From the NCBI GenBank assembly GCA_018401015.1, contig JAGYLP010000011.1, positions 1-56,978 on the forward strand: a DNA stretch of 56,978 nt. The letters are read 5' to 3'. This document shows, in pieces, positions 1 to 56,978 of this stretch. Made by a program: the position numbers and the translations under genes. The notes beneath the pieces were generated by a model. That model did no database searches. It was not told the origin of the DNA and saw nothing but the letters and a program-made list of their open reading frames with translations. Source of the DNA: Bacteroidales bacterium. GTDB taxonomy: Bacteria > Bacteroidota > Bacteroidia > Bacteroidales > M50B96. How positions within the stretch are numbered: position 1 is the first letter of the stretch; each line of letters begins with the position of its first letter.

Positions 1-154
1 TTACAACCACTTCGGTAATTCCAAGAGAATGAATGGTTTCCAGACTTCGCAGGAGTAAGGCCTTGCCATTAATTTCCACCAGTGCTTTGGGTTTTCTTAG
101 TCCTAGTGCGCCGAGCCGGGTTCCTTTGCCGGCTGCAAAAATCATTGCTTTCAT
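1..154 (-). CDS. Sugar-nucleotide/NTP transferase, N-terminal fragment
   Basis: Partial gene that runs off the left edge; only the first 51 codons are present. Reading from the ATG at 154 (a second in-frame ATG is at 145) the protein begins MKAMIFAAGKGTRLG. This is the glycine-rich nucleotide-binding signature of the nucleotidyltransferase family that includes GlmU, RmlA and MurU-type enzymes, followed by the usual KPKALVEINGKALL stretch that precedes the substrate pocket. The family transfers a nucleoside monophosphate to a sugar-1-phosphate in the cytoplasm. The short, compact N-terminus resembles the small MurNAc/mannose-1-phosphate types, but which sugar is used cannot be told from 51 residues. 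It lies just downstream of, and on the same strand as, the small gene at 162-311. Confidence 0.8.
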   Translation of the reverse strand, partial: MKAMIFAAGKGTRLGALGLRKPKALVEINGKALLLRSLETIHSLGITEVVV

Positions 155-161
155 TGAATTT

Positions 162-311
162 TTAAACTTGATGGTTTGAAAAAGGATTCGCTTTAGGCTT
201 ACACAGTTTTTTTTCTTTGTTGCTTTCTAATCCGCACTTTTTACAAACGAAGCCTTTGGGGTTTTCAAGCCCTGTTTCTCCCCCTTTTGTTTTGCATTTT
301 TTCTGACTCAT
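162..311 (-). CDS. Small Cys-containing protein, 49 aa, function unknown
   Basis: A 49-codon frame starting ATG at 311 and ending TAA at 162. The start overlaps the stop of the upstream symporter gene as ATGA (311-308), a typical translational-coupling arrangement, which is the main reason to believe it. The product is lysine-rich and has a CKKCG pair at residues 23-27 with further cysteines at 6 and 37, which could bind zinc in the manner of a ribbon or rubredoxin-like knuckle. I do not recognise a family. It could be a small nucleic-acid-binding or metal-binding protein; nothing else in the sequence gives a role. Confidence 0.55.
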   Translation of the reverse strand: MSQKKCKTKGGETGLENPKGFVCKKCGLESNKEKKLCKPKANPFSNHQV

Positions 312-1537
312 ACGGCAATATTCGTGGTTTCACCTTCCGATTTGGCAATAACGGCAGCCGCGCAACTGTCGCTCCACACATTAACCGCTGTTCGGAACAT
401 ATCGAGGATTCGATCGACCGCTAATATCAGTCCTACCCCTTCGAGCGGAAGACCAATGGCTGTTAACACAATTGTAATCATGACTAATCCTGCCATTGGG
501 ATTCCGGCTGCGCCAATCGATGCCAGAAGCGCGGTAAATACAGCGATGATTTGTTGAGTGATGGTCATTTCTATTCCATACGCTTGAGCAATAAACATGG
601 CTGCAACTAATTCGTAGAGTGCTGTTCCATCCATGTTGATGGTGGCACCTAAGGGTAAGGTGAAACCGGTAATTTTGTTCGGTATTCCTGCACCATGTTC
701 AGCCGATTCCATGGTAAGGGGCAGGGTGGCACTGCTGCTTGAGGTGGAAAATGCGGTGAGTAATGGTACCCGCATGGCTCGGAGGTGTTTTCGGGCGCTT
801 AATCCGAAAATTCTTAAAACGAGAGGCAAGCTAAGTAGTGAGTGAATAGCCAGACCTGCGATTACTACCAGCATATATTTTCCCAGACTTCCCGCTAAAT
901 CGATTAGTTCATCTTGTTCGGCAACGACCTTAATGACAATGCCAAAGATTCCAATGGGAGTAAATCGAATGATGAAGAGGGTGAGTTTCATCATGACGTG
1001 AAACAATGCATCGAAAAAATCGCCCAGTATTTTTTTGTGCTTTTCGGCAGATCGAGCAATGAAAAATCCGAAGAGCAACGCAAAGAAGATGACTGGAAGC
1101 ATTTCGCCTTTGGCCATGGATTCAAATAAGTTGGCCGGGATTATTTCGATTAGGAGGTTGCCAATGGAGTTATCTTCTACGTTGGGAAGGTTGATTGTTT
1201 CGTTGGTTTTAAGGCTGATGCCTGTTCCCGGTTCGAATAGGTTTACAAGGATAAGACCGGTTACGATGGCCAATAAGCTCGATAAGAAATAGTAGGAAAG
1301 GGTTTTAAGTCCGATTCGACCCAGGGAATCGGATGATCCTATTTGAATGATACCGCTTATAATGGAGCCTAAGATGAGCGGGAGGATAATCATTTTGAGT
1401 GCCCGAATAAAAACGTCGCCGGTCCAGGCAACATAGGGAACTAGTTGTGGTAGAAAGATGCCTGCCAGAATGGCCAGGATAAGACTGATAAGGATTTGCC
1501 AGTGCAGTGCAATACGCATGTTCTTTTTTGCCGACAA
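308..1537 (-). CDS. Dicarboxylate/amino acid:cation symporter (DAACS family)
   Basis: A 409-residue inner-membrane protein of the GltP/DctA (SLC1) fold, which imports glutamate, aspartate or C4-dicarboxylates with Na+ or H+. Family marks are all present: the serine-rich re-entrant hairpin SSSSATLP at residues 266-273, NMDGT at 301-305 on the unwound TM7, the second hairpin GIPMAG at 345-350, and the TM8 substrate/cation motif DRILDMFRTAVNVWSD at 375-390. The NVWSD form replaces the NVxGD of archaeal GltPh, so substrate cannot be assigned closely. Length is normal. A downstream ATG (residue 7) is an alternative start. Its stop overlaps the start of the small gene at 162-311, so the two are probably co-translated. 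Confidence 0.93.
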   Translation of the reverse strand: MSAKKNMRIALHWQILISLILAILAGIFLPQLVPYVAWTGDVFIRALKMIILPLILGSIISGIIQIGSSDSLGRIGLKTLSYYFLSSLLAIVTGLILVNLFEPGTGISLKTNETINLPNVEDNSIGNLLIEIIPANLFESMAKGEMLPVIFFALLFGFFIARSAEKHKKILGDFFDALFHVMMKLTLFIIRFTPIGIFGIVIKVVAEQDELIDLAGSLGKYMLVVIAGLAIHSLLSLPLVLRIFGLSARKHLRAMRVPLLTAFSTSSSSATLPLTMESAEHGAGIPNKITGFTLPLGATINMDGTALYELVAAMFIAQAYGIEMTITQQIIAVFTALLASIGAAGIPMAGLVMITIVLTAIGLPLEGVGLILAVDRILDMFRTAVNVWSDSCAAAVIAKSEGETTNIAV

Positions 1538-2042
1538 ATTACTCCATATTTTTTGAATGAAGAAAGCTCATGGAGCGGATTATCTGTTTTGGTTGGAGGG
1601 TCGTTTTAGGGTGTCGAAAATTTGGATGTTCTTGATATAAACGTAAGCAGAATGCTATTAAAATGATTGTTTTTGTCCTATATTCTTAAAAAATGCGTTT
1701 CAAGTTACGAGAAGCAGAAAAGGAGTGATTGAATGCCGGAATTCACTATTTAGAATGATTCAGGATAAGGAAATTATCCCGTTGTTTTAGAAAAGTGGCA
1801 GTTAGCACTTTTTTTAAATCCTTAAACCCTATAAAAACAAAGGGTTTAGAGTTGCTGCTTGTTTAGTTGCTTGATAATCAGATATATAATTTATTAACAG
1901 AATGTGAATTTTTATTTAACTGATTCTTAATTGCATAGGCTTTTTTCTAAAAAATCAAGAGATAAAGTATTTTTTTATTAGAATTTTTATACCAAAATTT
2001 GTTCGCATTAAGGCAGAGTACTAATCATTAAATAAAGTGGAT
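1538..2042. other. AT-rich intergenic region upstream of dnaA
   Basis: About 500 bases without a credible gene between the divergent symporter and dnaA. Two hairpins are visible. AAAAGTG (1791-1797) pairs with CACTTTT (1806-1812) and is followed by more T. TAAACCCT (1823-1830) pairs with AGGGTTTA (1841-1848) around a 10-base loop. The last 180 bases are very AT-rich. I looked for DnaA boxes (TTATCCACA-like, both strands) and saw none, so I do not call an origin. The dnaA promoter must lie here but no clear TAnnTTTG element was found. Confidence 0.5.
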
Positions 2043-3476
2043 ATGCAGCAAAACCCGCAACAGGTGTGGGATAATTGTCTTCGTATAATTCAAGACAATG
2101 TTTCCACAGCTAGTTTCAGGACCTGGTTTGAGCCTATTGTGCCTATACGGCTGGAAAATAAGGTTCTGACCATTCAGGTTCCGAGTCCATTCTTCTATGA
2201 GTATTTGGAAGAACAATACATCGATATCCTCCGAAAAACCATAAAAAAGGAGTTAGGTAACGAAGGTAAATTGGAGTATAGCATTGTGATGGAAAACAAT
2301 AATCAGCATAATGCCAAACCCTATACTGTAAAACTTCCCACCAAATCGAATGCTTCCGATTTGAGTAATCGTCCTATCCATTTACCTGTTGCAATGGATG
2401 GTTCACCCATCAAAAACCCTTTTGTCTTTCCCGGATTAAAAAAGCTGCAAATCGATCCTCAATTGAATCCGGATTATACCTTCCATAATTTTATCGAAGG
2501 CGATTGTAATAAACTGGCCCGCTCGGCCGGTTATGCGGTTGCAAACCAACCCGGTGGAACAGTGTTTAATCCTCTCTTCCTGCATGGCGATTCAGGCCTT
2601 GGGAAAACTCACCTCGCTCAGGCAATCGGCATTGAAGTAAAAGAACGGTTCCCCGAAAAAACAGTATTATACGTTTCGGCCAATAAATTTCGTACCCAGT
2701 TTGTCGATGCGGTAAGAAATAATACCGCCAACGACTTCTTGCACTTTTACCAAATGATCGATGTGTTAATCATCGACGATGTGCATGAGTTTGCCGGAAA
2801 AGAGAAAACTCAGGAAACCTTCTTCCAGGTATTCAATCACTTGCATCAATCGAAAAAACAACTCATTCTTACCTCCGATAAAGCTCCGGTCGATCTTGAA
2901 GGAATGGAACAACGGCTCATTAGCCGCTTTAAGTGGGGCTTGTCCGCCGAATTGCAAGCACCCGACTTCGATACCCGAATCAAAATTCTGAAAAACAAAA
3001 CCTATAAAGACGGAATCGAAATTGATCCGGCTGTCCTCAACTACGTTGCGACTCACATCAAAAACAATGTTCGCGAACTCGAAGGTGCTCTTATTTCTTT
3101 GCTCGCTCAATCAACCCTGAATAAAAAAGAAATAACCCTCGAACTAGCCGAAGATTTAATCGAAAAGCTAATCAAAAGCTCACGCAAAGAAGTGTCGGTT
3201 GATTATATCAGTAAGGTAGTTTGCGATTACTTCGATTTACCGCTGGATGTAATGCATACCAAAACACGTAAAAGGGAGATTGTGCAAGCTCGACAAATAG
3301 CGATGTATTTTTCGAAAACTATGACGAAGTTTTCGTTGGCTGCTATCGGTTCTCAAATTGGCGATAAAGACCATGCCACCGTACTGCATGCCTGCCGAAC
3401 CGTGAACAACCTGATGGAAACGGATAAACGATTCAAATCGGATATTTTGGAGATAGAAAAAAAGATTCTGGGTTAA
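2043..3476 (+). CDS. dnaA: Chromosomal replication initiator protein DnaA
   Basis: DnaA, the AAA+ initiator that binds and opens the origin. Domain I covers roughly residues 1-70 (VWDNCLRIIQDNV, TWFEPIVPI are typical of Bacteroidota DnaA). The linker is followed by the ATPase with Walker A GDSGLGKT at 182-189, Walker B VLIIDD near 241-246, a sensor-I-like LTSDKAP, and the arginine-finger segment LISRFKWGL. The C-terminal DNA-binding domain ends with GDKDHATVLHACRTV, the helix-turn-helix signature that reads DnaA boxes. I use ATG 2043 (477 aa); a GTG at 2037 would add two residues. The stop codon sits inside the loop of a terminator hairpin. The gene converges on glnN. Confidence 0.98.
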   Translation: MQQNPQQVWDNCLRIIQDNVSTASFRTWFEPIVPIRLENKVLTIQVPSPFFYEYLEEQYIDILRKTIKKELGNEGKLEYSIVMENNNQHNAKPYTVKLPTKSNASDLSNRPIHLPVAMDGSPIKNPFVFPGLKKLQIDPQLNPDYTFHNFIEGDCNKLARSAGYAVANQPGGTVFNPLFLHGDSGLGKTHLAQAIGIEVKERFPEKTVLYVSANKFRTQFVDAVRNNTANDFLHFYQMIDVLIIDDVHEFAGKEKTQETFFQVFNHLHQSKKQLILTSDKAPVDLEGMEQRLISRFKWGLSAELQAPDFDTRIKILKNKTYKDGIEIDPAVLNYVATHIKNNVRELEGALISLLAQSTLNKKEITLELAEDLIEKLIKSSRKEVSVDYISKVVCDYFDLPLDVMHTKTRKREIVQARQIAMYFSKTMTKFSLAAIGSQIGDKDHATVLHACRTVNNLMETDKRFKSDILEIEKKILG

Positions 3477-3493
3477 CCAGAATCTTTTTTTTT
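3457..3493. terminator. Bidirectional rho-independent terminator of dnaA and glnN
   Basis: The A-tract plus AGATTCTGG (3457-3471) is perfectly complementary to CCAGAATCT plus the T-tract (3477-3491), a 15-bp stem with a 5-base loop GTTAA. The loop contains the dnaA stop codon (3474-3476). With runs of A on the left and T on the right it can act on both converging transcripts. Confidence 0.9.
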
Positions 3494-3561
3494 GATCGTA
3501 TTGCAAGTTAAATCAATCAGCCATGTTCCCGGAAAAAAGGAGTACAGCTGATTCTTCTAGC

Positions 3562-5748
3562 TTATCGGGTAAAGAGCAATTCACGGTATTTCGGTAGTGG
3601 CCAAATTTCATCATCGACTATGAGTTCGAGCTTGTCGATATGATAACGAATTTGTTCCATGCAATGCTTAATGTCGGAATGATAACGAGAGGCTTGGTCC
3701 TGTATCGAACCCAATTGATGAATCTCTTTCCGTTTTTGAACCATATCGACCACCAACTTCCGAATCATACTCATGTGGCCCGAGATCTTTTTTATACTCT
3801 GTAAATGGGGGGTTGCCAATTCGTCGTAATCTTCGGCTCCAAATAATTCCTTAATTCCTTTTACATTGTCGATGAGGACGTTTTGATATTTCAGAGCGGT
3901 TGGAATGATGTGGTTAATAGCCAGGTCGCCTAAAACGCGACTCTCAATTTGAACCGATTTAATGTAATTCTCCAGACGAATTTCCAAACGTGCTTCCAGT
4001 TCCCGCTTGCTTAGGATGTGATTGGTTTCAAAAACTTCGATGGAGTTTTTCGAAAGAAAAGCTTTGAGAGCTTCGGGTGCTGAAGAAACATTGCTGAGTC
4101 CTCGTTTTTTTGCTTCCTCAACCCAGTTTTCGCTATATCCGTTTCCTTCGAAGCGAATCTTCTTCGATTCAATGATGTACTCTCTGAGGATTTGTAAAAT
4201 GGCCTCGTCTTTTTTAATTCCTTTCGCGATGAGTCCATCCACTGACGCTTTGAATGCTTTTAGTTGATGCGCTACAACGCTGTTTAAAACAATCATGGGA
4301 CTTGCCGGATTGGCGCTGCTTCCAACTGCCCTGAATTCGAAGCGATTGCCGGTAAAGGCAAAGGGCGAGGTTCGGTTTCGGTCGGTATTGTCGAGCAAGA
4401 TTTCCGGGATTTTACCAATATCCAGTTTGATATCGGCTTTTTCGTCGGGGGTCATTTTCATTTTGACCCGATTCTCGAGATCGTCGAGTAATTGGGTAAG
4501 TTGGCTTCCGAGGAATACGGATATGATGGAGGGGGGAGCTTCGTGTGCTCCGAGTCGATGTTCGTTCCCGTGGGAAACGATGCTGGCACGGAGCAAGTCG
4601 GAATGATCGTGTACGGCTTTTACGGTATTGATTAAGAAGCTGAGGAATTGTAGGTTTTTGCGCGGAGTTTTGCCCGGAGCCAGGAGGTTTGTTCCGGTGT
4701 TGGTGAGCATCGACCAGTTGTTATGCTTTCCGGATCCGTTTACTCCTTTATACGGTTTTTCGTGCAGGAGTACCCGGAATTTATGTTTTCGGGCAATCTT
4801 CTGCATCAGATCCATGAGCAAGGCATTGTGGTCCACAGCAATATTGGCCTCTTCGAACACGGGAGCACATTCAAATTGATTGGGAGCTACCTCGTTGTGG
4901 CGCGTTTTGATAGGAATTCCGAGTCGCAAGGATTCCAATTCCAGGTCGCGCATGAAATTCATCACCCTGCCTGGTATAGAGCCAAAGTAGTGGTCATCCA
5001 TTTGTTGATCTTTAGCCGACGAGTGTCCCATCAAGGTTCTTCCGGTGAGCATTAGATCGGGGCGTGCGTGAAAGAGCGCTTCATCGACCAAAAAATATTC
5101 TTGTTCCCAACCTAAGGTTGCCACTACTTTGCTAACTTCTTTATCGAAATATTGACAAACTTCGACTGCTGCTTTATCGAGTGCAGTTAATGATTTTAGC
5201 AGCGGTAATTTATAATCGAGGGCTTCGCCGGTGTAGGAGATGAAGATGGTTGGTATGCAAAGTGTGTTGCCAATAATAAAGGGAGTGGAGCTTGGGTCCC
5301 AGGCTGTATATCCTCTGGCTTCGAAGGTGTTGCGAATACCGCCACTTGGGAAGCTCGATGCATCGGGCTCTTGCTGAACGAGCATGTTTCCGTCGAACTT
5401 CTCAATGACTCCACCCGATTCCGAGGGGTCGAAGAATGCGTCGTGTTTTTCGGCAGTGGCTCCGGTGAGTGGTTGGAACCAATGCGAGTAATGGGTTGCC
5501 CCCCGATCGACCGCCCAGGACTTCATTCCGGAAGCAACCTGATTGGCAATTCGCCGCTCAATCTTACTTCCTTTATGAATGGCATCCATCACACTGTGAT
5601 AGGCTTCCTCCGAAAGGTAAGCTTGCATCGCTTTTTTATTAAAAGTATTCTCTCCGAAATAATCGGAGCTCTTAGCTTTGGGAACGTCGACCTCAATGGG
5701 GGTGCGCGAAAATAGTTCAGCTAAAGCATCAAAACGTAATTTTCCCAT
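3562..5748 (-). CDS. glnN: Glutamine synthetase type III
   Basis: A 728-residue type III glutamine synthetase, the large dodecameric form common in Bacteroidota, which makes glutamine from glutamate, ammonia and ATP. The GSIII N-terminal domain is typical (RGATHYSHWFQPLTG at about 83-97). The catalytic barrel has GWEQEYF (213-219) for metal binding, EVAPNQFE (286-293), and HNNWS (342-346) in the ATP/glutamate site. The C-terminal several-hundred-residue helical extension specific to type III is complete. It is a single gene, converging on dnaA, with a candidate -7 element CAAAACTA/TAGTTTTG 33-40 bases upstream of the start. No PII or amt gene is adjacent. Confidence 0.97.
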   Translation of the reverse strand: MGKLRFDALAELFSRTPIEVDVPKAKSSDYFGENTFNKKAMQAYLSEEAYHSVMDAIHKGSKIERRIANQVASGMKSWAVDRGATHYSHWFQPLTGATAEKHDAFFDPSESGGVIEKFDGNMLVQQEPDASSFPSGGIRNTFEARGYTAWDPSSTPFIIGNTLCIPTIFISYTGEALDYKLPLLKSLTALDKAAVEVCQYFDKEVSKVVATLGWEQEYFLVDEALFHARPDLMLTGRTLMGHSSAKDQQMDDHYFGSIPGRVMNFMRDLELESLRLGIPIKTRHNEVAPNQFECAPVFEEANIAVDHNALLMDLMQKIARKHKFRVLLHEKPYKGVNGSGKHNNWSMLTNTGTNLLAPGKTPRKNLQFLSFLINTVKAVHDHSDLLRASIVSHGNEHRLGAHEAPPSIISVFLGSQLTQLLDDLENRVKMKMTPDEKADIKLDIGKIPEILLDNTDRNRTSPFAFTGNRFEFRAVGSSANPASPMIVLNSVVAHQLKAFKASVDGLIAKGIKKDEAILQILREYIIESKKIRFEGNGYSENWVEEAKKRGLSNVSSAPEALKAFLSKNSIEVFETNHILSKRELEARLEIRLENYIKSVQIESRVLGDLAINHIIPTALKYQNVLIDNVKGIKELFGAEDYDELATPHLQSIKKISGHMSMIRKLVVDMVQKRKEIHQLGSIQDQASRYHSDIKHCMEQIRYHIDKLELIVDDEIWPLPKYRELLFTR

Positions 5749-5780
5749 AGGATGAAGTGTTTTTTAAAGGTTAATGCGTG

Positions 5781-5788
5781 CAAAACTA
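5781..5788 (-). promoter_or_regulatory. Candidate -7 element for glnN
   Basis: On the minus strand the sequence reads TAGTTTTG, a match to the Bacteroidota -7 consensus TAnnTTTG, 33 bases upstream of the glnN ATG at 5748. No TTG was found at the expected -33 distance, so support is partial. Confidence 0.4.
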
Positions 5789-5887
5789 TATAAATTTTGA
5801 TGCTATGTATGAAAAAATAGGGGGTGTTGAAAAAAATAATATACTTTTTGATTTTATTGCTCTGGCTCGGTTTGTCGAAATGAAGGC

Positions 5888-5938
5888 AAAAAAAAGTCGG
5901 ATTAATGACCCACTAATGAAAGTAGGTTTCAATCCGAC
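5888..5938 (-). terminator. Rho-independent terminator of the gldF operon
   Basis: Read on the minus strand: GTCGGATT (5938-5931), an inner ACCTACT/AGTGGGT stem, then AATCCGAC (5903-5896) followed by eight T. It lies about 60 bases beyond the stop of the DUF3109 gene, so it should end the gldF-gldG-DUF4340-DUF3109 transcript. Confidence 0.85.
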
Positions 5939-5997
5939 GAGCCTCATTGAACGCGAAAGAAGGGGTAAATCGTAGGGGTAAGAATTAGCTAAAAGGA

Positions 5998-6612
5998 TTA
6001 AGCCCCTTCCCCTTTATGTTTTAGATATTCCCCGGCAATCTCGTTCAAGGTTTCGTACCATTCGGAACCGAATTTTCGAATGAGGGGGGCCTTCAGGAAT
6101 TGATAAATTGGGACTCCTTGCTGTTCGCCTAAAATTCTTGCGGGTTCGCAAATTTCCCATTGATGGTAATTTACTGCGGAAAAGTCGGGGTATTTTTTAA
6201 TTCGGATGGGATAAAGGTGACACGATAGCGGTTTTTGCCAGTCGATGGCACCTGCTTCGTAGGCTTTTTCAATTCCACAGGAAGCAATTCCTTTTTCAAA
6301 CACAACATAGGCGCAGTGTTTCTTATCTACGAGCGGAGTGGTTTTATCTCCTTCTACATCCAGCACATACAAGCCTTGCTGATGAATCGCTTTTCGTCCT
6401 TCTTCGGTGAGAAAGGGTTTGATTTTCCGATAGTGTTTTTTCAGAAGACTCAGTTCTTCTGTTTCCAGAGGTGCTCCGGAATCGCCATCGACACAACAAC
6501 CTCCTTTGCAAGCATGCAGGTTGCAAATGAATTTTTTTTCGATGATGTCGAGACTCACCAAAGTCTCACCTATTGGGAGGATGGTGGGGAAAAGATCGTT
6601 TTTTTCCGACAT
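5998..6612 (-). CDS. DUF3109 family cysteine-rich protein
   Basis: A 204-residue protein of the DUF3109 family, widespread in Bacteroidota and of unknown function. The diagnostic N-terminal block CNLHACKGGCCVDGDSGAP gives Cys30, Cys35, Cys39 and Cys40; additional cysteines occur in KKHCAYVV, SCGIEK, LSCHLYPIR and EICEPA. The spacing resembles the YkgJ-type Zn/Fe-S binding proteins, so a bound metal or cluster is likely but not shown. No signal peptide is seen, so it is probably cytoplasmic. It is the last gene of the operon with gldF, gldG and the DUF4340 gene (5 bases from the latter) and is followed by a strong terminator. Confidence 0.85.
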   Translation of the reverse strand: MSEKNDLFPTILPIGETLVSLDIIEKKFICNLHACKGGCCVDGDSGAPLETEELSLLKKHYRKIKPFLTEEGRKAIHQQGLYVLDVEGDKTTPLVDKKHCAYVVFEKGIASCGIEKAYEAGAIDWQKPLSCHLYPIRIKKYPDFSAVNYHQWEICEPARILGEQQGVPIYQFLKAPLIRKFGSEWYETLNEIAGEYLKHKGEGA

Positions 6613-6617
6613 GGGTT

Positions 6618-7619
6618 TTAACTGGCTGGTGTGAGGCGAAAATCGTCGATATCGCGGAATAAGGGATCGAAATTGAAATACTGAATAATCACGAGTTCAT
6701 CGTTCTCGTCGATTCGTCCGTACATCCGATCCACATCGTACTGGTAATACTCATCGTCGAGTTCGGCTTTTCGCAGCGTGGCTTTCAGTTGGGTCGTTTT
6801 ACCGTAGGTGTCTTCGAGTCGGATAATGTATTCTGGACTAAGTTGGAAAACGGAATCGATTTGTGTCTCGGTGAGTTCATCGACAAATCGTTCGAAGTTC
6901 AATTTTTTAAATGCGCTCAAGTATTCTTTCACTTTGAGGGTATCGAAGCCTCGATAGGGCTGATTCGAAGAAGCATAAAGAAGGTCGAACTGGTTGTTGC
7001 CATGGTTAATGGCTGTGAAGGATTGTTCCGGTTGACGGATATTTTCCAGCGTAACCGATTTAATTTCATCGAAACGATATCGGAAAAGTCCAACATCGCG
7101 CCAGGCGTTTTCATCGAGGAAGAAGCGGGTAGAAAGGTATCCGGCAAAACCGGGAATATGCATGATAAAAGGGGTGGATGATTTTTCGAGCATCATGTAG
7201 GTTCCATAATTATCGGCTGTAGAGCCACCCACATAAAACACTTTTTCCGGTTCGTTTCCGGCGGTATAAATTTCCACTTTGGTATGTTCGGCTGCGAGGT
7301 TGGTTACTACTGTTTCAAAACTGGCCTGAGGTACTGGCGATTTAACGTCCATTCGAAGCAAGGTTTTAAGGAGAACGTCTACGGCATCTTTTCGGGCGTG
7401 GTATTTTCCATTTACTTCCCAATGGGATTCTTTGCGAATTAAATGAATGGATTGTCCTGATTTACCGGCCAAGAAAATTTGCGAAACGCTGGCTGTATCT
7501 TCAATGGCAAAGTCTTTCAGTTCTTGTGGTATTGTTCCCGAACGGCGGGTAAGGTATAAAGTAAGAGCGATCAGCGCTAATGCGATTAAGAGTATAAAAT
7601 AGAACTTGTTTTTCTTCAT
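6618..7619 (-). CDS. DUF4340 domain protein, membrane-anchored
   Basis: A 333-residue protein with one N-terminal membrane anchor (residues about 6-24, FYFILLIALALIALTLYL) and a periplasmic-side DUF4340 domain: repeated beta-rich segments of the SVSQIFLAGKSG / HWEVNGKYHARKDAVDVLL type. Members of this family usually sit directly downstream of GldG-like ABC transporter components, as here (27 bases after gldG), and are thought to be accessory parts of that complex. Its role is not established. Length and start (MKKNK) are as expected. Confidence 0.8.
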   Translation of the reverse strand: MKKNKFYFILLIALALIALTLYLTRRSGTIPQELKDFAIEDTASVSQIFLAGKSGQSIHLIRKESHWEVNGKYHARKDAVDVLLKTLLRMDVKSPVPQASFETVVTNLAAEHTKVEIYTAGNEPEKVFYVGGSTADNYGTYMMLEKSSTPFIMHIPGFAGYLSTRFFLDENAWRDVGLFRYRFDEIKSVTLENIRQPEQSFTAINHGNNQFDLLYASSNQPYRGFDTLKVKEYLSAFKKLNFERFVDELTETQIDSVFQLSPEYIIRLEDTYGKTTQLKATLRKAELDDEYYQYDVDRMYGRIDENDELVIIQYFNFDPLFRDIDDFRLTPAS

Positions 7620-7646
7620 GCGTAGATAGATAGTTTAAGTGAAACG

Positions 7647-9374
7647 TTAAACCTTGGTCCGATAAGGTTTACCGTATTTTTTGCGTCGCAGTGTATGGAC
7701 TAATACACCAATTGATACAACGAATAGAATTGGAATGAGGGTATTAATGAGTTGCCATTTTTCTTCCTCGGCCATGATTTTACTTTTGTTGAGTAGCCTC
7801 ATGCTGATTTCCCGGTTTCGAATGTCGATGAGTTGGTCGTCGTCGAGCAAATAACTGAATACATTGAGCATAAAGTCTTTGTTCCCGTTAAAGGTCATGT
7901 CGGTGTGACGGTCGTAACCCAGCGCAAAAGGAACCGGTTTGTCGAGCATCCGGAACTGGTTTTTTATTAGGTCACCATCGCCGCATACCACCATCGCGGT
8001 TGAGCGGCTTGTTTCCCGGAAACTGATTTCGTTGTTTTCGAGGAACTCGGGGGTAAGTCGGTTTTTGTAATTAGAGGTAAATTCCCCTTCGAGTAAAACG
8101 GCAACCGGGAGGAAAGCTTCCGGGAAATTTCGTTCTTCCAAGGGTTCATTAATCATGTCGAGTTGGACAAGGGCCGGAGCATTTATTTTTTTGCTGCGGG
8201 GGGAACTGTAGAGCAGTACTTCTTTTTTTACCGAAGGTGTACCTCCAATGGTATCGACGGTAGAGGCAAATTCAGTTTTTACTAAATCGAGATTCTTTCC
8301 TAGCAGGTGTTGGTTGTTTGGATAGAGTAGCGGAAAATAAACCCAGGGGAATAAACGGAAACGAGGTTGCACTCCGGCGGGGGAGGTGTTAATTTTTAAC
8401 CCACCGCAATTCATGTCGAGGATTAAATCGGGGTTAACCCGCGCTCCGTATCGGAAAAGTTGATCGTCGAGGTTGGTTTTGTTCACCATTGCGACAAAGG
8501 AGGGTTTTTGAGCCAGGCTATCCATGTTGGCAGCAACTGAGTTAAGGCACCAAACCGCTTTCCCACCTCGCATAATGAACTGATCGATAATGTATTTATC
8601 TTTCTCGGAATACGCTTGGTCGGGAGCCGCAACCAAAATGCAATCGAAAAAGTCGAGCGCATTGATTTGTTCGTTTAAGGTAACGCGCTCTACTTCGTAA
8701 TACTCTTTCAAGCTGGCTTCCAGGTCGGCTAACTCAATTTCGTCTAATTCACCATGACCTTCCAGGATAGCGATTCGCTTTTTAATCAGCGTTTTCATTT
8801 TAACCATGGTCTGAATCAGCTGATACTCGAGCAGATTAATGGATTGGCTGATGTTTTCGTCACCTGAGTAGGCAATATTGGTTTTCAAAAATTCGATGGG
8901 TTCTTCCTGGTCGCGATAAGTGAGGATGGCTCCGGTGAAGAGTAGTTTTTCGGTGCTTCCGCCTTTTTGATCCATTTCTTCCACACTGGTAGGAGTAAGT
9001 CCTTTGTCCATAAGTTGACGGCCAATCTCGCCTCGGGTAGCGAGGTCGGGGCTTTCGAAAGGATCGATGAATTGGTATTCGATGGTTGCACCTGCATAGA
9101 TGCGAAACTCATCGAGGATATCGCGAATAGCTTGTTGGAGCTTACGAAACCCAGCAGGTAATTCTTCTCCATCGAGATAAATTTTGAAGTAATACACATC
9201 GTCGAGATTCTTCAGGACTTCCTTGCTGGAATCGCTGAGGGTATGCCGTTTTTCGGCTGTCAGGTCGATGCGGAACACGACAAATTGGGCGATGAAATTG
9301 AGTAAAAGAACGATTCCTACTACACTGATAAACTGAAGAAGGTGCGATTGTTTGAGTTGTTTTCGATGCGTCAT
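7647..9374 (-). CDS. gldG: Gliding-motility ABC transporter auxiliary protein GldG
   Basis: GldG partners GldF (and the ATPase GldA, not in this window) in an ABC-type complex needed for gliding and chitin use in Flavobacterium johnsoniae. The protein has a TM anchor (LLQFISVVGIVLLLNFIAQF), the family opening IDLTAEKRHTLSDSSKEVL just after it, the long ABC_transp_aux domain with a GHGELDEIEL segment, and a second TM near the C-terminus (LINTLIPILFVVSIGVLV) followed by a basic tail. I start at MTHRKQLKQ (9374, 575 aa): a weak AAAGGG precedes it, and an earlier in-frame ATG (9440) lies inside gldF. It is 13 bases from the gldF stop and therefore translated with it. Confidence 0.92.
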   Translation of the reverse strand: MTHRKQLKQSHLLQFISVVGIVLLLNFIAQFVVFRIDLTAEKRHTLSDSSKEVLKNLDDVYYFKIYLDGEELPAGFRKLQQAIRDILDEFRIYAGATIEYQFIDPFESPDLATRGEIGRQLMDKGLTPTSVEEMDQKGGSTEKLLFTGAILTYRDQEEPIEFLKTNIAYSGDENISQSINLLEYQLIQTMVKMKTLIKKRIAILEGHGELDEIELADLEASLKEYYEVERVTLNEQINALDFFDCILVAAPDQAYSEKDKYIIDQFIMRGGKAVWCLNSVAANMDSLAQKPSFVAMVNKTNLDDQLFRYGARVNPDLILDMNCGGLKINTSPAGVQPRFRLFPWVYFPLLYPNNQHLLGKNLDLVKTEFASTVDTIGGTPSVKKEVLLYSSPRSKKINAPALVQLDMINEPLEERNFPEAFLPVAVLLEGEFTSNYKNRLTPEFLENNEISFRETSRSTAMVVCGDGDLIKNQFRMLDKPVPFALGYDRHTDMTFNGNKDFMLNVFSYLLDDDQLIDIRNREISMRLLNKSKIMAEEEKWQLINTLIPILFVVSIGVLVHTLRRKKYGKPYRTKV

Positions 9375-9387
9375 AGCTGTTTTCCCT

Positions 9388-10119
9388 TTACCATTTTCTA
9401 GATTCCAATACGAGTTTGGTTCCAAAGATGAATACTGCAATAACTCCCAAAAAATAGCTTAAGTCGCGTAGATCGAGCACCCCCCGGCTCATGGATTGAT
9501 AGTGTTTGAAGATGCCCATGTTGCTAATAATGAGCGCTGTATTGCCTGTGAATAGGCTATCGGCTATTTGCTCGAATCCCAGGAAGAAGAAGAAGGAAAG
9601 AATGAGGGCAAGAATAAAGGCAACAATTTGATTATCGGTTAAGGCCGACGCAAATAGCCCTATGGATGTGTAGATGGCTGCCAGGAAAAAGAGTCCAATA
9701 TACGACCCCCAAGTTCCCCCGGCATCGATATTCCCGGCAGGGTTTCCCAGTTGATAGAGCGAGAAGAAGTAGAGTAAGCTTGGTAGGAGCGAGAATAAAA
9801 CAATGCTTAGAGCCGCAAGGTATTTTGCCATGCTGATTTGCAGTTCGTTTAGCGGGCGTGTTAGGAGCAACTCGATGGTGCCACTTTTTTTCTCGTCGGA
9901 GAAAAGTCGCATGGAAACGGCCGGAATTAGAAACAGAAAGACCCATGGAGCGAGGGTAAATAGCGGATCGAGCGAGGCATAGCCGGTATCGGGTAAATTG
10001 AATAGCCCGGGGAATACCCATAAAAACAGCGAACTGATAAGCAAAAATACCAGGATGACGATGTAGGCGGTTAGCGAGCTAAAATAGCTGTAAAGTTCTT
10101 TAGTAAATAGTTGAATCAT
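9388..10119 (-). CDS. gldF: Gliding-motility ABC transporter permease GldF
   Basis: A 243-residue ABC-2 type permease with six hydrophobic spans. The hallmark cytoplasmic stretch MRLFSDEKKSGTIELLLTRPLN (residues about 65-86) is the conserved loop of GldF and related ABC-2 permeases. N-terminus MIQLFTKELYSYFSSLTAYIV is typical. First gene of the gldF-gldG-DUF4340-DUF3109 operon; a TATATTTG -7 element lies 33 bases upstream. The ATPase subunit GldA is, as usual, encoded elsewhere. Confidence 0.93.
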   Translation of the reverse strand: MIQLFTKELYSYFSSLTAYIVILVFLLISSLFLWVFPGLFNLPDTGYASLDPLFTLAPWVFLFLIPAVSMRLFSDEKKSGTIELLLTRPLNELQISMAKYLAALSIVLFSLLPSLLYFFSLYQLGNPAGNIDAGGTWGSYIGLFFLAAIYTSIGLFASALTDNQIVAFILALILSFFFFLGFEQIADSLFTGNTALIISNMGIFKHYQSMSRGVLDLRDLSYFLGVIAVFIFGTKLVLESRKW

Positions 10120-10151
10120 TAGCTTGTTTTTCAGATTTTCTCAAACCGACG

Positions 10152-10159
10152 CAAATATA
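10152..10159 (-). promoter_or_regulatory. Candidate -7 element of the gldF operon promoter
   Basis: Minus-strand TATATTTG, an exact match to TAnnTTTG, 33 bases upstream of the gldF ATG in the short gap after the comB gene. No clear TTG at -33. Confidence 0.45.
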
Positions 10160-10178
10160 ATAGGAAAATGAGCGTGAG

Positions 10179-10883
10179 TTAAAGGATAATCCGCTTGTTT
10201 TCGATTCGCGGAACCTGGCCTAGTTCATAGGGTGGTTCGAGGCAGAAGCGGATATCGTTTTCGAGCCGGGGCAAATGCTGGGTAAAGCGGTGACTATGAG
10301 CAATAACCCAATCGTATCGCGAGGGTGCTGCCCGATAAAAGGCTTCCGCCAGCAAGGCCGCATCGCTTCCCATTTCAAAGGTTTTATGTTTTTTTAAATC
10401 ATGAATCAACTTTCCGGCAAATAAACTGTCTTCGGCATTTTCTCTTCGATTCCACCCGGCGCAAATAAGCAGGATATCAAGCTTCGAATGTAGTAGATAA
10501 TCCACGAGCGCTTTTTCGTTGATGTAGCTACCAATGACCACTTCATCGGAAGCCGAAGCTTGCTCAATGGCATAGGTGCCATTCGTGGTGGACATTGCCA
10601 GCTTTGCTCCTTTAAGCTCCTCTTTCATAAAATCAAAAGGAGAGTTTCCTAAATCGAAACCCTCCAATTGATAACTATTTCGTTCGCCACTAATGAGATA
10701 GCCCTGGTCTCGAAAGGGTAATGCTTCCTCCCATTTTGCCAGAGGGATGATGTGGTCGATTCCATATTCGAAAGCTATATTTACCGAAGTACTCATGCGC
10801 ACCACATCAATAATCACTGCGAGTTGATTCGCTTTGGCATGAGCTTCGAATAAATCGGGAGCGAAACAAACATCCAATTCCAT
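10179..10883 (-). CDS. comB: 2-phosphosulfolactate phosphatase family protein (ComB-like)
   Basis: ComB-type phosphatase of 234 residues, which in methanogens removes phosphate from 2-phosphosulfolactate during coenzyme M synthesis. Signature segments are all present: IDVVRMSTSV, GERNSYQLEGFDLGNSP, AMSTTNGTYAIEQA and CAGWNRRENAEDSLFAG, so it should be an active Mg-dependent enzyme. Bacteria such as this one do not make coenzyme M by that route as far as is generally known; the real substrate is open. I start at MELDVCF (10883), two bases from the gcvT stop, because an earlier ATG (10907) lies within gcvT. It is thus likely co-translated with gcvT. Confidence 0.85.
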   Translation of the reverse strand: MELDVCFAPDLFEAHAKANQLAVIIDVVRMSTSVNIAFEYGIDHIIPLAKWEEALPFRDQGYLISGERNSYQLEGFDLGNSPFDFMKEELKGAKLAMSTTNGTYAIEQASASDEVVIGSYINEKALVDYLLHSKLDILLICAGWNRRENAEDSLFAGKLIHDLKKHKTFEMGSDAALLAEAFYRAAPSRYDWVIAHSHRFTQHLPRLENDIRFCLEPPYELGQVPRIENKRIIL

Positions 10884-10884
10884 C

Positions 10885-11982
10885 CTAGAAGAAAGGCGTT
10901 TTAACAACCTGTGCTTTGAGTTGCTTGTTTCTTACCTGAATGAAAATTTCGCTTCCAAGCTTAGCATGCGCCCGATCTAAATAGGCCAACCCGATAGCTT
11001 TTTTAGTGAGTGGCGACATGGTTCCCGACGTAACGGTTCCAATGGTATTCCCTTCGGCATCGACGACGGAATAGCCATGACGAGGAATTCCTTTTTCGAG
11101 CATTTCAAATCCTTTCAGCATGCGTGCAGGTTTATCTTCCTTCTGTTGTTGAAAGAGAGGGCGGTCGATAAAATCATTTCCATCGCTGAATTTTGTTATC
11201 CAACCCAAACCAGCTTCAATGGGAGAGGTTGAAGCGTCGATGTCGTTTCCGTACAAGCAGAATCCGGCTTCGAGACGCAAGGTGTCGCGCGCTCCCAAAC
11301 CGATGGGTTTGATGCCAAATGCAGCACCTGCTTCGAATATTGCATTCCAAAGTTTATCTGCATCTTCATTCGCAATGTACACCTCACAACCTCCCGATCC
11401 GGTGTAACCGGTAGTAGATAGAATAGCATTGTCTATTCCTGCCACATTTACTTTCTTAAAAGTGTAATACTCCATATCCAGAATAGGAGCGTCGCAAATC
11501 GATTGCATCACTTTGAGAGCATCCGGTCCTTGAATGGCTAGTTGTGCCATTTCGTCGGATGCGTTGTAAAGTTCTTTTCCGATTTCCATTCCCATTGCCT
11601 GAGCATGCTGAACACACCAGTTCCAATCTTTTTCAATGTTGGAGGCGTTTACTACCAATAGGTAGGTTTCGGCATCGATTCGATAAACGAGAAGATCATC
11701 TACAATGCCTCCTTTTCCGTTTGGGAAGCAAGAATACTGCACTTTACCATCGAATAAGGCCTGCACGTCGTTCGTGGTGATTTTTTGAACAAGTTCGGCG
11801 GCGTGTGGACCTTTGACCCAAAACTCGCCCATGTGCGATACATCAAATACGCCTACTTTCTGGCGCACTGTAAGGTGTTCTTCGTTAATTCCTTCGTAAG
11901 AAATGGGCATGAGGTAGCCGGCGAATTCTTCCATTCGGGCACCCAGTTTTTCATGAAAATGGGTAAAAGCTGTTCTTTTCAT
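10885..11982 (-). CDS. gcvT: Aminomethyltransferase, glycine cleavage T protein
   Basis: T protein of the glycine cleavage system, which transfers the methylene group of the H-protein-bound aminomethyl to tetrahydrofolate, releasing ammonia. 365 residues, the usual length. Characteristic blocks: [16 protein letters not shown] near the N-terminus, [37 protein letters not shown], and [21 protein letters not shown] in the C-terminal barrel. N-terminus [17 protein letters not shown] matches bacterial GcvT. The gcvH and gcvP genes are not adjacent, which is common in this phylum. Probably co-transcribed with the comB-like gene that follows. Confidence 0.97.
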
Positions 11983-12097
11983 AAGGGCTTAATTAAGAGT
12001 GAATTACATCTATTCTTCAGATGCTGGTTTAAACCGCTAAATTAAGCTTTTTCCTACGACCCGGTGGTACTTTTTTGATGTCGTTCAACAATGCATC

Positions 12098-14128
12098 CTA
12101 TTTATCCGCAAGCAGCCAACGAATTCCACCCGAAACCCATCGTCCGGGTTGTTCAATGTTGCCCCAATCCACATAGCGGTAATCGCCAATATTTTTAAGA
12201 TCGATGAAAAGATTCAGCTTGATCGATTCTATGTTGTAGCTGAGCCTCAGGTCGGTGAGAAAAACCCTCGGGTAAGCTACCGACTCAAATTGACCAGTCT
12301 CTGGCTCATACTTCAGGTAACTTCCGTTTCGCTGTTGCCATTGCGATTGAATGCTCCAGCGAAGTTGCCCAATGAGGGTTCCCCTAAGCTTGATACTCAG
12401 ATTATGTCGCAGATAATCCAGAACGTAACGGGTCTCTTGTTCGTTGTTCTTTTTGTTCGCAAATAAATTCACGTAATGAATTTGCACTTGTTGTACGGCT
12501 GGTAGACCCTTTACAGTCCAGTTTATCCGATACTCCGTTCCGCTGGTGTGGATTTTACTCAGGTTCTGCGTAAACCATTTTTCTTCTTCCCCAACCCACA
12601 ACCAATCAATCAGATTCTTGCCTATGCGATGGAAAAGGATTGCTTCAGACGAGAGATTATTTTTTCGGAAACGGATTCCTAGTTCGAAATTTTGCGCTTC
12701 TTCCGGCAAGAGATTCGGATTACCAACTAAATCCGGAGCTTGGTAATATAATTCGGTAAAGCTGGGCAGGCGCATGCTCCGATTCCAAGATGCGAAACCG
12801 ATGAAGTGGGAGTGTAGTTGAAAGGCCAGGTCGATTCCGGGATAAAACTGCCAACCATTCGATTCCGACAAATAATGAATCATGCTTCCGAACGATATAT
12901 TCCACCTTCCGGTCTTATAAGTTTGATCGGCCAATAGACTCAAATGGCTGCGTGAAGCTGCTTTGTTGTAGTAGTATCCTTCCCGAACGGCAATGCTGTC
13001 GGTAATAGCTTCCCCTAAATTGTTGCTCAGAATGGATTCGTTACGAAATTCAGCAGCCACCTGGGTAGATCCACCCCCAAATGAGAACGTGCTTTTGTAT
13101 TTCACTCCATACACCTGATTCCGATGAAAATTTCGGTAGAAATCCGGATTATCTCTTCGGAGTTGAAATTCATCGTAATGAACTCTTCGGTAGGCACTTA
13201 GTCGGTGGTTGATAGCTCCGTAGCGTGCTAACTCGATCATAGCCGCGCCCGTGCTCGATGTTTCGAACTGATTCGGAAACATTGCCGAATAAAACTGGTT
13301 GGCACCAAAAGCCCGATTCTGATGGCTCACCAGACCATTGAGCGTCCAATGCTGAAAGCGATAATTCGTTTGGTAAAAATATTCGCGGCGATTAAAATCC
13401 GTGTTTGCCCGGTAACCATCACTCCCGCTAGTATAGGCTGCTGCCTTGTGGTAACCACATGCCAGGTTTCGGTGTAGCGAGACACCGGCTTCGTACAAGC
13501 CATGTTGGCCGTAGGATGCTTCGGTAATTGCCTGATCCGCTCCCGATTTTTTAGTAACGATGTTAATGGCTCCGGTAAAGGCTCCTGCCCCGTAAAATCG
13601 GGAAGCTCCCCCTGCAAGAACTTCAATTCGTTCAATCTCATTGGGGCGAATAGGAATGTTCAGCGCAAAATGACCCGTTTGTGGATCGTTCCAATTAATC
13701 CCGTCGATTAGGATTAAATTTTGTTCAAAGGATCCGCCACGCATCGAAAGATCGGCTTGCACGCCCGGTCCGCGGGAACGCATATCGATTCCGGCTGCAT
13801 ATTCCAAAATCGATTGTAAATCGTTAACGGGTAGTTGTTTGAGTTCTCGTTGGTCGATTACCGTAAGCACGCGCGAAGGTTCAGGGAAAACTAAGGCAGC
13901 GCTTTCGGAATTGATTTCTATTTCGTCGATGTCCACTTCTTTTGATTCTCCCTTTCCGTTCGCAGGATCCTGACCTTTCATTTCGGATATCCCGAAAAGG
14001 AGGGTTAGCGGGGTAATAAGCACTCCAATGCGAATGGTTTTGCCCAAACTATTGAAGACGGCATAGGATTTTCGGGTCCACCGCTTAAAGGTATGACTCG
14101 AATGAAGAGAGAAAAAAAATGACTTCAT
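12098..14128 (-). CDS. TonB-dependent outer-membrane receptor
   Basis: A 676-residue TonB-dependent receptor. The plug domain is plain: LPVNDLQSILEYAAGIDMRS, SMRGGSFEQNLILIDGINWNDPQTGHF, RIEVLAGGASRFYGAGAFTGAINIVTKK. The remainder is a 22-strand-type beta-barrel ending in a C-terminal aromatic-rich strand. It resembles the BtuB/vitamin-B12 or siderophore group but the ligand is unknown. The N-terminus is unusual: MKSFFFS is followed by a basic KRWTRKSYAVFNSLGKTIRIG block, then a hydrophobic stretch, before the mature protein (residues about 55 on). A TonB-box-like VDIDEIEINS follows. An earlier in-frame ATG exists at 14179. No cobalamin riboswitch fits in the 130 bases before the next gene. 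Divergent from the GWxTD gene. Confidence 0.9.
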   Translation of the reverse strand: MKSFFFSLHSSHTFKRWTRKSYAVFNSLGKTIRIGVLITPLTLLFGISEMKGQDPANGKGESKEVDIDEIEINSESAALVFPEPSRVLTVIDQRELKQLPVNDLQSILEYAAGIDMRSRGPGVQADLSMRGGSFEQNLILIDGINWNDPQTGHFALNIPIRPNEIERIEVLAGGASRFYGAGAFTGAINIVTKKSGADQAITEASYGQHGLYEAGVSLHRNLACGYHKAAAYTSGSDGYRANTDFNRREYFYQTNYRFQHWTLNGLVSHQNRAFGANQFYSAMFPNQFETSSTGAAMIELARYGAINHRLSAYRRVHYDEFQLRRDNPDFYRNFHRNQVYGVKYKSTFSFGGGSTQVAAEFRNESILSNNLGEAITDSIAVREGYYYNKAASRSHLSLLADQTYKTGRWNISFGSMIHYLSESNGWQFYPGIDLAFQLHSHFIGFASWNRSMRLPSFTELYYQAPDLVGNPNLLPEEAQNFELGIRFRKNNLSSEAILFHRIGKNLIDWLWVGEEEKWFTQNLSKIHTSGTEYRINWTVKGLPAVQQVQIHYVNLFANKKNNEQETRYVLDYLRHNLSIKLRGTLIGQLRWSIQSQWQQRNGSYLKYEPETGQFESVAYPRVFLTDLRLSYNIESIKLNLFIDLKNIGDYRYVDWGNIEQPGRWVSGGIRWLLADK

Positions 14129-14253
14129 AATGGATTGGATAAATGCGAGGCGAAAATAAAAAACATTCCCCGATGCCAAAACGATGAACGAAATTCACGG
14201 GATAAAACAATGAAAAGCCTACCGGGAATCGGAGGAGAAGACCATCAAATGTT

Positions 14254-14261
14254 TACCTTTG
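14254..14261 (+). promoter_or_regulatory. Candidate -7 element before the GWxTD gene
   Basis: TACCTTTG matches TAnnTTTG exactly but lies only 7 bases before the ATG at 14268, which would make the transcript nearly leaderless. If it is real, translation might begin at the next ATG (14316). No TTG at -33. Confidence 0.3.
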
Positions 14262-14267
14262 CCTGAC

Positions 14268-15575
14268 ATGAAAATCGGAACACCATACCACTCAGTTTTT
14301 GCTCTTAACCAGCGAATGGCTTTGGTCATGGTGTTGTTTTTCAGTCTCATAGCTATGCTCCGTTGTTCTGCACCCTCCAGGCTTGAACCACCCACAAACA
14401 TTGCCAGCATTTATAACCCTAGTTCCTCTACTTTCGAACCAAAATTTAAGCTTTATCATGTAAACGATTCGCTGAGCCGTTTATACGTTCGTTTCCCTTT
14501 GAACGATTTACAATTCAGTACGTGGAACTCCGATGAAGGGGAACATGCTTTGGTCGATTTGAAATACTTACTGAGGATAGCAAATGATAGTAATCGGGTG
14601 GTAGATAGCATGCGTGTTCAGTTTCAGCTTAAGAAAAATATAGAAGGGTATTTTGTTAGTAATTTACCCATGCGGCTTAAGGCGGGAAATTTTTATACCC
14701 TCGAAATAACGAGTTTAGATCGTTATCGAGGGAGCAAGCATTTTAGTTTCATCGAGGCCGACAAACGTTTTTCCGATAGTAGAGAAGCCTTTTTGCTGCG
14801 CACGAGCAACCAAATGCCCTTATTTGAGCCGTACTTGCGAGTAGGTCAAACCTTTCGAGTTGAGAGCGATCACCATTCCATCGATAGCATCTATGTCGAT
14901 TTTATTGCTCCCCTGAGCAAAGAAGCTGAATTGCCGTATTATCTGAGTCCTTCGAAATGGCCGGATCCGGTAATTGATTCCACGTATGTATTTGCACATA
15001 CCGATACTACATTGATTCAGCTTGAGGAAGAGGGATTGTATTTATTTCGTTTGCAAGATACTGGTCGGGTTATGTGGAGCATGCCGGTTTTCAATTCTTT
15101 TTACCCGGGAACGCGCACCTCTGAACAGTTGCTGGAACCATTAACCTATCTCACCATGCCCAGGGAATACCGTCGTTTAGCGGGACATCCAAGCCTGAAG
15201 GCCGCTTTAGATAGCTTTTGGTTAGCTTCAACGGGCAATGCAACCCGAGCAAAAGAGCTTATTCGAGTGTATTACAGCCGGGTATATTTTGCTAATCGTT
15301 ACTTTGCCGATTATCGGGAGGGTTGGATGAGCGATCGTGGTATGATCTACACTATTTTTGGCCCTCCCGGAACCATTTATCGCGTAAAAGGTAGTGAACG
15401 ATGGATTTATGGAGGGAATAAAAATTTAAGCTCCATGGATTTTCTGTTCATTCGAAAAGAGAATTCCTGGAGAACGGAAAGTTATGAACTTGTCCGACAA
15501 GATTTATATAAAGCAAGCTGGTATCAGGCTGTTGATACCTGGCGCAACGGACGTATTTATTCGGTTCAGAATTAA
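14268..15575 (+). CDS. GWxTD domain-containing protein
   Basis: A 435-residue exported protein with a C-terminal GWxTD domain, a Bacteroidota/Acidobacteria family of unknown role. The name-giving motif appears as GWMSDRGMIYTIFGPPGTIYRV (Ser for the usual Thr), followed by ERWIYGG and FIRKENSWRTESYEL. The N-terminal half is beta-rich with no recognised domain. The N-terminus has basic residues then a hydrophobic core (MALVMVLFFSLIAMLRC); the Cys could be a lipoprotein site, though Arg at -1 is not a standard lipobox. I chose ATG 14268; 14316 is an alternative. It is followed after 48 bases by rlmB on the same strand. Confidence 0.82.
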   Translation: MKIGTPYHSVFALNQRMALVMVLFFSLIAMLRCSAPSRLEPPTNIASIYNPSSSTFEPKFKLYHVNDSLSRLYVRFPLNDLQFSTWNSDEGEHALVDLKYLLRIANDSNRVVDSMRVQFQLKKNIEGYFVSNLPMRLKAGNFYTLEITSLDRYRGSKHFSFIEADKRFSDSREAFLLRTSNQMPLFEPYLRVGQTFRVESDHHSIDSIYVDFIAPLSKEAELPYYLSPSKWPDPVIDSTYVFAHTDTTLIQLEEEGLYLFRLQDTGRVMWSMPVFNSFYPGTRTSEQLLEPLTYLTMPREYRRLAGHPSLKAALDSFWLASTGNATRAKELIRVYYSRVYFANRYFADYREGWMSDRGMIYTIFGPPGTIYRVKGSERWIYGGNKNLSSMDFLFIRKENSWRTESYELVRQDLYKASWYQAVDTWRNGRIYSVQN

Positions 15576-15623
15576 CCTGCCTGCTTGAAGGTGGAGCAAT
15601 TTCCTGAATCATTTTAATTCAAT

Positions 15624-16373
15624 ATGAAAGAGAAAGAAGATGTAGTGTATGGTATTCGCGCCACACTCGAAGCACTCGAAAGTGGAAAAGAAGTTACTCG
15701 CGTACTGATGAAAAAAGGGATTCGGGGAGAATTATTTAGTGAGCTGTATCAGGCGATGAAAGCGGCTCAAGTGCCTTTTCAGATGGTCCCCGACGATTAT
15801 TTTCGGAAGTTTCCTGGGAAGAATCATCAAGGAGTAATCAGTTACGTTTCGCCCATCGAATTTCAACAAACTGAAGAGGTTTTGACGCAGATTTTTGAAC
15901 GTGGCGAGATTCCTTTCGTATTGATTCTCGATAAGATTACCGATGTGCGAAATTTTGGTGCCATTTGCCGCACGGCTGAATGCAGCGGGGTCCACATGAT
16001 CATTATCCCTTCGAAAGGAGCCGCTTCGGTGAATGCCGATTCGCTTAAAACCTCAGCCGGAGCCTTGCATCATATTCCAGTGTGTAGGGAAACGAATCTG
16101 AAAAAGACTTTACGGATGCTACGGGCAAACGGATTGAAAATTTTCGGAGCAAGCGAAAAATCCGAGCAACTCTACTTTGAGCAAAAGCTTGACATGCCGC
16201 TGGCCATTGTCATGGGGTCGGAAGATCGAGGCATTGCACCCGAATTCAGAGCCCTCTGCGATGCCGAACTACGCATTCCTATTTTAGGCAAAATCGACTC
16301 ACTGAATGTGTCGGTTGCCGCAGGAGTATTGTGCTACGAGGTGGTTAAACAAAGGCAAAGTGCCGCATTGTGA
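15624..16373 (+). CDS. rlmB: 23S rRNA (guanosine-2'-O)-methyltransferase RlmB (TrmH family)
   Basis: A 249-residue SpoU/TrmH-family methyltransferase. The N-terminal substrate-binding domain (VVYGIRATLEALESGKEVTRV) is followed by the knotted SAM-binding domain with motif 1 DKITDVRNFGAICRTAE, motif 2 VMGSEDRGIAPE and motif 3 LGKIDSLNVSVAAGVLCYE. These match RlmB, which methylates the ribose of G2251 in the peptidyl-transferase centre of 23S rRNA. Other TrmH paralogs act on tRNA, so the site is inferred from the N-terminal domain. Complete and of normal length. Confidence 0.92.
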   Translation: MKEKEDVVYGIRATLEALESGKEVTRVLMKKGIRGELFSELYQAMKAAQVPFQMVPDDYFRKFPGKNHQGVISYVSPIEFQQTEEVLTQIFERGEIPFVLILDKITDVRNFGAICRTAECSGVHMIIIPSKGAASVNADSLKTSAGALHHIPVCRETNLKKTLRMLRANGLKIFGASEKSEQLYFEQKLDMPLAIVMGSEDRGIAPEFRALCDAELRIPILGKIDSLNVSVAAGVLCYEVVKQRQSAAL

Positions 16374-16391
16374 AATTTTTTTCATAATTCC

Positions 16392-16421
16392 TTGTCTCCT
16401 CCATGATTCATTTTATTTTTG
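16392..16421 (+). promoter_or_regulatory. Bacteroidota-type promoter, TTG-N19-TATTTTTG
   Basis: TTG at 16392-16394, a 19-base spacer, and TATTTTTG at 16414-16421 fit the Bacteroidota sigma consensus exactly. The transcript would begin near 16428 and carry a leader of about 110 bases before the ATG at 16541, including the inverted repeat at 16453-16507. Confidence 0.75.
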
Positions 16422-16452
16422 AACCATTAACTAAATGTTGATCCCTGTATGA

Positions 16453-16507
16453 AATACCCATGAGATTGATAAATCGCACCTATCACCACGAATAGATCAT
16501 GGGTATT
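16453..16507 (+). repeat. Inverted repeat in the 5' leader of the 148-aa gene
   Basis: AATACCCATGA (16453-16463) is perfectly complementary to TCATGGGTATT (16497-16507), with 33 bases between that can form smaller inner stems. It lies wholly in the predicted 5' leader, so it could fold in the RNA, or act as a palindromic protein site. No T-tract follows, so it is not an ordinary terminator. Confidence 0.6.
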
Positions 16508-16540
16508 CCATCTATCCTTTAAAAATCAAATTATACTCAG

Positions 16541-16987
16541 ATGAAAAATTTTGTTTTAGTAATCGTTCTTTTACTTGGAGTTCAATTGTTTGCAAAAGCC
16601 AATTCGGCCGAACTGTTTCAATACGACCGGGCTGAGTTAGCTCAGGAATTTGCTGAGCTGGAAGCTTTGGAAAGTTATCTCCTCGAAAACGAAGGGGTTG
16701 ACTACGAGGCTTTAAAGGTGCAAAATCATCCCGTTCTTGCCAATGTTCATCTTGCCAATGCAAATCAACAAGGTCCCTTGGGAGCCCTTTTCTCCATCGA
16801 CGATATGGATTGGTCTGCTTTTGCATGGGGGTTTTGCTGTTGCCCTATTGGATTTTTCCTGGTGGCAATCAATAATGAATCTGGTCAGGATTCCAAAACC
16901 TCTTACTGGATTGGCGTTGTTGTTTCGGCGGTTTTGGGTGGCATATCCAATGGTATTTATTTTTCTAGCCGAGGAATTATTCTCTAA
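16541..16987 (+). CDS. Exported or membrane protein, 148 aa, unknown function
   Basis: Begins with a clear signal sequence (MKNFVLVIVLLLGVQLFAKANS). An acidic segment of about 40 residues rich in Glu and Ala follows (YDRAELAQEFAELEALESYL), then two hydrophobic spans at about 90-106, containing WGFCCCPIGFFL with three adjacent cysteines, and 122-140. The two-span C-terminal part recalls small Bacteroidota TM2-like proteins but I cannot assign a family. It has its own promoter with a structured leader and its own terminator, so it is a stand-alone unit. Confidence 0.75.
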   Translation: MKNFVLVIVLLLGVQLFAKANSAELFQYDRAELAQEFAELEALESYLLENEGVDYEALKVQNHPVLANVHLANANQQGPLGALFSIDDMDWSAFAWGFCCCPIGFFLVAINNESGQDSKTSYWIGVVVSAVLGGISNGIYFSSRGIIL

Positions 16988-17012
16988 AACCGATTACTCT
17001 TAAGAAATAAGG

Positions 17013-17040
17013 AAGGAAGTGAAATGCTTCCTTTTTTTTT
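17013..17040 (+). terminator. Rho-independent terminator after the 148-aa gene
   Basis: AAGGAAG (17013-17019) and CTTCCTT (17027-17033) form a 7-bp stem with a 7-base loop, followed by T to 17040. Confidence 0.85.
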
Positions 17041-17076
17041 ATCCAAGCGATTGCTTGTCGAGTTAACTACAACATC

Positions 17077-17751
17077 ATGAAAGGAATTATTTTATCGTTT
17101 GTAGCAATCTTTTTCACTTTAAGTCTTTCCGCTCAACTTTTTAATCGGATCGAAGCAGAGTTTACCTTAAAGGAATCCGATCGGGTAGGGAATAAGAAGC
17201 TCTCGGTGGGAAAAGTGTATTACGACCGAAACGAGCGTGTGGTTGTTTTCGCTATCAGTTTCCCTTACCGCGAGCAGGTTTACATTACCGACGAAGCTAT
17301 TTTTCGCGTTAAGGGCGATACCTTGTTTAGTAAAACCTTGGCTCTAGGCTTAATCGATTTCAATATTTTTCATTTGTTTCTGAACGGGAATCTGGAGTAT
17401 TATGGGTTGAGCAATTCGCATTGGAAGTTGCACGATGTAGTGCAAGACGATGGGCTGGTTATCAGCACCTGGTTGCCTCCTAAAAATTATCCGAATGGAG
17501 GAAAAATGCTTTTATCGCAACAAAATAAAAACCTGAGTGGTTTACTCAGCTACAACGACAAAGAGGAACTTCAGACTAAATACATCTTTGAGGAGTATGT
17601 CCCGGTGTTGGGAAGTTCATTTCCGAGTCAGGTGATACAATACACCTATTATGAGAATGAAAAAGAAGTGCGCATGTCGAATTATCGAAACTTTAAAGTG
17701 AATGAATATGAGGCAGATAGTCTTTATCGTTTTCCTGCTTGGCTCGATTAG
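17077..17751 (+). CDS. Exported protein, 224 aa, unknown function (possibly LolA-like)
   Basis: Signal peptide MKGIILSFVAIFFTLSLSAQ, cleavable after the SAQ. The mature part is about 200 residues, mostly alternating hydrophobic beta-strand pattern (KLSVGKVYYDRNERVVVFAISFP, QVYITDEAIFRVKGDTLF) that suggests a half-barrel such as LolA/LppX, but this is inferred from pattern only. It is the first gene of a tight four-gene run: its end overlaps the start of the yidD gene by 50 bases, and two TPR-type exported proteins follow. Confidence 0.7.
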   Translation: MKGIILSFVAIFFTLSLSAQLFNRIEAEFTLKESDRVGNKKLSVGKVYYDRNERVVVFAISFPYREQVYITDEAIFRVKGDTLFSKTLALGLIDFNIFHLFLNGNLEYYGLSNSHWKLHDVVQDDGLVISTWLPPKNYPNGGKMLLSQQNKNLSGLLSYNDKEELQTKYIFEEYVPVLGSSFPSQVIQYTYYENEKEVRMSNYRNFKVNEYEADSLYRFPAWLD

Positions 17752-18112
17752 TTGGTCGGTTCAAGCACAAACAGCCGAGGATTTAAAAGGGCTTCTGTCG
17801 GTGGTAGCCGATGAGGAAGCGGCCCAACATCGGCACGACCGAAATTACGATAATGAATACGATTGGTTCATTGGGGAATTATTTTTCGTGTATAAGCAGT
17901 TTGTGTCTTCGCAAGATGGCAATACTTGCACTTTTACCCCATCGTGTTCCACTTATGGTGTGCAAGCAATTCGTGAGCAAGGAGTCGTAATTGGAACCAT
18001 TAATTTTTTCGATCGGTTTTCCCGCTGTCATGGGCTCAATTCCGAGGATTATGAATTCGATTCCGAGCATAATTTATTGATCGATCCGGTTCTGGATCAT
18101 AAGTTCCACTAG
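17702..18112 (+). CDS. yidD: YidD-family protein with an N-terminal signal peptide
   Basis: The C-terminal part is an unmistakable YidD domain: TCTFTPSCSTYGVQAIREQG and FDRFSRCH, with conserved Cys76, Cys82 and Cys109. YidD is known as a small cytoplasmic-side factor that helps YidC insert membrane proteins. Here the domain is preceded by a Sec-type signal (MRQIVFIVFLLGSISWSVQAQ) and about 35 further residues, so this copy should be exported, unlike the classical protein of about 70-85 residues encoded beside rnpA and yidC. An in-frame ATG at 17708 is an equally good start. The gene overlaps the preceding one by 50 bases and its stop TAG abuts the next ATG. Confidence 0.85.
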   Translation: MNMRQIVFIVFLLGSISWSVQAQTAEDLKGLLSVVADEEAAQHRHDRNYDNEYDWFIGELFFVYKQFVSSQDGNTCTFTPSCSTYGVQAIREQGVVIGTINFFDRFSRCHGLNSEDYEFDSEHNLLIDPVLDHKFH

Positions 18113-18937
18113 ATGCAAAAGACGATTTCGATTTTACTGAGCCTTTTCTTCAGTATTTCTTTGTGGGGTCAGGATTTATACGATGAAGTCCATACGCGGC
18201 AGTTTGCCAATTTTCTTTATCAGAGCAGGGAGTTTAAACTTGCTTCGATAGAATATGAGCGATTGGTCTTCTTCGATCCGACCGATACCCTGGCCAGCTA
18301 CTACTTGATAAAAAGTTATCGAAAGCAGGGCAATTTCCGGAAAGGCTTGTCGCGTGCTAACCAATTATTCCCCGATAATCGGATAGCTCCTGCTCATATT
18401 TCGCGGGAGAAAGCCCTAATGATGCTCCATCAGCGTAATTATTTTACGTTGTTTGATTATCTGGAAAATAGCAGTTTGGAAGGTGACGACCGGATGCTTT
18501 TTGCTGTGGGTGGGCGCTTATTGCAACACGATTATGCCACTGCCAGGAGTATGGCCGAAGCAATTTCTCCCGATTCTCGAACCGATTTGCAAACTATGCG
18601 TTATTTAAGCGAGGAAGCACTTCGTTTAAAGTATAAATCGCCGGTTACGAGTACTTTGCTCTCGGTGTTGGTTCCCGGTTTGGGTAAGGTTTATACCGGG
18701 AATTGGAAAGATGGGATTTTCTCGTTTCTGTTCACCACAGTAGCTATTTATCAGGCCTACCGTGGGTTCGATCAGCGAGGGATTAATAGTATTTACGGTT
18801 GGGGCTACGCAGCTCTGGGAACCGGTTTTTATTTGGGAAATTTATATGGCTCGTATAAAGCTGCAAACAAATATAACTATCAACAACGACATGCATTGGA
18901 CCACCGGGTGGAAGCTATTTTTGATCGGATGGATTAG
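18113..18937 (+). CDS. Exported TPR-like membrane protein of the yidD operon (copy 1)
   Basis: Signal peptide MQKTISILLSLFFSISLWGQ; then helical repeats of TPR character (residues about 28-170, for example EFKLASIEYERLVFFDPTDTLASYYLI); then a C-terminal hydrophobic region (about 178-260) beginning SPVTSTLLSVLVPGLGKVYTGNWKDG. The PGxGxxYxG motif before hydrophobic spans recalls DUF5683/TM2-like domains. It starts directly at the yidD stop codon and its last 47 bases overlap the next gene, which encodes a protein with the same layout. Function unknown. Confidence 0.72.
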   Translation: MQKTISILLSLFFSISLWGQDLYDEVHTRQFANFLYQSREFKLASIEYERLVFFDPTDTLASYYLIKSYRKQGNFRKGLSRANQLFPDNRIAPAHISREKALMMLHQRNYFTLFDYLENSSLEGDDRMLFAVGGRLLQHDYATARSMAEAISPDSRTDLQTMRYLSEEALRLKYKSPVTSTLLSVLVPGLGKVYTGNWKDGIFSFLFTTVAIYQAYRGFDQRGINSIYGWGYAALGTGFYLGNLYGSYKAANKYNYQQRHALDHRVEAIFDRMD

Positions 18938-19775
18938 CCTCCTTTCGCAGGTTGGTTCGGCGCAAGATCCGCAGCAAACCTGGCAGTTGGCAAATCATTA
19001 TTACGAATCGAACGATTACGAAACGGCCCTCAGCACTTTTCAGCGCTATCTTTTTTTTAAGGAAGATAAAGCCTTCTACGAGGGAGCTTATCGAATTGCT
19101 GAATGTTATCTGAATCTGAATCAGTTCGAGCAAGCTACAGCCTGGTTCGACTACACGTATCAATTAGCGGAAACAGAAGATGAACGGGTTGAAGTTGTGT
19201 TGAAAAAGGCAGCTATGTATTTGAAAGCCAATAATCCGCAGTTTTCCTTATTGGAGCTATACAGTCTTCCCGATACGCTTACCCCAGAGTATTTGGCCCG
19301 AAAACAATTCTTTCTGGCAGCTGCATACATAACCCTAGAGGAATATGCCCGTGCCGAAAAGTCGATGGAACGATTCTATTCGCTGCATAATCGCGAACAG
19401 GAGTTTATGAACATGCAGCAACTCTTTGCCGATACGGTTCACCTTCGGCGAGTAAGTCCTGCCTGGGCCGGTATCATGAGTTTGATAATCCCGGGATCGG
19501 GGCAGCTGTATGCCGGTTATCCGAAAGAAGCCGCGAACTCTTTTCTTTTAGTTGGTATGCTCGAATTTGCCTTCATTTATATTGCTCATCGCTACAGTTT
19601 GTTAAATGCCTATACCAGTATTTTTCCCTGGCTTCAACGATATTATTTTGGGGGCTATGTGGCAGCGAGGAAGCTTGCTTACAAGAAGCGTGAGGAACGC
19701 AAAGAAGCTTTTTATGAACACGTTCTGCAGGAAGCCTTTAAACTTTCCGGAGAAAATTTTGTTCCTCAGCCATAA
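18891..19775 (+). CDS. Exported TPR-like membrane protein of the yidD operon (copy 2)
   Basis: 294 residues from ATG 18891, which overlaps the end of the previous gene by 47 bases. The start is chosen because it gives a signal peptide (WKLFLIGWISLLSQVGSAQ). TPR repeats follow (WQLANHYYESNDYETALSTFQRYLF, AYRIAECYLNLNQFEQATAWF, AAAYITLEEYARAEKSMERFY), then the same C-terminal module as copy 1: SPAWAGIMSLIIPGSGQLYAGYPKEA and hydrophobic spans, ending in a charged tail. The two genes look like an ancient tandem duplication. Function unknown; the TPR part suggests protein-protein contacts in the periplasm. Confidence 0.75.
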   Translation: MHWTTGWKLFLIGWISLLSQVGSAQDPQQTWQLANHYYESNDYETALSTFQRYLFFKEDKAFYEGAYRIAECYLNLNQFEQATAWFDYTYQLAETEDERVEVVLKKAAMYLKANNPQFSLLELYSLPDTLTPEYLARKQFFLAAAYITLEEYARAEKSMERFYSLHNREQEFMNMQQLFADTVHLRRVSPAWAGIMSLIIPGSGQLYAGYPKEAANSFLLVGMLEFAFIYIAHRYSLLNAYTSIFPWLQRYYFGGYVAARKLAYKKREERKEAFYEHVLQEAFKLSGENFVPQP

Positions 19776-19809
19776 TATATAGACCAAATTTCGGTTTCTC
19801 AAAAAGATT

Positions 19810-19817
19810 TATATTTG
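19810..19817 (+). promoter_or_regulatory. -7 element of the porV promoter
   Basis: TATATTTG, an exact TAnnTTTG match, 29 bases before the porV ATG. A TTTCGG around 19789 is near the -33 distance but is not a clean TTG. Confidence 0.5.
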
Positions 19818-19846
19818 CACGATTTTTTAAACCATTCTCTTTCACT

Positions 19847-21091
19847 ATGATTAAACGCATTTTCGCTTTGTCCTTTGTTTTTCTTACAGGACTTTCCCTA
19901 AGTTCGCAGGCACAATCCACCACTACCGATGTGCTCTTAGGACAAAACACGGAAGTGAATACCATCACTACTGCCGTTCCTTTCTTGTTAATTACCCCCG
20001 ATTCCAGAGGAGGAGCTATGGGAGATGCCGGTGTGGCCACATCGCCCGATGCTAATTCCATGCATTACAATCCTGCCAAGTATGCTTTTATCGAAAACGA
20101 CATGGGTTTCTCGGTATCGTATTCGCCGTGGCTGAGTAATTTAATCGATGATATTCACTTGCTGTACGCTTCTTACTTTCAGCGTTTTGGCAAGTTCCAG
20201 ACAGTAGCTGGTTCGCTGCGCTACTTCTCTCTGGGCGATATTACCTTTACCGATATTGTTGGAAATACAACCGGCCAGTTCAAACCGAATGAGTTTGCCC
20301 TCGACTTTGCCTACAGCCGTCTTTTAACGAAGAACTTCTCAGGAGCTATTTCTTTGCGCTACATCCATTCGAACTTAACCGGAGGTATTTTTGTCGAAGG
20401 GATAGAATCGCGTCCGGGAAATGCTGTTTCTTCCGATGTTGCCTTTTTTTATCAGCGGGATGTCGATTACTTCAACTATGATGGTAAGCTGGCATTCGGA
20501 ATTAATCTTTCCAACATGGGTTCGAAGATTAGCTACACTGCCAATGCACAAAAAGACTTTTTGCCCGCTAACTTAAAACTCGGTGGAGCTTATACCATGG
20601 AAATCGACGACTACAACCGCTTTACTTTTACCGTCGATTTGAACAAATTGTTGGTTCCAACGCCTCCTTATTATAACCCTGATAACACTGCCATTGATGC
20701 CGACGGAAATCGTGAAATTCTCTATGGAATGAATCCGAATGTTTCGGTAGTAAGTGGTATATTTCAATCTTTCTACGATGCTCCGGGGATTATCGATGGT
20801 CAAATTCAGGTTGCTCGCGAAGAATTCCGCGAGATTAATTACTCCTTTGGTGCAGAATATTGGTATGCGAATCAGTTTGCCTTACGCGGAGGATATTTCT
20901 TCGAACATCCTACTAAAGGAAACCGACAGTTTTTTACCTTGGGTCTGGGAATGCAGCTCAATGTTTTCAGCCTTGATTTTTCTTATCTGATGTCGCCCAT
21001 TGCCCGACACCCTCTTGCCAACACGCTTCGCTTTACTTTAGGCTTTAATTTCGAGAATTTCCAAAACAACCAAACTCCTAAAAATATTTAA
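19847..21091 (+). CDS. porV: Type IX secretion outer-membrane protein PorV
   Basis: PorV (LptO), a FadL-type beta-barrel that collects T9SS cargo from the SprA translocon and delivers it to the PorU sortase. 414 residues with a signal peptide (IFALSFVFLTGLSLSSQAQ) and the family opening PFLLITPDSRGGAMGDAGVATSPDANSMHYNPAKYAF, followed by alternating beta-strands (YFSLGDITFTD, AISLRYIHSNLTGG, LKLGGAYTMEID) and the ending RHPLANTLRFTLGFNFE. Its presence agrees with the several T9SS cargos in the window. Own promoter and own terminator, so monocistronic. PorU is not adjacent here. Confidence 0.95.
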   Translation: MIKRIFALSFVFLTGLSLSSQAQSTTTDVLLGQNTEVNTITTAVPFLLITPDSRGGAMGDAGVATSPDANSMHYNPAKYAFIENDMGFSVSYSPWLSNLIDDIHLLYASYFQRFGKFQTVAGSLRYFSLGDITFTDIVGNTTGQFKPNEFALDFAYSRLLTKNFSGAISLRYIHSNLTGGIFVEGIESRPGNAVSSDVAFFYQRDVDYFNYDGKLAFGINLSNMGSKISYTANAQKDFLPANLKLGGAYTMEIDDYNRFTFTVDLNKLLVPTPPYYNPDNTAIDADGNREILYGMNPNVSVVSGIFQSFYDAPGIIDGQIQVAREEFREINYSFGAEYWYANQFALRGGYFFEHPTKGNRQFFTLGLGMQLNVFSLDFSYLMSPIARHPLANTLRFTLGFNFENFQNNQTPKNI

Positions 21092-21125
21092 ATCGCAATT
21101 GTCTAATTCCAGGAGAAATCTCTCT

Positions 21126-21163
21126 AAGGGCTTGTTTATCAGTTAAACAAGCCCTTCTTTTTT
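21126..21163 (+). terminator. Rho-independent terminator of porV
   Basis: AAGGGCTTGTTTA (21126-21138) pairs perfectly with TAAACAAGCCCTT (21144-21156), a 13-bp stem with a 5-base loop and a T-rich tail. Confidence 0.9.
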
Positions 21164-21262
21164 GTAGTCTGCTTAAATACTTGTCATTTTTTCTGAACTA
21201 ATCTGAAACAGTAATGTTTCTCTACACAAACAGCGTTCACTAATTAAGTAAACCACACTGAA

Positions 21263-21943
21263 ATGAAAATCAAATTTCTAACCGTATTAACATTAATAGT
21301 TTTAGCAATGACAACAACCAACAGTACTGCACAATTTGTTCAGGCACCACTGCCTTACGATTTTACTGCATTAGAACCCTCGATCGATGCACAAACCATG
21401 GAACTTCACTTCACGAAGCACCATGCCGGATATGTCAATAATTTGAACAATGCTCTCAAAGCCGAAGGGAAAGAAAGTCACACCGATTTAGAAGCAATCC
21501 TGAAAGATATTACTTCTTATTCGGTAGCCGTTCGTAATAATGGTGGAGGACACTACAACCATCAGTTATTTTGGACACTTCTTACCCCCAAGAAAAACAC
21601 GCAAGCCTCTGCCGAATTAGCCGACGCTATCAACAAGCATTTTGGAAACATGGAAGAGTTCAAAACTCAGTTCAACCAAGCGGCTGCTACCCGTTTTGGG
21701 TCCGGCTGGGCTTGGTTAATTGTAACCGAAGAGGGCAAATTAGCCATCACCTCTACTCCTAACCAAGACAATCCGCTCATGCCGGTTGCTCCGATGCAAG
21801 GTGAACCTATTTTAGGAGTCGATGTTTGGGAACACGCTTACTACTTGAAATACCAAAACCGTCGTCCCGATTACCTTCAAGCAATTTGGGACGTTATTAA
21901 CTGGGAAGAAGTAAGTAAGCTTTATGCCGCTGCTATCAAGTAA
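21263..21943 (+). CDS. sodA: Superoxide dismutase (Fe/Mn family), exported
   Basis: Fe/Mn superoxide dismutase, 226 residues, converting superoxide to oxygen and hydrogen peroxide. Metal ligands can be placed: His49 (MELHFTKHHAGYV), His100 (GGHYNHQLFW), Asp187 and His191 (DVWEHAYYL). The outer-sphere Gln in TPNQDNPLM (about 168) is the arrangement of Mn or cambialistic enzymes. Unlike most family members it has a signal peptide (MKIKFLTVLTLIVLAMTTTNSTAQ), so it should act in the periplasm or be secreted. It is flanked by the porV terminator and by its own terminator. Confidence 0.95.
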   Translation: MKIKFLTVLTLIVLAMTTTNSTAQFVQAPLPYDFTALEPSIDAQTMELHFTKHHAGYVNNLNNALKAEGKESHTDLEAILKDITSYSVAVRNNGGGHYNHQLFWTLLTPKKNTQASAELADAINKHFGNMEEFKTQFNQAAATRFGSGWAWLIVTEEGKLAITSTPNQDNPLMPVAPMQGEPILGVDVWEHAYYLKYQNRRPDYLQAIWDVINWEEVSKLYAAAIK

Positions 21944-21971
21944 GCTTCTTCATAAAGATTGATTTAAACGT

Positions 21972-22005
21972 AAAAGGAACTTCCAGGTGGAGTTCCTTTT
22001 TTTTT
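21972..22005 (+). terminator. Rho-independent terminator of the superoxide dismutase gene
   Basis: AAAGGAACT pairs with AGTTCCTTT (9 bp) around the loop TCCAGGTGG, followed by a long T run to 22005. Confidence 0.9.
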
Positions 22006-22157
22006 GCTCCTCATGCATTGAAGAGCTTGCCATACCATGAGTTGTGACCATTCTGTTAAATTGTGAATTATGACATTCGGATCTTGGAAGGCTGTGCTTT
22101 TGTAGTTAAATTGCCGACCAGTCGAACTATTATTCTATAATTTTAAAGTCAAACCCC

Positions 22158-23822
22158 ATGTGTCGAAGCAAATCCATTGTGATCGTTTTGATTCTTACTT
22201 GTATTGGCCATTTATCCTATGCTGAAAACTGGGTTTCAAGCGATTTAAATCGAGGAAATGCCTTGATTATGGGCAAGGTCGATTCGGTTAAGGACCAGTC
22301 GGAAGATACCCTCTGGGATGCTGTTATGACCTATTCCTATGCTTTCCGGGAAGCCAAAGCGATGAACGACAAGGAATTGATGGCACAACATGCTCATGAA
22401 CTAGGTGTTTTCTATTTTGAGAATGGTATCCTCGATTCGGCCACACATTATTTTTTAATTGCGACTGAGCTTCCACAAGCCGCCTCCAATTACTGGAGCA
22501 TAGCGGTTAGTAATAACAATCTCGGGGCTGTATACTTGTCGTTGAAACGGTATGAAGAAGCCGAAAAACACTTTGTCTATGCGCTATCTTCATTAAAGGA
22601 ATTACTGAAGCAGCAGTCTGCTAGCTTCGATGTGGCATTGGCTTTACCGCTTTACAATAATTTGGGAGTTATTGCGAAGGAGATGGGGAAAAAGGAAGAA
22701 GCGCTGGCTTATTTTAAGGCAGGGATTGAATCGCCAAGAAAATTGTTAGTCGATACCATTGCTTTGGCTCAGATTTACAACAATCTTGGCCATTTGCTGT
22801 GTGAGTTGAACCGCTTCGATGACGCATACACAGCCTTACAAGCGTCGCTCAGCTTGCGTGAGTCGCTCGATTCTTCCAATGAGTTGGCTTCATCCTACCG
22901 AAATCTGGGCCATTATTTTCAGTATATTAATCAGCTCGATTCCGCTCAATTTTATTTCAGGCGAGCTTTGACCCTGGGTTTGCAGGATGATAATTATCGG
23001 CATGTTTCGTTTAATGCTGAAAACCTTCGGAAATTATTTGAGGAATTGGATCAGCCCGATTCGGTGGTGAAGTATTGGCGATTGGAGGAGAACTATGAAT
23101 CCCTGATACGTGAACGGGAGGCTGCAGCTGCGCTGGATCGACATGCTTTGTTGCAGGAATATTTAACCCGCGAGCAAGCCTATGAAGCACGGATGCAAAC
23201 ATCGCGTCGCTTATACAGTGCCCTACTTGTTGGTTTAGGTTTGATTGCCTTTGCGCTGATAGTTTTTCTGGTGCGTTGGAAGCGCCGACATGGGGAGAGC
23301 GAAGAGCGATACCAAAGGACTTATGAAGCTCGTGAGAATCTGAAAGCTCGTCAGGTATTGCTCGAGGAGGAGAAGCGCCAATTGAAAGAGGAGGTAAATG
23401 TTTATCACCAAAGGCTAGCCAGTAAAAGCATCAAAAACATCATGGACCAGCGGCAGGAGCTCAGTATTATGGAGCAGCTAATGCAAAGAGCCGGCAATAA
23501 AGGGTTTCAAATGGAGCAGATGCAGGAACAATTTCAGGAAATTGGCAAAACCCGTATGAATCGGTTTTGGAAAGAATTCGAGCTTTATTTTACTTCCTTG
23601 AGTCCTGAGTTTGCCGAAAAACTTCATGACCTGAACCCCAACCTGAGTCCTAACGACCGGAGGCTTAGTGCCTTTATTCGCATTGGTCTCTCTACGAAAG
23701 AGATTGCTGACATAACCGGTAAAAACCCTGAAAGTATAACCAAGGCCCGCAACCGTTTGCGTAAAAAACTGGGTTTAACCAACGAACAGGTTCGACTATC
23801 GGCCTTTTTGCAATCCCTCTAA
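22158..23822 (+). CDS. TPR-containing membrane regulator with LuxR-type HTH
   Basis: A 554-residue one-component regulator of a type common in Bacteroidota. It has a signal sequence (SIVIVLILTCIGHLSYA), then at least five TPR units in the periplasmic half (SNNNLGAVYLSLKRYEEAEKHF, YNNLGVIAKEMGKKEEALAYF, YNNLGHLLCELNRFDDAYTAL). A single membrane span follows at about 351-370 (LLVGLGLIAFALIVFLV), then a coiled coil rich in Glu, Lys and Arg. The C-terminal helix-turn-helix at about 505-545 is of the LuxR/GerE type (LSTKEIADITGKNPESITKARNRL). It probably senses an envelope signal through the TPRs and regulates transcription from the membrane. The target is unknown; the disrupted T9SS gene follows 380 bases downstream. 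Confidence 0.85.
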   Translation: MCRSKSIVIVLILTCIGHLSYAENWVSSDLNRGNALIMGKVDSVKDQSEDTLWDAVMTYSYAFREAKAMNDKELMAQHAHELGVFYFENGILDSATHYFLIATELPQAASNYWSIAVSNNNLGAVYLSLKRYEEAEKHFVYALSSLKELLKQQSASFDVALALPLYNNLGVIAKEMGKKEEALAYFKAGIESPRKLLVDTIALAQIYNNLGHLLCELNRFDDAYTALQASLSLRESLDSSNELASSYRNLGHYFQYINQLDSAQFYFRRALTLGLQDDNYRHVSFNAENLRKLFEELDQPDSVVKYWRLEENYESLIREREAAAALDRHALLQEYLTREQAYEARMQTSRRLYSALLVGLGLIAFALIVFLVRWKRRHGESEERYQRTYEARENLKARQVLLEEEKRQLKEEVNVYHQRLASKSIKNIMDQRQELSIMEQLMQRAGNKGFQMEQMQEQFQEIGKTRMNRFWKEFELYFTSLSPEFAEKLHDLNPNLSPNDRRLSAFIRIGLSTKEIADITGKNPESITKARNRLRKKLGLTNEQVRLSAFLQSL

Positions 23823-24126
23823 GATATTTGTATTTAGTTGAATAGCTTGTTATGGGTCTATTCGAACGCTGCTTTGTGCCATCGAAATCGTGTAGCATAA
23901 GCCTTGTGCGTAACGCATCAATTCCCTCCTATGGGTTAATGGTCTATCGATTCCTTTTGTAGGATAGTCAATCGAAGCAGATTTCAATCAATTTTATCAG
24001 GGTTGGTGCTTACCATTCATGGCTTATTGTACTCATTGCCTGTTCACAATTCGGGACAAAAACAGGACGTAAAATTTTTATTGTATTTAAAGTCAGCATA
24101 TTAAGGAATTGCGCTTAAGGGAGTAA
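23823..24126. other. Intergenic region, no gene seen
   Basis: About 300 bases between the TPR regulator and the promoter of the T9SS cargo gene. A 6-bp inverted repeat (GAATAG/CTATTC, from about 23841) is present without a T-tract. No credible frame or RNA gene recognised. Confidence 0.4.
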
Positions 24127-24157
24127 TTGCTAACTAACTCGTGCATGTATAGTTTTG
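24127..24157 (+). promoter_or_regulatory. Bacteroidota-type promoter, TTG-N20-TAGTTTTG
   Basis: TTG at 24127-24129, 20-base spacer, TAGTTTTG at 24150-24157; both boxes match the consensus. It would drive the T9SS cargo gene starting at 24202 with a leader of about 40 bases. Confidence 0.7.
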
Positions 24158-24201
24158 ACATCAACTGAATTACAAATAATCTAACCTCTAACCCTTTTTT
24201 T

Positions 24202-25965
24202 ATGAGTAAAACGTTTATCTCTATTCTGACTATCTTTCTTGTTAGTCTGAACGGATTCTGGGCCAATGGGCAGAATATATTCACGAATGCTGTAAGTAAT
24301 AATTGGACGGATGCAGCTAATTGGTCCGGAGGCCTGCCCGAACCCAATGAGGCAGTTTCTATCGAAGGAACTGTTAGTATTTCTACAGCGGTTAGTTGCG
24401 GGAGCGTTACCATTAATGGTGATTCTCGAAGCATTACTGTAAATTCTGGAGGAACCTTAACTTGTACAAGTCTCTCTGTAGGCGCTGGAGTTTTTAGCGG
24501 TATTGCGATTAATTTTGGAGGCGAAGTTATTGTGAACGGTTTTATGAATAACTCTGCCGGAGTGGTCGTTAATTCGGGGGGCAAACTACGCGTTACCGGT
24601 GCTGTAAACAATCAAATTACAGAAGCTTCCATTCTGATAAACTCCGGTGCATCGCTTATTACTGAATCTACCATTGAAAATAATGGTACATTCAAATCAG
24701 TGAATCATGTCACCTCTACTTCTTAAACTGAATCTACCATTGAAAATAATGGTACATTCAAAGTTTCCCGCTTATTTCAAAACGACCGCTGGCATCTTAT
24801 TTCCCTCCCGGTTGCAGCATGGGACTCTTACGATTTATTCCTAGACGATTATTTGCAAGAATGGGTAGTTGACGATAGCAACCCTGCTACCAATTGGGCA
24901 TGGCGAGAAATTACCTCCCCCGAAGAGGTTTTAGTTAAAATGAAAGGTTATTCTTTTTACCGAACCGATGCCAATGAGACCTTTGGATTTACCGGTGCAC
25001 CTAATACTGGTGCTCAATCGATTGCTTTAGCAAAGGATGATGATAATACAGCTGGAACTGATAATAAGGGTTGGAATTTGGTAGGTAATCCTTATCCATC
25101 GGGTTTGAATTGGGCCGATTTGGATGATACCTACGGAGCGATTTATTACTGGGACGATAACGGTTACAAATCCTGGAATGCCGGAAGCGGAGATGGGAAA
25201 TCCATTGTGATGCCCTTGCAAGGATTCTTCATTTATGTGCCCTCCAATGGAGCAGATAACTTTAGTGTGAGCAACTCGAATCGTGTTCATCCAACTAATT
25301 TGACGTATTACAAAGAAGCCGCCGATGCTGGTTTGTTGGTGCTCGAGGCTACTTCGCCTGAACATACGGATCGTTTGTACATTCGATGGAACGAAACAGC
25401 AACCGGAGCCTTTGATTTCACTACCGATGCTTTCAAAATTTTGTCGGCCAACGAGGGAGTATCCATGCTTTATTCACTGGGCGACGATGCGAGTAAGCTC
25501 TCTATCGACCAGCGTCCTGCTACCGAAAGTATTCCGGTAGGATTTTTCAACAGCGAGCCTGGAATCTATGAGATAGCTTTGGGTCAATCGAGTGGTTTAC
25601 AAGGTGTTGTGTTGGAAGATACAGAAACGGGTGTTTTTCACCCCTTGGCCGAAGGTCCTTATGAGTTTATATGGAGCGAAACCGAGTCGGACGAACGCTT
25701 CAAGCTACACTTCGAATCACTGAATATAGAGGCTGGCGGATTGCTGGATAAAGTATTGGTATTTGCGCATTCGGGAGTTCTTTCGGTTAAGGGAATGAAT
25801 GCCGGATTCATTCGGGTGAATGATGTAATGGGACGTGAAGTATTGTCGCATTATGCCGAGGGTGATGATTTGATACAGCTTCCTTTAAGTGTTGAAACCG
25901 GAGTTTATTTGGTTAGCATTCAGCAAGGGGCGCAAACAATTACTCATAAGGTTTTTATTAACTAA
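24202..25965 (+). pseudogene. T9SS-sorted surface protein interrupted by an in-frame stop
   Basis: One frame runs from ATG 24202 to the stop at 25963-25965 but is cut by a single TAA at 24724-24726. The first part is a 174-residue piece with a signal peptide (ISILTIFLVSLNGFWANGQ) and beta-helix-like repeats (SITVNSGGTLTCTSLSVGAG). The second part, in the same frame, continues NGTFKVSRLFQNDRWHLISLPV, then a WNLVGNPYPSGLNW module common in T9SS proteins, and ends in a type A sorting domain (IRVNDVMGREVLSHYA ... GVYLVSIQQG). The stop lies in a 30-bp segment between two copies of a 36-bp repeat. Removing one repeat plus the segment (66 bp) gives an uninterrupted 565-residue protein. It may be a switched-off allele, a true pseudogene or an assembly fault. 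Confidence 0.8.
24661..24762 (+). repeat. 36-bp direct repeat with internal 13-6-13 palindrome
   Basis: Two identical 36-base copies (24661-24696 and 24727-24762) in direct orientation, 30 bases apart. Each contains TGAATCTACCATT, a 6-base spacer GAAAAT, and AATGGTACATTCA; the two arms are complementary at 12 of 13 positions. In the first copy the arms are 24663-24675 and 24682-24694. The intervening 30 bases end in the TAA stop that splits the host gene. Arm and spacer sizes resemble dif (11-6-11) and loxP (13-8-13) sites, so a recombination site is possible; slippage at a hairpin is the alternative. Confidence 0.85.
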
Positions 25966-26038
25966 TGCGACTTCAGAAGTCTGCTGATTTCTTTTTCAAT
26001 CTGAAATAATTCGAATAATCTTTCCAAAAAATATTACT

Positions 26039-26290
26039 ATGAAAACATATAAGAAACTAATCGTTCAGTTCTCCATTTTTGCGCTCTTTCTTGCGCTAAC
26101 TGTTAATTTACCGGCACAAGCGCCACCACCTCCCAATGGAGGGGATGCTGCCGGAGGATCGAATATTGTGGTTGGAGGTAGCGGTGGCGGTGCACCCATT
26201 GGTAACGGCCTTTTACTGCTCAGTTTGTTAGGTGCTGCTTACGGAGGTTCGAAGCGTTGGGCCAACATGCGCAAAGAGACTAATAATTAG
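26039..26290 (+). CDS. Small exported Gly/Pro-rich protein, 83 aa
   Basis: Signal peptide (LIVQFSIFALFLALTVNLPAQ), then a short mature region APPPPNGGDAAGG and GGSGGGAPIGN, then a hydrophobic segment GLLLLSLLGAAYGG followed by a basic end (SKRWANMRKE). The order motif - hydrophobic helix - basic tail is that of C-terminal sorting tags. It resembles small Bacteroidota proteins whose tail has the form PIxxGLxLL..AAYGxKK (I believe these are called PID-CTERM-like, not checked). It follows the T9SS cargo gene by 73 bases and ends before a terminator, so it is likely in the same transcript. Confidence 0.75.
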   Translation: MKTYKKLIVQFSIFALFLALTVNLPAQAPPPPNGGDAAGGSNIVVGGSGGGAPIGNGLLLLSLLGAAYGGSKRWANMRKETNN

Positions 26291-26381
26291 TCGGTAGGAA
26301 ATTTTGTGGCTTGCGTTAAATGCACTTGAAAAGGGATGACGGGGAGTCTATTTTAAGTGTTTAAGCAAGTTGCATTTATGT

Positions 26382-26416
26382 AAAAAAGCCGGATTCAATG
26401 TTGAATTCGGCTTTTT
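26382..26416. terminator. Bidirectional rho-independent terminator
   Basis: AAAAAGCCG-G-ATTCAA pairs with TTGAAT-T-CGGCTTTTT across a 2-base turn, with one G/T position. A-rich on the left and T-rich on the right, it serves both the 83-aa gene and the converging Fe-S protein gene. Confidence 0.85.
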
Positions 26417-26502
26417 ACTTTCATTTTTCTAGTAGACTTCCCGGTTGTGTTTCAGGAAGCGAGTGCCTCACGATTGATTAACCATACACCCATCCATGGT
26501 AC

Positions 26503-27300
26503 TCAAATACCCAGGGCTTCGACAATCAGTTCGGCCAAATCGAAGTTTTTAACCTCATCTTCCTTCTCTTTGCTTTTAATACCATCGGTAATCATGGTCA
26601 TGCAAAATGGACAGGAGGTTGCTACTATGCTTGGTTTTACTCCCAGGATTTCTTCGGTTCGTTCCACATAGACCTCTTTGTCGCCTTTTTCAGCTTCTTT
26701 GAACATTTGTGCTCCTCCGGCGCCACAGCAGAGGGCGTGACTCTTATTTCGAGGCAGTTCAACGAAGTCGGGTTGGAGTGCATCGAGTAAGACGCGTGGC
26801 GCATTGTACTCGCCATTAGCTCTTCCCAAGTAACAAGGGTCGTGAAAGGTTATTCGTTGGTCGGAGAATACTCCGGGTTCCACTTTTAAGACGCCAGCTT
26901 CCATCAGATCGCGTAAAAACTGCGTGTAATGGAGTACCTCGTAGTTTCCTCCCAGGTCGGGGTAATCGTTTTTGAAGATATTGAAGCAATGTGGGCAAAT
27001 GGTGAGGATTTTTTTTACTTCGTATCGGGTGAAGGTATCGATGTTGGTGAGGGCCTGCATTTGGTAGAGCATTTCGTTTCCGGCCCGTCGTGCGGGATCG
27101 CCCGAACACGTTTCTTCGGTTCCTAAAACGGCGAAGGAAACCTTACAATGAGTAAGGATTTTTGCCATGGCTCGGGTTACTTTTTTATATCGTTCGTCGT
27201 AAGCTCCGGCGCAACCTACCCAGAAGAGGATATCGGTTTTTTCGCCCCGCGATGCTAAGTCGGCCATAACCGGTATGTCAATTTTTATTGCTTGTGTCAT
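26503..27300 (-). CDS. HdrB-like (Fe-S)-binding protein with two CCG domains
   Basis: A 265-residue protein with two cysteine-rich CCG domains, the fold of heterodisulfide reductase subunit B, GlpC and LutA, which bind special iron-sulfur clusters and handle thiol/disulfide or quinone-linked electron transfer. Motif residues are seen in FWVGCAGAYDERY, GTEETCSGDPARRAGNE, TICPHCFNIFKNDYP, and again in FHDPCYLGR, ALCCGAGG and TSCPFCMTMI. I start at MTQAIKIDIP (27300); the frame is open further upstream but that part overlaps the neighbouring gene. It is downstream of, and paired with, a membrane 4Fe-4S protein, the usual Bacteroidota arrangement. The electron partners are unknown. Confidence 0.88.
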   Translation of the reverse strand: MTQAIKIDIPVMADLASRGEKTDILFWVGCAGAYDERYKKVTRAMAKILTHCKVSFAVLGTEETCSGDPARRAGNEMLYQMQALTNIDTFTRYEVKKILTICPHCFNIFKNDYPDLGGNYEVLHYTQFLRDLMEAGVLKVEPGVFSDQRITFHDPCYLGRANGEYNAPRVLLDALQPDFVELPRNKSHALCCGAGGAQMFKEAEKGDKEVYVERTEEILGVKPSIVATSCPFCMTMITDGIKSKEKEDEVKNFDLAELIVEALGI

Positions 27301-27337
27301 GTGCATGTAGAATTGAGTGATGAAAAGTGCAATTGGG

Positions 27338-28650
27338 TTATTTTGTGTTGAGGTAAAGGTCGTCGGCCCAGTTAAGTCGGTCGGCTGGTGAATATTGCCA
27401 GGGTGCACCGTTATTTTCGATATTGGTGAACATGGCATTGAGTCCGGAGGGTGCTTTTGCCTCTTCCATGACCAGGTAGCGCCTCATATCGAGGATGATA
27501 GAAGGTTGGTTAATGTTCACCGGACATTCCTGGGCGCAGGCGTTGCAAGTGGTGCATGCCCATAATTCTTCCTCGGAAATATAATCGCGCAGAAGCGATT
27601 TGTTGTCGTTATGGTCTTTCCCGAATTGAATTAAATCCGGACCTCGTTCTTTCATGCGGGCACGAACGTCGATCATAATTTTGCGAGGGGAAAGCTTTTT
27701 GCCTGTTTGGTTTGCCGGACACACAGCGGTACAACGGCCACATTCGGTACAAGCGAGCGCATCGAGGTAATTTTTCCAGGTGATATCTTCCACGTCTTTA
27801 ACGCCGAATCGTGCCGGAGGAGCGTCGTTTTCCGGTGCAGCTGCGAAGGCTGTTTCCGGGTTCATCATCATTTTTACTTCCTTGGTAACTGCATCCATAT
27901 TGCTCAGGTAACCGAGTGCTTCGAGACGGCTGAGGAAGACATTGGGAACCGAAACAAAGACATGGAAGTGTTTCGAGTAGGGGAGGATATTGGCAAAAAG
28001 GAAGATGAGCAAGATATGCGACCACCAGTAGAATTCGTGCCAAAAGATGAGGCGACCCGGGTCGGTGAACATGAGGTTTCCAACAAACTGGGAACTAATA
28101 GGGAACCAGCCAACAGGTAATCGTAGGGATGTTTGGCTAGGTAGAAAATATTCATTCCGATGAGCGACACCATTAGGAAGAGGATAATCGTCAGTGCGAT
28201 GTTGGCATCGAGTTTAGAAATGGGTTTCATTTCTGCGCCTTTGAATCGTTTGATATTAAGGAAGATTCGTCGGAAAAGGAAGATGATCATGGCAGCCAGG
28301 ATGAACCAGGCGAAGAAATCGCCTAAGCCGATGATTAAGTTGTAGAGCGGACCCATGAAGGCAAAACTCCGGTCGAGTCCAAGTGCTCCATCGAAGACCA
28401 TTTCGATGCTCCCGATGGTTATGATGATGAAACCCCAGAAAACCATGGCGTGGATGAATCCGATAACCGGCATTCGAAATATTTTGGTTTGGGCAATAGC
28501 CACTTTCATCATTACCCCGAAGCGTTTTTTATAGTCGCTAATTCGGTAGGATTGTGTGAATTGAAAAAACCGGTAAAGCCGATAGATGGTGTAGGAGAAA
28601 ACCCCTAGTGTAACCAGGAGAGTAAGGATAAATACGATTTGTTTGCTCAT
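27338..28650 (-). pseudogene. Membrane-bound 4Fe-4S protein (HdrE/HdrC-like fusion), frameshifted as sequenced
   Basis: Two frames together make one conserved Bacteroidota protein of about 437 residues. The N-terminal part (from ATG 28650) has five membrane spans of the nitrate-reductase-gamma/HdrE kind (PVIGFIHAMVFWGFIIITIGSIE). After a shift near 28115-28124 the frame continues GWFPISSQFVGNLMFTDPGRL and then two ferredoxin motifs, CTECGRCTAVCP and CTTCNACAQECP, each able to hold a [4Fe-4S] cluster. Frame arithmetic needs one extra base (or an equivalent change) around CTGTTGGCTGG. Protein sequence on both sides of the shift is well conserved, so a base-calling error is more likely than decay. 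With the HdrB-like gene it should form a membrane electron-transfer complex. Confidence 0.82.
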
Positions 28651-28718
28651 AGCATTCTGTTTGAATGGAATGCCCTAAAATACAATTTTACCGCAATTAT
28701 TGGAGCGAAAAGATGGGA

Positions 28719-29273
28719 TTAGAGCAGGCCGCGTTTGAAAATCATTTTTTGAGCCAGTTGGTCGGCAAAATCTTTCCCTCGGAAATGTTCGACCAGATCG
28801 AAGGCAAAGTCGAGGGCCATGCCTGCTCCGCGCGCAGTAAAAACTCCTTTAGAAACCAAGTGATTTTTGTTGCTGAGTGTTGCTCCTTCGAGGTATTGCT
28901 CGAAGCCCGGGAAAGCTGTTGCTTCGTGTTCGCGGAGTAATCCCATTTTCCCTAGAATCATGGGAGCGGCGCAAATGGCTGCGAGGGGTTTTTGTTTTTC
29001 GGCCAGGATTCGGATATGTTCCCTGACCATGGGATTTGCGTCGAGCCGCGTGGCTCCGGGCAATCCGCCGGGTAAAATGGCTAATTCGAGTTGGTACGGA
29101 TCGACGTCGTTGATGCTGGCATCGCATTGTACCTGAATGGAATGGCTGCCGGTTACTGTTAGGCTTTCTTCGGTCGAAACCAGTAAGGTTTCCAAGTTGG
29201 CGCGTCGCAAAATATCGACCGTGGCCAGGGCCTCGATTTCTTCGAAACCGTTTGCCAAATAGACTGCTATCAT
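28719..29273 (-). CDS. DJ-1/PfpI family protein
   Basis: A 184-residue DJ-1/ThiJ family protein. The conserved nucleophile elbow AICAAPMILGKMGLL holds the reactive Cys, the N-terminal acidic residue is in NGFEEIEALA, and the ILPGGLPGATRL and GAGMALDFAFDLVEHF segments are standard for the DJ-1 subfamily (YajL-like), which act as protein/nucleotide deglycases or glyoxalases and redox chaperones. Activity is inferred from the family. The start MIAVYLANGFEE (29273) overlaps the queA stop as ATGA, so the two are translated together. Confidence 0.92.
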   Translation of the reverse strand: MIAVYLANGFEEIEALATVDILRRANLETLLVSTEESLTVTGSHSIQVQCDASINDVDPYQLELAILPGGLPGATRLDANPMVREHIRILAEKQKPLAAICAAPMILGKMGLLREHEATAFPGFEQYLEGATLSNKNHLVSKGVFTARGAGMALDFAFDLVEHFRGKDFADQLAQKMIFKRGLL

Positions 29274-30490
29274 GGTGTAGGATTTAAGTTTTGGGGCAAT
29301 AGGAGAGAGCTGTCGCCGTAGCTTAGGAAGCGGAAATTGTTTTCCAAAGCGTAATCGTAGATTTTTCGCCAATGCTCACCAACGAGGGCTGCCACCAGCA
29401 GGATTAAGGTCGATTTAGGCAGATGAAAATTGGTGATTAGTCCGTGGATGAATTGGAAGCGGTAACCCGGTACAATGAGAATAGACGTGCTGGCTTCAAG
29501 CTGGTTTAGCCGATTTTGGGCGAGGTAATCGATTAAGAAATCGAGAGCCTCTAGCTGGCTTAGTTTTGCTTTTTGTTCGTAGGCTATCCATTGAGGAACA
29601 TAGCGACAATTGGGGTCTTGCTGCATTTGCAGGGCTAACCAGTAGATGCTTTCCAGGGTTCGCAGGCTGGTTGTTCCTACAGCAATGTTTCGTTTGCTCG
29701 ACCGCAGGTTTTGGAGGAAATTGGCAGTTACCACGAAGTGTTCGGTGTGCATGTTGTGGTCGGCCATTTGTTCGCTGCTAACTGGTTTGAAGGTGCCTAT
29801 TCCTACGTGGAGCGTCAGTTCGAGGAGCGGATGTTGATTCGCTTTTAATTCGTCGAGGATTGCTTGAGTGAAGTGTAATCCGGCCGTTGGGGCGGCCACC
29901 GAGCCTTCGAGTCGCGAGTAAACTGTTTGGTAGCGGTTGGCATCATCCGAATTCACGTCCCGGTGTATGTAGGGAGGCAGTGGAATTTTTCCGGCGAAAT
30001 CGAGCACTTCGGCAAAACTTTTTGAGCTATTCCATTCGAAGCGGATCCGATATTTGCCATTGAGTGTTTCGAGTCGTTCGGCTCGAAGTTCGAAGCTTTC
30101 CTCGTCGATGGTAAGCATCATGCGCAGCGGTTCGTTTTTCCATTTTTTGGCTTTCCCAACGAGGCAGGTCCATTCGCACGATCCGGTTGACTCGAAGTTT
30201 TGCTGGTATTCGGCCGGAAGGTGCGGCTCGAGGAGGAATAATTCGATGGAGGCCCCGGTGGGTTTAAAGAAGATGATGCGAGCACGAATCACTTTTGTAT
30301 TGTTAAAAATCAAGCTGCTACCCGGTGGGAGGTGTTGGTTTAGGTTCAGAAAACGAGTGTGGGCCAGGTTATCCCCTATCGCAAGGAGCAAATTTGAGTT
30401 CCCTCTTTCTTGAGAAGGAAAAAGGGCGATGTTCGACTCGGGCAGCTCGTAGTGGTAATCGTTGATGCTGATATGCTTCGGATCCGTCAT
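29270..30490 (-). CDS. queA: S-adenosylmethionine:tRNA ribosyltransferase-isomerase
   Basis: QueA makes epoxyqueuosine in the wobble position of tRNAs by transferring a ribosyl group from SAM. 406 residues. Family segments: YELPESNIALFPSQERGNSNLL at the start, LIFNNTKVIRARI, IPLPPYIHRDVNSDDANRYQTVYSRLEGSVAAPTAGLHFT, LTLHVGIGTFKPV, and the end GLITNFHLPKSTLILLVAALVG. Longer than the roughly 350 residues of many QueA proteins, as in Bacteroidota homologs with an insert in the first domain. Overlaps the DJ-1 gene by 4 bases; divergent from the DUF2027 gene. Confidence 0.95.
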   Translation of the reverse strand: MTDPKHISINDYHYELPESNIALFPSQERGNSNLLLAIGDNLAHTRFLNLNQHLPPGSSLIFNNTKVIRARIIFFKPTGASIELFLLEPHLPAEYQQNFESTGSCEWTCLVGKAKKWKNEPLRMMLTIDEESFELRAERLETLNGKYRIRFEWNSSKSFAEVLDFAGKIPLPPYIHRDVNSDDANRYQTVYSRLEGSVAAPTAGLHFTQAILDELKANQHPLLELTLHVGIGTFKPVSSEQMADHNMHTEHFVVTANFLQNLRSSKRNIAVGTTSLRTLESIYWLALQMQQDPNCRYVPQWIAYEQKAKLSQLEALDFLIDYLAQNRLNQLEASTSILIVPGYRFQFIHGLITNFHLPKSTLILLVAALVGEHWRKIYDYALENNFRFLSYGDSSLLLPQNLNPTP

Positions 30491-30500
30491 GTATTCGGGC

Positions 30501-30533
30501 TTGAATTAGGCGGGGTAAAAATAGTTAACTTTG
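30501..30533 (+). promoter_or_regulatory. Candidate promoter of the DUF2027/Smr gene
   Basis: TAACTTTG (30526-30533) matches the -7 consensus exactly; a TTG at 30501-30503 lies 22 bases upstream, slightly longer than the usual 19-21. The -7 box is 26 bases from the ATG at 30559. Confidence 0.5.
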
Positions 30534-30558
30534 CGCGCAAATTAGAACCAATCCAAAC

Positions 30559-31656
30559 ATGACCCAATTTAGAGTAGGCGATAAAGTTCGCTTTTTGAAC
30601 GATGTAGGCGGAGGAGTAATTACCAAGATCCTGGATAAGGAAATGGTTTTGGTAAAGAATTCGGACGACTGGGAGATTCCGACGCTGATGAGTGAGTTGA
30701 TAGCCGATGTGGCCAGTTTTTTCGACCGTCCGGTAAGCAGGGTAGAGGAAGAAAAGCCTGTAGAAAAGACAACGAAAGCTGTTCCGAAGGTCGAAGAGCC
30801 GGAAAAGAAGGAGAAATCGAAAGTGTTTCAACCCTCGATGCTTGCGGCTGGTGGGCGGCAGCAAAAAAAGAGTGATGGTCAGTTTTTTCTGGGGTTTATA
30901 CCCTCGCAGCCCGATCGACTAGCCGACTCCGACATGGAAGCATACATGGTGAACGACAGCGAGATGAGCATGTTGTATCATTATGCGATTCGTTTTCAGG
31001 GGAAATGGGTTTCACGTGAGGCAGGTTTATTAGAGCCCGACACTAAATTATTTTTGGAGCAATATCGGCGTGAGGATTTGAATTATCTGACCCAAGTTAA
31101 GGTTCAGTTTATTCTTTTTCGATTGGGTGAGGAGTTTGTGCCGATTCCTTCTCGCGAGGTGGAGTTGGCTATTCCAGGAGCTAAGTTTTTCAAGCCAGGC
31201 AGTTTTGTGGAGAATGATTTTTTCTATGAGCCTGCTTTACTATTTGAATTGAAGGTAGTTGAGTCGGTTGAGCCGAAGGTGAGCGATTTGGAGAAGGCTT
31301 TTCAGGAGAAGGTTGAGCCTCGCCGGAGTATTGCACGTAAGCCGGTTGCTTCGAGTGCTGAGGTCTTATTTGATACGACTGAAGTGGATTTACATATTGA
31401 GCAACTGGTTTCGGAGAGTGCTCATTTAAATAATGTTGAGATTCTGGGGATTCAAATGGATAAGTTTCATTTTGAGATGAGTAAGGCTATTCGCGAGGGT
31501 GTTCGTCGGGTTGTGTTTATTCACGGAGTGGGGAATGGGGTTTTGAAGCAAGAGATTGCTAAGGAGCTGAAGCACACGTACAAGCATTTTCAGTTTCAGG
31601 ATGCCAGTTTCAAGGAGTATGGGTATGGCGCTACGTTGGTGATGCTTAGGAAGTGA
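30559..31656 (+). CDS. DUF2027 and Smr domain protein
   Basis: A 365-residue Bacteroidota protein. The N-terminus (FRVGDKVRFLNDVGGGVITKI) is an SH3-like fold as in DUF2027; a charged linker (about 70-105) follows, then a beta-rich middle. A C-terminal Smr domain starts at VDLHIEQLV and contains VVFIHGVGNGVLKQEI. Smr domains, also at the end of MutS2, are nucleases or nucleic-acid binders acting on branched DNA or stalled-ribosome mRNA. The family's own role is not known. Convention and length are normal. The gene is followed by a kilobase of repeats. Confidence 0.88.
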   Translation: MTQFRVGDKVRFLNDVGGGVITKILDKEMVLVKNSDDWEIPTLMSELIADVASFFDRPVSRVEEEKPVEKTTKAVPKVEEPEKKEKSKVFQPSMLAAGGRQQKKSDGQFFLGFIPSQPDRLADSDMEAYMVNDSEMSMLYHYAIRFQGKWVSREAGLLEPDTKLFLEQYRREDLNYLTQVKVQFILFRLGEEFVPIPSREVELAIPGAKFFKPGSFVENDFFYEPALLFELKVVESVEPKVSDLEKAFQEKVEPRRSIARKPVASSAEVLFDTTEVDLHIEQLVSESAHLNNVEILGIQMDKFHFEMSKAIREGVRRVVFIHGVGNGVLKQEIAKELKHTYKHFQFQDASFKEYGYGATLVMLRK

Positions 31657-32684
31657 TTTTTGGCGGTTGGCTATTGGCGGTTGGCTTTTAGCTTAATTTT
31701 TTTGCGTGTTTTTCTTTGAACTAGAATGATTGCCACGCGCCGGGAGCCGCGCGGCAGCTCGTTGTTGCTTTTGGCTTTTGTCGCATAAGGTCAGCTTTAG
31801 TTGTTGGCAATTGGCTTAATTTTTTTGCGTGTTTTTCTTTGAACTAGAATGATTGCCACGCGCCGGGAGTGTCGCGCGGCAGCTCCCGTTGCTGCTGCCT
31901 CTCGCCTCACCCAGTCGCCCTCTTCGCTAGTCGCCGAGTCGCCCACTCGGCTCTCTACCCAGTCGCCCCTTCGCTAGTCTGCCGAGTCCCACTCGCCCTT
32001 TCACCCAGTCGCCCCTTCTGCTAAGTCTCTAAGTCTCTTGGTCGCTTAGTCGCCCACCAGCTGCGACATTCACCCAAATAAAGATTGCGGAGGTTTTATA
32101 AGGCCGCAAAGGTTCGCGCAAAGATCGCTGAGGACCCGCAAAGTTCGCGGAGTTTTTCGCTTGAACTAGCATGATTGCCACGCGCCGGGAGCCGCGCGGC
32201 AGTTCGTTGTTGCTGCATTCGCCTCTTCGTCCAGTCGTTACTTCGCTAGTTCGCCGAGTCGCCCGCAGCACTGCCCTTTCACCCAGTCGCCCTCTGCTAA
32301 GTCGCCGAGTCGCCCCTTTCGCTAAGTCTCAAGCCCTTGGTCGCTTAGTCGCCCACCAGCTGCGGAGCATTCACCCAAATAAAGATTATGAGGTTTAAGA
32401 GATGGCTGCAAAATAAGTTCGCGCAAAAGACGTTGAGGACCCGCAAAGATCGCGGAGTTTTCAGTTTGAACTAGAATGATTTGTTATGCGCCGAGCCGCG
32501 CGGCAGCTCAAGCTGTTGCTGTATCTGCTCCTTCGTCCAGTCGTTACTTCGCTTAGTTCGCCGAGTCGCCCACTCGCTTCGTCGTTCACTGCTCATTGTT
32601 CACCGCTCAATCCACAGCGTGCTCCTCATGAAAAGCAAATTATTCTGCTGGTTTTCGTGGATTGAGGATTTTGGCTTTTTCTTT
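31657..32684. repeat. Non-coding interspersed repeat cluster, about 1 kb
   Basis: No credible gene. Four copies of a GC-rich block beginning GAACTAG(A/C)ATGATT and containing the palindromic core GCCGCGCGGC or a variant start at about 31718, 31841, 32163 and 32468. The first two share a preceding AATTTTTTTGCGTGTTTTTC segment and are 123 bases apart. After copies 2, 3 and 4 come runs of short quasi-repeats (AGTCGCC, CCGAGTCGCC, TCGCTTAGTC). After copies 2 and 3 these are followed by a conserved CACCAGCTGCG ... CACCCAAATAAAGATT ... GAGGACCCGCAAAG segment leading into the next copy, so the long unit is about 305-322 bases. Simple repeats of GGCGGTTGGCT type occur at 31660-31690. Composition differs sharply from neighbouring genes. 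Confidence 0.8.
32606..32666. repeat. Long stem-loop at the end of the repeat cluster
   Basis: CTCAATCCAC (32606-32615) is perfectly complementary to GTGGATTGAG (32657-32666), with smaller complementary pieces (GAAAAGCA / TGCTGGTTTTC) inside. It lies 18 bases beyond the stop of the minus-strand PEGA gene but has no T-tract on that strand. Confidence 0.5.
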
Positions 32685-33140
32685 TCAGACCTCTTCCTGG
32701 GTGATGATGCTGTCGTCGAGGAGGTTTTTTAGTTCGCCGCGTAGCATATACACTTTATCGGGATAGTAATTCGGGTCGGGTTCGGGAAGGTATTCTTCCT
32801 CGTACATGTAGGGTATAAGTTCATAGTGATGAACCGGTTTGTATTTGAGGGTCCAGAGAAATGGGATTCCGACAAATAATCCTCCGATTACTGCTCCAAC
32901 ATCGACTTCTTCGTCGCGGGTTAGTTCGACGTGAAGGGGTTCGTAACCATCGTATTCGAGTCGCATGTAGGTTTTGCTCAGAGAGATTTTCGTGTCGGAA
33001 TAAACCAGGGGAGTATTTCCTGCAGAAGCCTGGTTAATATACACTCGAGCGCCCGGTGGTGTGGATTGAATCATGGTTGTGCTGGTGCAGGCCGAAGCCC
33101 CGAGCAGTAGAACCAGCATCCATCCGAAGAACTTTTTCAT
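32685..33140 (-). CDS. PEGA-domain lipoprotein
   Basis: A 151-residue lipoprotein. The signal ends in a good lipobox, LLGASAC, with Cys18 as the acylated residue. A PEGA-type beta domain follows (IQSTPPGARVYINQASAGNTPLVYSDTKISL ... LEYDGYEPLHVELT), then a short hydrophobic stretch (GAVIGGLFVGIPFLWTL) and an acidic tail rich in Tyr, Glu and Pro. PEGA domains are thought to bind surface or cell-wall components; no specific role is known. Its stop is directly beside the repeat cluster. Confidence 0.82.
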   Translation of the reverse strand: MKKFFGWMLVLLLGASACTSTTMIQSTPPGARVYINQASAGNTPLVYSDTKISLSKTYMRLEYDGYEPLHVELTRDEEVDVGAVIGGLFVGIPFLWTLKYKPVHHYELIPYMYEEEYLPEPDPNYYPDKVYMLRGELKNLLDDSIITQEEV

Positions 33141-33265
33141 AGGAATTATTACTTAAGGGTTGATTTTCGAAGTGAACGAGGGGTAGCTCTTGAATTTCTG
33201 AGAAGCGAAGAGAGCGATACCGGAATCGAGAAGACTGGTATCAGGACTTTGCTTCCTGGCTCTGC

Positions 33266-33679
33266 TTATTTTTCCACGCATTTATAAGTTCCAGGGTTTT
33301 GGATCGTTGTATCGAGGAGCAGGAATACTTCCTGGTCGAGATATACTGAGTTTAAAATGGAGTCGTTTAGGAATTGGGTAAAGGTTTCGAGTTGCTGAAT
33401 GCCGCCACAGTGGGCATAGGTAGCAAGTGTAACCTGATCGCTTGCACGGATGATGCTATACACAACGCATTGGCGCGCATCGGCATTGTGCTGTACATCG
33501 CCTTCGAATGCTTCTACTTCGGAGGGTGTGCCGCAAAATTCGGGATACACAATGGTATCGCGGTCGTTGAATAAGCTATCGGAAATGGGATTTCCGTAAA
33601 TTTCGCATTGGATGCATCGCTCGCAGCTGAAGCTGATGAGTGCCAGGGTGATGATTGCTAAAAGTGTGCTGATTTTCAT
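33266..33679 (-). CDS. Putative cysteine-rich lipoprotein, 137 aa
   Basis: Signal MKISTLLAIITLALISFSC with the lipobox-like LISFSC, acylated Cys at 19. Six further cysteines (residues about 22, 25, 49, 71, 91 and 134) in a 118-residue mature part suggest disulfides. Segments such as DIVYPEFCGTP and ARQCVVYSIIRA are not recognised from any family I know. It precedes the PEGA lipoprotein gene on the same strand by 125 bases, but has no proven link to it. Confidence 0.65.
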   Translation of the reverse strand: MKISTLLAIITLALISFSCERCIQCEIYGNPISDSLFNDRDTIVYPEFCGTPSEVEAFEGDVQHNADARQCVVYSIIRASDQVTLATYAHCGGIQQLETFTQFLNDSILNSVYLDQEVFLLLDTTIQNPGTYKCVEK

Positions 33680-34022
33680 CGGTTTATTTTGTTATGTTAA
33701 TGATCCGCCAAGTGTAAAAAGCTATATCGTTATGGGTCAATTTTACCTTAATCGTACTCGTGTTCCCGAATGATTTAACGATAAAGTTACCAGAAAAGAT
33801 ACAGCTGTTCGAAACTTTCTGTTGGAGGCCAATTTTACTCACTTCGAGGTAGCTTCCTTGGTGAAATTCAGATCAATGGCTTGTTGTCTCCGATTCATCG
33901 AAGTCGCGCCTTGGAACTAATTATTTCAAACCAAACAAATGTAGAAAATTTGGACTAGTTTGTTTCTGATTCTTAACATTATTCCTGTAATTTGTGAGTC
34001 AATAAAAAAATTTCTCCTTTCT
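33680..34022. other. Intergenic region upstream of the SprB-like gene
   Basis: About 340 bases, divergent gap between the Cys-rich lipoprotein gene and the giant gene. The open frame of the giant gene extends back to a TTG at 33960 but nothing supports translation there. No consensus promoter or RNA gene recognised. Confidence 0.4.
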
Positions 34023-37000
34023 ATGTTAAAAGTAGCTGTTAGTCAACTAAATAAATGCTTTGTTGCTCGAATCTTTTCCAGCCATTGGGCTTCCTTTTTC
34101 AGAACCATTTTCATACTGGTTTTTCTCATAGCGTACCTGCTCCCGGCTAGTTATGGGCAGCCTAATTGGTCGCCCATAACCACGTTGAATAGTCATGTGG
34201 TGTTGCTCGAAAATGTCAGCATTCAGGGGCTTGCTGCCCAGAACGGCGATTACGTTGGGGTATTTTACGATTCCCTGGGCGTTCCTGCTTGTGCAGGCAT
34301 GGTCTTATGGGAAGGTGTTACTACGGCCGTGGTGGTGTGGGGCGACGATGATTTGACCCCGGAGAAAGATGGATTTGCCGACCAGGAGTTTTTCCAATGG
34401 CGAATCTGGCGCGCTGCAGATTCTGCAGAGTATGTAGCGGAACCTACGTACCTGACTAGCCTGAACGATAGTGCATTTTTCGTCGTGAATGGAATGAGTG
34501 GCTTGTCGTTGTTGAACGGCACGGATCCCTATTTCAATCCATTCTTGGTTAGTGGAGAATCGACCAATCCTCTCTGCTTCGACGATTGCAATGGGAGCAT
34601 TGCGCTAAGTATCGAAGGCGGACAGCCTCCCTACCAAGTGAATTGGTCGAATGGACATACGGGTATTTCCCTGATTGATGCCTGCGCCGGAACGTATGAG
34701 ATTACCGTAAGCGATCAAACCGCTAACTTGCCGGAGTACGACTTACCCTGGACTTATCAGCTTACCACCGATATGCACAATATTGTGGTGTCGCAACCCA
34801 TTGTTACGGTTAATGGTCAGTCGCCTTCTCCCGGCGATTACGTGGGTGTTTTTTACGAATCGGGCACCGATTTGGTTTGTGGCGGTTATTCCCTTTGGAC
34901 TGGTGGGAACATCATTGTAAGTGCTTGGGGCAACGATCCTGCAAATAGCGATAAAGATGGGTTTTATCCGGCGGAAGCTTTCCAATGGAAGCTTTGGCGA
35001 TCGGCCGATAATCTGGAAGTGTCGATGATTGCTCAATATAGTCCGTTTTTTACTCATTTGGGGACCTTTGCTCCCGGCGGATTCTCGTCCCTTACCGGCT
35101 TAACCGGAACCTATACACCTCCTCCGGCTCCCGAAGTGAACGATACGGTGCTGGTCTTTACCTTGCTTGCTCCCGATGCCTTGGTGCTTCATGACAGTAT
35201 TTCGGATTATAGCGGATTTCCAATCAGTGTTTTCGGAGCGCAGGATGGTTTTATTCTGACCGAAGTTACCGGCGGAACCGAGCCCTACAGTTATGTTTGG
35301 TCGAATGGTTCCACAGAAGCTGAACAGATAAATTTGAGTGCCGGAACTTATTCGCTCACTGTGCAGGATGCTAATGCTTGCAGCTTGGAATCCACTTGGG
35401 AATTAAGTGAGCCCGCTCAGGTGTTTGATTATCAGGTGGTAGCCGATATTGTCCCGGTGGCTTGTTCGGGCGATTGCACCGGTAGCATTTCAATCGAAGT
35501 GTTGGGTGGAGTTGCTCCGTATAGCTACAGTTGGTCGACCGGAGCCACGGGTTCAGAGCTTGATTCCTTGTGTACAGGCAGCTATTCCCTAACCGTTGTG
35601 GACAGCTCGGAGCCAGCGCCCGTTTCGTCATTCGATTGGACGTATTCCGCAGGTTCGATTACTCACACGATCCTTGTTTCGCCCGGAAATTTAACAGTGA
35701 ATGGGCAGCCGGTGGCTGTTGGCGATTATCTCGGAGTATTTTATGAAGACAATGGAACCTGGCAATGTGGCGGTTACACGATGTTTAATGGAATACAAAC
35801 CGGTTTGACTGCTTATGGCGACGACCCGCAAACTTCCAGTGTAAAAGAAGGTTTTGCAGCTGGTGAAAGCTTTGAATGGCGGATATGGAAAGCGCAGGAT
35901 TCGGTCTTAGTCGATACCGTAATTCCGGTTTATAATACCACTTTTATTCATAATGCTCAGTTTGTTGAGGGTGGAGTGTCGGGTATTCTGAGCCTCGCTG
36001 GGATTCATCAGGCTGAAACACCCGAAAATACGTTGATTTATACCTTTGAAGTGCCAGAAAATTCTCCTATCGAGCTTAGTTCAAATGTGTCGGATTACAA
36101 TGGATTTGGGGTATCCTTTTTTGGAGAGGACGATGGTTTTATCGAGTTGACGGCTCAAGGGGGCGTTTCGCCGTACACCTTTCAATGGTCCACCGGAGCG
36201 ACCAGCTCAGCCATCGATGGTTTGGGGGCTGGCAGCTATTTCGTAACGGTGACCGATGCTTTGAGTTGCACTCGAGTTGATTCGTTCGAGCTATCGGAAC
36301 CTGCTCAGCAGTTGTTTCTTTCGACAAATGCTGTGGTTACTAATGAATCGTGCCCCGGAACTTGCGACGGAAGCATTCAGCCCAATCCGCAAGGCGGTTT
36401 TCCTCCTTATTTCTATAGCTGGTCGAATGGTTCAAGTTCTGCTAGTTTAGAAGGCTTATGCCCTGGCAATTATTCGCTTACTATTTCCGATAGCAACTTT
36501 GGAAGCCCAAGCCCTGTTCCACTTCCCTGGACCTATACCAATACGGGCATTAACCATACTTTTTTGCTCCAATCCGGAACCATTCAGATTACCGGCTCAC
36601 CCATTGAAACGGGCGATTATGTTGGAGCTTTCTACGAATTTGGAGGTCAATTGTATTGCGGCGGCTATGTACAATGGGCCGGAACCAACACGACCCTTGT
36701 TGCCATGGGGAATAATTCCACTTCGGGAAAGAATGGATTCTTTGTTGGCGAAACAATCCAGTGGAAGGTTTGGAAATCGGGTCAGTATGTAGAGATAGAT
36801 ATGTCGGCCAGTTATTCTCCTGCTTTCCCCGCTATGGGATCATTCATGGCCGGTGGGACTTCAGTTGTAACCGCTTTAACTGGTGAATATGAATTGGTTT
36901 CCGGTACCGATCCCTTGATAGTGAGTTTTGACGTGCTCAGCACGCCTGCTTTACAAGTCGACTCAGCTCTTGTTCAGGAAGTAAGTTGTTTTGGTGGTTC

Positions 37001-40000
37001 CGACGGAAGTATTGAATTGATCGTGCTTGGTGGAACTCCTCCCTACGAAGCCAGTTGGAGCAATGGAAGCACGGGTTTGATGCTACTGAACCTCGAATCC
37101 GGAGCTTATCACTACACCCTTACTGACGCGAATGACTGCTCTCAGGAAGGAAGTATTCAAATGGCTGAACCCACCTTACTCGAATTGATGGAGACCCATT
37201 ATGCCGGCATATCCTGTTTTCAGTCTAACGATGGGGCGGTTAGCTTAACTCCTCAAGGAGGAACGGCACCTTATCTCCTAAGCTGGTCCGATGGTTCAAC
37301 TGCATTTGAACGAGAAGGCTTAGCACCAGGAACCTATGCTTATACCCTAAGCGATGCAAATGCCTGTTCGATGGAAGGGGAATATCTGTTTGAGGAGCCT
37401 GATTCGATTGTTATTCAGCAGGTTGGGGGAGAAGAGCCTTCCTGTTTTTCCTATTCCGATGGAAGCCTAGAGATTGAAGTAATGGGTGGAACTCAGCCTT
37501 ATGAATTGGTATGGTCGAATGGAGCAACCGATTTGGCCTTGAACCTGATTTCCGCTGGAAACTATTCGGCAAGCGTAAGCGATGCGAATAATTGTCAGTC
37601 GGTTTTAAATCTGGTTCTTACTGAGCCTGAGGAGTTAACAGCTTCTGTGCTCATCGATTCAATATCCTGTTGGGGAGCAAACGACGGAAATATTCAGGTT
37701 CAGATTGACGGAGGTACTCCTATTTTTGGAATCACCTGGAGCGGTGGAGCGGTTGGATTTACTCCTCAGAACCTGCCTTCCGGAAATTACTCCTTTACAG
37801 TGAGCGATTTAAATGCATGTAGTTATAGTGCAACAGTTGCCTTGACGGAGCCGGAACCTATTCAATTGCTGTCGGGTACTGTCGCATCTCCAAGCTGTTT
37901 TGGTTCGGCCGATGGAATGATTCAACCTTCGATAGCCGGCGGTACAGCTCCTTACGCCTATTCCTGGTCGAATGGCGAAACAGCTTCGTTAGTGGAAGGT
38001 CTTTCTGCCGGAACTTATATGCTAAGCGTAAACGATAGTCGGAATTGTAATGCCTCATTTGAATTTGTGCTCGAAGATCCTGCCGTTCTCAACTATTCCA
38101 TGCTAAGCGAGCAGGGAGTGAGTTGTCCGGATGGGAACGATGGATCCCTGAGCTTGAGTGGATTGGGAGGGAATCCGCCTTACTCCCTTATCTGGTCGGA
38201 TAATTCCACCGGTTTTACTCGGGAGTCCTTAACGGCCGGAACCTATTACTTTACCCTGACCGATGTGAATGATTGTAGCCTGAGCGATAGCGTGGTCGTA
38301 GAGGAGCCGGAATCATTCCAGGCGAATCTGTTGCAGGAATCAAGTCCGGCTTGTTTCGGCAATTCCGATGGTAGCTTAACCGTAGCCGTAAGCGGAGGCA
38401 CTGCACCTTATTCCTATGAATGGTCGAACGGAGCAACCCAGCTCATGCTCGATCAGCTTGCTGCTGGTAGTTATCATGTAAGTGTTACCGATGCTAACGG
38501 ATGTGCATTTGAATCGAGTTTTTCGCTTGCGGAACCGGATCCGATCGTGGTGGTTCCCACGGTGTTCGATGCTGGTTGCGCGGGCTGTACCGACGGAAGT
38601 ATTCAGCTCGGTGTGAGCGGGGGAACGGCTCCCTATGCCTATTCCTGGTCGAATGGAGCAAGTACCACTTCGATCAATGGGCTGGCTCCGGGCAATTATC
38701 TCTTTACCGTGACCGATGCTAATTCCTGCGCTTATCAGAGTACCGTCGTCGTAGGACCCATCGTTGTTTCACCGGGTTGGGATTTTATCAATACCGGAAA
38801 TAACCATACTATTTTGATTCAAGCTTCAACCCCCATTACAATTGATAATGTACCCATTGAACCGGGCGATTTTATTGGTGTGTTCTACGATTCGCTTGGT
38901 ACTCCGGTTTGTGCCGGTTATCAGCAATACACCGGTCAGGTTGGAGCGGTAGCCGCTTTTGGCGAAGACGATGGCCTGGATGGATTTGCTCCTAACGAAA
39001 AGTTTCAATGGTATATTTGGAAAGCCTCCACTCAGGAAACCTTCCCTGCTACTGCCACTTACATGACCAGCATGCCGAATCAGGGTAATTATGTCATCAA
39101 TGGAATGAGTGGTTTAGCATCGCTTTCGGTCGAAACAACCGGAGCTCAAACCATCGAACTGGTTTATAATTGGAATTTGTTCTCTACTTATCTCGAACCG
39201 TTTAATCCATCGTTCGATACGGTGGTGAATAGCATCGTCGATAAAATTATTTTGGCGAAAGATTTTGCAGGAAATCCTTATTGGCCTTCTTTTAATTTGA
39301 ACCAGATAGGCGATTTTACCCCAGGCGAAGCCTACCAGATTCGGGTTACCGAAGCCTGTAGTTTCGACGTGTCGGGTTCAATTGTTTTTCCTGAGTTTCA
39401 TCCCATTTCCTTACCGGTAAACTGGAGCATGGTAGCTTATCTGAGAAATAATCCGGCTCCCATAAATGAAGTGGTGAGTGCTGTTGAATCCAATTTAATT
39501 CTTGTGAAGAATACTTTTGGATTTATCTATTGGCCTGCTTTTGGGGTGAACGATATTGGTACTATGCTTCCCGGACAAGGATTTGCTTTCAAGATGAATG
39601 GAGCAGCTAGCTTCACCTATCCTCCCAATGCGGTGGAGTATGCAGCTGCCAGTTTTCAAAGTAGTTTCTCATCCAGGCATTTCGAGCTGGCCACCCGTGG
39701 CGAGTACGACCAGACCCTGGCGATTCCTGCTCATGCCTGGCCGGTTCTGCCGGAGTGGGGCGATGAGGTAGCTGCCTTCAATGGTCGTGGCGAGTTATGT
39801 GGATCGGGTATTTATCAAGGTGGGAACATGGCCTTTACCCTGTGGGGGGCACCTGTAGGTGAGGACAATGTATTTCTTCCGGGCGAGGAAATGAAACTAA
39901 TCTGGTATCGACAATCTGCTCAGGATGAAGTTGAAATGGAAGTAATAGAGTGGAGCGAAGGAGAGGGAGCTTTTAAAAACGGACAAATTTCTGTTGTGAG

Positions 40001-40289
40001 TTCATTTGAAGTTTCCGATGACAGGAATCAGTCGCTTGTGATGCAGAATCAACCGAATCCATTCCGCAATGAAACACGAATTTCATTTCGTTTACCGGAA
40101 ACGGGTCCGGTAACTCTATCGCTCTATGATATGCATGGAAAATTTATCCGGGAGCTTGTAAATCAGACCTTAATTAAAGGGCAGCATGAAGTGGACGTAT
40201 GGGCCGATGAGCTGCCTGCCGGAACGTACTTTTGCCGATTACAATCCCAAAATCAGGTTCTGATTCAGAAAATGATACGGATGCCTTAA
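34023..40289 (+). CDS. Giant SprB-repeat surface protein with T9SS sorting domain
   Basis: A 2088-residue secreted protein. An N-terminal basic stretch and hydrophobic core end at LLPASYGQ (signal peptide). Two kinds of module alternate. SprB-type repeats of about 76 residues (for example PACFGNSDGSLTVAVSGG, APYSYEWSNGAT, GSYHVSVTDANGC) occur about 13 times, eight in a row. A module of about 120 residues with GDYVGVFY, CGGY, GDD and FQWRIWKA occurs five times, at about 34163, 34740, 35637, 36522 and 38775, with a divergent sixth near 39700. Two related NWSMVAY/YNWNLFSTY segments and a type A sorting domain (QPNPFRNETRISF to GTYFCRL) close it. SprB is the mobile gliding adhesin of F. johnsoniae; this protein is smaller and its adhesin role is inferred. 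Start ATG 34023 is chosen over the upstream TTG. Confidence 0.9.
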   Translation: MLKVAVSQLNKCFVARIFSSHWASFFRTIFILVFLIAYLLPASYGQPNWSPITTLNSHVVLLENVSIQGLAAQNGDYVGVFYDSLGVPACAGMVLWEGVTTAVVVWGDDDLTPEKDGFADQEFFQWRIWRAADSAEYVAEPTYLTSLNDSAFFVVNGMSGLSLLNGTDPYFNPFLVSGESTNPLCFDDCNGSIALSIEGGQPPYQVNWSNGHTGISLIDACAGTYEITVSDQTANLPEYDLPWTYQLTTDMHNIVVSQPIVTVNGQSPSPGDYVGVFYESGTDLVCGGYSLWTGGNIIVSAWGNDPANSDKDGFYPAEAFQWKLWRSADNLEVSMIAQYSPFFTHLGTFAPGGFSSLTGLTGTYTPPPAPEVNDTVLVFTLLAPDALVLHDSISDYSGFPISVFGAQDGFILTEVTGGTEPYSYVWSNGSTEAEQINLSAGTYSLTVQDANACSLESTWELSEPAQVFDYQVVADIVPVACSGDCTGSISIEVLGGVAPYSYSWSTGATGSELDSLCTGSYSLTVVDSSEPAPVSSFDWTYSAGSITHTILVSPGNLTVNGQPVAVGDYLGVFYEDNGTWQCGGYTMFNGIQTGLTAYGDDPQTSSVKEGFAAGESFEWRIWKAQDSVLVDTVIPVYNTTFIHNAQFVEGGVSGILSLAGIHQAETPENTLIYTFEVPENSPIELSSNVSDYNGFGVSFFGEDDGFIELTAQGGVSPYTFQWSTGATSSAIDGLGAGSYFVTVTDALSCTRVDSFELSEPAQQLFLSTNAVVTNESCPGTCDGSIQPNPQGGFPPYFYSWSNGSSSASLEGLCPGNYSLTISDSNFGSPSPVPLPWTYTNTGINHTFLLQSGTIQITGSPIETGDYVGAFYEFGGQLYCGGYVQWAGTNTTLVAMGNNSTSGKNGFFVGETIQWKVWKSGQYVEIDMSASYSPAFPAMGSFMAGGTSVVTALTGEYELVSGTDPLIVSFDVLSTPALQVDSALVQEVSCFGGSDGSIELIVLGGTPPYEASWSNGSTGLMLLNLESGAYHYTLTDANDCSQEGSIQMAEPTLLELMETHYAGISCFQSNDGAVSLTPQGGTAPYLLSWSDGSTAFEREGLAPGTYAYTLSDANACSMEGEYLFEEPDSIVIQQVGGEEPSCFSYSDGSLEIEVMGGTQPYELVWSNGATDLALNLISAGNYSASVSDANNCQSVLNLVLTEPEELTASVLIDSISCWGANDGNIQVQIDGGTPIFGITWSGGAVGFTPQNLPSGNYSFTVSDLNACSYSATVALTEPEPIQLLSGTVASPSCFGSADGMIQPSIAGGTAPYAYSWSNGETASLVEGLSAGTYMLSVNDSRNCNASFEFVLEDPAVLNYSMLSEQGVSCPDGNDGSLSLSGLGGNPPYSLIWSDNSTGFTRESLTAGTYYFTLTDVNDCSLSDSVVVEEPESFQANLLQESSPACFGNSDGSLTVAVSGGTAPYSYEWSNGATQLMLDQLAAGSYHVSVTDANGCAFESSFSLAEPDPIVVVPTVFDAGCAGCTDGSIQLGVSGGTAPYAYSWSNGASTTSINGLAPGNYLFTVTDANSCAYQSTVVVGPIVVSPGWDFINTGNNHTILIQASTPITIDNVPIEPGDFIGVFYDSLGTPVCAGYQQYTGQVGAVAAFGEDDGLDGFAPNEKFQWYIWKASTQETFPATATYMTSMPNQGNYVINGMSGLASLSVETTGAQTIELVYNWNLFSTYLEPFNPSFDTVVNSIVDKIILAKDFAGNPYWPSFNLNQIGDFTPGEAYQIRVTEACSFDVSGSIVFPEFHPISLPVNWSMVAYLRNNPAPINEVVSAVESNLILVKNTFGFIYWPAFGVNDIGTMLPGQGFAFKMNGAASFTYPPNAVEYAAASFQSSFSSRHFELATRGEYDQTLAIPAHAWPVLPEWGDEVAAFNGRGELCGSGIYQGGNMAFTLWGAPVGEDNVFLPGEEMKLIWYRQSAQDEVEMEVIEWSEGEGAFKNGQISVVSSFEVSDDRNQSLVMQNQPNPFRNETRISFRLPETGPVTLSLYDMHGKFIRELVNQTLIKGQHEVDVWADELPAGTYFCRLQSQNQVLIQKMIRMP
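36960..38770 (+). repeat. Eight consecutive SprB-type coding repeats
   Basis: Unit length is about 222-230 bases. The repeat starts (coding SCFGxSDGSI or a variant) fall at about 36984, 37210, 37438, 37660, 37890, 38118, 38346 and 38574. Each encodes a conserved Cys pair, a PYxxxWSNG turn and a VxDANxC ending. At DNA level the copies are diverged, so slippage is not expected to be frequent. Confidence 0.85.
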
Positions 40290-40302
40290 TTCATTCGATT
40301 GC

Positions 40303-42666
40303 TTATGGGAAAAACAGGAAGGAATCGGCTCCTATAAACCCTTCGGTGTTGAGGATTTTAACCCAATAACGACCCGGGTGAAGGTTTGAAAGGTGAATAC
40401 TTTTCAGATTTTCACCCGTTTCTTTTTCGTAGGAAGCCACGAAGCGTCCCATGGAATCAAATAACTCGATGGACAAGGTTTTTTCTGTGTCGAAATGGAA
40501 ATGAAGGATGTCTTTGGTTGGGTTGGGATAAAGTTTCCAGGAAGGATGCTCGATCCATTCTGAACGTCCCAGACTACGGTCGCGGTAGGCGAGGGTGTAT
40601 TCGCCTGTTAGGGTGAAACCGGTTGATAGATAGCCATTTCGCGAAGGTCCTAATCGTTCCGAGGGAATCACGGTCCATTCATTTCCTGGTCCGCTTCGGT
40701 ATAGCAAAACCAAGGAATCGGCCTCCGAGGGGAAAGGATACCATTCGTGGTCGTAATGCGCGTTATTGCTTGTGTAATTGTTGTAGTTGAACATGAATTT
40801 TCCAGAAAATCCTGGAGGGATCCAGCCTTGAATTTTCCAATAACGCGAGGTGGAAATGCGCAGCGAAGGGTCTTCGTGCTGCAGCCCGTCGGGAGCAATC
40901 CAGTTTTGCTCCATTCTCACCCAAGCCGAATCGGAGTCGGGATTAATTTCATACTTAAAATAAGCTTCGGCAAAGGTTCCGCCTCCTAATTCAGGGGTAA
41001 GCCACAGGTAAGTGTCGGTGGTTGCATCCATGATTTGTTCTTCGGGGTCGAGAATTACATCGATGGGTTCGAAATCGAGGCTGAAGCTTTGCATCCCTGA
41101 GCTGTCGTTTAATTCGAACCATTCCATTTGCCAATCGATGGGCATGTTCGTGTTTTTTTCTTGTGGGATAGGTTTGACAAAAGCAATTGGCAGACGTAAT
41201 TTGCTCAGTGTTGCAGGAGCACGCAATGTACGTTGGCGTACAAATACTTGTACGTCGAATCCGGGATTCACTTCCTGTACCACAAAGGAATCGATGCTGA
41301 AATGCAACCATCCGGGTTGATGGATAAAAGCATTGAAAAAAGGATCCAGCTCGAGCGCAGTTTCCTGTTCGAGGTAATTTTTCAGGTCGTTTACCGAAAC
41401 ATCTTCACCGGCGTGGTTGTCGAGAATGGTTTTCAGGGTGGGGTAGAAGAGTTCGGCTCCCAAATAACCTTTCAGGGTTTGAGCCATGTCGGCTCCTTTG
41501 GTGTAGATGGTTGAGGCGTAAGTATGCTCATGTCCTATTCCGTACAAGGGTATGTCGCCATCGATATGGTGCAAAGTGAGCAAGTTTCTAGCATGTCGTT
41601 TTCGGTTGTATTCCTTGGCATAGTCGTAACCATATACTTTTTCCATGAAATCGGTTTCGAGGAAACTGGCCCAGCCTTCGTTGATCCACATATCCTCGGC
41701 AGAGTTAGCCGTAATGAGGTTTCCAAACCATGAGTGAGCCAGTTCATGCGCCATGGTCCGTTCAGAGGCTGTTGTGCCATCGATGAGTTGATCGGGATAG
41801 GCCGTGTTACAGCTATGCTCCATGGCTCCAACCGGTGTGTTAACATACCCGATGCGTTGCCATCGGTACGGTCCGTAGCGTTCTTCGAAAGCATGCAAAG
41901 CGTCCTCTAAGTGAACAAAACTTCCGGGAGCTTGAGCTACGAGGTTTGAAGTAAGATAAAGCTCCACTGGAATGGGGCGTTCTACACCCTGAATGGTATC
42001 GTGTAAGACCTGATACGGGCCAACTGCAACGGAAGCCAGATAGGTTGGAATATTTTCCGGATGGTGCCAATGATGAATTCTAAGGCCACTGTCGTTCGGA
42101 TGCACTTCGATGCTTTGCAAGCTTCCTCCACAAACCGCACGATTGTTTTCCGTGGTAGTGATGTAGAAATCGTAGGAAGCTCTGTCGGTGAACGTATCGA
42201 CGCACGGGAACCACGATTTGCCCAGGTTATGCGGGTCGGCTCCAAATCCAACCCCCAGGTTAAAGGCAATTTCACCCATGAAGCGAAATCCTCCCCAGCC
42301 GGTAGGATCGGCCATGGGTTGACCATGATAGTGAATGGTTACCAAGAAGGTATCGGTAAGTGCAAGTGCATTTTCGTAGTGGATATCGATGTGGTTTCCA
42401 TCGTATTGATAGCTCGCAATTTCATTTCCGATTACCGAATCGACCGTCAAATTCCACAATTCGAATCGCACAATGGAATCGCTGCCCGGGGAGGGGACAA
42501 AACTAATTTCGGTTATACCGGAAATACTTTGGTTGCTGAAGTTGGTTGCGGTTAAATGCAGGTTATAATGCAAAACATCGGGTTTTATTTGAGCGTTTAG
42601 AGCTGTCGAAGAACACCCTAAGAATAATCCTGCGAGGAAAACTAAGTGAAGGAAGCGCTGTTTCAT
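40303..42666 (-). CDS. Secreted M1-family aminopeptidase with T9SS sorting domain
   Basis: A 787-residue zinc metallopeptidase of the M1 (aminopeptidase N/LTA4H) family. Signal peptide FLHLVFLAGLFLGCSSTALNAQ. The catalytic site is complete: HELAH at 307-311 and the third zinc ligand Glu330 in MWINEGWASFLE; the exopeptidase loop reads GAMEH (280-284) instead of GAMEN. The region from about 700 to the end is a type A T9SS sorting domain (SWKLYPNPTKDILHFHF, IELFDSMGRFVASYE, HPGRYWVKILNTEG), so the enzyme is delivered to the surface or medium where it would degrade peptides. It converges on the SprB-like gene with 13 bases between stops. Confidence 0.93.
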   Translation of the reverse strand: MKQRFLHLVFLAGLFLGCSSTALNAQIKPDVLHYNLHLTATNFSNQSISGITEISFVPSPGSDSIVRFELWNLTVDSVIGNEIASYQYDGNHIDIHYENALALTDTFLVTIHYHGQPMADPTGWGGFRFMGEIAFNLGVGFGADPHNLGKSWFPCVDTFTDRASYDFYITTTENNRAVCGGSLQSIEVHPNDSGLRIHHWHHPENIPTYLASVAVGPYQVLHDTIQGVERPIPVELYLTSNLVAQAPGSFVHLEDALHAFEERYGPYRWQRIGYVNTPVGAMEHSCNTAYPDQLIDGTTASERTMAHELAHSWFGNLITANSAEDMWINEGWASFLETDFMEKVYGYDYAKEYNRKRHARNLLTLHHIDGDIPLYGIGHEHTYASTIYTKGADMAQTLKGYLGAELFYPTLKTILDNHAGEDVSVNDLKNYLEQETALELDPFFNAFIHQPGWLHFSIDSFVVQEVNPGFDVQVFVRQRTLRAPATLSKLRLPIAFVKPIPQEKNTNMPIDWQMEWFELNDSSGMQSFSLDFEPIDVILDPEEQIMDATTDTYLWLTPELGGGTFAEAYFKYEINPDSDSAWVRMEQNWIAPDGLQHEDPSLRISTSRYWKIQGWIPPGFSGKFMFNYNNYTSNNAHYDHEWYPFPSEADSLVLLYRSGPGNEWTVIPSERLGPSRNGYLSTGFTLTGEYTLAYRDRSLGRSEWIEHPSWKLYPNPTKDILHFHFDTEKTLSIELFDSMGRFVASYEKETGENLKSIHLSNLHPGRYWVKILNTEGFIGADSFLFFP

Positions 42667-42741
42667 TGTGTAGAATTTTGCTCCTAAGGTAGCGATGTTT
42701 TAAAAATTTGAAGCTCATTTGAATCCTTTCCATGGGTTCGA

Positions 42742-42771
42742 TTGCTTTAAGCGTATCTATTTGTAATTTCG
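42742..42771 (+). promoter_or_regulatory. Promoter of uvrA, TTG-N19-TAATTTCG
   Basis: TTG at 42742-42744, 19-base spacer, TAATTTCG at 42764-42771: one mismatch from TAnnTTTG. It lies 19 bases before the uvrA ATG at 42790. Confidence 0.55.
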
Positions 42772-42789
42772 CGCGAATATTTTCCAACC

Positions 42790-45689
42790 ATGAATCAAGA
42801 CGAACCCAATGCCTTTCCGGAGGCGGTAGAAACCGAAGGCCGGATTGAAATTTTAGGGGCTAAAGTGCATAATCTTAGAAACATCGATGTTTCTATTCCG
42901 CGTAACCAATTAACGGTCATAACCGGCTTAAGTGGCTCCGGTAAATCGTCGCTGGCCTTCGATACGCTCTACGCCGAAGGGCAACGGCGTTACATTGAAA
43001 CTTTTTCAGCCTATGCTCGACAATTCCTCGGAGGCCTCGAACGACCGGATGTCGATAAAATAAGCGGGTTGAGTCCGGTTATTAGCATCGAGCAAAAAAC
43101 GACGAATAAAAATCCACGTTCAACCGTCGGAACCATTACCGAGATTTACGACTTTTTACGACTGCTGTTTGCGCGGGCCGGAATTGCTCATTCCTATCAC
43201 ACCATGGAGCCGATGGTTCGCTACACCGATGATCAAATTATCAGGCTCATGCTCGATAATTATGCTGAAAAACCCGTTTACGTGTTGGCTCCTATTGTTC
43301 GCGGAAGGAAGGGTCACTATCAGGAATTGTTTGAGCAGTTTCGTAAAAAAGGATTCTTGAATGCCCGAATCGATGGGGAGATGCGAGAGATTAAAGTGGG
43401 TATGAAGCTAGACCGCTATAAGGTGCATCATATTGAAATCGTTATCGATAAACTCATTGTGAACGATCAGGATCAAAAGCGGCTGCGAGAATCAATTGCC
43501 TTAGCCATGAAACAAGGAGGTGGCATTTGTATGCTCATGGAGAAAAATCAAGATCCACGCTATTACAGCCGAAATTTAATGTGTCCGTCGACTGGAATTG
43601 ATTACGACGAGCCGGCTCCTCACTACTTTTTCATTTAACTCTCCCTCAGGGGCTGCCCGCGTGCAATGGGCTGGGGACCATCGTTGAAATGGATCTGAAA
43701 AAAATCATTCCCAACGACGATTTGAGTATCTACGAGGGTGGAATCGAAGCATTGGGCCGATTTCGGCCAGCCATGATTTTTTGGCAATTGGAAGCAGTGG
43801 CTGAAAAGTATAAGTTTTCGCTGAAAGATCCCATCGCTGAGATTCCCGAAAGAGCCTGGCAGGTAGTGCTGAATGGATCCGACGAGAGTTTCCGTCTTAA
43901 AAACACACCACTCGGTTCACAATCCAATTATCTGCTGCGATTCGACGGGGTGCTCAATTATTTGCGTCAGATTCAGCAAGCAAAAGAAAATACTAAAACC
44001 AAAACCAAAAACGGTACCGATAGTCAATATCAGAAAACTGCTGTTTGCCCTGAATGCGAAGGAAAACGATTGAAGAAGGAAGCGCTCCATTTCCTTATTC
44101 ACGACAAGAACATCGCGGATATTTCCTTGATGGAAATCAGTGTCCTGAAAGCTTGGTTTTCCAACCTGGAAACACACTTAAGCTCCAAGCAACAGAAAAT
44201 TGCAGCAGAAATTCTAAAGGAAATTCGAACCAGAATTGATTTTTTAATGGATGTTGGGTTGGACTATCTGAGTTTAAGTCGGCCAACTCGCTCTCTAAGT
44301 GGTGGGGAAAGCCAACGCATTCGTTTGGCTACGCAAATTGGATCGCAGCTGGTAAATGTTCTGTACATTCTCGATGAACCGAGTATTGGCCTACACCAGC
44401 GCGATAATCACCGACTGATTCAATCCTTGAAGCAATTACGCGATGCCGGGAATTCGGTCATTGTCGTGGAGCACGATAAAGATATGATTGTGGAAGCCGA
44501 CTACATTATCGACATGGGACCGAAAGCGGGAAAACATGGAGGAGAAGTAGTTGCAGTTGGTAGTTTAAACGATGTGCTTCAGTCGAATAGCCTTACGGCT
44601 CAGTATTTATGCGGCCGCATGCAGGTTGCAATTCCTGAGCAGCGGAGGAAAGGAAATGGAACCTTTTTGCGTTTATTGGGAGCAGCAGGAAATAACCTGA
44701 AACAGGTGTCGGTCGATTTTCCTTTGGGCTGCCTGATCGGAGTTACCGGGGTGTCGGGAAGTGGTAAATCAACCTTGATAAATGAAACCTTGCAGCCCAT
44801 TTTATCCCAAAAGTTTTATCGGTCGAACAAAGCTCCCCTAGCCTACGAAAAGGTAGAGGGCATTGAGCATATCGATAAAATCATTGAGGTGGATCAATCG
44901 CCGCTGGGTCGCACGCCCCGTTCGAATCCGGCCACTTACACCAAACTATTCGACGATATTCGGAAACTGTACGAGCAACTGCCTGAATCGAAGATTCGAG
45001 CTTACAAAGCCGGTCGTTTTTCTTTTAACGTAAAAGGAGGTCGTTGCGAAGCGTGTGGCGGAGCCGGGTTGAAAACCATCGAAATGAATTTCCTCCCCGA
45101 TGTGTATGTCCCCTGCGATGAATGTCATGGCAAACGCTATAACCGCGAGACGCTCGAAGTACGTTACAAGGGGAAAAGCATTGCCGATGTGCTGGAATTA
45201 ACCATCGAAGAGGGATTGACCTTCTTTGAACATATTCCGTCGATTAAAAATAAGCTGAAAACGCTCAACGATGTTGGAGTTGGCTATTTGACCCTGGGTC
45301 AACAATCGACCACCTTGTCGGGGGGAGAATCGCAGCGAATAAAATTAGCTGCCGAATTAGCCAAAAAGGATACCGGAAAAACCCTTTACGTGCTCGATGA
45401 ACCAACCACCGGACTTCACTTTGAAGACATCCGGGTACTCATGGATGTGATTCAAAAATTAGTGGATCGTGGGAATACGGTGGTTATTATCGAACACAAC
45501 CTGGATGTAATCAAAATGATGGATTATCTCATCGATATGGGACCGGAGGGAGGTGCCCGCGGCGGGCAAATAGTTGCCGTTGGAACGCCCGAAGAAGTGA
45601 TGGAGAACCCGGATAGTTACACCGGTAAATACCTCAAGGAATACCTGAGTGAATCGGTAGCGTTAGCCGAGTGTACTCAAATTCGGTAA
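42790..45689 (+). pseudogene. uvrA: Excinuclease ABC subunit A, frameshifted as sequenced
   Basis: UvrA, the damage-recognition ATPase of nucleotide excision repair, about 966 residues once repaired. Both ABC ATPase modules are complete: Walker [10 protein letters not shown] and GVSGSGKST, signature SLSGGESQRIRLA and TLSGGESQRIKLA, Walker B LYILDEPSIG and LYVLDEPTTG, and the zinc finger CEACGGAG ... CDECHGKR. The reading frame breaks at about 43627-43662. An extra T in a T run and two missing bases in GGGGCTGCCCGCGTGC account for it; correcting them gives [23 protein letters not shown], the conserved sequence around the first CxxC. Three indels in under 40 bases that restore a conserved motif point to sequence error. 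Stops of uvrA and tex abut. Confidence 0.92.
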
Positions 45690-47819
45690 TTATTGTTCCA
45701 ATTCCTTTAGCGATAGCTGAATCCGTTTGCGTGGAATATCCACGTCGATCACTTTTACCCTAAGTTGTTCGTGCAAGCGAACAATTTCGGCTGGGTTACT
45801 AACGAATTCGTTACTAAGCTGCGAAATGTGAATGAGCCCCGACTCTTTTAACCCGATATCGACAAAAACTCCAAAGTTGGTGATGTTATTAACCACTCCG
45901 GGTAAGATCATGCCCGGAACTAAGTCGTCGATATGGTAGATGCTTTTGTCAAACTCAAAAACCTTCGCTTTTTTTCGAGGATCGTGTCCCGGTTTATCAA
46001 GTTCCTTCAAAATATCTTGCAGGGTTGGTAAGCCTACTTTTTCAGATAAATAGTGGTTCAAATCAATCGATTTTCGAAGGTCTTCACGCGCAATCAATTC
46101 GCCAACGGTCACTTGTAGATCGTTCGTCATTTTTTCGACCAAATCGTATTGCTCCGGATGCACTGCAGTGGCATCGAGTGGATTTACACCTTGCCTGATT
46201 CGTAGAAAACCAGCCGATTGCTCAAAGGCTTTTTTGCCCATTCGGGGAATTTTCAGAAGCTCTTTCCGAGTTCTAATTCCTTGATTTTCATTTCTATAGA
46301 GGATGATGTTCTCGGCCAGCTGAGGCCCCAGTCCGGAAACATAAGAGAGCAACTGTTTGCTGGCTGTGTTCACATCGACCCCAATTCGATTTACAGTATT
46401 GACAACCGTTTGATGGAGACTTTCTTTCAATAGCGACTGGTTTACATCGTGCTGATATTGCCCTACGCCAATCGATTTAGGGTCGATTTTAACCAATTCA
46501 GCCAGTGGATCCATGAGTCGTCGGCCAATGGAGATGGCTCCACGAACGGTTACATCGTATTGCGGGAACTCTTCGCGCGCTGCCGCACTGGCTGAATAAA
46601 CCGACGCTCCATCTTCATTTACGATAAAAACCTGAAGGTTCCGGTTAAACTTGATTCGTTTAATAAAACTTTCGGTCTCGCGGCTGGCCGTTCCATTTCC
46701 AATGGCTATGGTTTCGATGTTGTATGCTTCGACGAGCGAATTGATTTTTTTGCTCGCTAGTGCCACTTGTTTTTGTGGAGCATGTGGATAGATGGCTTCG
46801 TTGTGGAGGAGTTTGCCGCGTTCGTCGAGGCATACCACTTTACAACCGGATCGAAACCCCGGGTCGATGGCTAGCACTCGCTTCAATCCAAGTGGTGGAG
46901 CCATAAGCAATTGTTCGAGATTACTGGCGAAAACTCGGATAGCCTCTGCATCGGCTTTCTCTTTCGACCATTGCGCCATTTCCGTCTCCATGGAAGGTGC
47001 GAGTAGCCGATCGAACGACTCTTCAATGGCTTGCTCGAGGTAGAAAGATGATTCTGATCGTTTTTTAAGGAAAATAGTATGAAGAAGTTTTTGTGCTTTC
47101 TCCCATTCTACCTCGATGCTTACGCTTAAGATTCCTTCTTGTTCGCCTCGTCGGATGGCCAACATGCGATGCGAAGGAATCTTTCGGAGTTCCTGACTGT
47201 ATTCCCAATAATCCTTGTATTTAATTGCCTCTTCCTCGTTCGTATTCTTTTTTCGATTAGCAATTAAGTAGGAATGGTTTAAATATAATTGCCTTATGGC
47301 GCTTCGGGAGGCTAAATTCTCCGAAACCCATTCGGCGACGATGTCTTTTGCTCCCTGAATGGCTTCCCCAATGTCGGGTACCTGATCGTTGAGGTAACGT
47401 TTTGCTTGAATCAGCAAATTTCCACGATAGCCGCCCATGATTGCTTTGGCAAGCCCTTCCAAGCCTTTTTCACGGGCAACCGAGGCTCGCGTTTTTCGCT
47501 TGGGTTTAAAAGGGAGGTACAAATCCTCTAATTCAGATAGCTGTGTGGATTTTGCAACCGCTTGTTCGAGCTCCGGAGTGAGTTTGTCTTGCTTCCGAAT
47601 GCTTTTGAGTACCGTTTCTTTTCGCTTCTCGAGTTCTTTCAATTTTTCCCAATGCTGACGAATACCTTCTATGGCTACTTCGTCGAGACCACCTGTTCGT
47701 TCTTTCCGGTACCGAGCAATGAACGGAATGGTTGCCCCTTCCTCCAACAAGGCCAGTGTCGCATCAATATCGCGCGGACGGTAAGGTAGTTGCTCTGCTA
47801 AAATTTCGCTGTAAATCAT
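45690..47819 (-). CDS. tex: Tex family RNA-binding transcription accessory protein
   Basis: Tex, a 709-residue nucleic-acid-binding protein that affects transcription and stress or toxin expression in other bacteria. Order: Tex N-terminal helical domain (ATIPFIARYRKERTGGLDEVAI), a YqgF/RNase-H-like domain (VLAIDPGFRSGCKVVCLDERG), helix-hairpin-helix repeats (LLSYVSGLGPQLAENIILYR, LLKIPRMGKKAFEQSAGFL), and a C-terminal S1 domain (GVVNNITNFGVFVDIGLKESGLIHISQLS). I start at MIYSEILAEQLPYRPRDI (47819); the frame is open 63 bases further upstream but homologs begin here and a -7 box lies just before. Confidence 0.95.
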   Translation of the reverse strand: MIYSEILAEQLPYRPRDIDATLALLEEGATIPFIARYRKERTGGLDEVAIEGIRQHWEKLKELEKRKETVLKSIRKQDKLTPELEQAVAKSTQLSELEDLYLPFKPKRKTRASVAREKGLEGLAKAIMGGYRGNLLIQAKRYLNDQVPDIGEAIQGAKDIVAEWVSENLASRSAIRQLYLNHSYLIANRKKNTNEEEAIKYKDYWEYSQELRKIPSHRMLAIRRGEQEGILSVSIEVEWEKAQKLLHTIFLKKRSESSFYLEQAIEESFDRLLAPSMETEMAQWSKEKADAEAIRVFASNLEQLLMAPPLGLKRVLAIDPGFRSGCKVVCLDERGKLLHNEAIYPHAPQKQVALASKKINSLVEAYNIETIAIGNGTASRETESFIKRIKFNRNLQVFIVNEDGASVYSASAAAREEFPQYDVTVRGAISIGRRLMDPLAELVKIDPKSIGVGQYQHDVNQSLLKESLHQTVVNTVNRIGVDVNTASKQLLSYVSGLGPQLAENIILYRNENQGIRTRKELLKIPRMGKKAFEQSAGFLRIRQGVNPLDATAVHPEQYDLVEKMTNDLQVTVGELIAREDLRKSIDLNHYLSEKVGLPTLQDILKELDKPGHDPRKKAKVFEFDKSIYHIDDLVPGMILPGVVNNITNFGVFVDIGLKESGLIHISQLSNEFVSNPAEIVRLHEQLRVKVIDVDIPRKRIQLSLKELEQ

Positions 47820-47840
47820 GAATTTGAAAATAGATTGCCT

Positions 47841-47848
47841 CAAAAATA
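47841..47848 (-). promoter_or_regulatory. Candidate -7 element for tex
   Basis: Minus-strand TATTTTTG, an exact consensus match 22 bases before the tex ATG (47819). It supports that start over the upstream ATG at 47882, which would lie above the promoter. Confidence 0.45.
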
Positions 47849-47946
47849 GTAAGAAACTCACGGACAAAAAGTGGAAATACAAAGCCGCAAGGATATTTCA
47901 TGAATTTCTTTTTAGACGCCTTGTTTCTTCTTACCGGTCAATCTTC

Positions 47947-47954
47947 TATCTTTG
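47947..47954 (+). promoter_or_regulatory. Candidate -7 element of the PASTA-rluD-ddl operon
   Basis: TATCTTTG matches TAnnTTTG and lies 39 bases before the ATG at 47993, supporting that start over the in-frame ATG at 47900. A TTG occurs 23 bases upstream, a little far for -33. Confidence 0.45.
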
Positions 47955-47992
47955 ACCATTCATCGCAATTTTTACTAATCGCCTGTGCAACT

Positions 47993-48868
47993 ATGAGTTC
48001 ACGATATTTTTTACTCAGCAGGGGTTTCCTGAAGCAGCTTTTTTTCGTGCTGCTTTTCCTGCTAGTGGTGCTTTTGGGTTCTATTTATGGACTGAAAATG
48101 TACACCTTACATGGAAAATCGACTCCACTTCCCAATTTTAAAGGACTCAGCTTCGATTCGGTGCAGGCTTATTGCGAATCAAATCATCTTAAATGGGTGC
48201 TAATCGATTCGGTGTATGTAGCCGATTTAGAACCACATAGCGTAATTGAGCACGTTCCGGATTCCGGTTTTCAGGTGAAGAAAAATCGTACCGTTTATTT
48301 TACAATTAATTCCGCTGAGCCGGATCAAATTGTGATGCCTAATCTCATCGATTTATCTTTTCGACAGGCTAAAGCGGTGTTGGAAAGACAAAATTTGGTG
48401 GTCGGTACGATTACCTATCAGCCAGATTTAGCCGTAGGTACTGTCCTGAAACAATTTTGGAAGGAAGAGGAAATTACACCGGGAGATGCCATTCCATCGG
48501 GCGCTACTATCGATCTGGTGCTTGGATCGGGATTAAGCAACGAAAGCATTCCGGTTCCCGACTTTGTCGGACTTAAACTGGAAGAAGTACAAGAACTTAC
48601 CGACCGCCTGTACCTTCGCTTAGGTTTGGTGCACGAAGACAGTATTTTCGAGGAAAACCCAACCGATAGCATCTTTGCCTTCACATGGAAACAATTCCCC
48701 GAAGCAATCGATGGTAAACTGATTCGCTTAGGCTCCAGCATCGATATCTGGCTTACCACCGATTCGTTAAAATTGCCGGTAGATACAATAAACCAAGCAA
48801 TTTTAGATTCTATAAACGGCGAGGCTTTTTATCAGGATGTAGTGGAAAGCCCGGAGACCAATCCGTAA
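47993..48868 (+). CDS. PASTA-domain membrane protein
   Basis: A 291-residue protein with a short cytoplasmic N-terminus, one membrane span (LKQLFFVLLFLLVVLLGSIYGL) and three PASTA domains outside (TPLPNFKGLSFDSVQAYCE; VMPNLIDLSFRQAKAVLERQNL; IPVPDFVGLKLEEVQELTDRL). PASTA domains bind peptidoglycan or beta-lactams in kinases and penicillin-binding proteins. Here there is no kinase or transpeptidase domain, so it is a stand-alone PASTA protein as is common in Bacteroidota. First gene of a run with a T9SS protein, rluD and ddl; the link to ddl (peptidoglycan precursor synthesis) is suggestive. Its stop TAA is directly followed by the next ATG. Confidence 0.88.
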   Translation: MSSRYFLLSRGFLKQLFFVLLFLLVVLLGSIYGLKMYTLHGKSTPLPNFKGLSFDSVQAYCESNHLKWVLIDSVYVADLEPHSVIEHVPDSGFQVKKNRTVYFTINSAEPDQIVMPNLIDLSFRQAKAVLERQNLVVGTITYQPDLAVGTVLKQFWKEEEITPGDAIPSGATIDLVLGSGLSNESIPVPDFVGLKLEEVQELTDRLYLRLGLVHEDSIFEENPTDSIFAFTWKQFPEAIDGKLIRLGSSIDIWLTTDSLKLPVDTINQAILDSINGEAFYQDVVESPETNP

Positions 48869-50836
48869 ATGATTAATTTTTTATCTCGAATGAAGAAATT
48901 CTCGGGCTTCCTTGCTCTGTTGTTCTTAACGCTAGCCTACACGCAGGCTCAGGAAATTTTAATCCCCTTGCAAACCCAGCCGGAGCTGGTTAACTACGTT
49001 AAACTGCATCCTTCGACCAAAGCAGTTCAGCCTAATTCGGACGATACACTCAAGCTCCCCTTTTTCGACGATTTTTCCAGTTATACCCTCTATCCCGCTG
49101 ATACCCTTTGGGACGATAATCATGCTTTTGTGAATACGGTTTACGGCGTTAATCCGCCTAGCATTGGAGTTGCTACACTCGATGCTATTCAGTTTAACGG
49201 AACCTTGTACGACGATGCCTCGGCGAATGGTTTTTTGGCCGACCGACTCACGTCTAAGCCCATCGACCTGAGTGATTTAACCCTGTCCGATAGCCTCTAT
49301 CTCAGTTTTTATTATCAGCCTATGGGAAATGGCGATGCACCGGAAACCGAAGATTCCTTGTATCTGGAAATTTATTCGCCCGATGCCGATAACTGGTATT
49401 GGCTATGGGGTGCGAAAGGGTCGGCATTGCAGGATTTTAACCGAGTGCAGCTCTTAGTGCCCGACTCAACTTTCGATGGGTTTTCCTTCTACGAAAAAGG
49501 ATTTCAGTTTCGTTTCTCCAACTTTGCGAGCCTCACTCCGGTTGCTTATGCTTCCTTCGCCGGAAATGTCGACCACTGGCACCTCGACTACCTTTACCTC
49601 GATACCGGTCGCATGGCCACCGATACCTTATTAACCGATCTCAGCTTTTTAAGCCCGCCCGGCCGGTTATTACTCGACTACACCGCAATGCCCTACTTGC
49701 ATTACTACATTAATGCCTCGCAGTTACAAACGCAGTACGCTCTGAATTTTGCCAACCATCGCGACAACAGCATGATTGTCGATTTTAGCCTGCAGGTAAT
49801 CGATGTGTTGCAATCGACCGATACGCTCGATTTGATTCCCGGAGGACAGGCAAGCGATAACTTTCCGCCCGGCGATACGCTTTATGTAAACAATTATTCG
49901 GGAAACCCATTTTTCTCGGGCGACGAAGACCTAGATGAGGCTCGCTTCAAGGTGCAGTCTGTGATAAAACCGGGAGAGGCGGTAGCCGATTTTACGGCAA
50001 ACAACGATACAGCCTACTACTATCAGCATTTTCATAATTACTATGCCTACGACGATGGTTCGGCCGAAAGTGGCTACGGACTGTATGGCGAAGGAACTCA
50101 AAATGCTCTGTTGGCCTACCGTTTTCGGAATTATTATCCCTCCGATTCTTTACGGGCAATTCAGATGTATTTTAACCGGACCCTCGGAAATGCAAACGAA
50201 GAGTATTTCTTTGTGATGGTGTGGGATCACAATCCAACCACCCAGCAACCAGGAAACTTACTCTTCAGTCAAATAGGATTGAGGCCTCAGTTTGGCGATA
50301 GCCTCCATCAATTTAAAACCTATCGGTTCCAGAATTCTTTTGGGGTCGATACGGCCATACAGGTTCCCGATACCTTCTACGTTGGGTGGAAACAAACTTC
50401 AACACAGCTCCTCAATGTGGGCTTCGATAAAAATAGTGTTCGTAAACCCGACGATGGGTCGAACTGGTTCAACCCGAATATTTACTACAATATTTCCGGT
50501 AGTTGGGTGGCTTCCTCCTTCGAAGGCGCGCTGATGATTCGTCCTGTTTTCAATTTTGAAGGACCGCTACTTTCGCAACCTATAGTCCCGGAGCCGGCCG
50601 AAATCAAGCTGTATCCGAATCCGGCGCGCGATTATGTTTGGATTGAAACGAATGCTGCTAAGCCAATTCCGCTCCAGGTTCGCATCTTCGATGCTACCGG
50701 TCGATGCCTGTGGCAAGAACAAAGGCATGAAACCATTTCTCCCGTGTCTGTTCAGTTTCTGCCTACCGGTCTTTATTGGATTCAGGTTCAAGGCGACGAT
50801 TTTGCTAAAAGTGAAAAAATATTTATCCAACGCTAG
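48869..50836 (+). CDS. T9SS-sorted secreted protein, 655 aa
   Basis: Signal peptide (MKKFSGFLALLFLTLAYTQAQ, from an internal ATG at 48890 if the first seven residues are not used). The mature part starts with DTLKLPFFDDFSSYTLYP, a stretch common to Bacteroidota secreted proteins whose first domain resembles a jelly-roll or MAM-like fold. The C-terminus is a type A sorting domain (EIKLYPNPARDYVWIET, VRIFDATGRCLWQE, PTGLYWIQVQGDD). No catalytic motif recognised. It is conserved in position between PASTA and rluD, starts at the stop of the PASTA gene, and so is almost surely in the same operon. Confidence 0.85.
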   Translation: MINFLSRMKKFSGFLALLFLTLAYTQAQEILIPLQTQPELVNYVKLHPSTKAVQPNSDDTLKLPFFDDFSSYTLYPADTLWDDNHAFVNTVYGVNPPSIGVATLDAIQFNGTLYDDASANGFLADRLTSKPIDLSDLTLSDSLYLSFYYQPMGNGDAPETEDSLYLEIYSPDADNWYWLWGAKGSALQDFNRVQLLVPDSTFDGFSFYEKGFQFRFSNFASLTPVAYASFAGNVDHWHLDYLYLDTGRMATDTLLTDLSFLSPPGRLLLDYTAMPYLHYYINASQLQTQYALNFANHRDNSMIVDFSLQVIDVLQSTDTLDLIPGGQASDNFPPGDTLYVNNYSGNPFFSGDEDLDEARFKVQSVIKPGEAVADFTANNDTAYYYQHFHNYYAYDDGSAESGYGLYGEGTQNALLAYRFRNYYPSDSLRAIQMYFNRTLGNANEEYFFVMVWDHNPTTQQPGNLLFSQIGLRPQFGDSLHQFKTYRFQNSFGVDTAIQVPDTFYVGWKQTSTQLLNVGFDKNSVRKPDDGSNWFNPNIYYNISGSWVASSFEGALMIRPVFNFEGPLLSQPIVPEPAEIKLYPNPARDYVWIETNAAKPIPLQVRIFDATGRCLWQEQRHETISPVSVQFLPTGLYWIQVQGDDFAKSEKIFIQR

Positions 50837-50916
50837 CTTCGCACTTTTCTAAGCTGAATGTTTTTTTGCAGCTTTGCATGCAACATCTTGCTACACCTAA
50901 TTTTATAAGTACTTAT

Positions 50917-51987
50917 ATGACCGAAATGCTCTATCCCGACAATCACGAAGAAATACATGATTCAGAATGGGAACAAGGGGAAGAGTTATTTGAACATTAT
51001 CGATTCGAAGCCGATAAAGGGCAGGGTTTATTGCGTATCGATAAATTTCTGGTTAATCGAATCGAAAATGCATCCCGATCAAAGATTCAAGAGGCTGCCG
51101 ATGCCGGGAATATCCGCGTAAACGATAAACCGGTTAAATCCAATTATCGGGTTAAACCTTACGATGTAGTTACCATCGTGATGGCCTATCCGCCACGGGA
51201 AATCGAGATTATACCCGAAGATATTCCCCTTACCATTGTGTATGAAGATGACCAGTTGGTCGTTGTGAATAAACAAGCCGGTATGGTGGTGCATCCCGGT
51301 TACGGGAATTATACCGGAACCTTGGTGAATGCTCTCAGTTTTCATTTTAGCCATTTACCTCTTTACCAAACCGGCGAATTACGCCCGGGACTGGTTCATC
51401 GGATCCTGATAAAAACACGAGTGGATTGCTCGTTGTTGCCAAACAAAGTAAAAACCACCTGGCCGGACAGTTCTTCGATCGCACTACCTCACGACGCTAT
51501 TTAGCCTTGGTCTGGGGAGTTCCGGCCGAGCAAGTGGCACCATTATCGGGCATATTGGCCGCTCTCAAAGACCGAAAAGTGATGACCGTTTTCCCACAGG
51601 GCGATTACGGAAAACCTGCTATTACCGTTACGAAGTGCTGGAAAACCTCGGTTATGTGTCCTTAATTGCCTGCAAACTGGAAACAGGTCGAACCCATCAA
51701 ATTCGTGCTCACTTTAAATACGACCCCAGGGCATCCCGCTTGTTCAACGACGATACCTATGGTGGCGATCAAATTCTCCAGGAACCAGCTTTACGAAGTA
51801 CAAGCAATTTGAATAATGCTTTCCAGATTTTACCTCACGCCATGCTCTGCATGCTCCAGTCGCTGGGCTTTAGCCATCCAAAACCGGCGAATGGATGGAA
51901 TTTACCAGCGAATTACCCGACGACATGACCAACGCCCTCCACAAATGGAGAAATTATATTGAATACCGTAAAGACGAAACTGTATGA
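50917..51987 (+). pseudogene. rluD: Pseudouridine synthase RluD, several frameshifts as sequenced
   Basis: RluA/RluD-family pseudouridine synthase that modifies U1911/1915/1917 in helix 69 of 23S rRNA. The N-terminal S4 domain (GLLRIDKFLVNRIENASRSKIQEA) is intact. The catalytic motif is broken: GLVHRI is followed by two extra bases (51406-51407) before GAT AAA AAC ACG AGT, which would otherwise read RIDKNTSG. Later a missing C near 51625, extra bases around 51735-51755 and several more up to 51910 each shift the frame. Read piecewise, all family segments are present (YLALVWGVP, CKLETGRTHQIRAHFKY, LFNDDTYGGDQIL) and the true end TGA at 51985-51987 overlaps the ddl ATG. At least six indels in 600 bases suggest poor base quality here. 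Confidence 0.88.
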
Positions 51988-52967
51988 ACCCAAAATTAGT
52001 TGCCATCGTGAGCGGTGGCTTTTCATCGGAAAAGGAAATATCCTTACGCTCGGCCCAGCAAATAAAAAAAATGATCGAAGGGGATCATTATCAGCCTTAT
52101 ATCGTGCTGATTACACCCAAAGAATGGTCGGTTGTACTCGGTGAGAATGAATTTGTTCCCATCGATAAGAATGATTTCAGTTTTGAAAAAGATGGGAAGA
52201 AAATTCATTTCGACGTGGCCTTAATCACCATTCATGGTCATCCGGGTGAAAATGGAATCATACAGTCCTACTTTGAATTAGTGGGAATCCCTTATTCGAC
52301 CGGGAACGTACTTAGCGCTGCTCTTAGCGCCAATAAGTTCGCAAGTAAAACCTATCTGCGAAACTTTAATGTGCTTACTGCCAATGCCGTTCTTGTTCGA
52401 AAGGAGCAGGAATATAACCCGGCAAAAATTATTCGCGTAGTAAAACTGCCTTGCTTTGTAAAACCCAACGATGGCGGATCGAGCTACGGCGTAACCAAAG
52501 TAAAAGAGGCTAAAGATTTAGTTCCGGCTATCGATAAAGCTTTCGAAGAAAGTAACGAAGTGATTGTAGAAGAGTTTATAGCCGGTACCGAGATTACTTG
52601 CGGAGTGATCAAAACCCGCGATACGGAAATCCTTCTTCCTATCACCGAAATTGTGAGCAAAACGGAATATTTCGACACGCAAGCGAAATACGATCCAAGC
52701 TTGGCCGATGAGATTACCCCGGCGCGCATTCCCGAAGCAATTGCAAAGGAATGTCAGGAACTGAGCAGCCAGATATACGATGCCATGAACTTCCGCGGAT
52801 TGGTTCGTGTCGATTTTATCCTAAAAGATAAAAAACTCTATTTTCTCGAAGTAAATACCACTCCGGGAATGAGCGCCGAAAGCATCGTACCCAAACAATT
52901 GGCCTGTCATGGAATGAGCCTGTTCGAAATGTACGATTTGATTCTTCAGGATGCCTTGAACCCCTAA
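51984..52967 (+). CDS. ddl: D-alanine--D-alanine ligase
   Basis: Ddl, the ATP-grasp enzyme that makes D-Ala-D-Ala for peptidoglycan, 327 residues. Seen: VAIVSGGFSSEKEISLRSAQ at the N-terminus, HGHPGENGIIQSYFELVGIPYSTG, the ATP-binding CFVKPNDGGSSYGVTKV, IVEEFIAGTEITCGV, VRVDFILKDKKLYFLEVNTTPGMSAESIVPKQ with the metal-binding Glu and Asn. Complete and of normal length. Start ATG overlaps the rluD stop by ATGA. Last gene of the operon. Confidence 0.96.
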   Translation: MNPKLVAIVSGGFSSEKEISLRSAQQIKKMIEGDHYQPYIVLITPKEWSVVLGENEFVPIDKNDFSFEKDGKKIHFDVALITIHGHPGENGIIQSYFELVGIPYSTGNVLSAALSANKFASKTYLRNFNVLTANAVLVRKEQEYNPAKIIRVVKLPCFVKPNDGGSSYGVTKVKEAKDLVPAIDKAFEESNEVIVEEFIAGTEITCGVIKTRDTEILLPITEIVSKTEYFDTQAKYDPSLADEITPARIPEAIAKECQELSSQIYDAMNFRGLVRVDFILKDKKLYFLEVNTTPGMSAESIVPKQLACHGMSLFEMYDLILQDALNP

Positions 52968-53121
52968 TGCCTAATGGTGTTATAGTCCCAAATTACTTGT
53001 AATGTCTATCTTGTTTGTATGAACCCTTCGCTATGAATCATTTGCTCTTGAGCTGCTTCGTTTATCGGAGCCACTCAGCATGATAGCTCCATGCGTCGTT
53101 TAATCCATAAATCGTTTGCTG

Positions 53122-53985
53122 ATGAAAAAATTACTATTCCTCCCATTAATCTTATCGCTCGTGGCTTTTAAAAATGATCGTCCGGCCTATATCCTCTTTA
53201 ACAGTAAAGGGAAAGACATTAAATACGAGAAAATGCTCCGCGAACTTGAAGAAGCCGATATTGTTCTGTTTGGCGAGTATCATAACGACCCCATTTGCCA
53301 CTGGTTACAGCACGAGTTGACAAAAGATTTATTCGCCACGAAAGATTCTCTTCTCGTGTTGGGAGCTGAAATGTTCGAACGCGACAATCAGTTGCTGCTC
53401 GATGAATACTTGAACAAACGTTTCAACGATAAAAAATTTGAAGCCGATGCCCGTTTGTGGAACAACTACAAAACTGATTACAAGCCTTTAGTTGAATTTG
53501 CCCGCGATAACCAGCTGCCCTTCATCGCAACGAATATCCCGCGTCGGTATGCCAGCATGGTGTATGCCGGAGGGTTCGAAGCGCTGGAAGACCTTAGTGA
53601 AACCGCTAAAACTTATTTTGCAGCCTTTCCAATACCCTACGACCCAGAACTCAATTGTTACCAGAGTATGATGGGTGGAAGTCCGATGGGTGGAGGTCAT
53701 GGGAATGATAATCTGCCTAAAGCACAGGCGATTAAGGATGCAACCATGGCAGAGTCTATTTTGGCAAATTGGACCAAAGGAAAGCTGTTTCTTCACTACA
53801 ATGGAGCCTACCATTCCGATAACTTCGAGAGCATCGTGTGGTATCTGAATCATTATCAGCCAGAACTGACGATAAAAACCATTTCGGTAACCTATTTTCA
53901 ACACCCTGATTCGATTTCGGAAGAGGATTTCTCAAAGGCTGATTTCCTGATTGCCATTCCCGAAAATATGACCAAAACGTATTAA
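53122..53985 (+). CDS. ChaN-family protein (haem-binding uptake/Tiki fold)
   Basis: A 287-residue exported protein with the ChaN fold: VLFGEYHNDPICHWLQHELTKDL near residues 50-72 holds the conserved Glu and His residues, and LHYNGAYHSDNFESIVWYLN is the second conserved block. ChaN of Campylobacter binds haem as a lipoprotein; distant relatives of the EreA/ChaN/Tiki superfamily are metal-dependent proteases. A signal sequence (KKLLFLPLILSLVAF) is present with no lipobox Cys. A Met/Gly-rich MMGGSPMGGGHG loop at about 189-200 is characteristic of Bacteroidota members. ATG at 53122 is used. Stand-alone gene. Confidence 0.85.
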   Translation: MKKLLFLPLILSLVAFKNDRPAYILFNSKGKDIKYEKMLRELEEADIVLFGEYHNDPICHWLQHELTKDLFATKDSLLVLGAEMFERDNQLLLDEYLNKRFNDKKFEADARLWNNYKTDYKPLVEFARDNQLPFIATNIPRRYASMVYAGGFEALEDLSETAKTYFAAFPIPYDPELNCYQSMMGGSPMGGGHGNDNLPKAQAIKDATMAESILANWTKGKLFLHYNGAYHSDNFESIVWYLNHYQPELTIKTISVTYFQHPDSISEEDFSKADFLIAIPENMTKTY

Positions 53986-54170
53986 TTACGATTTGCTAAT
54001 TTTCCCTTAAAGCTATTTCCTGTTCAAGCTCCTTACTTTGAAGAATACGTTTAAGCCTGTATTTTTTATCTTCTAAAATGAATAGGAATCCTGTTTCAGT
54101 ACTTCCGGCACAAATACAGCTGGTTTCGAGTCAACTCAGTTTTTGAATCCTGTAATCAATAGATACACTC

Positions 54171-55307
54171 ATGAATAAAATCTTCCTTTTAATTGGTCTT
54201 ATAAGTTTTTTGTCCTGCGAATCGCAAGCACCCAATCAGCCTAAACCAGCTGAACCGGTTAAGCAAGGACCGCGCAATGTTATCCTGATGATTGGCGATG
54301 GAATGGGCTTAGCTCAGTTACAAGCGGCCATGACTATAAGAAAAGGTGAGCTGAATGTCAAGAACATGGAGCACACTGCTTTCGTGACCACCCATTCAGC
54401 CGACGATTACGTGACCGATTCCGGAGCCGCCGGAACAGCGATTGCCACCGGAACCAAAACGAACAATGGAACCATTTCGCTTTCTCCTCAGGGCGATACC
54501 TTATTGACGCTTGCCGAATTAGCTAAGTACCATTCGCTCGGAACCGGACTGGTTGCCACGTGTGCGCTTACTCATGCCACGCCTGCAGCTTTTTATGCCC
54601 ACGAATTGAGTCGCGACGATGCCGAAGCGATTGCCGAAGATTTTTTGGCAAATACCATCGATGTAGCTATTGGCGGCGGACGCGATCATTTCGAAAAACG
54701 CAACGACCAGCAGAACCTAAGCGATCGGCTCCGAGCCATGAATTATCAAATAGCCTACGATATGGAGGGTTTAAATGCTGTGAATCCCGGCAAAGTGCTT
54801 GGTCTTTTATGGGAAGAGCATCCGCCCAAACTCATCGAGGGTAGGGGCGATTATTTTGTTGCTGCCAGCATGAAAGCCATCGAATTGTTATCGCAACACG
54901 AAAAAGGTTTCTTTCTGATGATCGAAGCTTCTCAGATCGATTGGGCCGGTCATGCGAACGATTTGGAATACAATACAACGGAAACCTTAGAGTTCGACTC
55001 CTTGATTGGCCGGGTGCTCGATTTTGCAGCTGCCGACGGCAATACCTTGGTAATCGTAACGGCCGACCACGAAACCGGGGGCTTATCCTTGGAGCAAGGC
55101 GACTATGAAAAAGGTGAAATAGATGCCGATTTTTCTACTAAAAGACACACAGGAATTATGGTCCCATTATTTGCTCACGGTCCGGGGGCAGATCAGTTCT
55201 CCGGGATAATCGACAATACCGAGCTGTTCCCCACCATTGCCGATTTATTAGAACTTAGTATGCCTGAGCCAGTGGTACTCGACAGTCTGGAGCAAACCAA
55301 TCCGTAA
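54171..55307 (+). CDS. Alkaline phosphatase, lipoprotein
   Basis: A 378-residue PhoA-type alkaline phosphatase. Signal LIGLISFLSC with lipobox (Cys16), so it is anchored to the outer membrane. Metal and catalytic residues: Asp43 in ILMIGDGMG, the nucleophile Ser84 in VTDSGAAGTAIATG, THATPAAFYAHE, FLMIEASQIDWAGHAND, and VTADHETGG. It releases phosphate from organic esters outside the cell. About 70 residues shorter than E. coli PhoA, as usual for the compact Bacteroidota/Gram-positive form. No Pho-box was searched for successfully; a strong hairpin terminator follows. Confidence 0.93.
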   Translation: MNKIFLLIGLISFLSCESQAPNQPKPAEPVKQGPRNVILMIGDGMGLAQLQAAMTIRKGELNVKNMEHTAFVTTHSADDYVTDSGAAGTAIATGTKTNNGTISLSPQGDTLLTLAELAKYHSLGTGLVATCALTHATPAAFYAHELSRDDAEAIAEDFLANTIDVAIGGGRDHFEKRNDQQNLSDRLRAMNYQIAYDMEGLNAVNPGKVLGLLWEEHPPKLIEGRGDYFVAASMKAIELLSQHEKGFFLMIEASQIDWAGHANDLEYNTTETLEFDSLIGRVLDFAAADGNTLVIVTADHETGGLSLEQGDYEKGEIDADFSTKRHTGIMVPLFAHGPGADQFSGIIDNTELFPTIADLLELSMPEPVVLDSLEQTNP

Positions 55308-55349
55308 AATTACTTAGACAAATTCCCCCAATCACATAAAATTTATGGT

Positions 55350-55399
55350 AAAGGTTTCACGGTGTAGTGTTGACACTCTTCCGATGAAACCTTTCTTTT
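55350..55399 (+). terminator. Rho-independent terminator of the alkaline phosphatase gene
   Basis: AAAGGTTTCA (55350-55359) pairs with TGAAACCTTT (55385-55394), with an inner GTGT/ACAC pair, followed by CTTTT. Confidence 0.75.
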
Positions 55400-55715
55400 A
55401 TCATGCAATAATGATAAAGCAGTGTGTTTTATTTCGAATTAGCTGCTTATATTTATGGCTTAAAAACATTATAAAAAGTCAAAGTTCTTTTATATTTTTA
55501 TTAGCTCAATTTTTTTAGTTATTACAGATTATATAAGTTCTTTGTATTAGATAAATAGAGTGGATATTGTGGAAGGATCTATATTAAAGTTATGCCCTAT
55601 TATTCCCTTGATATTAACAGTTTGATACATGATTAGGACGACCTTCAAGAAGTTTATAGACTGTTTAAAAAATGAAATTCAGATTAATACCTTATAATAA
55701 CTAATATTTTAAATT
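55400..55715. other. AT-rich intergenic region
   Basis: About 315 bases, much more AT-rich than the genes around it, upstream of the last gene. It should hold that gene's promoter but no exact TAnnTTTG box was found. No RNA gene or frame recognised. Confidence 0.4.
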
Positions 55716-56978
55716 ATGAAGAAAATCCTACTTTCGATTTTTGCTGTTTTAATAAGTGGCTTGACACTTATAATGCAGGCTCAAACACAGAATATTGCCG
55801 CTACTCAAGTTGGCGATGCCTATATTTTGTTTAATACAAGCACCGGAGAGTTCAGAATGTGTCCAGGGAACGATGTGCTTACCTCCGGTTCCTACACCAA
55901 CGGATCTCAAACTCCTCTATCCTATGGGATAAATTCATTTGGAGTTGAAATGGATTCTATGATTGGTCCACTTTCAACGAATGTCAATGATTATTACTTT
56001 CCATCTGGAACATGGCCCTCATTTTCTCCTCAAACGGGAGCTAATCCTGGAAATGCGTTTGGTTCAGCCTTTCAAACCTGGTCTTTGCCTAATGTGAATA
56101 CAGGATCCGGTGCAGCTGGACCATCGAATGATGCCATTAACAAGAATAACTTAGTTATTGGTTCTAAATGGGTCGTTCAAACGGGTGGTTCGACTGGCTC
56201 CACTGGTGCGGAAATTCCGGGAACTACAGCTGTTTATAGCTCCACAATCAGTGGGTATGAGGGGCTACCTGAATTTTCGTTCGGAACTTTTGGTCCCACC
56301 AATTTAACAGAATCTCAGGCTCTTACCGCTTTAGGCGCCACTTCAAATGGGGGAATTGCCTCCGGAAATCGAGTTTATAGCATGCAAAATGTTGTTGGAA
56401 CACAGTTTTTTAAAATTTATGTTACTAGTGGCTCTTCTGTTTGTCCAACCGGAGTAACAATAGCTACGATCGATGATATCAATGGTGTTGTCAATGCTCC
56501 TGCCATAATTGACTTTACTGTTAGCTATCCAGATTTTTCGACTCAATCAATTCCCTCGGGAACTTTAGTAAATGCTCAAATTACAACTACCGATCAAGCT
56601 GGTTTCCCAATTGGTTCAAGAGTTTTTGATGTGTTCTACAACGGTGTTTCTGTTATGACTTCTCCTTATTCTATTTCTGGTGAAGACACGATTTATCTCA
56701 GCGATATGCTAGGAGGAAATGCTGCTTTGCTTGAAAATCATAGTAATTTAAACGATGAATGGACCGTATTTGTTGATGGTATTTCGGCTACCGCTGCAAT
56801 CCCAGTAAAAGTAGAATCGATTAGTTACTCTTCTACCTTTACAGATACTTGCTCTCTAGCTGAACAAAGTTTTTCGGTCAACTTCAATCCCATCACGCTA
56901 ACTAGTATCGACGACGAAGCAGTTTGCGATCAAGGTGAGGTTGAAATTACCTGGTCCACTACCTATCCGAACATCGAT
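55716..56978 (+). CDS. Secreted surface protein, N-terminal part (cut by window end)
   Basis: An open frame of 421 codons from ATG 55716 to the right edge without a stop. The signal peptide is clear (ILLSIFAVLISGLTLIMQAQ). The mature part is rich in Ser, Thr, Gly and Asn with no charged or catalytic clusters (TGGSTGSTGAEIPGTTAVYSS), typical of a large Bacteroidota adhesin or T9SS cargo; a conserved region ends with EITWSTTYPNID at the edge. T9SS sorting cannot be seen because the C-terminus lies outside. It is preceded by an AT-rich gap and has no obvious partner. Confidence 0.8.
   Translation, partial: MKKILLSIFAVLISGLTLIMQAQTQNIAATQVGDAYILFNTSTGEFRMCPGNDVLTSGSYTNGSQTPLSYGINSFGVEMDSMIGPLSTNVNDYYFPSGTWPSFSPQTGANPGNAFGSAFQTWSLPNVNTGSGAAGPSNDAINKNNLVIGSKWVVQTGGSTGSTGAEIPGTTAVYSSTISGYEGLPEFSFGTFGPTNLTESQALTALGATSNGGIASGNRVYSMQNVVGTQFFKIYVTSGSSVCPTGVTIATIDDINGVVNAPAIIDFTVSYPDFSTQSIPSGTLVNAQITTTDQAGFPIGSRVFDVFYNGVSVMTSPYSISGEDTIYLSDMLGGNAALLENHSNLNDEWTVFVDGISATAAIPVKVESISYSSTFTDTCSLAEQSFSVNFNPITLTSIDDEAVCDQGEVEITWSTTYPNID

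Follow-up and report, generated by a model that had tools for sequence, protein, structure and literature searches.

The question that this locus raises is how a gene for a T9SS-sorted surface protein came to carry two perfect copies of a hairpin-forming sequence around a stop codon, and whether this arrangement is a device that turns the protein on and off, as an earlier note on this DNA had proposed, or the trace of a single accident. From our point of view, chances are about even that a recent, lineage-specific and one-off insertion of 66 bp, tied to a DNA hairpin, breaks this T9SS cargo gene, and that the break is probably revertible by slippage without being a dedicated switch.

Within the window, i.e. 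the whole stretch of 56,978 nucleotides analysed here (contig JAGYLP010000011.1 of the Bacteroidales assembly GCA_018401015.1), the sequence ACTGAATCTACCATTGAAAATAATGGTACATTCAAA is present in two directly oriented copies of 36 bp that are 100% identical and repeat with a period of 66 bp (Table 1). Each copy consists largely of a quasi-palindrome, which takes up 32 of the 36 bases, is centred in the repeat and leaves two bases to spare per side; its arms, TGAATCTACCATT and AATGGTACATTCA, pair at 12 of 13 positions around an asymmetric spacer of 6 bases. The 30 bases between the copies end in a TAA (24724-24726) that is in frame with the ORF starting at 24202. In all these points, namely the coordinates and the full identity of the copies, the complementarity of the arms around the spacer and the terminal in-frame stop of the intervening segment, our analysis bears out the earlier description.

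Table 1. Positions of the features at the interrupted surface-protein gene.
Feature	Positions	Strand	Remark
Repeat copy 1 (36 bp), encodes TESTIENNGTFK	24661..24696	+	
Repeat copy 2 (36 bp)	24727..24762	+	
Inserted segment, 30 bp, in-frame TAA at its end, single-copy in the genome	24697..24726	+	
Quasi-palindrome, 32 bp, 13-6-13, 12/13 paired, within copy 1	24663..24694	.	
Quasi-palindrome, 32 bp, within copy 2	24729..24760	.	
N-terminal part of T9SS cargo gene, 174 aa, then TAA supplied by the insert	24202..24726	+	Signal peptide, beta-helix rungs by eye
Remainder of gene, frame unchanged, T9SS type A sorting domain at its end	24763..25965	+	TIGR04183 24.8 bits

The site pattern matched twice in the window and not once in 100 dinucleotide shuffles, and the fold of the repeat as single-stranded DNA is better than that of 200 out of 200 shuffles (z -4.45). 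Hairpins of comparable size with a 6-base loop number 23 in 746 kb of the genome, both repeat copies included; many of the remaining ones look terminator-like by eye. An RNA-family search of the stretch returned nothing at the repeats and two matches elsewhere, both below the gathering score.

A scan for isolated repeat pairs with a gap unrelated to both flanks found 12 such pairs in 1.53 Mb, i.e. 53% of the genome in non-random stretches, with approximately 3.5 kb counted twice, periods of up to 160 covered and the two CRISPR array contigs omitted. The pair in the surface-protein gene is the sole one of the 12 that combines repeats of at least 30 bp with a gap of less than 60 bp, limits that were chosen after the finding was known. 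Of the 11 other pairs, three were inspected more closely. Identical hairpin-like repeats of 24 bp with a 26-bp gap (L120, about 5510-5583) and of 28 bp with a 73-bp gap (L143, about 4714-4842) lie mostly between ORFs in repetitive spacer DNA, and these two pairs probably mirror the geometry of the locus in non-coding DNA. Two identical 20-bp repeats around an unrelated 32-bp gap (L120, about 18812-18883) lie under two short overlapping ORFs. The window itself holds further repeats: mixed, partly tandem ones with units around CGCCCACTCGC and GATTGCCACGCGCCGGGAG at 31660-32586, the like of which were seen by eye on other contigs (e.g. L152); repeated motifs around GGTCGAATGG at 35270-38661, which by eye encode a Trp-Ser-Asn-Gly-type repeat, presumably of the sort that large adhesion or gliding proteins contain; and the arms of a 24-nt inverted repeat (9301-9324 and 16552-16575), 88% complementary and 7.2 kb apart.

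The gene is, as previously noted, interrupted by a repeat together with the stop-bearing 30-mer, and a one-copy form that lacks 66 bp would restore the reading frame. Past the TAA, another 412 codons follow without a stop, up to 25965, and since the frame is still open over this distance, a recent break is suggested. The C-terminal part exceeds the cut-off of the type A sorting domain TIGR04183 (23 bits), which agrees with the T9SS-sorted C-terminus claimed before; Pfam Por_Secre_tail stays under its cut-off there (19.9 vs 27). In the N-terminal part, where a putative signal peptide and a beta-helix were read by eye, G8 is the only match and lies below its cut-off. The gene for PorV, a component of the T9SS, lies further upstream in the window, at 19847-21091.

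Whether one copy or two represent the ancestral state can be judged from homologs. Of the 99 genomes sampled as relatives, 56 encode relatives of the C-terminal part, and at an E-value of 1e-45 or lower 13 of the 393 genomes in a sample of the order gave a match, the source genome among them. Among the matches listed, the closest homolog shows 43% identity over part of its length and the other genome of the same genus, which is 60% complete, 28-30%; a scan of genome_contigs by protein pattern for close relatives gave 25 matches, none of which was confirmed. Scored against the one- and the two-copy form were 34 homologous loci, mostly one per genome and a subset of the matches listed; L018, L028 and L039 were dropped, which left 31 that span the junction. 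One copy is favoured by 18 of these 31 and two copies by 12, with one tie. Among the ten best-scoring of the 34 loci, one copy is better in eight, L010 ties and L159, at rank seven, is better with two; five of the ten, namely L154, L009, L155, L157 and L034, a paralog from the same genome, are gap-free near the junction. This paralog (G000:C67:59312-60496) shares 37% identity with the broken gene and has an open frame of 1237 aa without the insertion. The 12 homologs that favour two copies are mostly lower-scoring, often with an additional rung visible by eye, and the form that L011, L012 and L029 prefer depends on how much upstream sequence is included. As the top ten split 8:1:1 for one copy, the 66 bp were most likely added in the source lineage; the mixed signal of the distant homologs, L159 and the side-switching loci weaken the case for a one-copy ancestry but do not overturn it. 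An ancestral one-copy form is, as such, backed by the best-scoring homologs (8/10), with a mixed picture among the distant ones.

The homologs with two copies could also be taken to mean that the additional rung of the beta-helix is old, i.e. that two rungs are ancestral, that gene conversion homogenised 36 bp of them and that a point mutation made the stop. The 66 bp would correspond to 22 aa, by eye approximately one rung, with both copies at the same rung position, and two copies score better in more than a third of the spanning homologs, as given above. We nevertheless regard this history as quite improbable, as it is favoured by just one of the ten best-scoring homologs and as the paralog from the same genome favours one copy. 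Moreover, identity drops at the edges of the repeats from 36/36 to 0.07 and 0.27, the values for the 30-bp segment against its flanks, and this sharp boundary differs from that of a diverged tandem repeat. The codon frame of the 30-mer does not help this history either, being coding-like in a test trained on the same gene and uninformative in a held-out test. A diverged tandem duplication of a rung was likewise set low, given perfect identity over 36 bp that then falls to near chance, and best-scoring homologs that are mostly without it.

Best-scoring homologs that match the one-copy form would fit an artefact of assembly or population as well, in which the true or majority form has one copy and the assembler merged variant reads. 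The genome is a draft of 84 contigs, and hairpins can favour chimeric molecules. However, at 102 bp the whole repeat-insert-repeat unit would be spanned by one read of the usual sequencing platforms, and a simple repeat loop cannot generate it, since the rest of the assembly offers no source from which the 30-mer could have been copied. We thus consider such an artefact unlikely.

What made the locus attractive as a switch is the shape of its repeats. With 13-base dyad arms paired at 12 of 13 positions, a 6-bp asymmetric spacer and a direct orientation, they do resemble a recombinase crossover, as the earlier note had pointed out, and recall dif and loxP in their inverted 13-bp arms, their asymmetric 6-bp centre and their presence as two direct copies. 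Excision between two sites of this kind would make the gene an ON/OFF switch operated by a tyrosine recombinase. The unlinked recombinase that this requires could be found among five matches over the cut-off in the genome, all of them on other contigs; a partial match with an internal TAG (G000:C15:1118-1366, L045) is probably a decayed integrase. The further sites on which such an enzyme might act were, on the other hand, looked for in vain. With up to 3 mismatches, the full site is present in the genome of 2,876,689 bases only as the two copies of the locus, the exact 13-base arms occur at this site alone, and the site is absent from genome_contigs and viral_contigs in one scan each, from which records close to the source genome were possibly left out.

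Nor is the palindrome conserved across relatives, since at the matching position in 32 homologs the arms pair at 1-7 of 13 positions, against 12 of 13 in the source gene, which also led us to reject a coding feature common to the family. The inner part of the palindrome, ACCAT...ATGG, recurs in homologs by eye and is likely a by-product of coding, as it corresponds to a T-I-x-N-N-G protein motif, and the outer arms are, on this comparison, private to the source gene. The 34 bp between the palindromes fall short of the minimum of 82 bp between lox sites for Cre and of 74 bp for Flp that the accessible part of PMC4929723 gives, even though other enzymes may differ. Finally, excision would be irreversible: it removes the 30-mer, and a return to OFF would require that the 66-bp circle be reintegrated. 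Because of the spacing, the uniqueness of the site, its lack of conservation and this irreversibility, we find a recombinase-driven switch hardly credible, and the central proposal of the earlier note is not upheld; its own caveats, hairpin-driven slippage and mis-assembly, still stand. The locus differs from dif and loxP in being a single one, in its spacing below the Cre and Flp limits, in having no recombinase on the same contig and in being unconserved. A literature search turned up no paper that combines phase variation and a recombinase with both T9SS and Bacteroidetes, and, among 13 papers on tyrosine-recombinase phase variation, Bacteroidetes surface proteins and direct repeats, the titles and abstract openings of the best ten did not show the arrangement.

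Any explanation also has to deal with the 30-mer. A genome search with 26 of its bases, allowing 3 mismatches, found no second copy, and its similarity to the repeat, to the reverse complement of the repeat and to 100 bp of either flank is not above that of shuffles, so that copying from any of these was rejected. Over 758 kb of the genome it matches exactly for 11 bases at most, against 10-14 for 60 single-base shuffles. In viral_contigs, neither the exact 30-mer nor three 20-mers were found; a phage search with the 30-mer and 6 flanking bases on each side gave E-values of at least 2 among the best 10 of 100 records, and the 7 rows of a plasmid search all had E-values of at least 2. On these comparisons, the 30-mer appears to match nothing beyond chance in the sequences searched.

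A target that is duplicated on either side of a short, non-local segment is reminiscent of CRISPR adaptation, as the product of spacer integration is, in the available portion of PMC8390005, an insert with the repeat duplicated at either side. One could imagine that Cas1-Cas2 inserted a captured short DNA into the hairpin site of the T9SS surface-protein gene, which served as a stand-in repeat, and thereby switched the gene off: attack at both ends of the hairpin sequence followed by gap filling would lead to the duplication and to a one-spacer neo-CRISPR, from which a later deletion between the repeats could restore the gene. As in a CRISPR unit, identical and largely palindromic repeats flank short DNA of other origin, and 36 + 30 bp are the dimensions of a type II-A unit, for which excerpts of PMC6895254 name G1 and G36 as integration points and substrates of 30 bp. 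The genome holds one Cas1 and one Cas2 on contig C70, beside a CRISPR array, and an adjoining ORF was taken for Cas4 by eye; a second array is also present. The repeats of the two arrays, 30 bp long and related to each other, number 13 and 53 full copies; the 64 spacers of the arrays measure 34-38 bp, and their commonest period, found in 33 of 64 intervals, is 66 bp and thus equal to that of the locus. The sister repeats of the arrays on C70 (L041) and C64 (L113) differ at 3 positions; Cas1, Cas2 and the probable Cas4 ORF adjoin the C70 array only, and the C64 array fills a contig of 3.5 kb. A hairpin as target would further fit the affinity of Cas1 for stem-loops: in the parts of PMC9456107 at hand, Cas1 binds stem-looped single-stranded DNA irrespective of sequence, and in an in vitro assay cited there the most frequent site on the control plasmid was an inverted repeat. 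With its single copy in the genome, the insert agrees with such an origin, too. Non-canonical (off-target) spacer integration has reportedly been described by Nivala et al. in 2018, to go by papers that cite their work.

The lengths, however, speak against the resident enzymes. In all 64 intervals, the arrays combine repeats of 30 bp with spacers of 34-38 bp, whereas the locus shows 36 + 30, so that repeat and spacer length both deviate, and a split into 30 + 36 would need six bases that match by chance, where chance extension in the native arrays is at most 3 in 64 intervals. By analogy with type V-A, in which an altered repeat length strongly cuts full-site integration (PMC13034035, in the portion available), a repeat of 36 instead of the native 30 bp would disfavour full-site integration here. 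The locus repeat also appears unlike the resident one. AATC(G)TACCAT is common to both if one gap is allowed (best gapped match 10/11), but this likeness is not significant, as it is equalled by 5.6% of the 36-mers in the window, or by 12.4% under looser scoring. At 37%, the G+C content of the insert is lower than the native spacers' means of 43% and 47%. The bases at the borders of the locus are A (top) and T (bottom), whereas, according to the accessible text of PMC6895254, a G is preferred in this place by type II-A Cas1-Cas2 in its off-target events, which are probably half-site. Cas9, in turn, had no match in the genome, with a model that did not reach its cut-off in any of 14 control genomes either, and no protospacer emerged from viral_contigs or from the phage (best 10 of 100) and plasmid rows described above. 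Lastly, the locus differs from a CRISPR array in that it lies inside a coding sequence and in that Cas1 and Cas2 were matched on another contig only. Taken together, the involvement of Cas1-Cas2 is a reasonable idea, which we consider possible but doubtful.

We rank an accident at the hairpin first, as no enzyme of unusual dimensions is needed. The ancestral gene would have contained a single 36-bp sequence that folds as a 12/13 hairpin, and a replication or repair accident at this hairpin would be the most likely mechanism. Both strands may have been broken at the feet of the hairpin, and fill-in across it from each side would then have left one copy per side, with 30 bp foreign to the site trapped between the new copies and supplying the TAA at which translation would end. 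That the insertion was tied to the hairpin we infer from the extent of the duplication, which is the palindrome plus 2 bp per side. The genome count, two site copies at one locus, is consistent with a single event, and no dedicated partner in the form of further sites was seen for the repeats. The hairpin accident accounts for the boundaries and for the single occurrence, but offers no origin for the 30 bp; after a template switch one would normally expect the template to be left behind, and that none was found for these 30 bp counts against this mechanism. End-joining, for its part, would have had to proceed without an obvious enzyme, since a Ku model had no match in the genome (the same model matched 1 of 14 control genomes).

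For direct repeats of 36 bp with a gap of 30 bp, replication slippage is expected to cause a precise deletion from time to time. The locus is in this respect akin to known direct-repeat slippage loci, with the same expectation, hairpins included, that one copy is occasionally lost together with the intervening DNA. Occasional precise deletion between the repeats would probably revert the gene, and this in one direction only, since the 30 bp are lost on deletion. The locus differs from slippage loci in that the intervening DNA is unique, and as this DNA cannot be regained, it would not be a reversible contingency locus.

Overall, the interruption of this surface-protein gene looks like a one-off insertion, not like a built-in on/off switch. 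Off-array integration by Cas1-Cas2 has been reported in vitro or under overexpression of Cas1-Cas2 (PMC9456107 and PMC6895254 among the sources, in the parts available). If Cas1-Cas2 was indeed at work here, the locus would be a natural case of immune-memory machinery mutating a surface gene of its host, with a hairpin as substitute for the CRISPR repeat. If it was a hairpin accident only, the gene would carry an ordinary, possibly revertible break, and the locus would caution that a single gene can show a misleading CRISPR-like or lox-like geometry.
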